Shown: piece after piece, positions 1 through 41,293 of the stretch
Numbering within the stretch: position 1 is the first letter of the stretch
Layout of the letters: each line of letters begins with the position of its first letter
Assembly: GCA_903902345.1 (NCBI GenBank)
Contig: CAIUUR010000219.1
Coordinates: 1-41,293 of the forward strand
Reading direction: 5' to 3'
Length of the DNA stretch: 41,293 nucleotides
Origin: an uncultured Geobacteraceae bacterium
GTDB lineage: Bacteria; Desulfobacterota; Desulfuromonadia; Geobacterales; CAIOGM01
Notes under the pieces: generated by a model
Database searches by the model: none
Told to the model about the DNA's origin: nothing
The model's input: only the letters and a program-made list of their open reading frames with translations
Position numbers and translations under genes: made by a program

Positions 1-594
1 CTGGTCAAATATGCTCAAAAGCTTTTCCAGATCATTGCGACGCTTCTGTACCAGACTCGGAATCTGGATCACATAGCTGTCATGGGTCAGACTTTCGATG
101 AAACTCTCCTTTACCGTCAACTGCTCACCGGTGACCAGATCCTTGTAGGTGCGGTTCACGCCGATTATTGAAGCATCGGTATGATCAAGCTTATGTCCAA
201 GAAAGTATATTCCGATGATCGGTATCCCGATTCTTCTTGAATGGTTGTTGATCGTCTCTATTTGGGTGTTGTTTTTATTGCTGTACTGGCTTCCCAGATA
301 ACCCCTGAAACGCATGATGTCCGTGGCAAATTTAGCTTTTTGGATCTCGATCAAGACCTGTTTCAGACCGCCGCTGGTTTTAATCGTGGCGCTGAAATCC
401 AGACGATACACCGTCAACAGGCCGAATCTTCCTTCAAATTTTCCCTTGTCGATTTCAGCGGTAAATTCCTGGGGACGAAAATCGAGTGTTTCGATTTCCT
501 CACCTATTATGGAGGAGATCAATAACTTGGCTATCTTCGCGTCTTCCATGAGATATTTGAAGACGACGTCATATATCGGATTGGCTATCTGCAT
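1..594 (-). CDS. Rpn family recombination-promoting nuclease / putative transposase, C-terminus cut by window edge
   Basis: The frame is open from an ATG at 594 to the window edge (198 codons, no stop), so only the N-terminal part is visible. It is closely similar along its whole length to the complete gene at 14086-15072: both begin MQIANPIYDVVFK and share the segments LLTVYRLDFSATIK and VLIEIQKAKFATDIMRFRGY. This is the PD-(D/E)XK nuclease core of the Rpn (YhgA-like) family, whose E. coli members cut DNA and promote RecA-independent recombination. This copy carries a three-residue insertion after QYSNK. A good ribosome site (AAAGGAG) precedes the ATG, and about 145 bp of upstream sequence also match the second copy, so gene and flank were duplicated together. 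Family is confident; activity is inferred. Confidence 0.85.
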   Translation of the reverse strand, partial: MQIANPIYDVVFKYLMEDAKIAKLLISSIIGEEIETLDFRPQEFTAEIDKGKFEGRFGLLTVYRLDFSATIKTSGGLKQVLIEIQKAKFATDIMRFRGYLGSQYSNKNNTQIETINNHSRRIGIPIIGIYFLGHKLDHTDASIIGVNRTYKDLVTGEQLTVKESFIESLTHDSYVIQIPSLVQKRRNDLEKLLSIFDQ

Positions 595-957
595 GATGGA
601 CTCCTTTAGAATTCACGCCAACCGTTTCCCGCTCTTTAAACAAAAGCCGGCGTACGGAAGGGTATCCATAGCGCAGTCATAAACTGACTGCCGCACCGTA
701 ACAGTAAAACCTACCATGATCAATCGGAATGTTACCGGATCTATTAGAGTGCGACGGTCAACCTTGTGTGGATTCCGGGGACAGGGGGACAGGTAGAAAG
801 CGCCGAGAAAAGCCGGCAAAGAGTAGGTGGTGAAAGTCCACTACGGGGCGGGCAGGGGCACATAAGTATATAAGTTTCTGCTTATGTTTTAGATCCGCGT
901 TCATCCGCGTTTATCCGCGTCCTATTTGGTTCCGGCTTGTCCGGCTTAGGGGTTAGC
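595..957. other. Gene-free stretch: conserved 5' flank of the Rpn unit, then repeat debris
   Basis: Positions 595 to about 740 are the upstream flank of the Rpn gene and match the flank of the copy at 14086 (shared GGGAAACGGTTG, CTGTTACGGTG and ATTGATCATG blocks, read on the minus strand). From about 775 to 855 lies a G-rich segment containing GGTGGTGAAAGTCCACTACG, which resembles parts of group II intron RNA; this resemblance is only a memory match and is weak. No credible protein-coding frame was found. Confidence 0.5.
893..950. repeat. Short-unit tandem repeat (ATCCGCGTTN) followed by TTCCGGC units
   Basis: Three units of a 10-bp motif (ATCCGCGTTC, ATCCGCGTTT, ATCCGCGTCC) at 893-922 are followed by a related pair around TTCCGGCTTGTCCGGCTTAGG at 931-950. 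It does not code. The same style of short near-tandem unit occurs in the inverted-repeat elements at 10080-10220 and 34425-34618, so it may be a fragment of the same class of element. Confidence 0.6.
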
Positions 958-1050
958 GTGACAACCTTGGCCCGTAGATTTGGCTTGACTCAGCCTACGA
1001 TCAGTCTGGCTGTTATCCGTGGCGAGAAACAGGTCGCAGAAAACGGCTGA
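958..1050 (+). pseudogene. C-terminal remnant of an IS200-like / REP-associated tyrosine transposase
   Basis: The frame reads VTTLARRFGLTQPTISLAVI then RGEKQVAENG and a stop at 1048-1050. This looks like the C-terminal helix-turn-helix tail (L-A-R-x-F-x-L-S/T-Q-P-T-I-S...V-x-R-G-E-K) found in many RAYT/IS200-like transposases. Nothing upstream contains the HUH catalytic domain, so only the tail remains. The short length limits confidence. Confidence 0.5.
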
Positions 1051-1113
1051 AATCTGAAACAAGTGATAGATGCCGGCGGTAACACAGTCGCTCGATGAGA
1101 GAAACTTATACAC

Positions 1114-1296
1114 TTACGGGCGTCCCCCTTTTACCCCGGTAACGAGGACAAGATCGTTAGCCATGGCGACACCCGCAATCAGAATATCTATATCATCCAG
1201 CGGTTGTCCTGATTTTCTGAGCGAAGCGTAGATATTTGCCGAATACTGATACGGTCTTCACTCAAAGGCACAATGGTGTTGCAGCCCGCGCTCTCA
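1114..1296 (-). pseudogene. VapC-like PIN-domain toxin remnant, frameshifted
   Basis: Read on the minus strand, the frame from about 1240 to the stop at 1114-1116 gives NIYASLRKSGQPLDDIDILI followed by AGVAMANDLVLVTGV. That is the C-terminal part of a VapC PIN domain, with the conserved acidic D-x-D-I-L-I-A helix and the L-V-T strand. The preceding piece, CNTIVPLSEDRI, lies in another frame just upstream, so at least one frameshift separates them; the N-terminal half is missing. The fragment begins directly after the stop codon of the hybrid kinase. A toxin is no longer made. Confidence 0.6.
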
Positions 1297-1297
1297 C

Positions 1298-4200
1298 TTA
1301 AACTGACAGGGTCGGAGGCAACTGCTTCAGTCCTTCCAACACCGGCGTGAGGGTGGCTATAAGAACCTCCAGACAGTGTTCGATCTCATCCCGATCTTCC
1401 CGCTTCAGGGCCTGTTCCAGAGCATTGGCCGTAGCAGACACATCGGTAACCGCCAAGTTGGCCGCGACCCCTCGCAGGTCGTGAGCCATATGTCGCGCCA
1501 GCTCAAAATTTCCTGCCGTCACCGTTGCACACAGAATTGTCGACCCTTCGGACCACTCACTACGGAAAATCAGCAGTAACTCCTGAAGCAATTCCCGATT
1601 GCCCGCAAGCCGGACCAACCCCGCAGCCAGATCGATACCGGGAAGCGTTGCGGGTAATTCCGGGACAGAAATATCCTCTTCTGAGGGGGCTTCATCATGG
1701 CTGCGTGGCGCCAGCCACCGGGAAAGGACCGTCAACAGGGCCATAGGATCGATGGGCTTGGCGACGTGATCGTCCATACCGATTGCCAGACAGTGACGAC
1801 GAACGTCTTCCAGTGCGTGAGCGGTCATGGCGATGATCGGCAGATCGATAAGCCCCAGTTCATTCCGGATGATCCGGGTCAATTCGAAACCATCCATCTC
1901 CGGCATCTGAAGATCCGTAAGAACCACGGTGTAACGCCCGGGATCTGCGCGAAGGATTTCCAGCGCCGTGCGCCCATCACCGACAACCGTCACGGTCAGC
2001 CCGAAACCTTCGAGTATTTCCCGGGCCACCTGCTGGTTGATGTCGTTGTCTTCCACCAGCAGCGCCCGCGCCCTGGCCAAGGTGTGGTGCGTCGCTTCGA
2101 CGGTGGTTCCCGGTGCTCCCGAGGCAGGCAGGGCGGCGAACTCCTCACCGGCGTCAGAGGTATCCAGAGTAAACGGCAGAAGAACCGTAAAAATACTTCC
2201 GACACCGGGGGTGCTCTCAACATGGATATCCCCATCCATAAGGTCCACCAGTTTCCGGCTTATGGTCAGTCCCAGCCCGGTGCCTCCGTAGCGGCGGGTA
2301 GTGGAACTGTCGGCCTGGGAAAACGCCTCAAACAGCCGGGCCAACTGGGCCGGCAGGAGGCCGATACCGGTGTCTTGCACCGTGAAGCGGAGCCGGACCT
2401 GGTCGCCGGTTTGAGCCTCCGGCGTTACCGTGACGTTTACTTCACCCTGCTCCGTAAACTTGACGGCGTTGATGACCAGGTTGAGGAGAATCTGTCCCAG
2501 GCGGAGGGGATCACCCACCAGGCGACGCGGAACAGCCGGATCACGCCGGAAGAGCAGCGCTACCCCCTTATCCTCGGCCTTCAGATACACCATGGCTGAG
2601 ATCTTATCCAGCGTCGATTCCAGGCTGAAGGGGATCTGTTCCAGCTCCAGTCGATCCGCTTCGATCTTGGACAGATCCAGGATATCGTTGATGAGTCCCA
2701 GGAGTGACTGCCCCGAAATCCCGATCTTCTGGAGGTAATCCTGTTGTTGCGGCGTCAGATTTGTCCGGAGAGCCAGGTGGGTCAGGCCAATGACAGCATT
2801 CAGGGGGGTGCGAATCTCGTGGCTCATGTTGGCCAGGAACGCGCTCTTGGCAAGATTGGCAGCATCCGCCGCCTCCTTCGCCGTGGCCAGTTCCTCCTCG
2901 GCCTGCTTGCGTTCGGTAACGCTCCACACGGCCTCCATTAACAACGAGGTCTGGAGCATGTCGGTTTCGTCGTAATCGGTTTCCTTGTTTGCGATACCCA
3001 CCACGCCGATGATGCGGTTGCCGCGAAAAACGGGGATTGACATAAACTTTAACAGCTGAACATGACCTGGAGGGCACCCTTTTTTTAACGGATTGTCGGC
3101 TTGAACATCGTTGACCACAATCGGACGGCGTTGCCGGACGACTTCACCCCATAAACCGGTACGGTCCAACTCGTAGCACGTTTGGGGATTCGCCACGGCG
3201 CATTCCGGCATGACCTCCTTGGACCAGGTGTTGAGGACAAACTCCCTGCGATCTTCATGATAGTGGTAAATGTAGCCAAATTTGCTTTCAGTCAGTTGCA
3301 GCGCTTGCGCCAGGGCATAATCGAGAAATCCCTGTATGGTTTCGGCCGGATGCTGGAGGATATCAACCAACCGTTGCAAGCGGGCTTCGTTGCGCAGCAC
3401 CTCTTTTTCCGCCCGCTTCCGTTCACTGATGTCGCGCCAGGTGGTAAAGAGTGCCTCTTTCCCGTCCAGGCAAAGCGCCGCAATGGAAACCTCCACCAGG
3501 AATTCCGTGCCGTCCCGGCAGCGATGAACCCACTCAAAGTTGCAACTTCCGCGCTGCAAGGCCAGGTTTATCATTTCCCGAGACAGCGCCGCCGAGGTTC
3601 TGCCATCGGGCTGAAATTCGGGAGAGAGTCCGTCCGGCGCAAGACCGATAATCTCCCACCGGTCGGCTCGCAGCATAATTTCGGCGGCCTGGTTGCAGTC
3701 TACAAAAATACCGTCACAGATGATGAGATAGGCATCCGGCGAATCCATGAAGAGGATACGATATTTTTCTTCCTTTTCACGGAGCGCCGCCTCGCTACTC
3801 TCCCGCTGGGCGTTGCTCTTGCGCAGCGCCCCGGAGAGCCTGGCAAAACGGACCGCCACCAGAACAGCGATCAGCAGCAAAAGGGCAACGACGGCCACTA
3901 TACCATACAGCCAAGACAAATCATTGGGCTTGGGATCATAGAGAAAACCCTTCAGGTCGAAGCTCCGCTTCAGCATCCCCATGCCGGCATAGACTTCGGC
4001 GATGTTGCGCCACCGGCCCGGGTTCATATGGCCGACTTCTACAAGCTCCGTCTGGAGCAGGGGCGCCATCTGCCGGGCCTCGAACCGGAGGTGCTCCAGG
4101 GTGTGCCGCTTGCTGTAGCGGTTATAAATGAGCCGGGCCAGTTCCTCCTGATGCTGCATGGCGTACTCCCAACCCTTGAGACTCGCCTCCCGGAATTTTT

Positions 4201-4888
4201 TGACCAGCTCAGGCTTTTTCCGGACTAATTCCTCGGTGGTAAAGAGATTGTCGCCATAGAAATCGATCCCCACGGCCCGGGGTGAATAGAGAAGGTACTC
4301 CTGTCCGGCCGCCTCCAGGGCAAAGGGTTCATCGGTAACATAGACGGAAATAGCCTCCACTGCTCCCGAAAGCAACTCCTGAACGCCAAAGGAATGAGGC
4401 GACAGGGTGAACTTGTCTGAGGCGATCCCCTCGTTCTTCAGGTAGGCGTGGAGTTCCGCCGATCCGGGCTCGATCATGACCTTTTGGCCTGCCAGGTCAT
4501 GGATGCTCTGGACGCCGTGATGTTTCAGATTCATAAGCGCCAGGGGGGAGTGCTGGAAGATGGCCGCCAGGACCACCACCGGCGCCCCCTGTTCCCGTGA
4601 CAGCAGCAGTTCCGTGGAGCCTACGCCGAACTCGGCCTTCCCTTGCACAACCTGCCCCACCGGGTCCTCCCCCGGTCGGGCGGGAAGAATTTCCACCTCC
4701 AGTCCGGCGTTCCGGTAATACCCCTGTTCCTGGGCCGCATAGTAGCCGGCGAACTGGAACTGGTGCTGCCATTTCAGTTGCAGCCGCACCTTGTCGGCCC
4801 CCTGGGCGGTAAGGGGCATCAGGAAGAGCGCCACCAGCGCCAGGTAGCGATAGATCAGATTCATGGCAGGTTTTTTTTCACCATTCAC
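1298..4888 (-). CDS. Hybrid sensor histidine kinase: NMT1/THI5-like periplasmic sensor, PAS, GAF, HisKA, HATPase, receiver, Hpt
   Basis: This 1196-residue phosphorelay protein sits in the inner membrane. After a signal segment (MNLIYRYLALVALFL) comes an NMT1/SsuA-like solute-binding domain (about 34-320, LKWQHQFQFAGYYAA), one membrane helix (about 325-350), a short coiled coil, a PAS domain (about 378-495) and a GAF domain (about 512-670). The kinase core has the H-box SHEIRTPL near residue 698 and ATP-lid motifs DTGIGL and GGTGLGL. A receiver (VLTDLQMPEMDG) and a C-terminal Hpt domain (AHDLRGVAANL) complete an internal relay. NMT1 domains bind small molecules such as pyrimidine precursors or sulfonates; the ligand here is unknown. 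The GTG at 4888 overlaps the stop of the PEP-CTERM gene by GTGA, and an ATG at 4864 is an alternative start with a cleaner signal peptide. No DNA-binding output is present, so a partner regulator is expected. Confidence 0.9.
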   Translation of the reverse strand: MNGEKKPAMNLIYRYLALVALFLMPLTAQGADKVRLQLKWQHQFQFAGYYAAQEQGYYRNAGLEVEILPARPGEDPVGQVVQGKAEFGVGSTELLLSREQGAPVVVLAAIFQHSPLALMNLKHHGVQSIHDLAGQKVMIEPGSAELHAYLKNEGIASDKFTLSPHSFGVQELLSGAVEAISVYVTDEPFALEAAGQEYLLYSPRAVGIDFYGDNLFTTEELVRKKPELVKKFREASLKGWEYAMQHQEELARLIYNRYSKRHTLEHLRFEARQMAPLLQTELVEVGHMNPGRWRNIAEVYAGMGMLKRSFDLKGFLYDPKPNDLSWLYGIVAVVALLLLIAVLVAVRFARLSGALRKSNAQRESSEAALREKEEKYRILFMDSPDAYLIICDGIFVDCNQAAEIMLRADRWEIIGLAPDGLSPEFQPDGRTSAALSREMINLALQRGSCNFEWVHRCRDGTEFLVEVSIAALCLDGKEALFTTWRDISERKRAEKEVLRNEARLQRLVDILQHPAETIQGFLDYALAQALQLTESKFGYIYHYHEDRREFVLNTWSKEVMPECAVANPQTCYELDRTGLWGEVVRQRRPIVVNDVQADNPLKKGCPPGHVQLLKFMSIPVFRGNRIIGVVGIANKETDYDETDMLQTSLLMEAVWSVTERKQAEEELATAKEAADAANLAKSAFLANMSHEIRTPLNAVIGLTHLALRTNLTPQQQDYLQKIGISGQSLLGLINDILDLSKIEADRLELEQIPFSLESTLDKISAMVYLKAEDKGVALLFRRDPAVPRRLVGDPLRLGQILLNLVINAVKFTEQGEVNVTVTPEAQTGDQVRLRFTVQDTGIGLLPAQLARLFEAFSQADSSTTRRYGGTGLGLTISRKLVDLMDGDIHVESTPGVGSIFTVLLPFTLDTSDAGEEFAALPASGAPGTTVEATHHTLARARALLVEDNDINQQVAREILEGFGLTVTVVGDGRTALEILRADPGRYTVVLTDLQMPEMDGFELTRIIRNELGLIDLPIIAMTAHALEDVRRHCLAIGMDDHVAKPIDPMALLTVLSRWLAPRSHDEAPSEEDISVPELPATLPGIDLAAGLVRLAGNRELLQELLLIFRSEWSEGSTILCATVTAGNFELARHMAHDLRGVAANLAVTDVSATANALEQALKREDRDEIEHCLEVLIATLTPVLEGLKQLPPTLSV

Positions 4889-5535
4889 ACTCTTTTCACC
4901 ATTCTCTTCCGCGCATACCCCACCACCCCCAGGGAGATACAGAGAAGCGCATAGGTGGAAGGTTCGGGGACGGCGGTGGCGCCAACGCTGATTACGGCGT
5001 TTGAAGGGGGACTTCCGTAGCTAAGGTTGCCAAGAGTATCACTGCCAAAGACCAGTGTACCCTGAGCATCTCCCCCTATACCACTATTCAAATCAGAAGG
5101 GATGGGGGTAAGGGGATAAAAAAATGGATTAGGGGATGCACTGAGCGCGTCGAGATAGTTAGTTTGATTTATATCCACAGGTGCTATGCCTGCAGCATTT
5201 AGCGTGAACACACCGGGAACTATAGCGGAAAGAAGGATAACCGGCACCGTGCCGTTCAGAGGGGCGTGACCGGAAAGGGTCAAGGTATTTGTGGCTGCAT
5301 ACCACGCAATTGTCATTGGATCCTGCGTATCGGTAGCGAGCAGTGCTGTTGTGTCAAAGACGGCGTGCAGAGTGAAGAGAGTGTCGGCGCCCAGGGGGAT
5401 ATTGTTCAAGGTTGTGGTGCTGCTCAGGGTGCCGTTTATGTCAAGCACCATAACAGACGAATGGGCCGGAACTGCGACTGCCAGGGCAAGAACCAAGGTG
5501 AGCAGGGAAAGGAACGAGCTGAAACAGGTTTTCAT
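4885..5535 (-). CDS. PEP-CTERM sorting domain-containing protein
   Basis: A secreted protein of 216 residues. The ATG at 5535 has a strong ribosome site (AAGGAGA) and gives a clean signal peptide (MKTCFSSFLSLLTLVLALAV...AHS). The body is a low-complexity, Thr/Asn/Pro-rich beta-type sequence without a domain I recognise. The C-terminus is a complete PEP-CTERM signal: VPEPSTYALL, a hydrophobic helix, then YARKRM. Such signals are processed by exosortases, and an exosortase with EpsI lies at 32007-33475. The gene is 68 bp downstream of a second PEP-CTERM gene and overlaps the start of the hybrid kinase, so all three are probably co-transcribed. The last 79 bp of the sorting region are nearly identical to the neighbour's. 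Confidence 0.9.
   Translation of the reverse strand: MKTCFSSFLSLLTLVLALAVAVPAHSSVMVLDINGTLSSTTTLNNIPLGADTLFTLHAVFDTTALLATDTQDPMTIAWYAATNTLTLSGHAPLNGTVPVILLSAIVPGVFTLNAAGIAPVDINQTNYLDALSASPNPFFYPLTPIPSDLNSGIGGDAQGTLVFGSDTLGNLSYGSPPSNAVISVGATAVPEPSTYALLCISLGVVGYARKRMVKRV
4899..4977 (-). repeat. Sorting-signal repeat, copy A (3' end of PEP-CTERM gene)
   Basis: These 79 bp encode the PEP-CTERM tail (AVPEPSTYALL to YARKRM) and match 5627-5705 with a single mismatch, in the same orientation. The rest of the two genes shows no comparable similarity. Confidence 0.9.
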
Positions 5536-5603
5536 GATGAATTTTCTCCTTGAGTTCAGTATAGACGGCATTGAGAGTACATCTTCCCGGAACGACCGCT
5601 CCT

Positions 5604-6284
5604 TCACCCTTCGCACTCCTTGGACACCATTCTCTTCCGCGCATACCCCACCACCCCCAGGGAGAGACAGAGAAGCGCATAGGTGGAAGGTTCGGGGACG
5701 GCGGTTGTCTCGGTAACGTTAACCTGCATGATGAACGGCGACGATGTGTAAAAAGTAGGATCTGGTGCGGCAACAAGCCAATTCGCGCTCAGTCCGGGGC
5801 CACTGCCTGATGACGAATCCGTATAGCCCCATGTGACCGAATCTACTAGATTTGCCACATTACGATCAGTGGCTGCAAATGCGAGCAGCCAGTAGGTTGA
5901 GTTGGGGAGGAGTTGAATTGGATCGTTCATCGAAATCAGCGAAATCGGCGTCAGGCTTGTTGACAGTGGAGGCAGCGAGACTAACATGCCTTGCGGCGTA
6001 AACGTTGAATCCATCAAATAGAAGTAACCGAACGCATCGGCCGCAGGGTTGTCGACCCCTGGCCGGGCAAGAAGAGCGTTGACACTGTTGAGGGTATAGG
6101 AATGGTTATCAGTGAGAAATTGTTGTCCAAACAGACTTCCGGCAGCGACGCCACTGATCCGGGAACCATCCGTCTGTTGTGAAAGGTTATCGAACAGGAC
6201 ACTAGCGTGGACCGTAGTGGTCGGGGCCAGGGTGAGCGCCGTCAGGAGTAGCGCGGACAGTACTGCGGTGATGTTACTTTTCAT
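5604..6284 (-). CDS. PEP-CTERM sorting domain-containing protein
   Basis: An exported protein of 226 residues. The ATG at 6284 is preceded by AAGGAGA at good spacing and starts a typical signal peptide (MKSNITAVLSALLLTALTLA...VHAS). The mature part (SVLFDNLSQQTDG... NSTYWLLAFAATDRNVANLV) resembles the choice-of-anchor type beta-sandwich proteins common among PEP-CTERM substrates, but I cannot name a family. The end is VPEPSTYALLCLSLGVVGYA followed by RKRM, the exosortase signal. It is the first gene of the operon leading to the second PEP-CTERM gene and the hybrid kinase. A sigma-54 promoter lies 69 bp upstream of the start codon. Function is probably extracellular or envelope matrix, by analogy only. 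Confidence 0.9.
   Translation of the reverse strand: MKSNITAVLSALLLTALTLAPTTTVHASVLFDNLSQQTDGSRISGVAAGSLFGQQFLTDNHSYTLNSVNALLARPGVDNPAADAFGYFYLMDSTFTPQGMLVSLPPLSTSLTPISLISMNDPIQLLPNSTYWLLAFAATDRNVANLVDSVTWGYTDSSSGSGPGLSANWLVAAPDPTFYTSSPFIMQVNVTETTAVPEPSTYALLCLSLGVVGYARKRMVSKECEG
5627..5705 (-). repeat. Sorting-signal repeat, copy B (3' end of PEP-CTERM gene)
   Basis: Partner of 4899-4977: 79 bp with one mismatch, covering only the sorting signal of the upstream PEP-CTERM gene. Near-identity confined to the tail suggests recent copying or gene conversion of the signal between unrelated passengers. Confidence 0.9.
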
Positions 6285-6352
6285 GATTCTTCTCCTTGTG
6301 CTGAAGTAATACGTTTCGTTCCCGTAACAGAGAGGAACCGCAAGCAGCCTAA

Positions 6353-6368
6353 GGCAACAGTTGTGCCA
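6353..6368 (-). promoter_or_regulatory. Sigma-54 (-24/-12) promoter of the PEP-CTERM operon
   Basis: On the minus strand the sequence is TGGCACAACTGTTGCC, which fits TGGCAC-N5-TTGC with the exact 10-bp GG-to-GC spacing. It lies 69 bp upstream of the ATG at 6284, pointing at the PEP-CTERM genes. Sigma-54 promoters need an AAA+ activator bound further upstream. Sigma-54 control of PEP-CTERM genes through PrsK/PrsR is known in other bacteria. Confidence 0.85.
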
Positions 6369-6506
6369 TAACCGGGACCAAATGACGCTGCGCCGCGGAA
6401 ACATGGCGGAACACGAGACTGGAGGCACGTTTTCCCTCGAAAAATCAGGAACGGAGGGTAAGAACCGTAGAAAAATATCAGGAGGAGCTGGTGAGGCGGA
6501 GAAGGG

Positions 6507-6554
6507 ATGTTACGCCATGTTACATGGGTACGCCAAAATGTTGCAACATGTTAC
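6507..6554. promoter_or_regulatory. Helically phased ATGTTRC direct repeats, probable regulator-binding array
   Basis: ATGTTAC at 6507 and 6517, ATGTTGC at 6538 and ATGTTAC at 6548 begin 10, 21 and 10 bp apart, with a degenerate GGTAC at 6527 filling the gap. All units therefore fall on one face of the helix. The array is about 140-190 bp upstream of the sigma-54 promoter, a normal enhancer distance, and about 60 bp past the stop codon of the OmpR-type regulator at 6617. It could bind a sigma-54 activator or that regulator. The remaining sequence in 6285-6616 holds no gene. Confidence 0.6.
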
Positions 6555-6616
6555 ACATTCTTATGCCCGAAAAAACCAATAAAATCAGGTTTTTGGTGAT
6601 TTAACGCAGTGGTCCG

Positions 6617-7312
6617 TCAAATGACGTGCAGGGGTGCGGCGAAGAGGAAACCGACTCCCGACACGGTTTGCAACGGCAGGACGCTCCCGGTCTGCTCCTG
6701 ATACCGGGAGCGGAACCGGGAAACGATGACATCCAGCGCCCGGGAAGAGGGCTCTTCGGCCTTGTCATAGACGGCGTTGAGGATGGTCTCCTTTGCCACG
6801 GGTTCCCCTCGAGATGCGGCCAGCGCCGCCAGGATGCGGTACTCCTTCTGACTCAGCCGAAAATGTCGCCCGTCGGGGGTAACAAGCCGCCAGGCGGCCC
6901 GCTCCAGCAGCCAGCTATGGGAAGCGATTGCCTGCGGTGGGGGACTCCGGGCGACAATACTCATGATGGCTGCGGCCAGTTCTTCAATATCCACCGGTTT
7001 GACCAGATAGAGATCGGCACCCGCATGGTATCCCTTCACCCGATCGGCCAGAGCGGTGCGGGCCGTGAGAATGATGATTTTTACCGCGGTATTTTCACGA
7101 AGATAGGCGACAAGATCATAGCCGCTCAGATCGGGTAACCCCAGGTCCACGATGGCGACGGCAAAGTTCTGTCGGCTGAGAGCCTGGTAAAACTCTATCC
7201 CGCTGCCGACGCCGGTAACCGGCAGACAGTGAATGGCCAGGGACTCGGCAATGGTCTCGCGCAGGTCCTGGTCGTCTTCCACCAGAAGGATATGTGGCTT
7301 GGGGGTGGACAT
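6617..7312 (-). CDS. OmpR/PhoB-family response regulator
   Basis: A 231-residue DNA-binding regulator. The receiver domain (1-120) has the acidic pocket VEDD, the phosphoacceptor D56 in VDLGLPDLSG, the conserved T (ILTART) and the K of KPVD. The C-terminal half (about 135-228) is a winged helix-turn-helix: LSQKEYRILAAL, then RALDVIVSRFRSRY and TVSGVGFLF. ATG at 7312 with GGAGG seven bases upstream. The stop of the partner kinase gene at 7325 is 12 bp away, so the two form an operon. OmpR-family proteins typically bind direct repeats about one helical turn apart, as seen at 6507-6554 just beyond this gene. Confidence 0.93.
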   Translation of the reverse strand: MSTPKPHILLVEDDQDLRETIAESLAIHCLPVTGVGSGIEFYQALSRQNFAVAIVDLGLPDLSGYDLVAYLRENTAVKIIILTARTALADRVKGYHAGADLYLVKPVDIEELAAAIMSIVARSPPPQAIASHSWLLERAAWRLVTPDGRHFRLSQKEYRILAALAASRGEPVAKETILNAVYDKAEEPSSRALDVIVSRFRSRYQEQTGSVLPLQTVSGVGFLFAAPLHVI

Positions 7313-7324
7313 GCAACCTCCGTG

Positions 7325-9364
7325 TCAATTGTCAACTGTCTTCAGGAATACTCTGACGATGGTTCCCTGGGGGACATTATCCTCCAGCGTGATCGTACCG
7401 CCGTGCTCTTCGATTATCCGCTTCACCAGCCAGAGCCCCACACCGAAGCCGCTGGTCCCCACACTGGCGCTGCCGCGATGAAATTTCTCGAAGATTCGCT
7501 GCCGATCGGCGGGGGGAATGCCTGGTCCCTGATCCCTTATTTCAAGGATCATGCCGGAAGTTCCGGACCGGACCTCCATTTCTATGGGGGTATCGGGGGG
7601 AGAGTATTTTACGGCATTGGCCGCCAGGTTTATGAAGGCGGTGCGAAGCAGGATATGATCTCCCAGAATCGGCACGGCAACCCCACCCGAGGTGACGGTG
7701 ACCATCCGTTCGGGAAAAAGATCGTGGGTCTCCGCGGCGATATGCTCCAGCATTGCCTGCAGGTTCAGCGGCTGTAAATCCAGTTTCGGCAATGTATCGC
7801 GTAATCGGGAATGTTCCAGGGTATTGTCGAAAATTTCCAGCATCCGCCGGGCGCCGCGCCGGATCTTGGCCAGTGGCCCCAGCAGCGGGCTGTCAGGCTC
7901 CACCCCATAATGATCGATTATCTGGAGATTACCGCTGATAATGGCAAGAGGAGTCCGATACTCATGGGAAACCATATCCAGGAACCGGCTCTCATGCTCC
8001 AATGCCTGTTGTTTTTCGGCCAGAGCCTGTTCCAGTTCCCCCTGTTTGACGATCAACTCCCGGGTCCGCTCCTCGGCCAACTCCGAAGCCCTGGCCTCGG
8101 CCTGCAGGGTTACCGAGAGAAGTTGTTCGCGAGAGACATGAAGCCGTTGTACCAGGGCCATGGTGAGCAGCACCGCCTGGAACAGCATCCCGAAGATATA
8201 GGCGTTGGTGCTGACCCAGGTGGAAGGGATAAGCCCCAGCACCGCCAGGATTCGGGGAACGGCCGGAATCAGGACTACCGTGAACCCCAGCATGAGGAGG
8301 AGGCCGCCGGGTGTCCGGCGACGGAGTTGAGCGACGGCCAGGAAGGGGGTCAGGCAGGCCAGCAGCAGGTAGCAGACGGCCATGAGCGGCGCCATCCGGT
8401 TATAGACGTCAAAGGGGATGCAGGCGGCGGTGACTCCCCCCACCAGGATATTCCCCTGGAGATACCGATGGAACCAGGGATACCTCGTCCTGGTGGCAAA
8501 GAGGTGCATGACAAAGAGGCTGAAGGCGCCGACCCCCAGGCAAGCGCCGCCCCCCACGAGATAGTCGTTGACGTGGTGGGCGCCGGCAGGCCAGAGAACG
8601 AAGAGCGCTCCATCCAGCCCCACCTGGCGGAGCAGGTTGGAAAGGATATAGAGGGTGCAGTAACCGAACTCCCTGCTGCGTAACAGAGCCGCATAGTAGC
8701 TGTTGGCGATGACCACCAGCAGAATCACCCCCAGGAGGAGCCCCATGACGAGGGAATATTTCCCGGACCAGGCAAAAAACTCTTTTTTAGGGTAGATCCA
8801 CCCCTGCAGATTATGGGTGCTGGAGGTTCTTACCCGGATCCAGACCGTACGCGCCGCTGGTGAACCGGCCGGCGGGAGCGGAACCGTCATGTCGAGAACC
8901 TGAAGGGGGCGGCCGGCCATGGGGAAGTGATCCCCCAGTTGATATTCGCGGTATGAGGCGGGAGACCGGGGGTCCGCTCCTTCCTGGACATAGACCCTGA
9001 CATCGTCGAGAAACGCGGGAACAAGGCGGAGGTAATATTCAGCGGGATCGCCGTCCGGCGTGTCATAGGAAAAACGGGTCCAACTGGCCCCGGCGAGATA
9101 GCCGAGATTGAGAAATCCGGGGAGCTTCTTGAACCGCCGATCCGGAGTTCCCAGCAGATCGCCCAGGGTCAGGGCGCCCCCCTGATCCACCAGATTTTCC
9201 AGATGGCCCGCCAGGGGGAGGGAATGAAACGTATTCAGGAGCAACGGCGCGGCGTCCGCCGCCGGAACTGACGCCTGGAGCAGACAGAACAGCGCCAGAG
9301 CTGAAAAAATCCGGAGTACAACTGATCGGCGACAATGCCGGTCCATGAAAACCACCCTGTTCAT
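7325..9364 (-). CDS. Sensor histidine kinase with 7TMR-DISM extracellular and 7TM domains
   Basis: A 679-residue membrane kinase. After a signal peptide (ending VPAADAA) comes a periplasmic 7TMR-DISMED2-like beta domain (about 40-185, ASWTRFSYDTPDGDPAEYYL). Seven membrane helices follow (about 205-395), then a short coiled coil rich in E/Q, the HisKA H-box SHEYRTPL, and a HATPase domain with NLAANAVKY, DQGPGIP and GFGVGLWLV. DISM domains are thought to bind carbohydrate-like or other small ligands. It pairs with the OmpR-type regulator immediately downstream and is preceded 14 bp upstream by an FAH-family gene. The ATG at 9364 has a poor ribosome site; M7 at 9346 follows AGGGTGG and is a reasonable alternative. 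Confidence 0.92.
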   Translation of the reverse strand: MNRVVFMDRHCRRSVVLRIFSALALFCLLQASVPAADAAPLLLNTFHSLPLAGHLENLVDQGGALTLGDLLGTPDRRFKKLPGFLNLGYLAGASWTRFSYDTPDGDPAEYYLRLVPAFLDDVRVYVQEGADPRSPASYREYQLGDHFPMAGRPLQVLDMTVPLPPAGSPAARTVWIRVRTSSTHNLQGWIYPKKEFFAWSGKYSLVMGLLLGVILLVVIANSYYAALLRSREFGYCTLYILSNLLRQVGLDGALFVLWPAGAHHVNDYLVGGGACLGVGAFSLFVMHLFATRTRYPWFHRYLQGNILVGGVTAACIPFDVYNRMAPLMAVCYLLLACLTPFLAVAQLRRRTPGGLLLMLGFTVVLIPAVPRILAVLGLIPSTWVSTNAYIFGMLFQAVLLTMALVQRLHVSREQLLSVTLQAEARASELAEERTRELIVKQGELEQALAEKQQALEHESRFLDMVSHEYRTPLAIISGNLQIIDHYGVEPDSPLLGPLAKIRRGARRMLEIFDNTLEHSRLRDTLPKLDLQPLNLQAMLEHIAAETHDLFPERMVTVTSGGVAVPILGDHILLRTAFINLAANAVKYSPPDTPIEMEVRSGTSGMILEIRDQGPGIPPADRQRIFEKFHRGSASVGTSGFGVGLWLVKRIIEEHGGTITLEDNVPQGTIVRVFLKTVDN

Positions 9365-9378
9365 CCCCGTAGGCTGTG

Positions 9379-10035
9379 CTATTTCACCGAGACATCCAGA
9401 GTCGCCAACCCCACCAGTTCGGCCCGAAGCCGGTCCCCCGACGCCACCGGGCCGACCCCCGACGGGGTGCCGGTGAGAATGACGTCTCCCGGCTCTAGGG
9501 TGAAGAGTGACGAGATATGAGCGATGATCCGGCTGACCGGGTTGATCATGAGGTCGGTGGCGCCGTCCTGGCGGAGTTCACCGTTAATCTCCAGGCGGAG
9601 CCGGAGATTCTGGGGGTCGGCCACGACATCCGCCGGGACAAATCCGGAGAGGGGGCAGGAGGTGTCGAACCCCTTGGCGATCTCCCAGGGGAGCCCTTTC
9701 TTTTTAAGCTCGTTCTGGACGTCCCGCAGAGTCATGTCCAGGGCAACCCCATACCCGGCCAGATGATCCAGAGCCGACTCTTCCGGGATATCCTTCCCCC
9801 CCTTCCCCACCAGCAGCGCCAGTTCCACCTCGTAGTGGCACTCCCGGGAGTAGGTTGGAATCCGGATCTCCTCGCCGGAGCCGATGACGGCGGTTGCCGG
9901 TTTCATGAACAACACCGGCTGCGCCGGGGTCTCGTTCCCCAGTTCCTTTATGTGGTCCACGTAGTTGCGCGCCAGACAGACAATCTTGCCGATGGGATAC
10001 TCCACTCCGCTCCCCATGATACATGCTGTTTTCAT
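9379..10035 (-). CDS. Fumarylacetoacetate hydrolase (FAH) family protein
   Basis: 218 residues covering one complete FAH catalytic domain. Visible signatures are the N-terminal KIVCLARNYVDHIKELGN, FMKPATAVIGSG, the metal-binding acids around CHYEVELALLVGK and GVALDMTLRDVQ, and the C-terminal DVILTGTPSGVGPV. Relatives hydrolyse acylpyruvates or decarboxylate oxaloacetate (FAHD1/YcgM type) and some are 2-hydroxyhepta-2,4-diene-1,7-dioate isomerases; the real substrate cannot be read from sequence. GGGAG lies six bases before the ATG. It is the first gene of the operon with the 7TM kinase and its regulator, a pairing without an obvious metabolic reason. Confidence 0.9.
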   Translation of the reverse strand: MKTACIMGSGVEYPIGKIVCLARNYVDHIKELGNETPAQPVLFMKPATAVIGSGEEIRIPTYSRECHYEVELALLVGKGGKDIPEESALDHLAGYGVALDMTLRDVQNELKKKGLPWEIAKGFDTSCPLSGFVPADVVADPQNLRLRLEINGELRQDGATDLMINPVSRIIAHISSLFTLEPGDVILTGTPSGVGPVASGDRLRAELVGLATLDVSVK

Positions 10036-10079
10036 GACATACTCCCGCCACTATGATTTCACAGACAGACGCAAAACGA

Positions 10080-10220
10080 AAACCTTTTCACCGCAAAGAC
10101 GCAAAGGACGCAAAGGAACCGCAAAGAAAAGCTTTTTTAAGGTAAACCAAAAAAATACAAGTCACTTCGTTTCTTTTTTGTTTTCTTCGCGTACTTTGCG
10201 TCTTTGCGGTTCAAAGGTTT
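10080..10220. repeat. Inverted-repeat element built from CGCAAAGA units
   Basis: Left arm 10080-10117 (AAACCTTTTCACCGCAAAGA then CGCAAAGGACGCAAAGG) is matched by the reverse complement of the right arm 10184-10220 over about 37 bp with few mismatches. Each arm contains an eight- to ten-base unit (CGCAAAGA/G) repeated in tandem. The centre is A/T-rich. It lies between the FAH and radical SAM genes and does not code. The transcript could form one long stem. Confidence 0.8.
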
Positions 10221-10264
10221 GGAAGTTCGACTCGCTTTTTTCCTGAATATCCTGTACATCCCTG

Positions 10265-11218
10265 TTAAATGCCTTGGTCTACCAGACAACCCTGCCAACT
10301 CCCCCGCCGCTTCAGCTCGTTCACGACCGTGTACCACATCCGGTTGTTTTTCAGGTTCCAGTTGGGCGCCACCCGGATCGCCAGGGGGGCGGAACCGTAG
10401 AGCCGCTGGACCGCGATTCGCGCCGGAAGCCGCTCCAGGAAATCGCAGGCGGTCCCCACGTACTCGTCGAGAGGGAGGGGGAGATACTCTCCGCTCCGGT
10501 AGAGCTCCGCCAGACGGGTCCCGGTCACGGCATGGAGCTGATGCAGTTTTACCGAATCCACGGGGAGCGATGCCATCAGATCCGCGCTTTTCAGAAAACT
10601 TTCCCGGGTTTCACCGGGAAAACCGTAGATGAGGTGGGTGCAGAGGGCGATCCCTCGACCGGTGAGCCGCTCCACCGCAGACAGATACTCATCAAGAGTA
10701 TGTCCCCGGTTGATCCTGGCCAGAATCTCGTCGTCCATGGACTGAAGCCCCAACTCCACGCAAACGTACCGGCTGCGGGCCAGCTCCTCCAGAAGGTCGA
10801 TGGCCTCGTCGGAGAGGGCGTCGGGACGAGTCCCCACGGAAATACCCACCACGTCGGGATGATCAAGGGCGCGTCCGTACAGATCGCGCAGGGTCGCCGC
10901 CGGGGCGTAGGTGTTGGTGAATTTCTGAAAATAAACGATGAACTTACGACTCCCCAACCGGGTCCGGTGATAGGCCATCCCCTCGGCCATCTGCTGTTCC
11001 AGGGTAACGGTGGGCTGAGTCCCCGGCGGTGAGAAGCTGCTGTTGTCGCAGTAGATGCAGCCACCTACCCCCTTGCTCCCGTCGCGATTGGGACAGGTGA
11101 AACCGCCGTCCACGTTGACCTTGCTCACGCGGCAGCCAAAACGGCGCCGGAGCCAGGTTCCGTAGGAGTGAAACCGGAGATCAGGGTTGAGGAGGGATGA
11201 AGGGGGGAATACAGTCAC
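10265..11218 (-). CDS. TIGR01212 family radical SAM protein (YhcC-like)
   Basis: 317 residues starting at a GTG (11218) placed one base after the thiE stop. The family signature is clear: RFHSYGTWLRRRFGCRVSKV near the N-terminus, the iron-sulfur cysteines in TCPNRDGSKGVGGCIYCDN, then YFQKFTNTYAP and the SAM-barrel strands VGISVGTRPD, VCVELGLQS and THLIYGFPGETRE. The family is widespread but its reaction is not established. Close spacing to thiE puts it in the riboswitch-controlled thiamin operon. A much longer reading from 11368 is possible but would overlap thiE by 149 bp and lacks family similarity. Confidence 0.88.
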   Translation of the reverse strand: MTVFPPSSLLNPDLRFHSYGTWLRRRFGCRVSKVNVDGGFTCPNRDGSKGVGGCIYCDNSSFSPPGTQPTVTLEQQMAEGMAYHRTRLGSRKFIVYFQKFTNTYAPAATLRDLYGRALDHPDVVGISVGTRPDALSDEAIDLLEELARSRYVCVELGLQSMDDEILARINRGHTLDEYLSAVERLTGRGIALCTHLIYGFPGETRESFLKSADLMASLPVDSVKLHQLHAVTGTRLAELYRSGEYLPLPLDEYVGTACDFLERLPARIAVQRLYGSAPLAIRVAPNWNLKNNRMWYTVVNELKRRGSWQGCLVDQGI

Positions 11219-11219
11219 G

Positions 11220-11867
11220 TCAGGGAACCTTGCCAAGGAGTGCGGTGAAGAGCCTCGCCTCAGCTCCCGGTGACGGAGCGGCAAGAACTCCGGAGATGCA
11301 GGCAACGCGCCGTATCCCGGATGCCGACAACTCCGGAAGACGATCCCTGGTGATCCCTCCCAGGGCAAACACCGGAATAGCCAGGGAGCGGGTCACCTCC
11401 AGGAGGGACGGCATCCCCAGAGGATCACCGTAGGCCGCCTTGGAGGGGGTACGGTAGACCGGCCCGAAGGTGACGAAATCGGCCCCGTCAAACTCTGCCG
11501 ATTGAGCAGCCTCCAGTGAATGGCAAGAAACTCCCAGCAGTTTGCCCGACCCCAGCAGCTTTCGGACCACCGTGGCGGGAAGTCCCGTCTCGGGCAGATG
11601 GACCCCATCGGCCCCCACCGCCAGTGCGATATCCACCCGGTCGTTGATCAACAACCGGGCGCCGTAACGGGCCGTAACTGCCCGGACTCCCCGGGCCAAC
11701 TCGAAATAATCACGACTGGTTAGGGACTTTTCCCGGAGTTGCACCCCCCTGATCCCACCGGCAAGAGCCTCTTCAAGCACTCCGAGAAACTCCCGGCCGC
11801 CAATCACGTTTCGGTCCGTAATGAGATAGAGCTTGAAATCCACAGGGAGCGAACTGCGGGAACTCAC
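11220..11867 (-). CDS. thiE: Thiamine phosphate synthase
   Basis: A TIM-barrel enzyme of 215 residues that joins HMP-pyrophosphate and carboxylated thiazole phosphate to give thiamin phosphate. Key motifs are [10 protein letters not shown] at the N-terminus, [50 protein letters not shown] and FALGGIT. These cover the pyrophosphate-binding and hydroxymethylpyrimidine-binding loops in normal order. The GTG start at 11867 overlaps the thiG stop as GTGA, which fixes the start and shows translational coupling. Confidence 0.95.
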
Positions 11868-12649
11868 TCGATGACTCCGTCCAGGGGACTGGAAGCCAGA
11901 GCATAAAGCCGTTTGGGTATCCTGCCGGCCAGAAACGCCAGCCGTCCGGCCCTCACCGCCAGGTTCATCGCCTCGGCCATGGCCAGAGGATCGGTGGCCC
12001 CGGCGATGCCGGTGTTCATGAGAACTCCATGACATCCCAACTCCATGGCGATGGCGGCATCCGAGGCGGTTCCCACCCCTGCATCCACGATGACCGGCAC
12101 CTTTACCGTCTCCAGGATGATCCGGATGTTGGAAGGATTCCGGATTCCGAGGCCACTCCCGATGGGAGCCCCCAGCGGCATGACCGCAGCGCACCCCAGC
12201 GCTTCCAGCTTGCGACAGGTCACCGGATCGTCGGTGGTATAGGGAAGAACCGTGAACCCTTCCTTCACCAGGATGGCGGCGGCCTTCAGCAGCTCCTCGT
12301 TATCGGGGAAGAGAGTCTTCTCGTCGGCCAGCACCTCCAGCTTCACGAAGTCGGAGAGTCCCGCCTCCCGGGCCAAGCGGCAGGTCCGGACGGCGTCATC
12401 CGCCGTATAGCAACCGGCGGTATTGGGGAGAAGGGTGTACTTCTTCAGGTCAAGGTGATCCAGAAGCGACTCCTTGCTCCGGTCAAGGATGTTCACCCGC
12501 CGGACCGCCACGGTAACGACTTCCGCCCCGGAGAGCTCGATGGCCTGGGCCATCTGCTGGAACGTCGCATATTTGCCGGTTCCCACCATCAGCCGCGAAC
12601 TGAACTCCCGCCCGCCGATCACCAGTTTGTCAGTTGTGCTCACGTCCAT
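11864..12649 (-). CDS. thiG: Thiazole synthase
   Basis: 261 residues. ThiG condenses 1-deoxy-D-xylulose 5-phosphate, dehydroglycine and ThiS thiocarboxylate to form the thiazole phosphate of thiamin. The sequence contains [19 protein letters not shown], the Schiff-base lysine K103 in [36 protein letters not shown] and [14 protein letters not shown], all hallmarks of the family. The ATG at 12649 has AGGAG almost touching it; a GTG two codons later has better spacing. It is followed by thiE with a four-base overlap and preceded by thiS 98 bp upstream. Confidence 0.96.
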
Positions 12650-12747
12650 CTCCTTTTATTCTGATCCATCTCCTTCGTACGACTACACGTAACGATTATT
12701 CTACGTTTCTCTCTGCGACCTCTGCGAGAGACAGCTTTTTCCCTGGA

Positions 12748-12945
12748 TTACCCGCCACCCACGAACTGGACGATCTCCAGCTTGTCCCCCTGGGCAAGGT
12801 GAGTGCTACCGTACTCCCGTTTCGGTACGATATCCCGATTCCGCTCCACCGCCAGCCGGGCGGGATCCAGATCGAGAGAGTGAAGCAGTTCCATGACCGT
12901 CATCGGCTCAAGAGTGCGCGGTTCACCGTTGATATGAACTTCCAT
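12748..12945 (-). CDS. thiS: Sulfur carrier protein ThiS
   Basis: A 65-residue ubiquitin-fold carrier that delivers sulfur as a C-terminal thiocarboxylate to ThiG. It starts MEVHINGE, contains LAVERNRDIVPKREY and ends in the required Gly-Gly tail (QFVGGG). The ATG at 12945 follows AAAGGGGGAA; a start 21 bp earlier would be less well placed. It is the first gene behind the TPP riboswitch. The 98-bp gap to thiG holds a short CTCTGCGAC-type repeat but no gene. No ThiF/ThiH homologue is in the window. Confidence 0.93.
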   Translation of the reverse strand: MEVHINGEPRTLEPMTVMELLHSLDLDPARLAVERNRDIVPKREYGSTHLAQGDKLEIVQFVGGG

Positions 12946-12966
12946 TTCATTCCCCCTTTCCGCCAT

Positions 12967-12988
12967 AAAAAAGAGCCGCAGAAGCGGC
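12967..12988 (-). terminator. Attenuator terminator of the thi leader
   Basis: On the minus strand GCCGC-TTCT-GCGGC is followed by TCTTTTTT, a compact intrinsic terminator lying between the TPP aptamer and thiS (ATG at 12945). It is the likely expression platform: formed when TPP is bound, avoided otherwise. Confidence 0.85.
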
Positions 12989-13007
12989 CCACTTGCGTGT
13001 CATCCGT

Positions 13008-13092
13008 CGCGCTTCCCTCCGCCGGCATTACCCGGATCAGGTTCAAGGGGTCATCCTACCATCAGGACTCTCAGCCGAAACTCCCCCAGCGT
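13008..13092 (-). ncRNA. TPP riboswitch (THI element)
   Basis: The minus strand carries the conserved THI-box blocks in order: GCTGAGAG in the first arm, then CCTTGAACCTGATCCGGGTAA with TGCCGGCGGAGGGAAGC closing the second arm. It lies in the leader of thiS-thiG-thiE and is followed by an intrinsic terminator, so TPP binding should reduce transcription. Confidence 0.95.
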
Positions 13093-13151
13093 CTGCTCTG
13101 TTGTACCCCGTCACACCGCCTCCAACCGGACACCGTATGACTATCCCCGGA

Positions 13152-13179
13152 ATTATAAGGATACCGGATAGGGTGTCAA
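13152..13179 (-). promoter_or_regulatory. Consensus sigma-70 promoter of the thi operon
   Basis: On the minus strand TTGACA (13174-13179) and TATAAT (13152-13157) are separated by 16 bp; both hexamers are perfect. Transcription should begin near 13145 and enter the riboswitch. A very strong promoter behind a riboswitch fits control by attenuation. Confidence 0.88.
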
Positions 13180-13230
13180 CAGTTTTCTGTCCCCCCTTCC
13201 GGTTTGTTGACCGGACAGGAGTTATTCCCC

Positions 13231-13259
13231 TTGGACCGTACCGGCAAAAGGGCTATAGT
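13231..13259 (+). promoter_or_regulatory. Sigma-70 type promoter for trmO
   Basis: TTGGAC (13231-13236), 17-bp spacer and TATAGT (13254-13259) lie about 75 bp upstream of the trmO start at 13333 and diverge from the thi promoter. Confidence 0.6.
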
Positions 13260-13332
13260 AGCGTCCCCCGACTACCAACAAAAGGTGCATCATCGGCTTT
13301 GAGAGCCCATCTCCGTGAAAGCAGGAGCAGTA

Positions 13333-13851
13333 ATGACCCAGGACTCCCCTTTCAGCTATCGCCCCATCGGCATCATCCGCTCCCCCTATTCCCGCCGAAT
13401 CGATGCCCCCCATCAAAGCACGGTGGTGGAAGGGACGGAAACCGGCAATTTCGCTGAGGCAACGTTGGACCTTCATGAGTGGGTGGAGGAGAAAGCCCTG
13501 CAGGATCTTGCTGGATTTGACAGAATCTGGCTCATCTTTGCCTTTCATCTCAGCCAGGGATGGAAAAGCAGTGTCAAGCCCCCCCGGGGCGGACCGAAGC
13601 GGGGAGTTCTGGCCACCCGTTCCCCCCATCGACCTAATTCCCTTGGCCTGTCTGCTGTTGAACTAGTAACGATCGAGGGGAGGAGATTACACCTGCGAGG
13701 TCTGGACCTCCTGGATGGAACCCCCGTTCTGGACATCAAGCCCTACGTCCCCTACGCAGACGCCTTTCCCCATGCCAAAGCCGGCTGGGTCGACGAACTG
13801 GATGCCAAACTGGGGCGCGGTTTCGCACCGGGAGCCCGAAAGTTCCGGTAA
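13333..13851 (+). CDS. trmO: TrmO-type tRNA (N6-threonylcarbamoyladenosine-37)-N6 methyltransferase (TsaA family)
   Basis: 172 residues forming the TrmO/TsaA/VirR-like beta-barrel domain. Recognisable elements are YRPIGIIRSPYS, the GFDRIWLIFAFH segment, the SAM-site loop RGVLATRSPHRPNSLGLS and LDIKPYVPYADAF. E. coli TrmO methylates t6A37 of threonine tRNAs. The ATG at 13333 has AGGAG six bases before it, which is preferred over one 18 bp upstream. The protein lacks the C-terminal extension of E. coli TrmO and so resembles the short family members. Family is certain; target is by homology. Confidence 0.88.
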   Translation: MTQDSPFSYRPIGIIRSPYSRRIDAPHQSTVVEGTETGNFAEATLDLHEWVEEKALQDLAGFDRIWLIFAFHLSQGWKSSVKPPRGGPKRGVLATRSPHRPNSLGLSAVELVTIEGRRLHLRGLDLLDGTPVLDIKPYVPYADAFPHAKAGWVDELDAKLGRGFAPGARKFR

Positions 13852-13888
13852 GGGGTAGATGGCAGATCAACTCCGGAGGGAAGTCGCC

Positions 13889-13934
13889 TCACCCCCTCCG
13901 CCACTCACGCATCCGGTCCAGGCGGAGGATGTAC
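13889..13934 (-). pseudogene. Duplicate 3' end of the neighbouring membrane-protein gene
   Basis: These 46 bp match 15094-15139 at 42 of 46 positions, in the same orientation, and still read YILRLDRMREWRRG plus stop. The intact gene ends YILRLDRMREWQRG. No other part of that gene is present here. The two copies bracket the Rpn nuclease gene like direct repeats. Confidence 0.85.
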
Positions 13935-14085
13935 GGGGGCTTCTTACCGCGCCGGAGAAAACGGATAACATTCCAATTGATCATGAATGATTTCGCTGTT
14001 ACGGTGTAACTATCACTTTATAAAAGTTCGTGGAGTACCGGCATTGAGAAGGGAAACGGTTGTTAAGGTTTAAAAGGAGCCTACC

Positions 14086-15072
14086 ATGCAGATAGCCAAT
14101 CCCATCTACGATGTCGTCTTCAAACACCTCATGGAAGACGCGAAGATTGCCAAGTTATTGATCTCCTCCATCATCGGTGAGGAAATTGAAACTCTTGAAT
14201 TCCGGCCACAGGAATTTACTGCGGATATCGACAGAGAGAGAATTGAGGGACGATTCGGCCTGTTGACGGTGTATCGCCTTGATTTCAGCGCGACGATTAA
14301 GACCGGTGAGGGTCTGAAACAGGTCTTGATCGAGATCCAAAAGGCAAAATTCGCCACGGACATCATGCGTTTCAGGGGGTATCTTGGGAGCCAGTACAGC
14401 AACAAAAAAATAGAGACAATCAATAATCATGAGAGACGAATCGGTATACCGATCATCGGCATATACTTTCTGGGACATACGCTTGACAGTACCGATGCGT
14501 CGATAATCGGCGTTAATCGCGCCTACAAGGATCTGGTGACCGGTGAACAGTTGACGGTAAAGGAGAGTTTCATCGAAAATCTGACCCATGACAGCTACGT
14601 GATCCAGATCCCGAATTTGGTGCAGAAACGTCGCAATGATCTGGAAAAGCTTTTGAGCATATTTGACCAGAGTACATATGTTGACGCGGAACATCATATT
14701 TTGAACATCAAGGAAGAAGATTATCCGGAGAAGCACCGTTCACTCATCCGCCGTTTACAATCAGCGATACTTGAACCCGAAATGAGAAAGCAGATGGAGA
14801 TTGAAGACGGCATCCTCGGCGAATTTGAGGATATGCAGCGTCAGATAATGCAAAAAACGCAGGAAACGGCTGATGCCAAACGAGAGGCAGACGAGGCAAG
14901 GCAGGAAATAGCTGAAATCAAGCGGGAGGCCAAAGAGAGAAGCGCCGAAGCCGAGCGTGAGGCGGGCGAAGCCGGGAAAAAAATCGCACGCGACCTTAAA
15001 ACCGCGGGTGTTGCCGTAACGATTATCATGCAGGCGACAGGTTTGAGCCGGGAAGAGGTGGAGAATTGTTGA
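14086..15072 (+). CDS. Rpn family recombination-promoting nuclease / putative transposase
   Basis: A complete 328-residue protein. The N-terminal 200 residues are the PD-(D/E)XK Rpn/YhgA-like domain, with candidate catalytic residues D66 (VYRLDFSA) and E83-I-Q85 (LIEIQKAK). The segment LTVKESFIENLTHDSYVIQI lies before a helical part, and residues about 235-310 form a long charged coiled coil (repeats of AKREADEAR). AAAGGAG precedes the ATG. The E. coli relatives are DNA endonucleases that raise RecA-independent recombination. A near copy lies at 1-594, and about 145 bp of 5' flank are shared. An inverted repeat GTTACGGTGTAAC at 13998-14010 lies in that flank. The duplicated 46 bp of the next gene on its left side suggests arrival by a duplicating recombination event. 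Confidence 0.9.
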   Translation: MQIANPIYDVVFKHLMEDAKIAKLLISSIIGEEIETLEFRPQEFTADIDRERIEGRFGLLTVYRLDFSATIKTGEGLKQVLIEIQKAKFATDIMRFRGYLGSQYSNKKIETINNHERRIGIPIIGIYFLGHTLDSTDASIIGVNRAYKDLVTGEQLTVKESFIENLTHDSYVIQIPNLVQKRRNDLEKLLSIFDQSTYVDAEHHILNIKEEDYPEKHRSLIRRLQSAILEPEMRKQMEIEDGILGEFEDMQRQIMQKTQETADAKREADEARQEIAEIKREAKERSAEAEREAGEAGKKIARDLKTAGVAVTIIMQATGLSREEVENC

Positions 15073-15093
15073 GGCGAACAGAGTTCTCCTTCT

Positions 15094-15648
15094 TCACCCT
15101 CTCTGCCACTCCCGCATCCGGTCCAGACGGAGGATGTACTGTTTTTCCTGCCTGATCCGCTCCTGATGCCAAGTCCAGAGATGGTAGGCTTCCAGGGAGA
15201 GGATGGTGACTCCGGCCGCCAGCACCGCGTAGAAGTTGTCATCCAGGGTATGCCCGAGATGGTAGAAAAGGTAGAAGACGGTAAGATACCCCAGATGGGA
15301 CAACCCCGAAAAGGCGCCGCTCCCCGACGTCATCCTCCCCAGAATCAGGATCAATGCCGCAAAACTGTAGACCACAAGGAGACCGCTGATCATCTTTGCC
15401 GAGGGGGGAGCACCCAGGAACTGCCGGGCGGAAGGGGAGAAATCGGGGAGCAGGGCGAACCACCGCTGGACGGCGAGACTTATCCCCAGGAAGAGGGCCA
15501 GATACCAGACTCCCCGCAGGGAGCGCCGCTGATACTCCTTGATGCGCACCGCCGCCTCCCGGCGCGCCTGCTGGATACCTTCCGGCGTACCGGGCAGGAG
15601 GGCATCGCGGAGACATTCCGTTGTCGACTTTCCGCTCCGAATACTCAT
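15094..15648 (-). CDS. Small integral membrane protein of unknown function, last gene of the cytochrome operon
   Basis: 184 residues without a family I can name. A charged N-terminus with helix-rich sequence (RREAAVRIKEYQRRS) is followed by four hydrophobic segments, around GVWYLALFLGISLAV, KMISGLLVVYSFAALILIL, LGYLTVFYLFYHLGH and FYAVLAAGVTILSLEAYHLW. The tail is basic (KQYILRLDRMREWQRG). The His-containing helices could bind a cofactor but no clear motif is present. Its ATG overlaps the stop of the heme/HAMP gene by four bases, so it belongs to the cytochrome operon. The last 46 bp are duplicated at 13889-13934. Confidence 0.75.
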   Translation of the reverse strand: MSIRSGKSTTECLRDALLPGTPEGIQQARREAAVRIKEYQRRSLRGVWYLALFLGISLAVQRWFALLPDFSPSARQFLGAPPSAKMISGLLVVYSFAALILILGRMTSGSGAFSGLSHLGYLTVFYLFYHLGHTLDDNFYAVLAAGVTILSLEAYHLWTWHQERIRQEKQYILRLDRMREWQRG

Positions 15649-16457
15649 GCTCCCGGTTTTTTCCCGGACTCGGCGCCGGAGGAATCGGCAAGCTCCTTGA
15701 GGGTCCGACCGATACTCTCCAGCTCGTCATCCAGTTCGGGGGGTTGAACATCCTTATGCCCGGCGGCAAGCTCCAGGGCGTAGGCGGTCAACCGTTGCAG
15801 CGGCAGAAAGAGACTGCGCCGCAGGATGGCCGAAACACCGGCGATCGTGAGAAAGAGAACCATCACGCTGAAGAGCCCCATACGTCCCCGAAGTGAGGCC
15901 AGGGTCGCCTGAAGAGTTTTCTGGGAAAGTCCGATATCAAGGGTTCCCAGCACCTTCTGGGAAGCGGGGTGAACATGACATGGTGCGGTAAAGCAATCGG
16001 GTTCGTTGTAGATGGGAGCGGTAATGGCGAGGACCGTTTCGCCCCGTTCGTTCCGGTAGCGCCGCGCCTGCTGCATGCTCCCCATGGTTGCCACCGGTGT
16101 CGCCCCCGCATGGCAGATGATACACCCCTCGCTGTTCCGGTCCACCTGACGGTTGATCTCTTCCGGATGGGAGGAGAACATGATCCCCCCCCGCTTGTTG
16201 AAGATCCGGACCTGCTCCACGTCCTGCTGGGCGCCGACGGTGGTGACGATGTTTTTGATCGTCGCCCGGTCCCCCTTGAGCATGGCATACCGGGTGGAGC
16301 GGACGACGGTCTGGGCCAGAGCGGTCTCATGGCGTACGGCGTCCTGGATCATATCCTGCTTGATCGCCTGGTAGAGAAGTGTGCAGCAGATCACCACGAA
16401 TCCGGTTACCGTGATGGTTACCGGAACAATGGCCCTCCCGCTCAACGACATTCCCAT
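15645..16457 (-). CDS. Membrane-anchored heme-binding HAMP protein without output domain
   Basis: 270 residues: membrane helix (about 8-29), periplasmic domain (30-190), second helix (193-212) and a HAMP-like segment with RSLFLPLQRLTAYALELAAG, ending soon after. The periplasmic part has one standard heme c site C112-I-I-C-H116 and a second C155-F-T-A-P-C160-H161, which is CX4CH. This is the layout of the heme-c sensor domains of Geobacter chemoreceptors and kinases, but no kinase, methyl-accepting or cyclase domain follows. The ATG at 16457 is preceded by AAGGAGG, which decides the start. It sits between the dodecaheme cytochrome and a small membrane protein. It may act as a redox sensor with a separate partner or as an electron-transfer subunit; neither is shown. 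Confidence 0.8.
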   Translation of the reverse strand: MGMSLSGRAIVPVTITVTGFVVICCTLLYQAIKQDMIQDAVRHETALAQTVVRSTRYAMLKGDRATIKNIVTTVGAQQDVEQVRIFNKRGGIMFSSHPEEINRQVDRNSEGCIICHAGATPVATMGSMQQARRYRNERGETVLAITAPIYNEPDCFTAPCHVHPASQKVLGTLDIGLSQKTLQATLASLRGRMGLFSVMVLFLTIAGVSAILRRSLFLPLQRLTAYALELAAGHKDVQPPELDDELESIGRTLKELADSSGAESGKKPGA

Positions 16458-16481
16458 CTCATCCTCCTTCCTCAAACGCCT

Positions 16482-17453
16482 TTAGTGGCAGAAGCCGCAG
16501 CTGGCCGTCACCGGAAATGCCACCCTGCCATTATGGCAGACGCCGCACGATTTCCCCTTCTCCATGGCCGCCATCCCCACCGGCTTCCCCCCCTTGAGGG
16601 AATACAGTTTCGGATGGCAGATTTTGCATCCGTATGTGGCGAGATGCACCTTGTGACTGAACCGGGCCGGGGAGAGTTCCTTGGCCGGGAAGGTCAGCTC
16701 CTTCACCGGATGACACCTGGCGCATTCCCCCACGTCAAAGGCAACCTTGCCATCATGGCAGGCGCCGCACGACTTTCCCTGATCCATGGCCGCCATCCCC
16801 ATCCGTCTCCCCTTCACGTACCGGTAGATCTTCGGATGGCACTCCCGGCAGGACTGGCGTCCGGAATGGTTCTGATGGGTGAAGGTGACGGGACCGGTTT
16901 CCCGCACCGTGAAGATGATATCCGTAACGGTATGACATCGGGCGCACTCCGCCAGAGCAAAAGCCTTGCTACCGTCGTGGCAGGCTCCGCATGATTTTCC
17001 CTGCTCCATGGCCGTCATCCCCACCGGCCGGTTCTTACCGGCAGTGAAGGTGGACGGATGACAGGCAGCACAACTACTCCGGGCGGCGTGCGCCTGGTGA
17101 GTGAATGCCACCGCCTTGCTCCCCTTGACCTTCAGTGCGAGATTTTTCACCGGATGGCATTTGCTGCAGTTGGCCAGGGGAAATGCGCTCCGGCCGTCAT
17201 GGCAGGCGCCGCACGATTTCCCCTGCTCCATTTCCGCCATGGTATGCCGCACCGGATGCACCATGTCGAAGAGCTTGTCATGGCAGGCCCGACAGTCGTT
17301 TTTCTGTTTTCCCGTGACGATATGACCGTTGTGGCTGAAGAGCACACTCCCCAGTTCCTTGGTTTTGAAGGTGACATCCCTCAGTTCAAGGGCAAAGAGC
17401 GGAGTAGGACGCCACGCAGCCAAGAGCGCCAGGAGCAGGAGGAAAATTCTCAT
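16482..17453 (-). CDS. Dodecaheme c-type cytochrome of four triheme c7-type repeats
   Basis: A periplasmic cytochrome of 323 residues with 12 CXXCH motifs. After a signal peptide ([14 protein letters not shown]...LFA) the protein consists of four repeats of about 70-75 residues, each with the pattern FSH/FTH-x2-H, CxxCH, a GKSCGACHDG block and a third CxxCH. This is the nanowire-type triheme repeat (TIGR04257-like). The same heme count and repeat number are known in the Geobacter 12-heme proteins GSU1996 and GSU0592, though orthology is not tested here. The start has GAGGAGG upstream and overlaps the cytochrome b stop by four bases. The likely role is to accept electrons from the upstream b/c pair and carry them across the periplasm. 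Confidence 0.92.
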   Translation of the reverse strand: MRIFLLLLALLAAWRPTPLFALELRDVTFKTKELGSVLFSHNGHIVTGKQKNDCRACHDKLFDMVHPVRHTMAEMEQGKSCGACHDGRSAFPLANCSKCHPVKNLALKVKGSKAVAFTHQAHAARSSCAACHPSTFTAGKNRPVGMTAMEQGKSCGACHDGSKAFALAECARCHTVTDIIFTVRETGPVTFTHQNHSGRQSCRECHPKIYRYVKGRRMGMAAMDQGKSCGACHDGKVAFDVGECARCHPVKELTFPAKELSPARFSHKVHLATYGCKICHPKLYSLKGGKPVGMAAMEKGKSCGVCHNGRVAFPVTASCGFCH

Positions 17454-18088
17454 GGTTTATCCTCCTCTTCTTCCCATCCTGTCCACATACTCCTGGTGTG
17501 GGCAAAGGGGGTGTGGCCCAGGGTCGCCAGATAGACATGAATAAAGAGAAAGGCAATGAAACAACAGGCGATGAGAAAATGGAACCCATCCAGCAGCTTG
17601 AGACCTCCCATGGCGATGATGACCTCGCGCAGCGGCCCGATGTTCATGATGAGGAATCCGGAGAAGATCACCAGCGGCAGGAGAAGAAGCATGATCATCA
17701 GGTAGGTCACCTTCTGCAGGGGGTTGAACTTGTTCTCCGGGGTCGGCGTATGGGGGTTGGGCTTGCCGAAGAAATAGTAGAAAAAATAGAAGATCGCCTG
17801 CCGGAAGAGTCCATACTTCAGATCCTCCACGGTGGGAACATAGATCTTCAGGAGGGTTCCCGTGACGAAGATGTAATAGGCCATCCAGAGGAGATAGGAG
17901 ATGGAGACCACGATCCCGGCGGTGTTATGAAGGCTCACGGCCCCCTTGTAGCTTCCGAAGAGATTCAGTAATTCGGGCCAGCGGATCTGGATCCCCGTGA
18001 GAGTCAGGGTGACGATCCCCAGGGCATTGAGCCAGTGCCAGATCCGGATGGGGGTCGGATTGAGGTAGATCTTATGCTTCCGGGTCAT
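17450..18088 (-). CDS. Cytochrome b561/b6-type membrane subunit
   Basis: 212 residues with at least four membrane helices and paired histidines typical of di-heme cytochromes b of the Ni,Fe-hydrogenase/formate dehydrogenase/thiosulfate reductase class: [34 protein letters not shown], and [21 protein letters not shown] quinone-interacting role is expected by family. It lies between a heptaheme c-type cytochrome (17-bp overlap) and the dodecaheme protein (4-bp overlap), an arrangement resembling the Cbc-type inner membrane complexes of Geobacter. AAAGGAG precedes the ATG. Confidence 0.88.
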
Positions 18089-19151
18089 GGTGAGGCTCCT
18101 TTCTGTTCTTCCGGGTCAGAAACCGGAGCGTACCGTGGCACAGCGGCACCATCGCCCCGCAGGCCACGATGGCGAGTCCGATGATGCTGAGAGTGGAACT
18201 CCGTGACGTCCCCATCATATAAAAATCAGGAGTACCGTAGAGGAGATCCAGGACCGCCCCCTTCTCCACCGGCACCCGGATCGACCGCCCCTCCTGGTCG
18301 GGGAGCGCCACATAACTGGTCTGGAGGGCCCCGGAGCCCGAGGCATGACAGAAGGTGCAGTCCCACCGGTTCTTGAGGATCTGATAGGTGTGGGTGATCT
18401 TTTCCGGCATCATCATCCCCCAGAGACGCATCCCCCTGGTGGCGGCGTCACGATGGAATTTTCTCAGCTCTTCCAGGGAGACGATGCCGTCACCGTTCGC
18501 ATCGATCACCCTGGCCAACGGGGTCCCCCCCCCGGGGAGCAGCGAAGCCAACTCGTCATGGGTGGCGGGGATATAGCCATGCTCCCCCTTCTCCCCATGG
18601 CGGGTCTGAATATAGAGGTTGATGACGTACTGCTCCGACCCGGTGTGGCAGGTGATGCAGGGGAGCGCGGTAATGTGCAGTTGCGCCTGGGGGAGCCATA
18701 ACGCATGTTTTTTGATTGTCCTGGCGTTATCATGGCAGCGGGCGCAGGGAATGTTCATGTCGGCGCCGGAAACCACCTCCGCAGGGCGGGCGGTGTGGGG
18801 ATTGTGGCAATCCGGGCAACCGGCCTTCTCGGCATGGATACCGCTCAAATATTCCTGCACTACGGGGAGATGACACTCCTTGCAGGATGCCCGTGACGGA
18901 CGGAGCGCGTCGCCGGGATGCCGGGAGGTGACGGAATCATGGCAGGAGGAACAGCCGATACGGGAATGAGTCGTGGCGGCGAATTTGCGGGGATCGATGT
19001 ACAGATACCCCTTTCCGCTGCTGATGACGCTCCGGCTACCGTGGCAATGGAGACACTGGTCTCCTGCGGCAACAACCGTCGGAAGAAATCCGGCAGTTGC
19101 CACGGCCAGCAGGACGGCTAACATGGTGACAACAACGCGTGACTGGTGCAC
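18072..19151 (-). CDS. Membrane-anchored heptaheme c-type cytochrome with EF-hand
   Basis: 359 residues from a GTG at 19151, chosen because AAGGAGG lies six bases before it and a signal peptide ([19 protein letters not shown]) follows. Seven CXXCH motifs are present: CLHCH, CSSCH, CKECH, CPDCH, CARCH, CITCH and CTFCH. Between hemes six and seven a calcium-binding EF-hand loop, [12 protein letters not shown] (about 218-229), is inserted in an otherwise heme-free stretch. A C-terminal helix (about 320-338) anchors it in the inner membrane with a basic cytoplasmic tail. It overlaps the cytochrome b gene, its probable partner, and starts the five-gene operon. The frame stays open for another 114 codons upstream, which I regard as noncoding. 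Confidence 0.87.
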
Positions 19152-19593
19152 CCTTCCCTCCTTATTACTCCTGCAGAAGCAAGCCATCCCGACTGTTGAC
19201 ACCGTAAAATCACCGGCATTTGGCGGCACTGTCGTCCGCCGATGCGACGCTACTCCGGGACCGCCTGTTCCCTTCGTCACCTCGGGACAATTGCGGGAGA
19301 ACCTAGACAACGACAATAATAACGCAAAAAACGAGAAAAAATCGGATAAAAATGCAATGGCCTCGAAATCCTCCACTGCCGACCTGCCGGTGAAAGCCAT
19401 CGCCAGGAGAAAAGGAAGAAGAGTTATGAACAATGATTCGAGGAGAGCCCCTTCTCTCACTGCAATAACTGATCCGATTCGGGCGGACATCACAAATTAA
19501 TAGTGATAGGTAAACGGCAGGATACGTGGTAAGGCTTAGATTCATACTTTTTCGGCACTATATTTTCACTACTTCAGACATAAGGGGACAATA
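19152..19593. other. Intergenic region upstream of the cytochrome operon
   Basis: Between the cytochrome start and the small gene at 19594. On the minus strand the frame of the cytochrome remains open from 19493 and would encode two hydrophobic stretches ([25 protein letters not shown]), but no ribosome site or family match supports it. A hairpin, GGCGG-N8/9-CCGCC, lies at 19221-19239. I saw no convincing sigma-54 or sigma-70 promoter. Confidence 0.4.
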
Positions 19594-19809
19594 ATGGGAC
19601 AGTTGCTTTTTTTCACATTTATTGCGGTAATAGGCCTAGTTATTTTTTTGATCGGTAAAAACAAACGCAAATCAAAAGAAAAAACCTTTTCACCTAAATC
19701 AGCCATCACGTCTGACTCGGAAGAGATACTTGTTAAAAAAGCTAAGACTGAAAAATGGATGGACAACAAATGGGAACAAAAAAATGACCGGAGCAAACAT
19801 AAAAAATAA
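19594..19809 (+). CDS. Small membrane protein of unknown function
   Basis: 71 residues. One N-terminal membrane helix (LLFFTFIAVIGLVIFLIG) is followed by a strongly basic, lysine-rich tail (KNKRKSKEK... NDRSKHKK). AGGGG lies eight bases before the ATG. The segment is more A/T-rich than its neighbours, which suggests either recent acquisition or a weakly constrained gene. It stands alone between the cytochrome operon and the sigma-54 activator. No function can be assigned. Confidence 0.5.
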   Translation: MGQLLFFTFIAVIGLVIFLIGKNKRKSKEKTFSPKSAITSDSEEILVKKAKTEKWMDNKWEQKNDRSKHKK

Positions 19810-19918
19810 GATTTCGTTGGCTTTTTTACCGGCAGAATCTCCCCCCATCAAAATTGAATATCCCATCCGTTGGAAATTGGTATAGAATAAACCTCATTAC
19901 AACGCGATGAGGCCGGCA

Positions 19919-21340
19919 ATGGAACGAAGCAGGATTCTGGTGGTGGATGATGAAGCAGTAATCCGTGAAGGGGTAAAGCGGATACTGGAGCGGAACGGCA
20001 TGGACGTTACCGCCAACTCCGGCGGCCGCGCCGCCCTGGCAACCATTCAGGAGACGGACTTCGACCTGGTGGTCACCGACCTGAAAATGCCGGGGATGAA
20101 CGGCATCGAGCTCCTCAAGGCAATCAAGATCCTCCAGCCCGAGGTGCCGGTCATCATTATCACGGGCTATTCCACGGTGGACACCGCCGTGGAGGCGATG
20201 AAGAGCGGAGCCTTTGATTACATCGCCAAGCCGTTCACCCCGGAACAACTCACCGAGAAGGTCGCCAAGGCCCTGGCGCAAAAAGAAGCTGTCACCGAGA
20301 ATCTCCTCCTTAAAAAAGAGCTGAAGGAACACCACGGATTCGACCTCTTCGTGGGAGAAAGCAAGGAGATGCAGAAGATCTACCGGCGGATCCTTCAGGT
20401 AGCCCCCACGGACAGCACCGTCCTCATCACCGGGGAGAGCGGCACCGGCAAGGAGGTGGTGGCCCGGGCCATCCACCGCAACAGCCCCCGCCGGGACGAC
20501 CCCTTCGTGGCTGTGGACTGCACCTCCCTGGCGGAAAACCTCCTGGAGAGCGAACTTTTCGGCCACATCAAGGGCTCCTTCACCGGCGCCATCCAGAGCA
20601 AGACCGGCCTCTTCAAGGTGGCCGACGGCGGCACCCTCTTCCTGGATGAGGTGGCCAACATCTCCCTCACGACACAGGCGAAACTCCTTCGGGTCCTTCA
20701 AGAGCGGGAGATCACCCCCATCGGCGGGACCCATGGGGTGAAGATCGATATCCGCTTGGTCGCCGCCACCAACAAGAATCTCCGGATTTTGGTGGAAGAG
20801 GGTAAATTCCGGGAGGATCTGGTCTTCCGGCTGAACATCATTCCCATCGACCTTCCACCGCTGCGTGAGCGGAAAGGGGATCTCCCCCTCCTCATCACCC
20901 ACTTCCTTCAGAAGTTCGCCACCTCCATGGGGAGGGAACTGTACGGACTCTCCGCCGAAGCAAGAACGTTTCTGGAAAACTACGCTTTTCCCGGCAATGT
21001 GCGGGAGGTGGAGAACATCATCGAGCGGGCGGTGGTTCTGGCCGAGGGAAACCTGATCCAGCTGGAGGACCTGGAGTTGGGGCATGCCTGTGTCCTGAAA
21101 CCCCGGAGTCAACAGACGGAAAACCTTCCCCCTGCCACTCTGGAAGAGTTAAAGGAAGCCAAGCGTCTCATCCGGGAGAAGGCCCTGGAGGAGGTGGAGA
21201 AGGCTTTTGTGGTGGCGGCTCTGGAACGAAACCATGGGAACATCACCCGGGCCGCCGAAGAAACGGGGATGCTCCGCCCCAACTTTCAGGCGCTCATCAA
21301 GAAACTGGGGATCTCGGGACGGGATTATGCCGACGGGTAA
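19919..21340 (+). CDS. NtrC-family sigma-54-dependent response regulator
   Basis: 473 residues from the ATG at 19919 (GAGG seven bases upstream; an ATG at 19907 has no site). Receiver domain with D54 in VVTDLKMPGMNG and the K of AKPF; AAA+ domain with Walker A GESGTGKE (172-179), the sigma-54 contact loop as GSFTGA (219-224) rather than GAFTGA, Walker B GGTLFLDE, and an arginine-finger region (FREDLVFRLNIIPI). The C-terminus is a Fis-type helix-turn-helix (GNITRAAEETGMLRPNFQAL). It has no kinase beside it and is followed after 10 bp by recO. It is one candidate activator for sigma-54 promoters such as that at 6353-6368, without direct evidence. Confidence 0.94.
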   Translation: MERSRILVVDDEAVIREGVKRILERNGMDVTANSGGRAALATIQETDFDLVVTDLKMPGMNGIELLKAIKILQPEVPVIIITGYSTVDTAVEAMKSGAFDYIAKPFTPEQLTEKVAKALAQKEAVTENLLLKKELKEHHGFDLFVGESKEMQKIYRRILQVAPTDSTVLITGESGTGKEVVARAIHRNSPRRDDPFVAVDCTSLAENLLESELFGHIKGSFTGAIQSKTGLFKVADGGTLFLDEVANISLTTQAKLLRVLQEREITPIGGTHGVKIDIRLVAATNKNLRILVEEGKFREDLVFRLNIIPIDLPPLRERKGDLPLLITHFLQKFATSMGRELYGLSAEARTFLENYAFPGNVREVENIIERAVVLAEGNLIQLEDLELGHACVLKPRSQQTENLPPATLEELKEAKRLIREKALEEVEKAFVVAALERNHGNITRAAEETGMLRPNFQALIKKLGISGRDYADG

Positions 21341-21350
21341 CCCCTGACCC

Positions 21351-22082
21351 ATGCGCAGCAGTTCCGTGGAAGCGATTGTACTCAAAGTCCTGGACTATGG
21401 AGAGGCGGATGTTATCGCCACCCTCTACACCCGTGAGCAGGGCAAACTCCGGGGTATCGCCCCCAATGCGCGGAGAAGCCGAAAACGATTCGGCGGCGCC
21501 CTGGATCTCTTTGCCCGACTGAATATCTCCCTCCGAATTCGCGAGGGACTTTCCCGCCTGGAAGAGGCGGCCATCATCACCCTCTCTTCCCATATCCGGG
21601 AGGATATCACCAAGGTTGCGCATGCCGGGTACGCCTGCGAACTCACCGACCTCCTCCTCCCCGACGGGCTCCCCAACAGCCGTTACTACCGACTCCTCTC
21701 CGCCTGGCTGGAACGGCTGAACAGCTCCCCCCCCTCCCCTGCCGACCGCCTTTTTTTCGAGATCAACACCCTGAATATCCTGGGGTACCGGCCGGAACTG
21801 GCGCAGTGCAGCGTCTGCGGAGTCCCCTTCGACGGCACGAGACCGCTCACCTTCCACCCCTCGGCCCATGCCATCACCTGCCGCTTCTGCGCCGGGGCCG
21901 GCCGGCCGGTGGCGCCTTCGGTGCCGGAACGTCTCCGCAGTTGCCTCGTCACCGGCCGGTTTGGCACGGTAGTTTTCACCACAGAGGAGTTGGCTGACGC
22001 AGGGTTCATTCTCGACAATCTCATCATCGCCCATACGGGGAAGGAGCCGAAATCACTCCGCTTCCTGCGGGAGGTTGAGTAA
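21351..22082 (+). CDS. recO: DNA repair protein RecO
   Basis: 243 residues, the usual length. The N-terminal OB fold is recognisable from VEAIVLKVLDYGEADVIATL and GKLRGIAPNARRSRKRFGGAL. A helical domain follows (ACELTDLLLPDG, RLFFEINTLNILGYRPEL), and the zinc site is CSVC...CRFC in the C-terminal third. RecO loads RecA on SSB-coated DNA together with RecR. It starts 10 bp after the sigma-54 regulator, so it is likely transcribed with it. The next gene in relatives is glyQ; here about 2.5 kb of inserted material lies between. Confidence 0.95.
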   Translation: MRSSSVEAIVLKVLDYGEADVIATLYTREQGKLRGIAPNARRSRKRFGGALDLFARLNISLRIREGLSRLEEAAIITLSSHIREDITKVAHAGYACELTDLLLPDGLPNSRYYRLLSAWLERLNSSPPSPADRLFFEINTLNILGYRPELAQCSVCGVPFDGTRPLTFHPSAHAITCRFCAGAGRPVAPSVPERLRSCLVTGRFGTVVFTTEELADAGFILDNLIIAHTGKEPKSLRFLREVE

Positions 22083-22090
22083 ACACTGCG

Positions 22091-22357
22091 TGTAGGTTGG
22101 GGTAAACGGCAGCATCGTGAACCCCAACATTTTTCCTGATTACTACCAATCTGCGGCTACCAGAATCTCCCTCCCCTTCAAGGGGAGGGCTGGGGTGGGG
22201 ATGGGGGAAGAACAGCCCACACTTACCCCATCCCCCTCCTGACCTACCCCTTGAAAGGGGAGGAACGTAGCTGGCCGCAGATTAGTAGCAATCAGGACAT
22301 TTTTTAAGGCGCTGCAATTAAACCTGTTGGGGTTCGTGCCTCACCCCAACCTACGAC
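22091..22357. repeat. Older inverted-repeat element, split by the MITE
   Basis: Left arm 22091-22130 (GTAGGTTGGGGT ... CGTGAACCCCAACA) is complementary to right arm 22325-22357 (TGTTGGGGTTCGTG ... ACCCCAACCTACG). The MITE at 22136-22296 with its target duplication sits between them, so the outer palindrome was there first. Noncoding. Confidence 0.75.
22136..22296. mobile_element. MITE-like element, copy 1 (161 bp), 8-bp target duplication
   Basis: The ends are inverted repeats of about 23 bp beginning CCTGATTACTACCAATCTGC on the left and its near complement on the right (two mismatches). Immediately outside lies ACATTTTT at 22128-22135 and again at 22297-22304, a perfect 8-bp target-site duplication. 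The interior is a G/C-rich palindrome of the CTCCCCTTCAAGGGGAGGG type. There is no coding capacity. A second copy in opposite orientation is at 27647-27779. Confidence 0.9.
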
Positions 22358-22360
22358 TGC

Positions 22361-22517
22361 CTTTCTCGCAACAGGAGGATCATCCGTCGACCTTTCAAGA
22401 CCTTATCCTTTCCCTGCAGGGGTACGGGGCGCAGCAGGGATGCGTCATCCAACAGCCCTATGACACCGAAAAGGGGGCAGGCACCTTCAACCCCGCCATC
22501 TTCCTCCGGGTTCCGGG
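22361..22517 (+). pseudogene. Duplicated 5' fragment of glyQ
   Basis: About 155 bp match the 5' end of glyQ (24610-24766) at roughly 93 percent, including the ribosome site. The TTG start codon has become TCG, the invariant Trp of GYWAQQG has become Gly, and similarity ends at FLRV, where group II intron sequence begins. It cannot make a synthetase. The differences include replacement changes, so it has drifted as a relic. Confidence 0.9.
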
Positions 22518-22524
22518 ACGTTCA

Positions 22525-22660
22525 AGGGTAGAGTAGGGAACAGGTTTCACCCTGCCCCTCCTCATCAAACCGTGCGTGCAGTTTTCCCGCACGGCTTTCC
22601 GATGTTCATCACTGCCCCTGGAACCCGCAAAGTCACGGGAACTCGTAGAGCTTCCTGTTT
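22525..22660 (-). mobile_element. 3' end of a group II intron (domains V and VI)
   Basis: On the minus strand 22567-22598 reads AAGCCGTGCGGGAAAACTGC then ACGCACGGTTT. This folds as group II domain V: the AGC triad pairing with GTT, a GAAA tetraloop and a bulge on the 3' side. It is followed by a domain VI-like hairpin (GGGGCAGGGTGAAACCTG and its partner) ending CCCTACTCTACCC. No reverse transcriptase gene and no 5' domains are adjacent, so it is a truncated relic. Its 3' boundary abuts the glyQ fragment, in antisense orientation. Confidence 0.78.
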
Positions 22661-22714
22661 TCCTGGATGTATTTGAAATTGACTTTACTTCCGTTATGCG
22701 TTAGTGTTTTGGAC

Positions 22715-22996
22715 ATGATCGCTTCGTTCCACGACAACGAAACCATTAAAATCTGGGAAGGTGAATTTTCCCGTCGTCTTCCGACTCAGATTCAGAGCGT
22801 AGCGCGTCGCAAACTGCGTATGCTGAATAACGCTCAGCGGATTGACGACCTTCGTATTCCTCCACAGAACCGGCTGGAAAAACTCTCCGGCGACCGTGAA
22901 GGGCAATGGAGTATAAGAATAAACGACCAGTGGCGACTCTGCTTTGTCTGGAACAACGGGACAGCCAGCAGAGTCGAGATTTGCGACTACCATTGA
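22715..22996 (+). CDS. higB: HigB-like toxin (RelE/ParE family)
   Basis: 93 residues starting at MIASFHDNETIKIWEGEFS. The core matches HigB/RelE-type mRNA interferases: RKLRMLNNAQRIDDLRIPPQ, RLEKLSGDREGQWSIRINDQ, WRLCFVW and the C-terminal VEICDYH. The HigB family cuts translated mRNA at the ribosome. An in-frame start 48 bp upstream exists, but the family begins at this methionine. The antitoxin gene follows after 9 bp, in the toxin-first order typical of higBA. It belongs to the inserted island between recO and glyQ. Confidence 0.9.
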   Translation: MIASFHDNETIKIWEGEFSRRLPTQIQSVARRKLRMLNNAQRIDDLRIPPQNRLEKLSGDREGQWSIRINDQWRLCFVWNNGTASRVEICDYH

Positions 22997-23005
22997 GGTG
23001 ATCAC

Positions 23006-23311
23006 ATGGAAAGGCTTCCCAATATCCACCCAGGCGAAATCCTTCGCGAAGAATTCCTAACGCCAATGAGAATAAGCCAATATCGCTTAGCCAAAGAAAT
23101 CGCGGTTCCTGAGCCGAGAATTTCTGCCATCTGTAACGGTAAGCGAGCCATCACCGCTGACACCGCTGTGCGACTATCAAGGTTTTTCGGCACCAGCGCT
23201 GGTTTCTGGCTCGGACTTCAGGCCGATTATGACACTGAGGAAATTGAAAATTCCGCGGCAGAGAGTCTGTCTACAATTCATAGATGGGAGGGGAACAATT
23301 CTCACCTCTAA
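23006..23311 (+). CDS. higA: HigA-like antitoxin (XRE family)
   Basis: 101 residues. It begins ERLPNIHPGEILREEFLTPM and has an XRE helix-turn-helix (ISQYRLAKEIAVPEPRISAI), followed by NGKRAITADTAVRLSRFFGT and FWLGLQADYD, a very typical HigA sequence. GAGGTG lies six bases before the ATG. It neutralises HigB and normally represses its own operon. After its stop, 23318-23347 contains short GGGGGTCATGGG repeats. Confidence 0.93.
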   Translation: MERLPNIHPGEILREEFLTPMRISQYRLAKEIAVPEPRISAICNGKRAITADTAVRLSRFFGTSAGFWLGLQADYDTEEIENSAAESLSTIHRWEGNNSHL

Positions 23312-23422
23312 TATTTTGGGGGTCATGGGTCATGGGGGTCATGGGGACGCATATAAGATTATAACTTTCTCTCCGCTATTATGTCCGGCAGGTGCAAATC
23401 TTTTTCGGCAGCCAAGTGTCCC

Positions 23423-23605
23423 ATGAATGTGGACGCTTTCGGCAGTCAACGAAGCTTCATCATGGACAAGCGCGGGGAAGGGGTGCCGATCATCATTACT
23501 GAAAGTGAGAAACTATCCGGAAGAAAACCTGAATACCGCTTGCAGGATGACGCGGAACTACTGCTGACAATCTATGCGGCGAAATCGCCCCATGGTGGAG
23601 ATTGA
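23423..23605 (+). pseudogene. C-terminal fragment of an AlbA_2-type (RecG-related) ATP-binding protein
   Basis: The frame contains SFIMDKRGEGVPIIITESEK, LSGRKPEYRLQDD and ELLLTIYAAK. This resembles the C-terminal winged-helix region of putative DNA-binding/ATP-dependent helicase-like proteins with an AlbA_2 domain (motif F-M-x-R-R-G-E-G-V-P and L-S-G-R-x-P-x-Y). The N-terminal domain, usually several hundred residues, is absent. It is probably debris in the toxin-antitoxin island. The next 128 bp to 23733 hold only a hairpin repeat. Confidence 0.55.
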
Positions 23606-23688
23606 GCATGCAAGGGAGCGGGGAGAGGAGTAAACCCGAGTTTCAATCCTGCCGACCTGGAAGCCACGTTTTTCAGCTGTTACAAACT

Positions 23689-23720
23689 GGATTCCCGCTC
23701 AGAATCGCTGCGGGAATAAC
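23689..23720. repeat. REP-like palindrome GGATTCCCGC ... GCGGGAATAAC
   Basis: ATTCCCGC at 23691-23698 pairs with GCGGGAAT at 23710-23717. The sequence belongs to the widespread 'TGGATTCCCGC...GCGGGAATGAC' repeat type; a relative is at 40740-40775. It lies 14 bp beyond the end of vapC and may act as a weak transcript end, but it lacks a T-run. Confidence 0.55.
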
Positions 23721-23733
23721 AAACATCAATCTT

Positions 23734-24186
23734 TCAGATAATAAGTTCGCCGTCCACGACAGGATTATACGTTTTTAGCCGTTCAGAACGGGCAGCATTC
23801 AGCAATTCATCGTCCGACGCAACAAAAACTACCGGAGAGTTGGTCGCCCTCCAAAGCCAGAGCGCCGTTGCAAGATGTATGCTGTCCGCTCCACGCAAGG
23901 CATGACGCGCTATCAACGACTCTATTCCCTCAACTGCCGCACCGCCAACCTCCACAATCATAACATGTTGAAGATCCTGAGCAAACTTGCTCCGTATGGA
24001 TGCCAACTCCGCCACACCCAACGAGCCGGTTTTTGCCCGTCGTGCTACGGCCGCAAGAGTTTCAGGAATGGCAAGCCACGAAATAGCAATCGTTACTCTC
24101 CCCTCAATAAGTGAGGTCATCTGTGCCGATCCAGCTTCCGCCGCATAACGTTTCACTAAAGCGCTGCTATCAAGATAATAGATCAT
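23734..24186 (-). CDS. vapC: VapC-like PIN domain ribonuclease toxin
   Basis: 150 residues forming a PIN domain. The acidic metal-binding residues are visible as D6 (YYLDSSALVKRY), E42 (AIPETLAA), D101 (RGADSIHLATAL) and D125 (FVASDDELL). Such enzymes cleave tRNA or rRNA when not bound by antitoxin. The start overlaps the antitoxin stop by four bases. The pair is the last part of the island and reads away from glyQ. Confidence 0.92.
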   Translation of the reverse strand: MIYYLDSSALVKRYAAEAGSAQMTSLIEGRVTIAISWLAIPETLAAVARRAKTGSLGVAELASIRSKFAQDLQHVMIVEVGGAAVEGIESLIARHALRGADSIHLATALWLWRATNSPVVFVASDDELLNAARSERLKTYNPVVDGELII

Positions 24187-24467
24187 CTTCGTTCCCGGAT
24201 AACTGTTTCCGACAAAGGTTCACCATCCAACTGCACCGGAGTAAATGAAGTGCACGGTCCTTTACCGGTGGGCAATTTCAGATGTCCTTGTGCCGCCAAT
24301 GCTGCCAAACGCTCATCAAGACCAAAGTTTTCCTCGATTCTGTCCAGTTTGTGTAAAATAGCCACCGGAGCGCCCCTATCAGTCACTACCACGTTTTCTC
24401 CGTTTTTAACTTCTCTTAGATAGTGGGTGAGACGATTTTTCAATTCACGAACACCAACCGTTTGCAT
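24183..24467 (-). CDS. vapB: Phd/YefM-type antitoxin of the VapC pair
   Basis: 94 residues. The N-terminal Phd/YefM fold is clear from VGVRELKNRLTHYLREVKNG and VVVTDRGAPVAIL. The C-terminal half (DERLAALAAQGHLKLPTGKG) is the toxin-binding tail. GGGAGG precedes the ATG. A consensus promoter overlapped by a palindrome lies directly upstream (24491-24526), consistent with autorepression by the toxin-antitoxin complex. Confidence 0.9.
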   Translation of the reverse strand: MQTVGVRELKNRLTHYLREVKNGENVVVTDRGAPVAILHKLDRIEENFGLDERLAALAAQGHLKLPTGKGPCTSFTPVQLDGEPLSETVIRERR

Positions 24468-24490
24468 GGGTAGGGCCTCCCTCAGCAGAA

Positions 24491-24526
24491 TGTAGCTATT
24501 GTAGCCACACCATAACTATTTGTCAA
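24491..24526 (-). promoter_or_regulatory. vapBC promoter with palindromic operator
   Basis: On the minus strand TTGACA (24521-24526), a 17-bp spacer and TACAAT (24498-24503). The -10 box lies inside the palindrome TGTAGCTATTGTAGCCACA (24491-24509; GCTA-TTG-TAGC core), a logical binding site for the VapBC complex. Confidence 0.75.
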
Positions 24527-24562
24527 TTGAAGAACGTAAAGTGAGTGCACACGCCGAACTCC

Positions 24563-24591
24563 TTGCAATTACAACGCCTCTTTTGTATATT
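24563..24591 (+). promoter_or_regulatory. glyQS promoter
   Basis: TTGCAA (24563-24568), 17-bp spacer, TATATT (24586-24591), about 45 bp upstream of the glyQ start. The glyQ duplicate at 22361 lacks this region, so the functional promoter is found only next to the intact gene. Confidence 0.6.
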
Positions 24592-24633
24592 CATCTCTCA
24601 TTACAGCGTTTCGCGCAACAGGAGGATCATCAC

Positions 24634-25508
<875 letters not shown>

Positions 25509-25512
<4 letters not shown>

Positions 25513-27569
25513 GCAAGGAACTGTTTCTGGAAATAGGCACTGAAGAGATCCCCGCCGGGTTTCTCCCCAAGGCCATGGCGGACATGAAGAACCTCATCAC
25601 CAAGGAGCTGGAACAGGCCAGGATCCCCTACACCGAGATCAGGACCATGGCGACCCCCCGCCGTCTGGTTCTCGTGGTAAGCGGCATGTCGGCGGAGCAG
25701 CCCGACGCCGAAATCACCGCCATGGGACCGGCCAGGAGCATCGCCTTCGGCCCCGACGGCGCCCCCTCCAAGGCAGCCCAGGGGTTCGCCCGTGGCCAGG
25801 GGGTTGACGTGACCTCCCTGCAGATCATCACCACTGAAAAGGGAGAGTACATTGCCGCAGTGAAGAAGGAAACGGGACGCCCCACGGCGGAACTCCTCCC
25901 GGCCATCCTCCCCCGGCTCATGGGGAACATCCCCTTCAAGAAATCCATGCACTGGGGAGATTACGACGTCCGCTTCGCCCGCCCCATCCACTGGATTGTG
26001 GCCCTCTTCGACGGGGTCGTCGTCCCCTTCTCCTTCGGCCCCATTCAAAGCGGCGCCAGCTCCCGGGGTCACCGGTTCATGGGGGACGCCACCTTCCTCG
26101 TGCGGGACTTCGCCCAGTACCAGGAAGAGTGCCGGCGGCAGTTCGTCATCCCCGATCCCGGAGAGCGGCGGGAGATCATCCGGAGCCTGGTGGAGGAGGC
26201 CGCCGTCGCCGCAGGCGGTCGGCTCCTTAACGATGATGGGCTCCTGGACGAGGTGACCTATCTGGTGGAATACCCCAGCGTGGTGCGGGGGACCTTTGAC
26301 CCGGGCTTCCTGGAAGTTCCCAAAGAGGTGCTCATCACCTCCATGCGAAGCCACCAACGCTATTTCTCCATAGTTGACTCTGACGGCAAGCTCATGCCCG
26401 GCTTCATCACCGTCAACAACACCCTCACCGAGAATCCCGACGTAGTGGTGAAGGGGAACGAACGGGTCCTCCGTGCCCGCCTCTCCGACGCCCGCTTCTT
26501 CTTTGATGAAGACAAGAAGGTCCCCCTGGCTCAGCGGGTGGAATCGCTCAAATCGGTGGTCTATCAGCAGAAGCTGGGGACTTCCCATGAGAAGATGGAG
26601 CGGTTTCGGGCCATTGCCGAAGGGTTGGCGGAACTGCTGGCCCCTGGGAAGAAGGAGCAGGTCTCCCGTGCGGCCTGGCTCTGCAAGGCCGATCTGGTCA
26701 CGGGAATGGTGGGGGAATTCCCCGAGGTTCAGGGGATCATGGGACGGGAATACGCACTGCTTCAGGGAGAGACGCCCGAGGTGGCCCAAGCCATCGCCGA
26801 ACACTACCTCCCCAACCAGGCGGGAGGAGCACTCCCCGCCTCCCACATCGGCTCACTGGTCTCCATGGCCGACAAACTGGACAGCATCTGCGGCTGCTTC
26901 GGCGTGGGACTGGTCCCCACCGGCGCTGCCGACCCCTATGCCCTCCGCCGGGCGGCCCTGGGAATCATCGCCATCATCCTCAATCAGGGGTACCGCCTCC
27001 CCCTTGCCGAACTCATCAACAAAAGCCTCACGCTCCTGGAGCCGAAACTGACCCGCCCCAAGGAAGAGGTAGCCACCGAGGTGCGGGAGTTCTTCCGGGG
27101 GAGGTTTGTCAACCTACAGAGCGGCGAATTCCCCGGCGACGCCGTGGAAGCGGCCGTGGCAGTGGGATATGACGATCTGGTGGACACCAAGGCCCGCATT
27201 GCGGCCCTGACACAGTTCAAAAACCATCCCGACTTCCAGGCGCTGGCCGTCGGGTTCAAGCGGGCGGCCAACATCGTCAAGGAAGGGGTCGATTCCCCCG
27301 TTGACCCAACCCTCTTCACCGATCCGGCGGAAGGGGAACTCTGCGTCGCCTTCGCCGCGGTGAAGAGTTCCGTGGAGGGAAAGGTGGCGGATCACGCCTA
27401 TCTGGACGCCCTCACCCAGATCGCCACCCTTCGCGGCCCCATCGACACCTTCTTCGAAAAAGTCATGGTCATGGATGAGAACTTGCAAGTTCGGGCCAAC
27501 CGCCTGGCTCTCCTCACGGGGATCGCCCGCCTGGTGGGAGGGATCGCCGACTTCAGCCGTCTGGGCTGA
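25509..27569 (+). CDS. glyS: Glycyl-tRNA synthetase beta subunit
   Basis: 686 residues, the normal size. It begins [20 protein letters not shown] and contains [65 protein letters not shown] and the HD-like and anticodon-binding C-terminal regions ([43 protein letters not shown]). The beta subunit binds tRNA-Gly. The ATG overlaps the glyQ stop by four bases, so the subunits are translationally coupled. A MITE begins 78 bp after the stop. Confidence 0.96.
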
Positions 27570-27646
27570 GCGAAAACAGATACCTGACGTGCGCAGAGGC
27601 GGGGCTCAAGAGCCTCGCCTCTGTCGTTTCATCCGACAACAATCAA

Positions 27647-27779
27647 CCTGAATGCTACTAATCTGCGGCCGGCTACGTTCCTCCCCTTTCAAGGGGGAGG
27701 TATCTTCCCCCATCCCCACCCCAGCCCTCCCCCTAAAGGGGAGGGGGATTCTGGTAGCCGCAGATTGGTAATAATCAGG
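27647..27779. mobile_element. MITE-like element, copy 2 (133 bp), 8-bp target duplication
   Basis: Terminal inverted repeats start CCTGAATGCTACTAATCTGC on the left and the complement of CCTGATTATTACCAATCTGC on the right. ACAATCAA occurs immediately outside on both sides (27639-27646 and 27780-27787), a perfect 8-bp target duplication different from that of copy 1. The G/C-rich palindromic centre is like that of copy 1 in reverse orientation. The right end is only 24 bp from the start codon of the next gene, so the insertion separated that gene from its original promoter or now supplies one. Confidence 0.9.
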
Positions 27780-27803
27780 ACAATCAAAGAGAGGGAGGAA
27801 GTA

Positions 27804-28913
27804 ATGAACTGGGGACGTTTCATTCTGTACGTCGGCGTAGTCTCGGCTCTCTTTTTTTCCGGAGCGGCCTTCGCCACAACGATTGTGAGCGGAGATCTGA
27901 GCATCAGGGACGGCGGGGATCTTGTTTTCTCCGATGGCACCGTTCAAAGCAGTGCTCAACAGCAGGGACCGGCAGGTCCTGCCAACGCTCTGGCAATAGG
28001 TACGGTAGTTTCCGGGGCAACAGCAGGGGCAACTATTACGGGAACGGCGCCCAATCAGCTGTTGAACCTGACTCTGCCGTTGGGTCCCCAGGGGGCATCA
28101 GGAAACAGCCTGATCACTCTGGCGGGAATCTGTGATGCGCTGCGGGCGGGTGGCGCAGGGATGCCACTCTTCTGCCTCACCCCATCGGTGACATCCATCA
28201 CCTCTCCCACGGTCATGTACTCGAAACAGAGCAGTTTCACCGTAAGCGGCACGGACCTGGGAAGCGCCACGGTGACAGCACTTGGCGCCTGCTCCAGCCT
28301 GACGGAAACAGCAGGAGGTTCCGCAACAATGCGGACCTTTTCTTGTACGCCAACTTCGGTAGGCACAGTAACTATTTTCGTAACCACCGATGGAGCCGCC
28401 CTGAAACAGATGTCATTTTCAGTTCCGCCCCCTCAGGTTACGCTAACCACCAGTATGGGAACTATTGTCGTGGAGCTTTCCCCCGCAAAAGCACCCATAA
28501 CGGTCAACAACTTTCTGCGCTATGTCAATGAAGGCTTCTACAGTAATACGATTTTTCATCGCGTATTGTTGGGCTTCGTGGTCCAGGGTGGCGGCTTCGG
28601 CATCGACGGCGTACAAAAGAGTCCAACTCATGCGGCAATATATCTGGAGCTACCATCGGCAACAGGGCTTACCAACGCCCAAGGAACCATTGCCATGGCT
28701 CGGACTACCGATGTCAATTCAGCAACGACTCAGTTCTTTTTCAACACCGTCAACAATGCCTCTCTTGACACCGGCTCCGGCGGATATGCGGCATTCGGGA
28801 GTGTCATCCAGGGATTTGATATCGTCAAGGCAATTGAAGCTGTCCCCGTTTCCGCAACGGACAGTAAGCCGATTACCCCGGTCATCATGACCTCAGCCAC
28901 CCAGACAAGGTAA
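27804..28913 (+). CDS. Exported cyclophilin-type peptidyl-prolyl isomerase with collagen-like and Ig-like N-terminal region
   Basis: 369 residues from the ATG at 27804 (GGGAGGAAGTA upstream). A signal peptide (ILYVGVVSALFFSGAAFA) is followed by DLSIRDGGDLVFSDGTVQSS, a short Gly-Pro-rich part (QQQGPAGPANALAIG ... LPLGPQGASGNS), and a beta-type domain resembling IPT/Ig folds (TPSVTSITSPTVMYSKQSSF). From about residue 215 it is a cyclophilin domain: TSMGTIVVELSPAKAPITVN, FYSNTIFHRVLLGFVVQGGG, GTIAMART, TTQFFFNTVNN and YAAFGSVIQGFDIVKAI. The R of FHRV and the Q/F of QFFF fit an active PpiA/PpiB site. Periplasmic or extracellular folding of an envelope protein is likely. The fusion architecture is uncommon. 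Confidence 0.85.
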   Translation: MNWGRFILYVGVVSALFFSGAAFATTIVSGDLSIRDGGDLVFSDGTVQSSAQQQGPAGPANALAIGTVVSGATAGATITGTAPNQLLNLTLPLGPQGASGNSLITLAGICDALRAGGAGMPLFCLTPSVTSITSPTVMYSKQSSFTVSGTDLGSATVTALGACSSLTETAGGSATMRTFSCTPTSVGTVTIFVTTDGAALKQMSFSVPPPQVTLTTSMGTIVVELSPAKAPITVNNFLRYVNEGFYSNTIFHRVLLGFVVQGGGFGIDGVQKSPTHAAIYLELPSATGLTNAQGTIAMARTTDVNSATTQFFFNTVNNASLDTGSGGYAAFGSVIQGFDIVKAIEAVPVSATDSKPITPVIMTSATQTR

Positions 28914-28919
28914 TCATCG

Positions 28920-29510
28920 TCAAAAGGCAAGGAGATTATTTTTCCCGCCCACCAGCTGCCGGGCCAGCTCGTCGGCCTGGAGCAGGGTCGCCTCGGGGAG
29001 GCTATTACTGGAAGGTCCGACGCCGCAGACGCGAAGGAGATGGCTCTCGCTGAAACCGAGCCACTTGAGAAAGCCGTCATAACGGGGAAAGATGTCGGCA
29101 AAAAGCGTCTCGTCCGGGTGCCCCTGGGTGATGATGAAAACCAGTTTCTTGGGAGAAAGACGACTGGGAGTAGGGTTGGACAGATAATCCGGTTTCAGGT
29201 AGGAGTAGGTCCGATCCATGAACCCCTTGAGCTGGGCTGTCATATCTCCGTAGTAGACCGGCGTGGCCAACACCACGGCATCGCTCTCCGCCACTGCGGC
29301 AAGCACCTCGGACAGGTCGTCGTTGAGGATGCACTGCTCCAGCCCCTGCTTGCAGGCATAGCACCCCTGACACCCCCGATAGGTGAGCCGGTTCAGTTCG
29401 AAGCTGCTGACCTCTGCGCCAAGGGCGGCCGCCGTGTCCTGAAAGCGACGGGCGATGGTGCTGCTGTTCCCCTGGGAGCGTGGACTCCCCATGAGAGTGA
29501 CAATCTTCAT
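28920..29510 (-). CDS. Flavodoxin-fold NAD(P)H-dependent FMN reductase / iron-sulfur flavoprotein-like
   Basis: 196 residues with a flavodoxin-like fold: FMN phosphate loop GSPRSQGNSS near the start, then AVVLATPVYYGDMTAQLKGF and an ITQGHPDE loop. A compact cysteine cluster at C47-X2-C50-X2-C53-X6-C60 (GCQGCYACKQGLEQC) fits the CX2CX2CX4-7C motif of archaeal and bacterial iron-sulfur flavoproteins (Isf), which bind a [4Fe-4S] cluster and reduce O2 or H2O2. The ATG at 29510 has GGAGGAAG upstream. It is the last gene of the exosortase/sugar-nucleotide run, 28 bp from the epimerase, but may be functionally separate. Confidence 0.87.
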   Translation of the reverse strand: MKIVTLMGSPRSQGNSSTIARRFQDTAAALGAEVSSFELNRLTYRGCQGCYACKQGLEQCILNDDLSEVLAAVAESDAVVLATPVYYGDMTAQLKGFMDRTYSYLKPDYLSNPTPSRLSPKKLVFIITQGHPDETLFADIFPRYDGFLKWLGFSESHLLRVCGVGPSSNSLPEATLLQADELARQLVGGKNNLLAF

Positions 29511-29538
29511 ATGCTCTTCCTCCATTGAATAGGTTCCG

Positions 29539-30579
29539 TTATTTGGACGGTGGACCAAGAGTATCGATGTACCACTGAAGGGCGGCGTCCAACCCCTGAT
29601 TAATCGTGTGGGTCGGATCATACCCCAGGAGCCGCCGTCCCTTGCTGATATCCGCCTGGGAGTGCAGAACATCCCCCTGGCGGAAGTCACGGTGGATCGG
29701 CTGGGCCCCGGCTAGGTGAGGGTAATGGGGAAGAAGCCTGTCGTGAAGCAGGGAGTACAGCTCGTTGAGGGAGGTCCGGGCGTTCAGCGCCGTGTTGTAG
29801 ATCTGGTTCACCGCCTCGGGAGCCTCCGCCGTCGCCGCCAGGATATTCATCTGCACCACGTTCTCCACAAAACAGAAGTCGCGGCTGGTCTCGCCGCTGC
29901 CGTTGATGTAGAGTTGCTCCCCCTTGATAAGCGAGGAGATCCAACGGGGGATAACGGCGGCATAGGCCCCTGCCGGGTCCTGACGGGGACCGAAGACGTT
30001 GAAATAGCGGAGCCCCATCGTCTGGATGCCGTAACTCCGGGCAAAGACATCGGCGTACAATTCGTTAACGTACTTGGTCACGGCGTAGGGAGAGAGCGGC
30101 CTGCCGATGACCTCCTCCACCTTGGGGAGTCCCGGATGGTCGCCATAGGTGGAACTGCTGGCGGCATAAACAATCCGCTTCACCCCTTCGTCCCGTACCG
30201 CCACCAGCATATTGAGGGTGCCGTTAATATTGTTGTCGTTGCTGGTGATCGGGTCTTCCAGTGAACGGGGGACCGAGCCCAGGGCCGCCTCATGAAGAAC
30301 GTAGTCAACCCCGCGACAGAGGTTTCGGCACCCCTCCAGGTCACGCACATCCCCCTGGATGAAGGTAAAGCGCCCCCACTGTTCCGGTGTCACCAGAGTT
30401 CGGACCTGCTCCAGATTGCCCCGCTTCCCGGTGGAAAAATTATCAACCCCCACCACACTCTGGTCCAGTCGAAGAAGATGCTCCAGCAGGTTCGAACCGA
30501 TAAAACCGGCGCATCCGGTAACGAGCCACCTCTTCGGGGCCTCCTGTAACTCCTTCCGAACCTCATCATATCTGCTCAA
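29539..30579 (-). CDS. WbpP/TviC-type UDP-N-acetylglucosamine 4-epimerase (extended SDR)
   Basis: 346 residues. The Rossmann motif TGCAGFIG is at 21-28, the catalytic Tyr-Lys pair is Y165/K169 (YAVTK) with the serines of ASSSTYGD ahead, and [24 protein letters not shown] and FRQGDV follow as in WbpP. This family interconverts UDP-GlcNAc and UDP-GalNAc (or the uronic acids) for O-antigen, Vi-type or other exopolysaccharide. The TTG start at 30579 has GGGAGG at good spacing. The neighbouring dehydrogenase is of the WbpO/TviB type, the usual partner. The exact substrate is inferred from family. Confidence 0.88.
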
Positions 30580-30659
30580 GACGTCACCTCCCCTCTTCCT
30601 CCATCCAACTCACACCCCCGGAACCAGGAGCCTGGGACCAGGAACCGGCACTTGGCACC

Positions 30660-31946
30660 TTACAGCCTCCAGACCTGAACTCCGCTTTTCAGCAACTCTT
30701 CACGGTCGTAGATTCCCTTCACATCCATGAGAACCGGATTACCGTAAGTCAGATGACAAATATCACTGACGCTGAGCGCCCGGAACTCGGCATGGGCGAC
30801 AGCCACCACCACCGCCACTGCCGGTTTCAACGCATTCAGCGGTGTCAGAGTTACCCCGTATTCGTGCTCCGCCTCGTGGGGATCAGCCTGGGGATCACAC
30901 ACCTGCACCTGTATCCCGTACTCCTCCAACTCCGCGATAATATCCACCACCCGGGTGTTCCTGACGTCGGGACAATCCTCCTTAAAAGTAAGCCCCAGCA
31001 TGGTGACACGGCAACCGACAATGTTGTGCCCGGCGCGAACCATCTCCTTGATGGTCTGACGGGCGATGAAGGTCCCCATGCTGTCGTTGATCCGGCGTCC
31101 GGCCAGAATCACCTGTGGGATGTAGCCGACTTTTTCCGCCTTGTGAGTCAGGTAGTAGGGGTCGACCCCGATACAGTGCCCCCCCACCAGACCGGGACGA
31201 AATTTGAGGAAGTTCCACTTGGTCCCGGCGGCATCCAGCACCTCATTGGTGTCGATCCCCAACCGATCAAAGATCAGCGCCAGTTCGTTCATGAGGGCGA
31301 TATTCAGGTCACGCTGGGTATTTTCAATGACCTTGGCGGCCTCCGCCACCTTAATGGTACTGGCCCGATGAACTCCGGCAGTGACAACGGACTCGTAGAC
31401 CCGGGCCACGGCCTCCAGCGTGGGAGCATCCTGCCCCGATACCACCTTCATGATCGTGGTGAAGGTGTGCTCCTTATCGCCGGGATTGATCCGCTCCGGG
31501 CTGTAACCCACCGTAAAATCTACCCCGCAGGTCAACCCTGAAACCTTTTCCAAAACGGGAACACACTCCTCTTCGGTGGCGCCGGGGTAGACCGTTGACT
31601 CATAGACAACGATATCCCCAGCCTTCAGCGCCTGCCCCACACTCTCCGACGCCTTCAGGACCAGCCCCAGATCAGGAACATGGGCCTCATCCACCGGAGT
31701 GGGGACCGCCACGATATGAAAATCGGCCGAGCGCAGATCGTCGATCCGGTCGGTGAAGAGGATGTCGGCATCGGCCAACTCCTGGGCCGTCACCTCCCCG
31801 GTCCGGTCGTAGCCGCTTTTAAGCTCTTCTATCCTGAGCGGATTGATATCGAACCCCACAGTCCGCCTGACCTTGCCGAAGGCGATAGCCACCGGCAATC
31901 CCACATACCCCAACCCCACTACGGAGATAATCCTCACTCTGCTCAT
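30660..31946 (-). CDS. Nucleotide sugar dehydrogenase, WbpO/TviB type
   Basis: 428 residues. NAD-binding GLGYVG at 11-16, YESTVYPGATEE, VGYSPERINPGDKEH, and the catalytic cysteine C258 in GGHCIGVDPYYL are all present, followed by the C-terminal UDP-binding domain (LGLTFKEDCPDVRN). The family oxidises UDP-GlcNAc or UDP-GalNAc to the uronic acid using two NAD+. The ATG at 31946 follows GGAGGGGGATCG; a reading 54 bp longer runs almost into epsI without a ribosome site. Lies between epsI and the epimerase gene, all in one direction, and should supply acidic sugar for an exopolysaccharide linked to exosortase. Confidence 0.9.
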   Translation of the reverse strand: MSRVRIISVVGLGYVGLPVAIAFGKVRRTVGFDINPLRIEELKSGYDRTGEVTAQELADADILFTDRIDDLRSADFHIVAVPTPVDEAHVPDLGLVLKASESVGQALKAGDIVVYESTVYPGATEEECVPVLEKVSGLTCGVDFTVGYSPERINPGDKEHTFTTIMKVVSGQDAPTLEAVARVYESVVTAGVHRASTIKVAEAAKVIENTQRDLNIALMNELALIFDRLGIDTNEVLDAAGTKWNFLKFRPGLVGGHCIGVDPYYLTHKAEKVGYIPQVILAGRRINDSMGTFIARQTIKEMVRAGHNIVGCRVTMLGLTFKEDCPDVRNTRVVDIIAELEEYGIQVQVCDPQADPHEAEHEYGVTLTPLNALKPAVAVVVAVAHAEFRALSVSDICHLTYGNPVLMDVKGIYDREELLKSGVQVWRL

Positions 31947-32006
31947 ACGATCCCCCTCCCCCTCGTCCTTTTCGCCGTAGATCTCCATCCAGGGAGACAA
32001 CGGTGA

Positions 32007-32642
32007 TTACGAGGGAAGAAACTTTTGAAATAGTGGATAAAAATCCTGGATAAACGTATTCGCTGCGACGAATTGTCCTTCCACGTCCCCCTCGAAGGCA
32101 ATGGATATCCTGACAAAGGTGGCATCCCGCCGCCGGGAGGTGATGGAACTACGTATCTGAGCCAACTTCAACCCGATCTCACTGGCAATCACCTCATCTC
32201 CCGGCGCCCGGAACCAGTAGACGAAAAGCTCCTTCTGCCCCCCCTTCTGGTACACCGCTTGAACCACGGGAAACTCTTTCCCCCCCGCCTTCAGGGTGAC
32301 CACCCGTTCTGACAGTTTAAGCCATCCCCCTCCGGGGAGGCAATGTTTAGGGGAATGGATCTCCCCTCCCCCCTTGCCGCCGCCATGGTACCCAAGATAA
32401 AGATTCACCTTTTCTCCCCGGGCGTTGACATACAGAGCGGAGAGATAATCGGTGGGCTTGAGAACTTCCAGGACTTCCTTGCTGAACTCCCCCCGGGTTA
32501 ACTGGCGCCATTGGCCGTTGGTGGCGGGGAAATCCGCCAGGGGGATATTCGCCGGGACGGTGATGTCCTTGTGTATGTTTATGTAGAGACCCACCGCCGC
32601 CAGAAGGAGGTAAATAACCAGGAACCGCCATCTCTTGATCAT
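32007..32642 (-). CDS. epsI: EpsI family protein, exosortase-associated
   Basis: 211 residues with one N-terminal membrane helix (FLVIYLLLAAVGLYI) and a periplasmic domain. Typical EpsI features are PLADFPATNGQW, TDYLSALYVNARGEKVNLYL, GGGEIHSPKHCLPGGGW with the invariant H-S-P-x-x-C-L-P-G-x-G-W, and KELFVYWFRAPGD. EpsI is encoded beside, or fused to, exosortases in EPS-producing Gram-negative bacteria; its biochemical role is not settled. The ATG overlaps the exosortase stop by four bases. Confidence 0.9.
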   Translation of the reverse strand: MIKRWRFLVIYLLLAAVGLYINIHKDITVPANIPLADFPATNGQWRQLTRGEFSKEVLEVLKPTDYLSALYVNARGEKVNLYLGYHGGGKGGGEIHSPKHCLPGGGWLKLSERVVTLKAGGKEFPVVQAVYQKGGQKELFVYWFRAPGDEVIASEIGLKLAQIRSSITSRRRDATFVRISIAFEGDVEGQFVAANTFIQDFYPLFQKFLPS

Positions 32643-33475
32643 TTTCTCCCCCTGTCCATGAGTGCTCCCAGTCCGGCCAGCAGCATGAGCGCCACAGCAA
32701 AAACCGCCAGCCCGGCAAATTCATGAAAGAAACCCTCCGCCGCCTTTGCCCCCCAGTACTGGGCCAGGATTCCGGTCCCCATGACCCGGACCCCGTTGGT
32801 AAGAATAGCTATGGGAATCGCTGCAATGATCATGATCACTCGCTTCATTGTCCCCTTCTGGGTGATGAGGGCAAATGCCGCCGCCAGAGCCAGCAGGGAG
32901 ACCAGTGACCGGATACCGCTGCAGGCGTCGGCCACCTCCAGCGTCGTCTCCGGCAGGATGAGGATATTTCCCTCCCGGATGATGATCACCCCCATGAGTT
33001 GCAGAGCCTCCACGGAGTATTTAGCCACCAGTTGTTTGAGAGGAAAGGCGATGGAATCGTAGACGATGTAGGGGAGCGGCACCATGAAGAACAGGTAGAG
33101 CACCGGCAGGAGCAGTATCCGGAACACCTTCATCCCGAAGAAGAAGAGAATCAACCCTGCAAGAAGAACAATAAGGGATGACCGCATGGTGTATAATTCA
33201 AAGGCGAGATACCCCACACAAAGTTGCAAAAGGCCAACGAGAATGATCACCATGCCCAACGAAGCAGGCGCCGATTCCGCACTCATCAGCTCTTCACGCC
33301 GCTCATAGATGAAATAGCCGGCGATGATCGGTACGATGAATCCATGGGAGTAATTGGGATCATTATACCACTGATCCACCATGAACGGCACGATGTTGTA
33401 GTACATCAGGACGAACAGGGGGAGGAGCAATAGGTATGAGTAACGATACGACCTGAGACTTTCTGCAAACGTCAT
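32639..33475 (-). CDS. Exosortase (XrtA/EpsH-like transpeptidase)
   Basis: 278 residues with about eight membrane helices. The catalytic triad is visible as C185 (VADACSGIRSL), R230 (TNGVRVMGTG) and H251 (FFHEFAG), each in the expected conserved block, with NYSHGFIVPI near the N-terminus. Exosortases cut and transfer proteins carrying PEP-CTERM signals. Two such substrates, with VPEPSTYALL tails, are encoded at 4885-6284. It heads the operon with epsI and sugar-nucleotide genes. The exact subtype (A or another) cannot be fixed by eye. An inverted repeat (GGGTGC/GCACCC, 33498-33520) lies in the short leader. Confidence 0.92.
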   Translation of the reverse strand: MTFAESLRSYRYSYLLLLPLFVLMYYNIVPFMVDQWYNDPNYSHGFIVPIIAGYFIYERREELMSAESAPASLGMVIILVGLLQLCVGYLAFELYTMRSSLIVLLAGLILFFFGMKVFRILLLPVLYLFFMVPLPYIVYDSIAFPLKQLVAKYSVEALQLMGVIIIREGNILILPETTLEVADACSGIRSLVSLLALAAAFALITQKGTMKRVIMIIAAIPIAILTNGVRVMGTGILAQYWGAKAAEGFFHEFAGLAVFAVALMLLAGLGALMDRGRK

Positions 33476-33623
33476 CTACACCTCACATGATAGAAATGGG
33501 TGCGTAGTCCCGATGCACCCTTGTTCAAAGCCATTAGATTGCGGCAGTGGCGAGTCAAACCTCAAAATTACACGCAAATGATATCCTCTGCAACTTTTTT
33601 CAGACGCACTACGTCACCGGACG

Positions 33624-34223
33624 TTACAGGGAGACGGGTAAGTTGGGCCACAAGTCACTGCTGAGGGGATACTTTTTCAGAATTTTGACGACACTGCTGT
33701 CCGGCGCCGCAAAAATCGCCTCGTAGATAAATTCTTCGGCCAACTCATCCATTTCAAAGGCAAGCCGCTCTTTTTTTGTACTGAATTGAGCGTTGATCCC
33801 GTCGGTATTACCCCGAGCATCGACCCGGATCCATTTACCGATGGTTGCGAGATAGATTGCATTAAAACCATGCAAAACAGGTTCATTGTCGACAGGAGGG
33901 GCGTACCGTAAAACCTGGTAACAGAAACCTGCCGGGATCATGACCGCCCGCAGCAGGGCAGCCAGAAGATGGCTTTTGGCAAAACAGATGCCGGTACCGT
34001 GATGAAGCACTTCGCTTGCCGTGCAGGTCACAACATCATTCCCGGTATCATTCAAGAGAGAAATAGTGTCTCTCACCCATTCATACAAACAACGGGCCTT
34101 GGCGACTTCATCCGATAATGATTGTGTCAGCTCCAGGGCCTTCTGCCGGATCGCCGGACTTAGCCAATCAACAACGGCATCTGATGCCAAATATTCGTTT
34201 AAATCGTCAGATTCAGGGTACAT
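33624..34223 (-). CDS. Transglutaminase-like cysteine protease superfamily protein
   Basis: 199 residues, no signal peptide. The transglutaminase core is apparent: ARCLYEWVRDTISL, C80 in GTGICFAKSHLLAALLRA, H118 in LHGFNAIYL and D135 in WIRVDARGN, giving a Cys-His-Asp triad. Bacterial relatives are mostly proteases or amidases rather than cross-linkers. GAGGAGCGT precedes the ATG. It lies 148 bp upstream of the exosortase gene in the same direction, with a short spacer, so it may or may not be in that operon. A cytoplasmic location is expected. Confidence 0.85.
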   Translation of the reverse strand: MYPESDDLNEYLASDAVVDWLSPAIRQKALELTQSLSDEVAKARCLYEWVRDTISLLNDTGNDVVTCTASEVLHHGTGICFAKSHLLAALLRAVMIPAGFCYQVLRYAPPVDNEPVLHGFNAIYLATIGKWIRVDARGNTDGINAQFSTKKERLAFEMDELAEEFIYEAIFAAPDSSVVKILKKYPLSSDLWPNLPVSL

Positions 34224-34710
34224 ACGCTCCTCATTCGAATGCTATCAGTGGTTATTCAGTGGCCGGTAAAACCGATTCGACACACCGGCGCCACCGCTTG
34301 TCCGTGTCATTCCTGACGACTATCGACTCAGCAAAATTAAAGTAGTCATATTATACACACAAACATCCCGGATAACTACACTTTTCCATTGGATACACCG
34401 TACAGACCTCCTGTTTGCACGGCAATTATCCTAAAAACGGCATTTGAACCACTGAGGCACGGAGACACGGAGGAAATCACTGAGAAAATCTGATTCATGG
34501 TTTTAACCCAAAAGGTTTTACCACTATAGAGTTCATATCAGTGCAACAATCCGAAACGGCTCAAGATTATTCTCAGTGTCTCCGTGTCTCGGTGGTGGAC
34601 TGCTTTTTTTAGGATTATGGATAAGTCTCGGTAACGTACCCAGGCACTCACGAAAAATCACTCAACTGAAATAGAGGTAGAGGTCAGCTTTGTGAAAGAC
34701 AGTCGCAAGA
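34224..34710. other. Gene-free interval holding an inverted-repeat element
   Basis: No coding frame with a ribosome site was found. The main structure is the inverted-repeat element at 34425-34618. The rest is A/T-richer unique sequence. Confidence 0.6.
34425..34618. repeat. Inverted-repeat element built from ACACGGAG units
   Basis: Left end ATTATCCTAAAAA (34425-34437) is matched by the complement TTTTTAGGATTAT at the right end (to 34618). Inside, GAGGCACGGAGACACGGAGG at 34455 and onward pairs with CTCAGTGTCTCCGTGTCTCG near 34580-34592. The arms contain tandem eight- or nine-base units (ACACGGAG). About 194 bp, noncoding. No clear target duplication was seen. Confidence 0.75.
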
Positions 34711-35346
34711 TTAAGGCATCACACCGGGGAAGTAGGGCGGTCTCCCCGCCAACCGGGCCTTCTCGTTGGCGTCCAGCTGGGCGGTGCGCATGGCCTGAGA
34801 CGCTTTCAGCAGATCGATGGGGGTGGCGCCGGAGTTGGCCAGTACGGTCTGATACTGCAGAATCGCCAGATCGGCCCCCTGCCTGGCCTTGTCCGCCGCA
34901 AGCAGAGCCGAGGCTTGCGCCGTTTCCGCCGCACTCTCCGCACTCTTTCCGCTTCGCCCGGCTGTTGCCAGGCCGTTGATCTGCGTCCCCAGCGCTGTCA
35001 ACGTCGCGCCCCCCGTAGACTTGGAGGTGAGGGTGACCTGCTGGATCGTGTTGTCGGGATTAACCGTCACCTCCATTGTCCCGTTGGAAAACAGCTGCGA
35101 CCTGAAGTTCAGCGCGAACAACCTGTCCGGATCAGCAATCGTCACCGGAATCGCGCTCAATTCCCGGTACCCCTGATCGCTCTTTTCATAGATCACGGCA
35201 TCGAAGCGCTTGGGAACCCGGAAAGGAAACCCGTTGACATACTCCCCCGGGTCCAGCTTGTTGCCGATTTCCGTCACCACGATCTGCGACGCGCAGCCCG
35301 TCAGCAAGGGAAGAAAGATGAACGACAGATATCCGGGGACGCGCAT
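34711..35346 (-). CDS. Predicted lipoprotein of unknown function (second lipoprotein of the metzincin operon)
   Basis: 211 residues. Signal peptide with lipobox LLTGC at the N-terminus (YLSFIFLPLLTGC), so the mature protein is lipid-anchored. The middle is a beta-rich domain (RVPKRFDAVIYEKSDQGYRE ... MEVTVNPDNTIQQVTLTSKS), followed by an Ala/Gln-rich helical stretch (ESAAETAQASALLAADKARQ) that may form a coiled coil. No known family recognised. AAGGAG lies before the ATG at 35346, which overlaps the stop of the preceding lipoprotein gene (TGATG), so the two are translationally coupled. Confidence 0.78.
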   Translation of the reverse strand: MRVPGYLSFIFLPLLTGCASQIVVTEIGNKLDPGEYVNGFPFRVPKRFDAVIYEKSDQGYRELSAIPVTIADPDRLFALNFRSQLFSNGTMEVTVNPDNTIQQVTLTSKSTGGATLTALGTQINGLATAGRSGKSAESAAETAQASALLAADKARQGADLAILQYQTVLANSGATPIDLLKASQAMRTAQLDANEKARLAGRPPYFPGVMP

Positions 35347-36839
35347 CACATAATCTCCTTCAGGACAAACAGATACCGGTCGGCGTTCTTCCCCGGTCCA
35401 TCGGCCCAACCGGGAACCTTGCTTGCCTCAATATCCACCTGTTCGACCCGTTTGATCGGTGCGCTGCTCTCCGCGGCAGGGGTCAAGACGACAACCGGCT
35501 TTCCCTCCGCCAGCACCTTCGTCCGGCGTGCCTCTATCCGGGCGAGAACCTCGTCCAGTTCCAGACGCACGGCCACATACTCCGCCGCCGCCGGAGCTCC
35601 CCTTCCCTTCGCGCTCCTCAGCCTCACATTCTCGAGAAAATCCTTCAGTACCACTGACCGCTCGTAGAGCTCAACCACCCCCAGGGTTCGGGCACGGGCC
35701 CCGTGCAACGTCCCAAGGTACTGGTCAATTTTTTCCCCACCGGCGGTGGTCATGGCCGGCTGACGCAGGCGGGCAAGTTCGACCCGGGTAATTTCCCGCT
35801 CCAGGAAGAGGAGCTGCCTGGCCATCCAGACCTCATCGCTCATGGTGATGATCGGCCCGAGAATCACGGCCAGGTCGGAGTCGGCTGAGTCCCGCAGAAG
35901 CGCTTCGGCAGCCGTCAGTAACGTCGACTGCCGCAGTGGCTTTTCATTGCCAGGCTCTTTTCGGTACTCCTCCTTGACCACTCCACCCATCTCCAGGAGG
36001 GCGGCAAGGTCCTGATCCTTCACCGTCTTCACCACCTTCTCCAGGAACTCACTGTCGGCGGGATCGGACTGTTCATACGCATATCGCGCTGTTTCCCACT
36101 TCTTCGTACCATCCCCCTTCTTCTCGTCCCGGGAAACCATGGCGGATTGAAGCGTTGCCTGCAGACAGAGCTGTTCCGCGGAGGTACGATAATGAAATTT
36201 TTCGGCGATCTCACCATCGCTCCGGAGCAGGAGCAACCGGCTCGCAAGCTCCCCGCCGACACTCCGCTCTGAAGGTGGAAGCGATCCATCGGGGCCGGGA
36301 ACCGGCGCAATGGGGACGTCACTGGTGACCTTGCACTCCCCCGGGATACTCATTTTCATAATCAGGAGCTGACGGATGTTGCTTCTGTCGAACACCCCGC
36401 GCAGGGCGGTGCTGGTCACATCCTTCGCAAATGATCCCAGCGAGGTTATTGTCGGCCCGATCTGATCGGCGATGGTCGCCGACGTGGTGGCGATGTTCCC
36501 GTTTGGGGCAAGTTTGATCTCGAATCCCCCGTCCGCAAAGGGGCCGGGGTCCACTCTGATGCTGTACATCTGGCCAGGATCGGCCTCATAGGTCACCGCC
36601 AGAGTGTAGGTCGCGTTATTCTCCCCTCCCGCGACAGTTTTGCTTCTCAGCGTAAATTCGGGACGAACCAGCAGGTACGGTATCCCCGTGGGCCGAACCG
36701 GCAGGTCCCTGCCGTCATCATCTTTTTTTAAGCCAAGTCTCATTCCCTCGTAGGTCGAGCAACCCGACAACAGCAACAGCGCCATCGCCGCCAGCGCACT
36801 CCATCTCCAGCTGAATCTCATCCGAGGCAGGTCCATCAT
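35346..36839 (-). CDS. Large predicted lipoprotein of unknown function
   Basis: 497 residues with a lipoprotein signal peptide (ALAAMALLLLSGC, lipobox LSGC). The first half is beta-rich and shares the phrase type F-x-I-K-L-x-P-N-G-N-I with repeating hydrophobic strands; the second half is strongly helical with heptad-like stretches (ARQLLFLEREITRVELARLR; AAAEYVAVRLELDEVLARIE). I recognise no domain. It starts inside the end of the protease gene (four-base overlap) with GAGGAG as ribosome site, and runs into the second lipoprotein. Together with these it forms a tight operon, probably an envelope-associated complex. Confidence 0.8.
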   Translation of the reverse strand: MMDLPRMRFSWRWSALAAMALLLLSGCSTYEGMRLGLKKDDDGRDLPVRPTGIPYLLVRPEFTLRSKTVAGGENNATYTLAVTYEADPGQMYSIRVDPGPFADGGFEIKLAPNGNIATTSATIADQIGPTITSLGSFAKDVTSTALRGVFDRSNIRQLLIMKMSIPGECKVTSDVPIAPVPGPDGSLPPSERSVGGELASRLLLLRSDGEIAEKFHYRTSAEQLCLQATLQSAMVSRDEKKGDGTKKWETARYAYEQSDPADSEFLEKVVKTVKDQDLAALLEMGGVVKEEYRKEPGNEKPLRQSTLLTAAEALLRDSADSDLAVILGPIITMSDEVWMARQLLFLEREITRVELARLRQPAMTTAGGEKIDQYLGTLHGARARTLGVVELYERSVVLKDFLENVRLRSAKGRGAPAAAEYVAVRLELDEVLARIEARRTKVLAEGKPVVVLTPAAESSAPIKRVEQVDIEASKVPGWADGPGKNADRYLFVLKEIM

Positions 36840-37552
36840 CGCTCCTCCTCATTGTCAACCGAGATGGTGACATAACTTGACGACGAGCCGGATTCCTGTC
36901 CCTGCTGCTCAAAATTCGATTTCCAAGGATTGAACCGATTATCGCTGCGGGTATTCAGCGCCACACGTTCGCCGAGGCTGAGTGGATAGCAACTCAAAGG
37001 TTCGGAGGGGGGCGAAAAATAGTCGGGCTTCCCGCTAGCACTCTGCTCCAACGCCTCTGCTGACGCCTTTTCCCAGCAACTGGCGACGTCTTGGAGTCGC
37101 TCTTCCAGCTGGTTCATCGTCGAGTCGTAGGAGCGGAGGCTTCCGTTGTCGGGATGAGGCAGATTCAGCATATGCCCTATCTCGTGGGCGCACGTTTGCA
37201 GAAAGCAGAGCCGGGGAGACGACTGAATCAGCTCGTTTCCCGTATAGACGGCGGCGACACCCCGCCAGTCCGGATCCAACAGTTGCCCCGCGATCTCGGG
37301 ATGGGCAAAGGGGGGGAACCCTCCGATGATGAGATGGCCGACGGTGCCGTCAGTACTCCCGAACTGTCGGACCCAATCGTCATAGTTTTGCAGGGCACTA
37401 CCCATCCGGGGATCCTGGGGAATGGCTTTCCCTTCCACGAAGGTGAGGTCAATGAGCGCAGTTCGGTACAGTGCCCGCACCTCATCAACCGGCACGGCAA
37501 ACTCCGGGAACGTGCCGTCGACATAATGAATCTTGATGGAAACAGATCGCAT
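36836..37552 (-). CDS. Metzincin-like zinc metalloprotease without signal peptide
   Basis: 238 residues from the ATG at 37552. The zinc site H123-E-I-G-H127-M-L-N-L-P-H133 fits HEXXHXXNXXH (Asn in place of the more usual Gly), and a possible Met-turn, STMNQ with Met146, follows 13 residues later. Upstream strands (VGHLIIGGFP, GVAAVYTGNE, RLCFLQTCAHEIGH) fit a reprolysin/matrixin-like fold. No signal peptide or membrane helix is visible, although the two following genes encode lipoproteins. An ATG at 37582 would add 10 residues, but the promoter at 37594-37622 puts transcription start near 37587, leaving almost no leader for it. Function and target unknown. Confidence 0.82.
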   Translation of the reverse strand: MRSVSIKIHYVDGTFPEFAVPVDEVRALYRTALIDLTFVEGKAIPQDPRMGSALQNYDDWVRQFGSTDGTVGHLIIGGFPPFAHPEIAGQLLDPDWRGVAAVYTGNELIQSSPRLCFLQTCAHEIGHMLNLPHPDNGSLRSYDSTMNQLEERLQDVASCWEKASAEALEQSASGKPDYFSPPSEPLSCYPLSLGERVALNTRSDNRFNPWKSNFEQQGQESGSSSSYVTISVDNEEER

Positions 37553-37593
37553 GGCGTCAGCTCGGTGCAGCGATAAGTACATTGTAATTTTTT

Positions 37594-37622
37594 ATTATAA
37601 TACGTTTATATTTTCTCAACAA
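37594..37622 (-). promoter_or_regulatory. Promoter of the metzincin/lipoprotein operon
   Basis: On the minus strand TTGTTG (37617-37622), a 17-bp A/T-rich spacer and a perfect TATAAT (37594-37599). Expected start near 37587, about 35 bp before the ATG at 37552. Confidence 0.6.
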
Positions 37623-37646
37623 TTATGTCAAGGCTAAAAACAAAGC

Positions 37647-37677
37647 AACCCCCGTGGCCGCTTGTGCCCCGGGGGTT
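37647..37677 (-). terminator. Intrinsic terminator after the lytic transglycosylase gene
   Basis: Stem AACCCCCG (37647-37654) and CGGGGGTT (37670-37677) with a 15-base loop. On the minus strand it is followed by GCTTTGTTTTTAG. It lies 49 bp past the stop at 37726 and before the next operon's promoter. Confidence 0.75.
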
Positions 37678-37725
37678 GTTGATTCAGGTTGAACCAAAAA
37701 GTTTGAGACCCCTTTACTGATTCGT

Positions 37726-38571
37726 CTACGCGTTCTGACTCTGATAGTCATTGAAGAACTGCTTGACTTTGACGACATACTGCTGGGTCTCCCTGGGAAG
37801 AGCACCCTTCTTCCGGTCAAGATTACCCGGCCCCCAGTTGTACGCAGCCAAAGCCTTGTCCACATTCCCCCCATACCTGTTGAGCAGGTTCTTGAGGAAA
37901 CGGGTACCCGCCATGATGTTCTGTTCGGGATCGAAGGGGTTCTTGACCCCCATATCGGAACTGGTGGCCGGCATCAGTTGCATGAGCCCCTGGGCCCCCG
38001 CGGGGGAGACCGCCGTGGGGGTAAAGTCGCTCTCGGCATGAATCACCGCTTTTATGAGACCGGGCTCGACACCGTACCGTTTGGATGCCCGTGCAATGTG
38101 CTGGGACAGGGCATCCCCCTTCCGGGAACCGGAGGATACCGGGGGAGCAACCGCCAGAGCGGGGGAGGCAACGACACTATCCGAAGCTACCGTTGAAGAA
38201 AGATCAAGAGGAACTTCGCTCTGAACATCCTGGGAGAGCTGACCGGCAACATCATGCGGAACCCCATTGGCAACGTCAGCATTTTGACCGGCCTGATCAA
38301 AAGAAAAGAGGACGTCGGGCGAGGTGGCGTTGCCCGTGGAGGCTGACTCTCCGGTGACGGACAAGGCCTCACGCATCATCTTCAAACGTGCAATTTCGGC
38401 GCTCTGGGCGGCAACGAGGGGAGTGGTTACGACCTCCCTCCTGAGCGCCGCGGCATCCAGATTACTGTTAAAAGTCGACGCCTTGGTAAAAACATTGGGC
38501 GGTTTGACGCCGTCCTGTTCGGACCACTTGCGAATAACCGATAACACGTTATGTGTCGATGTGGAATTCAT
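37726..38571 (-). CDS. Lytic transglycosylase (SLT domain)
   Basis: 281 residues. The first 150 residues are low-complexity, polar and likely disordered. The C-terminal 125 are an SLT/LysM-type lysozyme fold: [20 protein letters not shown], catalytic E180 in HAESDF, then [35 protein letters not shown] and [14 protein letters not shown], all family hallmarks. These enzymes cut peptidoglycan between MurNAc and GlcNAc. No signal peptide is visible, so export may use another route, for instance flagellar or secretion-system dependent; this is inference. The leader contains GCCGAT preceded by TCGAAACC, faintly like a sigma-28 promoter. Confidence 0.88.
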
Positions 38572-38834
38572 ACGCCTTCTTCCCCGACGGCATCTTCGGC
38601 TTTGTCAAAAAAATCGGCGAAATCCCTTAAGGTTTCGAAACAGCATGCCGATAACTATCCATGAGATCTAAATATGCAACATTCAGCCCAAAAGTAAAGA
38701 GTAAAAGAAAAATATTTTTACTTCATCCATCAAAAGCAGATTCATCAGCATCAATCCACCTCCCCCCCGACAGCGCTCCTGCACCCTTCGGTTGAGCTCA
38801 CCACCTGCTCCCCGCCTTTACAATCGTCCATCCC

Positions 38835-38862
38835 TTGACGCAGGTCAAGGCGTTAGTATACT
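38835..38862 (+). promoter_or_regulatory. hcp promoter with HcpR/FNR-type operator
   Basis: TTGACGCAGGTCAA (38835-38848) is a perfect TTGAC-N4-GTCAA palindrome of the CRP/FNR superfamily, like the HcpR motif predicted in several anaerobes. Its left half also serves as a -35 box (TTGACG), with a 16-bp spacer and TATACT (38857-38862) as -10. Overlap with the -35 box favours repression, or activation in a tight configuration. The rest of 38572-38934 holds no gene. Confidence 0.75.
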
Positions 38863-38938
38863 TATCCCCGTATGCTCCGTTCAACAGCAAACGCAACGAC
38901 AAGCAACGATATCCACACTACCATAAAGGAGAAAAAAC

Positions 38939-40579
38939 ATGTTTTGTAACCAGTGCGAACAGGCATCAAAGGGAGTAGGCTGCGACATTCAGGGAGTATG
39001 CGGCAAGGATCCCCAGACGGCGGCATTGCAGGACCTGCTGATCTTCGGGCTCAAGGGTTTGGCCATCTACGCCAACGCCGCCCGGCAACTGGGCGCCAAG
39101 GACGATATCCTGGACATCTTCGTGGTGGAATCCCTCTTCACCACCGTCACCAATGTGGACTTCGACCCGGCCAACATCGCCGCCAAGGTCCGCCAATGCC
39201 ACACCAACCAACTGAAGGCAAAGAGCCTCTACGAAGCCGCCTACAGCGCCAAGAACGGCGGCGTAGCCCCGGCCATCGTCAATGACTACCTGGGGTGGGT
39301 TCCGGCCGCCGACCTGGCCGGTCTTGTGAAACAGGGAGAGGAACACGGGATCAACACCCAGCACGCCGATGAGGACGTCCGCTCCACCATTGAGATCCTG
39401 GTCTACGGACTCAAGGGGATGGCGGCCTATATGGATCACGCTCTCATCCTGGGGAAAAGCGACGAGGAGATTCTCGCCTTCTTCCAGAAGGGTTTGGCCG
39501 CCACCACCGACCCGAATCTGGGGCTCATGGATTTCGTCGGCCTCTGCATGGAATGCGGCCGGCTGAACCTGAGGACCATGGAGATTCTCAGCCAGGCTCA
39601 CATCGAGAAGTTCGGCGCCCCCACCCCCACCCCGGTGAACCTGGGAACCCGCGCCGGCAAGGGGATTCTCGTCTCCGGCCACGACCTGAAGATGTTGGAA
39701 GAGCTCCTCAAGCAGACCGAAGGGAAGGGGATCAACATCTACACCCATGGCGAGATGCTCCCGGCTCACGGCTACCCCGGCCTCAAGAAGTACTCCCATC
39801 TTGTGGCCAACTATGGCGGCGCCTGGCAGGACCAAGCCAAGGAGTTCCCGCTCTTCCCCGGCGCCATCATCTTCAACACCAACTGCATCCAGCGCCCCGC
39901 CACCACCTACCTGGACCGGCTCTACTCCTGGGGACTCGTTCAGTGGCCCGGCGTGAAGCATGTGGAAGGGTGGGACTTCAGTGAAGTCATCGCCAAGGCG
40001 CTGGAGTGCCCCGACCTTCCCGAGGCTCCCGGCCAGGAGATCCTCACCGGCTTCGGCCACAACGCGGTCCTGGGGGTTGCCGACAAGGTCATCGCCGGAG
40101 TGAAGGCGGGAGCCATCCGCCACTTCTTCCTCATCGGCGGCTGCGACGGCGCTAAGCCGGGGCGCAACTACTTCACCGAATTCGCCGAGCAGGTTCCCAA
40201 GGATTGTGTCATCCTGACCCTGGCCTGCGGCAAGTACCGCTTCAACAAGCTGGAGTTCGGCGACATCGGCGGCATCCCGCGCCTTCTGGATGTGGGGCAG
40301 TGCAACGACGCCTACTCCGCCATCCAGATCGCCGTGGCCCTGGCCGGCGCCTTCGATTGCGGGGTCAATGACCTCCCCCTCTCCCTCATCATCTCCTGGT
40401 ACGAGCAGAAGGCGGTGGTCATTCTCCTGACGCTCCTCCACCTGGGGATCAAGAACATCAAGATCGGTCCGGCCCTGCCGGCCTTCGTCTCCCCCAACGT
40501 CCTCAACTTCCTGGTGGCGAACTTCAACCTCTCCCCCATCGGCACCGCTGAAGGGGATCTGAAGCAGATCCTGGGGTAG
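38939..40579 (+). CDS. hcp: Hydroxylamine reductase / hybrid cluster protein
   Basis: 546 residues. The N-terminal cysteines C3-X2-C6-X8-C15-X5-C21 bind a [4Fe-4S] cluster as in the Desulfovibrio type. Further blocks ligate the hybrid Fe-S-O cluster: GLCMECGRLNL, ETEKG-like HGEMLPAHGYP, FNTNCIQRP, GGCDGAKPGRNYF, LACGKYRFNK and GGIPRLLDVGQCND. Hcp reduces NO (and hydroxylamine in vitro) and protects against nitrosative stress under anaerobic conditions. A strong site, AAAGGAG, precedes the ATG. The gene is monocistronic: its own promoter with FNR-like operator upstream, a strong terminator downstream. No hcr reductase gene is adjacent. Confidence 0.96.
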   Translation: MFCNQCEQASKGVGCDIQGVCGKDPQTAALQDLLIFGLKGLAIYANAARQLGAKDDILDIFVVESLFTTVTNVDFDPANIAAKVRQCHTNQLKAKSLYEAAYSAKNGGVAPAIVNDYLGWVPAADLAGLVKQGEEHGINTQHADEDVRSTIEILVYGLKGMAAYMDHALILGKSDEEILAFFQKGLAATTDPNLGLMDFVGLCMECGRLNLRTMEILSQAHIEKFGAPTPTPVNLGTRAGKGILVSGHDLKMLEELLKQTEGKGINIYTHGEMLPAHGYPGLKKYSHLVANYGGAWQDQAKEFPLFPGAIIFNTNCIQRPATTYLDRLYSWGLVQWPGVKHVEGWDFSEVIAKALECPDLPEAPGQEILTGFGHNAVLGVADKVIAGVKAGAIRHFFLIGGCDGAKPGRNYFTEFAEQVPKDCVILTLACGKYRFNKLEFGDIGGIPRLLDVGQCNDAYSAIQIAVALAGAFDCGVNDLPLSLIISWYEQKAVVILLTLLHLGIKNIKIGPALPAFVSPNVLNFLVANFNLSPIGTAEGDLKQILG

Positions 40580-40606
40580 TTTTTCAAAAAACAAAACAGC
40601 AGACGC

Positions 40607-40638
40607 AAACGGCGCGGAGAGGATTCTCCGCGCCGTTT
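40607..40638 (+). terminator. Intrinsic terminator of hcp
   Basis: A perfect 14-bp stem, AAACGGCGCGGAGA (40607-40620) with TCTCCGCGCCGTTT (40625-40638), loop GGAT, followed by ATTTTATT. A-rich on the other side too, so it could work in both directions. Confidence 0.92.
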
Positions 40639-41293
40639 ATTTTATTCTAAACACGGCAATTGGACACAAAAAAAACGGATAACATCGGGTAGCGCCATGT
40701 CCGGCTTGAATCTTCGCACATTCGGTACACAAAAAAATTGTCATTCCCGAGGGTGTAATCGGGAATCCAGAGGTTAAAAACCATGGGTCCCCGATGGAAG
40801 ATTTCGGGGACGACAGACTTTTTAAAAGCATTTGGCAGTGTGCTGAATAGTTACCCTGATCCGAAACTTTAAGCCGGACGGTGTACTAGTCCTTCCCCCG
40901 ATCCCATCCTCTGCTAAAGCGGGTAGCCAACGATTTTGGTCACGCCTTCCGGAAAAACCGTAAAAATAACCAATTGCAACCAATCATCGGTTCACTTCGT
41001 TCCTCCCCATCCCCACCCGGCCCTCCTTTTCGGCCAAATCTCTGGAGGTCACACGTCGAATTTTTCGGTCATAAAATCTACCGTGATGAAAAAAACCTGT
41101 TCCTACTGCCAGACACATGGCAGTGGCCTATGTGATTTATAGTTCCGGGAAGAAACTGGATACGAAGCGCCGGCTTTGTGAGAGGCATATCCACCGGATC
41201 GACGCCGGAGTTTGAATACAAGATACCCGGAACTTTAAGCTGAACAGGGTGGCAAAGTGATGGAGGTTGAAAGATCAGTCAGAAAGAGCGGCA
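40639..41293. other. Gene-free right end with scattered repeats
   Basis: No protein gene could be supported. The stretch holds a REP-like palindrome (40740-40775), an imperfect 24-bp direct repeat (40861-40884 and 41227-41250, about 19 identical), and a CCTCCCCATCCCCACC segment near 41001 like the MITE interior. A tiny frame at 41117-41215 has no recognised relative. Confidence 0.5.
40740..40775. repeat. REP-like palindrome GTCATTCCCGA ... TCGGGAATCCAG
   Basis: ATTCCCGA and TCGGGAAT form a stem separated by GGGTGTAA. Flanking GTC and CCAGAGGTT match the widespread 'GTCATTCCCG...CGGGAATCCAG' repeat class. Related to the palindrome at 23689-23720. Confidence 0.6.

Follow-up and report, generated by a model that had tools for sequence, protein, structure and literature searches.

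The window, by which we mean the whole analysed stretch of 41,293 nucleotides, carries an array of short direct repeats between the gene for an OmpR-type response regulator and two genes for PEP-CTERM proteins. On the minus strand the order is a 7TMR-DISM kinase, the OmpR-type regulator, the array, a sigma-54-like site, PEP-CTERM gene 1, PEP-CTERM gene 2 and an NMT1-PAS-GAF hybrid kinase. The individual features, with the basis of each assignment, are as follows:

7325..9364, minus strand: 7TMR-DISM sensor histidine kinase, presumed partner of the regulator, with a 12-bp intergenic gap (domain profiles)
6617..7312, minus strand: OmpR-type response regulator (Response_reg and Trans_reg_C), proposed binder of the array (domain profiles)
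6545..6554, minus strand: array unit 1, GTAACATGTT (plus strand ATGTTAC; repeat match, shuffle test)
6535..6544, minus strand: array unit 2, GCAACATTTT (plus strand ATGTTGC; repeat match, shuffle test)
6514..6523, minus strand: array unit 3, GTAACATGGC (plus strand ATGTTAC; repeat match, shuffle test)
6504..6513, minus strand: array unit 4, GTAACATCCC (plus strand ATGTTAC; repeat match, shuffle test)
6472..6479, minus strand: candidate sigma-70-type -10 element, GATATT at 6479-6474 or TATTTT at 6477-6472 (family alignment only)
6400..6413, plus strand: imperfect inverted array copy, AACATGGCGGAACA, 14 bp, 93% identical to 6508-6521 (sequence comparison)
6354..6368, minus strand: sigma-54-like element, TGGCACAACTGTTGC (TGGCAC-N5-TTGC), of uncertain function (10/10 consensus match)
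5604..6284, minus strand: PEP-CTERM gene 1, with a choice-of-anchor R domain and PEP-CTERM (domain profiles)
4885..5535, minus strand: PEP-CTERM gene 2 (domain profiles; start codon picked by signal peptide)
1298..4888, minus strand: NMT1/PAS/GAF hybrid histidine kinase, overlapping the end of PEP-CTERM gene 2 (domain profiles)

The regulator (6617-7312) scores above cut-off for both PF00072 and PF00486, giving a receiver followed by Trans_reg_C, and reaches no equivalog cut-off among the NCBIfam models; its closest solved relative by sequence is BasR/PmrA (PDB 4s04 and 8jo2). A search for a terminator hairpin in the gap between regulator and array gave nothing clearly better than shuffled sequence. 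The hybrid kinase (1298-4888) possibly forms one operon with the PEP-CTERM genes. Proteins similar to this NMT1/THI5-domain sensor kinase, the last in the window operon, are encoded directly 3' of two class-level regulator homologs (L249 and L250), which suggests a functional tie between such sensors and the regulator family.

The stop codon of the OmpR-type gene lies 62 bp before the start of the array, which in coding-strand orientation runs GTAACATGTT-GCAACATTTT-(11 bp)-GTAACATGGC-GTAACATCCC. The original prediction had placed ATGTTRC units at 6507, 6517, 6538 and 6548, with steps of 10, 21 and 10 bp, and a re-check of the sequence found every coordinate right; the promoter presumed to be the target does carry direct repeats of about 10 bp. 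Intergenic DNA often contains short repeats, and those seen here might have arisen by chance or be structural, with no regulatory role. Against this, GYAACAT occurs four times in the 331-bp intergenic region (mean 0.03 and maximum 2 in 20,000 mononucleotide shuffles), and across the genome of 4.9 Mb ATGTTRC-N3-ATGTTRC is matched perfectly only twice, each time inside the array, compared with none for the reversed control. As the same architecture also appears at other loci and in other species, repeats without a role are very hard to credit.

The closest homolog of the regulator (60% identity; L102 in genome G001) is followed by four GCAACAT units at offsets 64, 74, 84 and 94, in exact 10-bp steps, and then by a PEP-CTERM gene whose protein belongs to another family and is not orthologous to that of the window. 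A similar array before a gene of a different PEP-CTERM family indicates that the array goes with the regulator and not with the target sequence. The repeats, whose absence upstream of the operon in close relatives was to have counted against the original prediction, are therefore present in this one. The comparison was extended to 41 distinct regulator homologs, mostly from the same order together with Chlorobi and a few others, using 220 bp 3' of each stop codon. Self-similarity in these leaders had a mean Z of 1.55 at period 10 and 0.88 at period 20, and of at most 0.43 at the other periods from 4 to 25; for 11 distant OmpR controls the mean Z at period 10 was 0.02. Unit sequence also co-varies with similarity of the DNA-binding domain (r = 0.46, 0/5000 permutations), as it does for pairs under 50% identity (r = 0.35, 1/5000 permutations), on units picked by eye and with values inflated by the relatedness of the members. 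A possible helix code, in which Arg or Gln at position 10 of the helix goes with a pyrimidine at position 3 of the unit (17/17 versus 0/11), was set aside, being suggestive and not significant once redundant members are removed.

Eight class-level homologs from outside the order, for which the prediction had been fixed in advance, gave a mean Z of 0.16 at period 10 and one clear array (L251), with no recurrence of the site in the other seven; two of the eight are directly followed by an NMT1-type kinase gene instead. Given this held-out failure, the claim is limited to the order and some Chlorobi, where regulator and site do recur together; the architecture does not extend to the protein family as a whole. 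In the rest of the order, the gene that follows mostly codes for a protein that is secreted or located at the surface (TPS/ESPR exoproteins, DUF4347 giant adhesins, and OmpA-like and ShlB-type proteins), apart from a few exceptions such as kinases and unknowns.

Within the genome itself, 6 of the 14 OmpR-type winged-helix proteins are encoded directly upstream of a PEP-CTERM gene, a class that makes up about 1% of genes. Three are response regulators (C219, C290 and C40), and three are longer proteins whose match is confined to the winged helix (C126, C306 and C414); the C126 protein is PAS-PAS-winged helix, the PAS domains having been checked for C126. These one-component proteins (G000:C126:1894-3039, also L048; C306:14142-14459; C414:43636-43953) have their own 10-11-bp repeats. 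At C306 two tandem PEP-CTERM genes each have their own copy of one array, at equal spacing to GATAGT; in another species of the genus, an ortholog with an identical recognition helix has kept both array and targets, repeating this arrangement. One further PEP-CTERM gene, at a contig edge (C432), has a seventh array in front of it. C40 is an exception in having no array; there the regulator runs directly into a shortened PEP-CTERM frame (G000:C40:3849-4854), as if by a deletion or a join made in assembly. A poor array at C478 precedes a collagen-like gene. The paralogous regulator of that locus (G000:C478, 3889-4554; L077) is followed by the collagen-like secreted protein; the element here, TGTTACAT/TGTAAC, is shorter, and a sigma-54-like site (9/10) lies 353 bp past the regulator, a layout that resembles the window.

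Taken jointly, these comparisons make it likely that the array is bound by the OmpR-type regulator whose gene lies immediately upstream, itself one of a family of adjacent-acting regulators. The original prediction had offered this regulator as one of two candidate owners of the array, and the evidence across homologs favours it. A point against this assignment is the perfect sigma-54 element, which stands closer to the PEP-CTERM genes than the array does. From the pattern of regulator, array and target, the PEP-CTERM genes here seem to be controlled apart from the sigma-54/PrsR system.

The other candidate was a sigma-54 activator. Control of PEP-CTERM genes through PrsK/PrsR and sigma-54 has been described in other bacteria (Haft 2006, PMC1569441; Aquincola pepA, PMC9850573; D. 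vulgaris, PMC3333781). The presumed PrsR site is a box of 17 nt whose last bases are TTTACA and which lies upstream of the sigma-54 motif by 32-92 nt, on average 63 (PMC1569441); DAP-chip of the D. vulgaris PrsR homolog DVUA0057 later showed enrichment of the five predicted targets (PMC3333781). Under this explanation the array would be the upstream site of PrsR or another NtrC-type activator driving TGGCAC-N5-TTGC, with the units read as two dyads. The perfect element lies 69 bp from the PEP-CTERM start codon, as in PrsR promoters; the genome encodes PrsR (C12:22737-24089; 679 bits against a cut-off of 502.6) and has about 24 further matches with a sigma-54 activator domain; and the units coincidentally make two 17-bp pseudo-dyads (TGT-N11-ACA), equal in length to the PrsR box. 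However, PrsR boxes in this genome are readily recognised elsewhere, the TGTCGG-N5-TTTACA box or a one- or two-base variant of it preceding at least seven PEP-CTERM genes (C552, C159 with two genes, C232, C333, C153 and C161), several of which then show a good sigma-54 site. A model built from boxes in this genome scored at best 1.0 in the intergenic region of the window, compared with 24.8-30.6 at the boxes used to build it, and a PrsR box within the window was rejected. The nearer ATGTTRC unit starts 139 bp upstream of the -24 element, outside the published range. Two NtrC-type dyads were likewise rejected, since the array of the closest relative is purely direct; the 17-bp pseudo-dyads do not recur there, and dyad symmetry is not kept in the direct repeats of L102 and L118. 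Furthermore, the leader of the closest relative contains no sigma-54 site scoring 7 or more, and the array tracks the OmpR-type regulator even in one-component versions without sigma-54 sites. Ownership by a sigma-54 activator is accordingly improbable, and the earlier proposal, in which the array acts on the sigma-54 promoter, is probably wrong.

A different promoter is suggested by the family alignment. When 22 members were anchored on the last, by-eye unit, similarity to TATAAT peaked at an offset of 27-29 (3.82 of 6 against a mean of 2.68; 0/500 shuffles), a value that relatedness among the members again inflates. A -10-like hexamer at 27-29 bp past the last unit would fit an activator placed directly against a weak -35. 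The candidates in the window are weak and lie 24-26 bp past the last unit, 2-4 bp off the family peak, and a plain sigma-70 consensus scan of 4700-7400 found nothing at the expected place. The array probably drives a sigma-70-type promoter near 6479-6472.

Whether the sigma-54-like element is real is a separate matter. As originally predicted, a perfect -24(GG)/-12(GC) motif points at the PEP-CTERM genes (6368-6354, minus strand). A perfect match alone is weak evidence, because the genome holds 13 such sites against 9 for the reversed pattern; from the same genomic density, about 4e-4 would be expected in this region and strand, which makes the element more likely to be real. The lack of a sigma-54 site in the leader of the closest relative, together with the lack of a known activator box, counts against it; a conserved site was also looked for before related PEP-CTERM genes of the genus and was absent, and good sites in the 41 family leaders are otherwise at chance level. 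Judged on sequence, the chances that the element is real appear near even.

If it is real, two inputs may meet at this locus, with the OmpR-type regulator acting from the array on a promoter of its own while another activator serves the sigma-54 promoter. The inverted array copy (6400-6413) lies 31 bp upstream of the -24, just 5' of it, and would then be a candidate point of cross-talk coupling the two. OmpR-type regulators have no AAA+ domain, so that a real sigma-54 promoter would need a separate NtrC-type activator. An NtrC-type sigma-54 activator gene is present in the window at 19934-21313 (404 bits against the PrsR model, below its cut-off), and it is possible that its product serves the site. 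The perfect, well-placed element and the nearby inverted copy speak for two inputs, whereas the absence of the element from the closest relative, the near-parity with the reversed control and the unrecognised activator box speak against; we regard this arrangement as a tentative addition, somewhat short of an even chance. It adds to the binding of the array by the adjacent regulator and is not mutually exclusive with it.

In the preferred mechanism, that of the adjacent OmpR-type regulator, the 7TMR-DISM kinase (7325-9364) would phosphorylate the regulator (6617-7312), whose molecules would then line up head to tail along the 10-bp GYAACAT units, which form two pairs on the same helical face. 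Bound regulator would recruit RNA polymerase to the weak sigma-70-type promoter, and both PEP-CTERM genes, perhaps also the downstream hybrid kinase, would be expressed. The sigma-54-like site 139 bp further down would be either a second promoter with another activator or a chance match. The wider family would comprise two-component and one-component PAS-winged-helix forms, each beside a surface-protein gene with its own 10-bp direct repeat. The comparisons above show where the array lies, its periodicity, how it co-varies with the regulator and what class of gene is the target, while phosphorylation, binding, activation as opposed to repression, and the promoter used are what we infer from them.

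Control of PEP-CTERM (exosortase) proteins has so far been described via PrsK/PrsR and sigma-54, and the present findings suggest that there is a second route, with a dedicated sensor and regulator for individual surface-protein genes; this would be consistent with single surface proteins being switched on independently of one another. In its fullest form, the proposal is that a local OmpR-type family with privately diverged 10-bp repeats constitutes a PrsR-independent layer of PEP-CTERM control that meets a real sigma-54 promoter at this locus; we hold this whole to be possible, with the balance leaning against it. If true, two unrelated activation systems feed one operon here. The approximately 28 matched pairs of regulator and repeat could also serve to examine how recognition helices of the OmpR type select the DNA they bind.

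Literature searches for a link between OmpR-type regulators and PEP-CTERM proteins found, within the collection of papers covered, no description of the regulator family of the window. The PrsK/PrsR-sigma-54 system shares with the window its PEP-CTERM targets and a sigma-54-like element about as far from the gene; the window differs in the missing PrsR box, in spacing and in an adjacent regulator from a different family, which lacks an AAA+ domain. In Rubrivivax gelatinosus, EmbRS/BmfRS is likewise a two-component control of the biofilm matrix, and BmfS has a 7TM sensor, but BmfR is LuxR-type, for which reason the system was rejected as a precedent, and the parts of the report consulted describe no adjacent PEP-CTERM target or repeat array (PMC3684757). 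The proteobacterial dedicated sortase two-component system (TIGR03785) similarly ties a kinase-regulator pair to surface-protein sorting, whereas the kinase of the window scores 73 bits against its cut-off of 612 and the sorting system differs. The OmpR/PhoB-family regulators with direct-repeat sites of about 10-11 bp resemble the window in the receiver and C-terminal winged helix, in head-to-tail direct repeats upstream of a -10 and in an adjacent partner kinase gene. Unlike in that family at large, neighbouring paralogs here have repeat units that differ from one another, each regulator is linked to a single surface-protein gene beside it, and PAS sensors replace the receiver in some.

Follow-up and report, generated by a model that had tools for sequence, protein, structure and literature searches.

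Geobacter switches its inner-membrane quinol oxidase with redox potential. In the accessible excerpts of PMC10553843 and PMC12307469, CbcBA is used near -0.2 V, and Cbc5/CbcBA appears as the menaquinol:cytochrome c oxidoreductase for this low potential. The subunits of Cbc5, as listed in the available part of PMC11434368, are a heptaheme c-type cytochrome, a b-type cytochrome, a dodecaheme c-type cytochrome, a further c-type cytochrome, and a membrane protein, with CbcD counted among the three c-type cytochromes of the complex. Excerpts of other reports describe an increase of cbcBA of more than 30-fold in electrode reduction (PMC6148476), the conservation of the 12-heme protein GSU0592 in six Geobacter genomes (PMC2825233), and the presence of GSU0591, OmcQ, and GSU0594 among the proteins detected in two proteomes, both of which recorded GSU0591 as a cytochrome (PMC7894505, PMC8691401).

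The heme sensors GSU0935 and GSU0582 are related to one subunit of this cluster, as shown below. According to the accessible portion of PMC8396549, both sensors crystallise as swapped dimers, the heme of GSU0935 is ligated by His144 and Met60, and its spin state shifts with redox state; the redox-linked spin change was demonstrated for GSU0935 and GSU0582 only. According to excerpts of the same paper and of PMC3831638, the two transducers of G. sulfurreducens that carry a pair of c-heme motifs are GSU0591 and GSU0599.

The Cbc5 cluster in the window

The window (the whole stretch of DNA analysed, 41,293 nucleotides from an uncultured Geobacteraceae bacterium) contains five reading frames on the minus strand, whose positions, heme counts, and domains agree with an earlier, sequence-only reading of this DNA, and a divergently oriented regulator gene:

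cbcA, 18072..19151, minus strand: heptaheme c-type cytochrome, anchored in the membrane at its C terminus, with an EF-hand loop; GTG start at 19151 according to the sequence-only reading
cbcB, 17450..18088, minus strand: di-heme b-type cytochrome of the b561 kind (PF01292, E 2.1e-25)
cbcC (omcQ), 16482..17453, minus strand: dodecaheme cytochrome with four triheme repeats (12 CXXCH, TIGR04257)
cbcD, 15645..16457, minus strand: two-helix heme sensor with CXXCH, CX4CH, and a weak HAMP, without an output domain
cbcE, 15094..15648, minus strand: small all-helical membrane protein without family matches
R, 19907..21340, plus strand: divergent sigma-54-dependent response regulator with Response_reg, Sigma54_activat, and HTH_8 domains

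CbcA has seven CXXCH motifs and a hydrophobic C-terminal anchor. In CbcB, His 18, 54, 170, and 184 were kept in 34 of 34 homologues, which fits the need of a di-heme protein, and TIGR04257 matched CbcC in four stretches (E 1.3e-95). No match to CbcE was found in Pfam and NCBIfam, nor did any PDB fold match it at E <= 0.001; its AlphaFold model is helical throughout (mean pLDDT 83.6). Gene ends overlap by 17 nt (A/B), 4 nt (B/C), and 4 nt (D/E). The open frame of cbcD reaches back to a TTG at 16475 (15645-16475), and the gene probably starts at the ATG at 16457, coding for 270 residues, because close homologues begin there; this start leaves a gap of 24 nt between cbcC and cbcD.

Judged by gene order, heme counts, and domains, the window operon is the published Cbc5 cluster cbcEDCBA, gene for gene. 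The order A-B-C-D-E was found with exactly the five subunit kinds given in the available part of PMC11434368, and nothing essential differs from the Cbc5 of Geobacter, except that in the window's genus a kinase gene (K, see below) lies apart from the operon. The cluster is already known and the window is a further member of it; the sequence-only reading was mistaken in regarding the arrangement as an undescribed complex. The named relatives closest by CbcD were bins of uncultured Geobacter and Desulfuromonadales. The quinol-to-periplasm wire, which had also been proposed from the sequence, is supported by the likeness to Cbc5/CbcBA. By homology and the published work, CbcB would take electrons from menaquinol and hand them on, via CbcA, to cytochromes of the periplasm; CbcC, with its triheme repeats, would be an optional relay.

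A homologue of R was found next to the operon across relatives. R (19907-21340) is presumably BccR, the regulator on which, as Joshi is said to have reported in 2021, the induction of cbcBA depends; we know of no named sensor for this BccR-dependent induction. No good sigma-54 site was found upstream of cbcA in the window, and in a scan with uncurated start codons, 4 of 46 first genes had a candidate sigma-54 site at p <= 0.05, which is no better than chance.

The sensor region of CbcD and its kinship with kinase K

Profile searches with the window CbcD returned sensor domains and HAMP. The CXXCH and CX4CH motifs are placed between two membrane helices, and structure comparison of the AlphaFold prediction (mean pLDDT 74.3, with lower values in the heme loops) revealed a periplasmic Cache/PDC fold between these helices, with matches to such sensors of histidine kinases: to the WalK sensor (4ywz; Z 13.0, rmsd 2.4, 133 residues aligned) and to CitA (8biy; Z 11.2, rmsd 2.8, 115 residues). 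The structures 3B42 and 3B47 were absent among the structural matches listed for CbcD, which is no argument against kinship; by sequence, the only hit to a solved structure was 3B47, at a weak E of 0.73. Among 31 CbcD proteins (D), 28 matched Mcp40H-20_sensor (PF21563) at E <= 0.01, the window protein scoring 25.0 and so staying under the curated cut-off of 27, and 10 matched HAMP, which is borderline in the window (24.8 bits against a cut-off of 25). An output domain, MCP or kinase, was matched by none of the 31, and for this reason D was not filed as a receptor of the GSU0935/GSU0582 type: it is not a whole chemoreceptor of that kind, and is related to its sensor domain only. Signalling through the cytoplasmic end of D itself is doubtful, given that HAMP is weak and sometimes absent, which favours contact in the membrane or the periplasm.

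Of 195 genomes of the class, 143 have an output-less D by our count, so that the missing output domain is due neither to chance nor to a sequencing error. A kinase or MCP broken by a frameshift was thereby ruled out, as was an output domain lost by a sequence error, one of the outcomes that the sequence-only reading had said would refute its proposal.

The search of relatives with D also recovered K, mostly 518-558 residues long, a histidine kinase with HAMP, HisKA, and HATPase domains (P0007). K is a sensor kinase with two heme motifs, probably of the GSU0599 type, and shares with D both CXXCH and CX4CH in the same register, whereas D stops after its weak HAMP. Gene number and motifs suggest that GSU0591 is D and GSU0599 is K. 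In a tree of the sensor region (115 sequences), a single branch with an SH value of 1.0 set the 55 D apart from every K and every MCP-type sensor. An earlier tree of 119 sequences gave this split a value of 99, except that the heme-less long branch L135 was placed among D. The single branch indicates that D is one old family and not a set of local kinase truncations.

Alignment of the heme motifs of 55 D, 50 K, and 14 third-tier sensors placed the second motif of D and K opposite the single heme motif of the chemoreceptor-type sensors. No D or K lacked this second motif, which was CX4CH in most and differently spaced in a few, and an upstream Met (Met59 in the 270-residue numbering of CbcD) was kept in every D, in every K covering the site, and in all third-tier sensors but the heme-less L135. 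D has a c-heme motif and a distal Met at the positions that it shares with GSU0935 and GSU0582, the motif being CXXCH in those sensors and CX4CH in D; unlike them, D carries a second heme motif, CXXCH, and no output domain. Taken together, the alignment and the weak 3B47 match (E 0.73) suggest that the Met of D corresponds to Met60 of GSU0935. Fold, heme motif, and aligned Met are shared with heme redox sensors, and support the putative redox-sensing subunit that had been proposed from the sequence. The first CXXCH was missing in D of seven loci (L144-L147, L150, L156, L157) and in K of two (L140, L142). Where both proteins were seen, this loss never affected both, in numbers too small for any claim. 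In most lineages D has retained its second c-heme, as a possible electron carrier would.

Distribution of D, K, and the quinol modules

Co-occurrence was analysed in 195 genomes of the class, with matches to D at E <= 1e-18 in 149, to K at E <= 1e-80 in 145, and to CbcB at E <= 1e-45 in 126; a genome was counted as having D only if the match was better than 1e-40. D and K were found together in 139 of the 195 genomes, D only in 4, K only in 6, and neither in 46. The corresponding numbers for D and CbcB were 117, 26 (D only), 9 (CbcB only), and 43. Fisher values for these counts take no account of relatedness among the genomes and were set aside. On the K-only side, a 217-aa D is present in G192, the contigs of G138, G176, G197, and G199 stop where D is expected, and G064, with K and without D on an 18-kb stretch, is the one clear exception of the six. 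On the D-only side, no K was found in G035, a K-like frame of 392 aa is present in G019, and the genomes G156 and G182 are incomplete, their contigs being short.

D and K were located on the same contig in 106 of 138 genomes with both, in all 106 within 20 kb, and CbcB was located on the contig of D in 82 of 116 genomes, and within 5 kb of D in 59 of the 116. D travels with K more closely than with CbcB. In the window's genome, K lies on a separate contig of 4.5 kb (L113), and in three genus neighbours it is likewise apart from the operon.

A wider sample of 148 genomes of the phylum gave 42 with matches, nine of which have output-less D, six of these nine outside the class. In all six (L168-L173), D, E, K, and R are together, with a quinol module that consists of S-F-N (defined below), or F-N at a contig end, in four, of A-B without C in one (L172), and is cut by the contig in one. 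The other matches in this sample were mostly K-like kinases without D, indicating that K does not need D, which argues against a strict pairing.

Mapping of 56 D loci, with duplicates removed and CbcA and CbcB scored within 6 kb, revealed that the quinol module next to D is exchanged. CbcA or CbcB was found at 22 of the 56 loci, and a different set, S-F-N, at 28. In this set, a pentaheme cytochrome (S) is joined by a ferredoxin bearing a Tat signal (F) and a large membrane protein (N), which was labelled NrfD-like by eye and had no match in Pfam. Neither module was found at six loci (L069, L072, L074, L095, L108, L121), of which L095 lies at a contig edge, with CbcA and CbcB of the same genome at the edge of another contig (L096). 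Two S-F-N loci (L149, L159) have an A-B-E' set further upstream. In the available part of PMC11434368, Cbc4 (cbcSTU) is described as a cytochrome/iron-sulfur/membrane set, as S-F-N is; unlike Cbc4, S-F-N is encoded with C-D-E or D-E plus the K/R pair. A CbcC-type cytochrome lies next to D at 19 of 22 A-B loci and 14 of 28 S-F-N loci, and E follows D immediately at 50 of 56 loci. What stays constant is the set of D, E, K, and R; the quinol module varies, and CbcC is optional. The sequence-only reading had staked its proposal on conservation of all five genes in relatives; D and E do stay with the kinase and the regulator, while A and B are replaced by the other quinol module at half of the D loci. 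Our searches of open-access papers, among which subscription articles are mostly absent, turned up no published description of the D-E-K-R unit or its two quinol modules, nor any that connects CbcD with the kinase and Cbc5.

Nine CbcAB-E' clusters without D were read in detail (L076, L079, L085, L089, L091, L097, L102, L106, L110). Eight of them adjoin a different sigma-54 regulator and a kinase of 767-789 aa without heme motifs; the ninth, L110, is cut and less clear. At a further locus, L158, A and B are accompanied by an 18-heme C and D is absent; its genome is without K.

Possible roles of CbcD

Our preferred reading, to which we give an even chance, takes the operon for a quinol-to-periplasm conduit and CbcD for an accessory of the kinase/sigma-54 system K/R that senses redox state. 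It draws on the kinship of D with the sensor of K, the heme motifs and Met that they share, their co-occurrence and linkage, and the exchange of the quinol module next to D. CbcD is best read as something other than a generic part of the wire. It would be a heme sensor anchored in the membrane, related to the sensor half of K and lacking a kinase, and retained as its own gene, together with CbcE, next to the K/sigma-54 regulator pair. If both motifs are loaded with heme, as we infer, the CX4CH heme of D would most likely change its distal ligation by the conserved Met as the redox state changes, in the manner of GSU0935, and the redox state of D would in turn modulate K. The simplest route would be a mixed oligomer, in which a D:K pair would hold a single kinase half and be silent; the swapped dimers of GSU0935 and GSU0582 make a mixed D:K dimer the simplest decoy model. 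The effect would then be negative, the silent pairs allowing expression of the operon to damp its own induction. The linkage of D and K makes this heme kinase and the output-less CbcD, its relative, the candidate pair for sensing potential. The question of how Geobacter cells measure potential thereby becomes testable genetically, and CbcD should not be counted as a wire subunit without a test. Observations counted against a sensor accessory are the position of K apart from the operon, both in the window's genome and in the three neighbours within its genus, the genomes G035 (D, no K found) and G064 (K without D), the second c-heme of D, its weak HAMP, the sigma-54 promoter that was not found, and the inclusion of CbcD among the c-type cytochrome subunits in the accessible text of PMC11434368.

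A bolder proposal, speculative and rather unlikely as a whole, is that D-E-K-R is a plug-in redox-control cassette that has been placed, in different bacteria, on two unrelated quinol oxidoreductases, CbcAB and the pentaheme/ferredoxin/NrfD-like module. CbcD would be an output-less heme decoy of the kinase sensor forming silent D:K pairs, through which the operon would gauge how reduced or oxidised its electron path is and limit its own expression.

A serious alternative, though on balance an unlikely one, is that CbcD is an electron-transfer subunit of Cbc5, whose c-hemes carry electrons between CbcA/CbcB and either CbcC or PpcA-type cytochromes, the sensor fold being ancestry only. In its favour are the count of three c-type cytochromes in the available part of PMC11434368, the place of cbcD inside an operon with overlapping ends, a HAMP that is weak and missing in some D, and the detection of GSU0591 as a cytochrome in the excerpted proteomes (PMC7894505, PMC8691401). 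Against it, D tracks K more closely than CbcB, remains where S-F-N replaces A-B, and is absent from A-B clusters with other regulators. The seven loci whose D has no first heme, and the conserved switch-type Met, a sensor feature, also argue against it.

It is improbable that CbcD and CbcE together gate the quinol enzyme in response to redox state, the heme of D altering the activity of the membrane module by way of E and the HAMP stretch, with no effect on transcription. Such a gate would account for the position of E directly after D (50 of 56 loci) and for the presence of both in an operon with either quinol module, but E-like proteins follow A-B even without D, HAMP is weak or absent in many D, and the D-K pairing is left unaccounted for. 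There is next to no chance that CbcD is a functionless, decaying kinase or chemoreceptor remnant or a sequencing error, to which the weak HAMP and absent output domain might point: its conservation as an open, output-less frame across the class already refutes this, and the heme motif and Met are conserved in what is one old family rather than a repeated truncation of local kinases.

Control by calcium through CbcA was considered separately, the sequence-only reading having suggested a calcium-responsive subunit. In the window, the EF-hand loop (EF-hand_5) scored 21.8 bits, below the Pfam cut-off of 25.9. Among 36 CbcA examined, the loop was kept, with variations, in clusters with and without D, and calcium control was rejected. 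A strict EF-hand pattern flagged 18 of the 36, mostly since the residue after the second Asp varies. As the loop is kept regardless of D, it was treated as a structural site.

Solo copies of CbcD

Three copies of CbcD, the output-less two-helix heme sensor, were found with no quinol module nearby (coordinates are per locus):

L069, 7797-8669 (+), solo CbcD
L072, 7542-8216 (-), solo CbcD
L074, 7380-8060 (-), solo CbcD

In two of these three proteins (224 and 226 aa), the chain stops after the second membrane helix, and there is no HAMP domain. A gene for a 1079-aa protein lies close to the solo copy in all three loci, and a domain search revealed GAF and SpoIIE domains in the L074 protein.

Variant cytochromes, kinases and receiver-like proteins

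An 18-heme version of the dodecaheme cytochrome CbcC is encoded in a cluster with CbcA and CbcB that lacks CbcD; K, the heme histidine kinase related to CbcD, is absent from this genome. Two further kinase-like proteins of the two-heme kind were placed beside K, on very long branches. Upstream of S-F-N, the alternative quinol module (pentaheme cytochrome, Tat-signal ferredoxin, NrfD-like membrane protein), several loci carry a gene for a small receiver-like protein with no other domain.

L158, 6556-8130 (-), 18-heme CbcC
L127, 717-2303 (+), two-heme kinase-like protein
L128, 1433-3016 (-), two-heme kinase-like protein
L075, 8574-8984, receiver-like protein
L078, 10754-11155, receiver-like protein
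L084, 9559-9960, receiver-like protein
L171, 949-1332, receiver-like protein

Other genes of the window

1298-4888 (-), hybrid sensor kinase (domains: NMT1/THI5-like binding, GAF, PAS, HisKA, HATPase, receiver, Hpt)
14086-15072 (+), protein of 328 aa whose coiled tail is long and charged
30660-33475 (-), UDP-sugar dehydrogenase and EpsH-type exosortase, near each other
38939-40579 (+), hybrid-cluster (prismane) protein

The gene for the 328-aa protein, which gave no Pfam match at E <= 1e-5, lies immediately past the downstream end of the operon and is convergent with it. The dehydrogenase and exosortase genes are perhaps a piece of a polysaccharide cluster.
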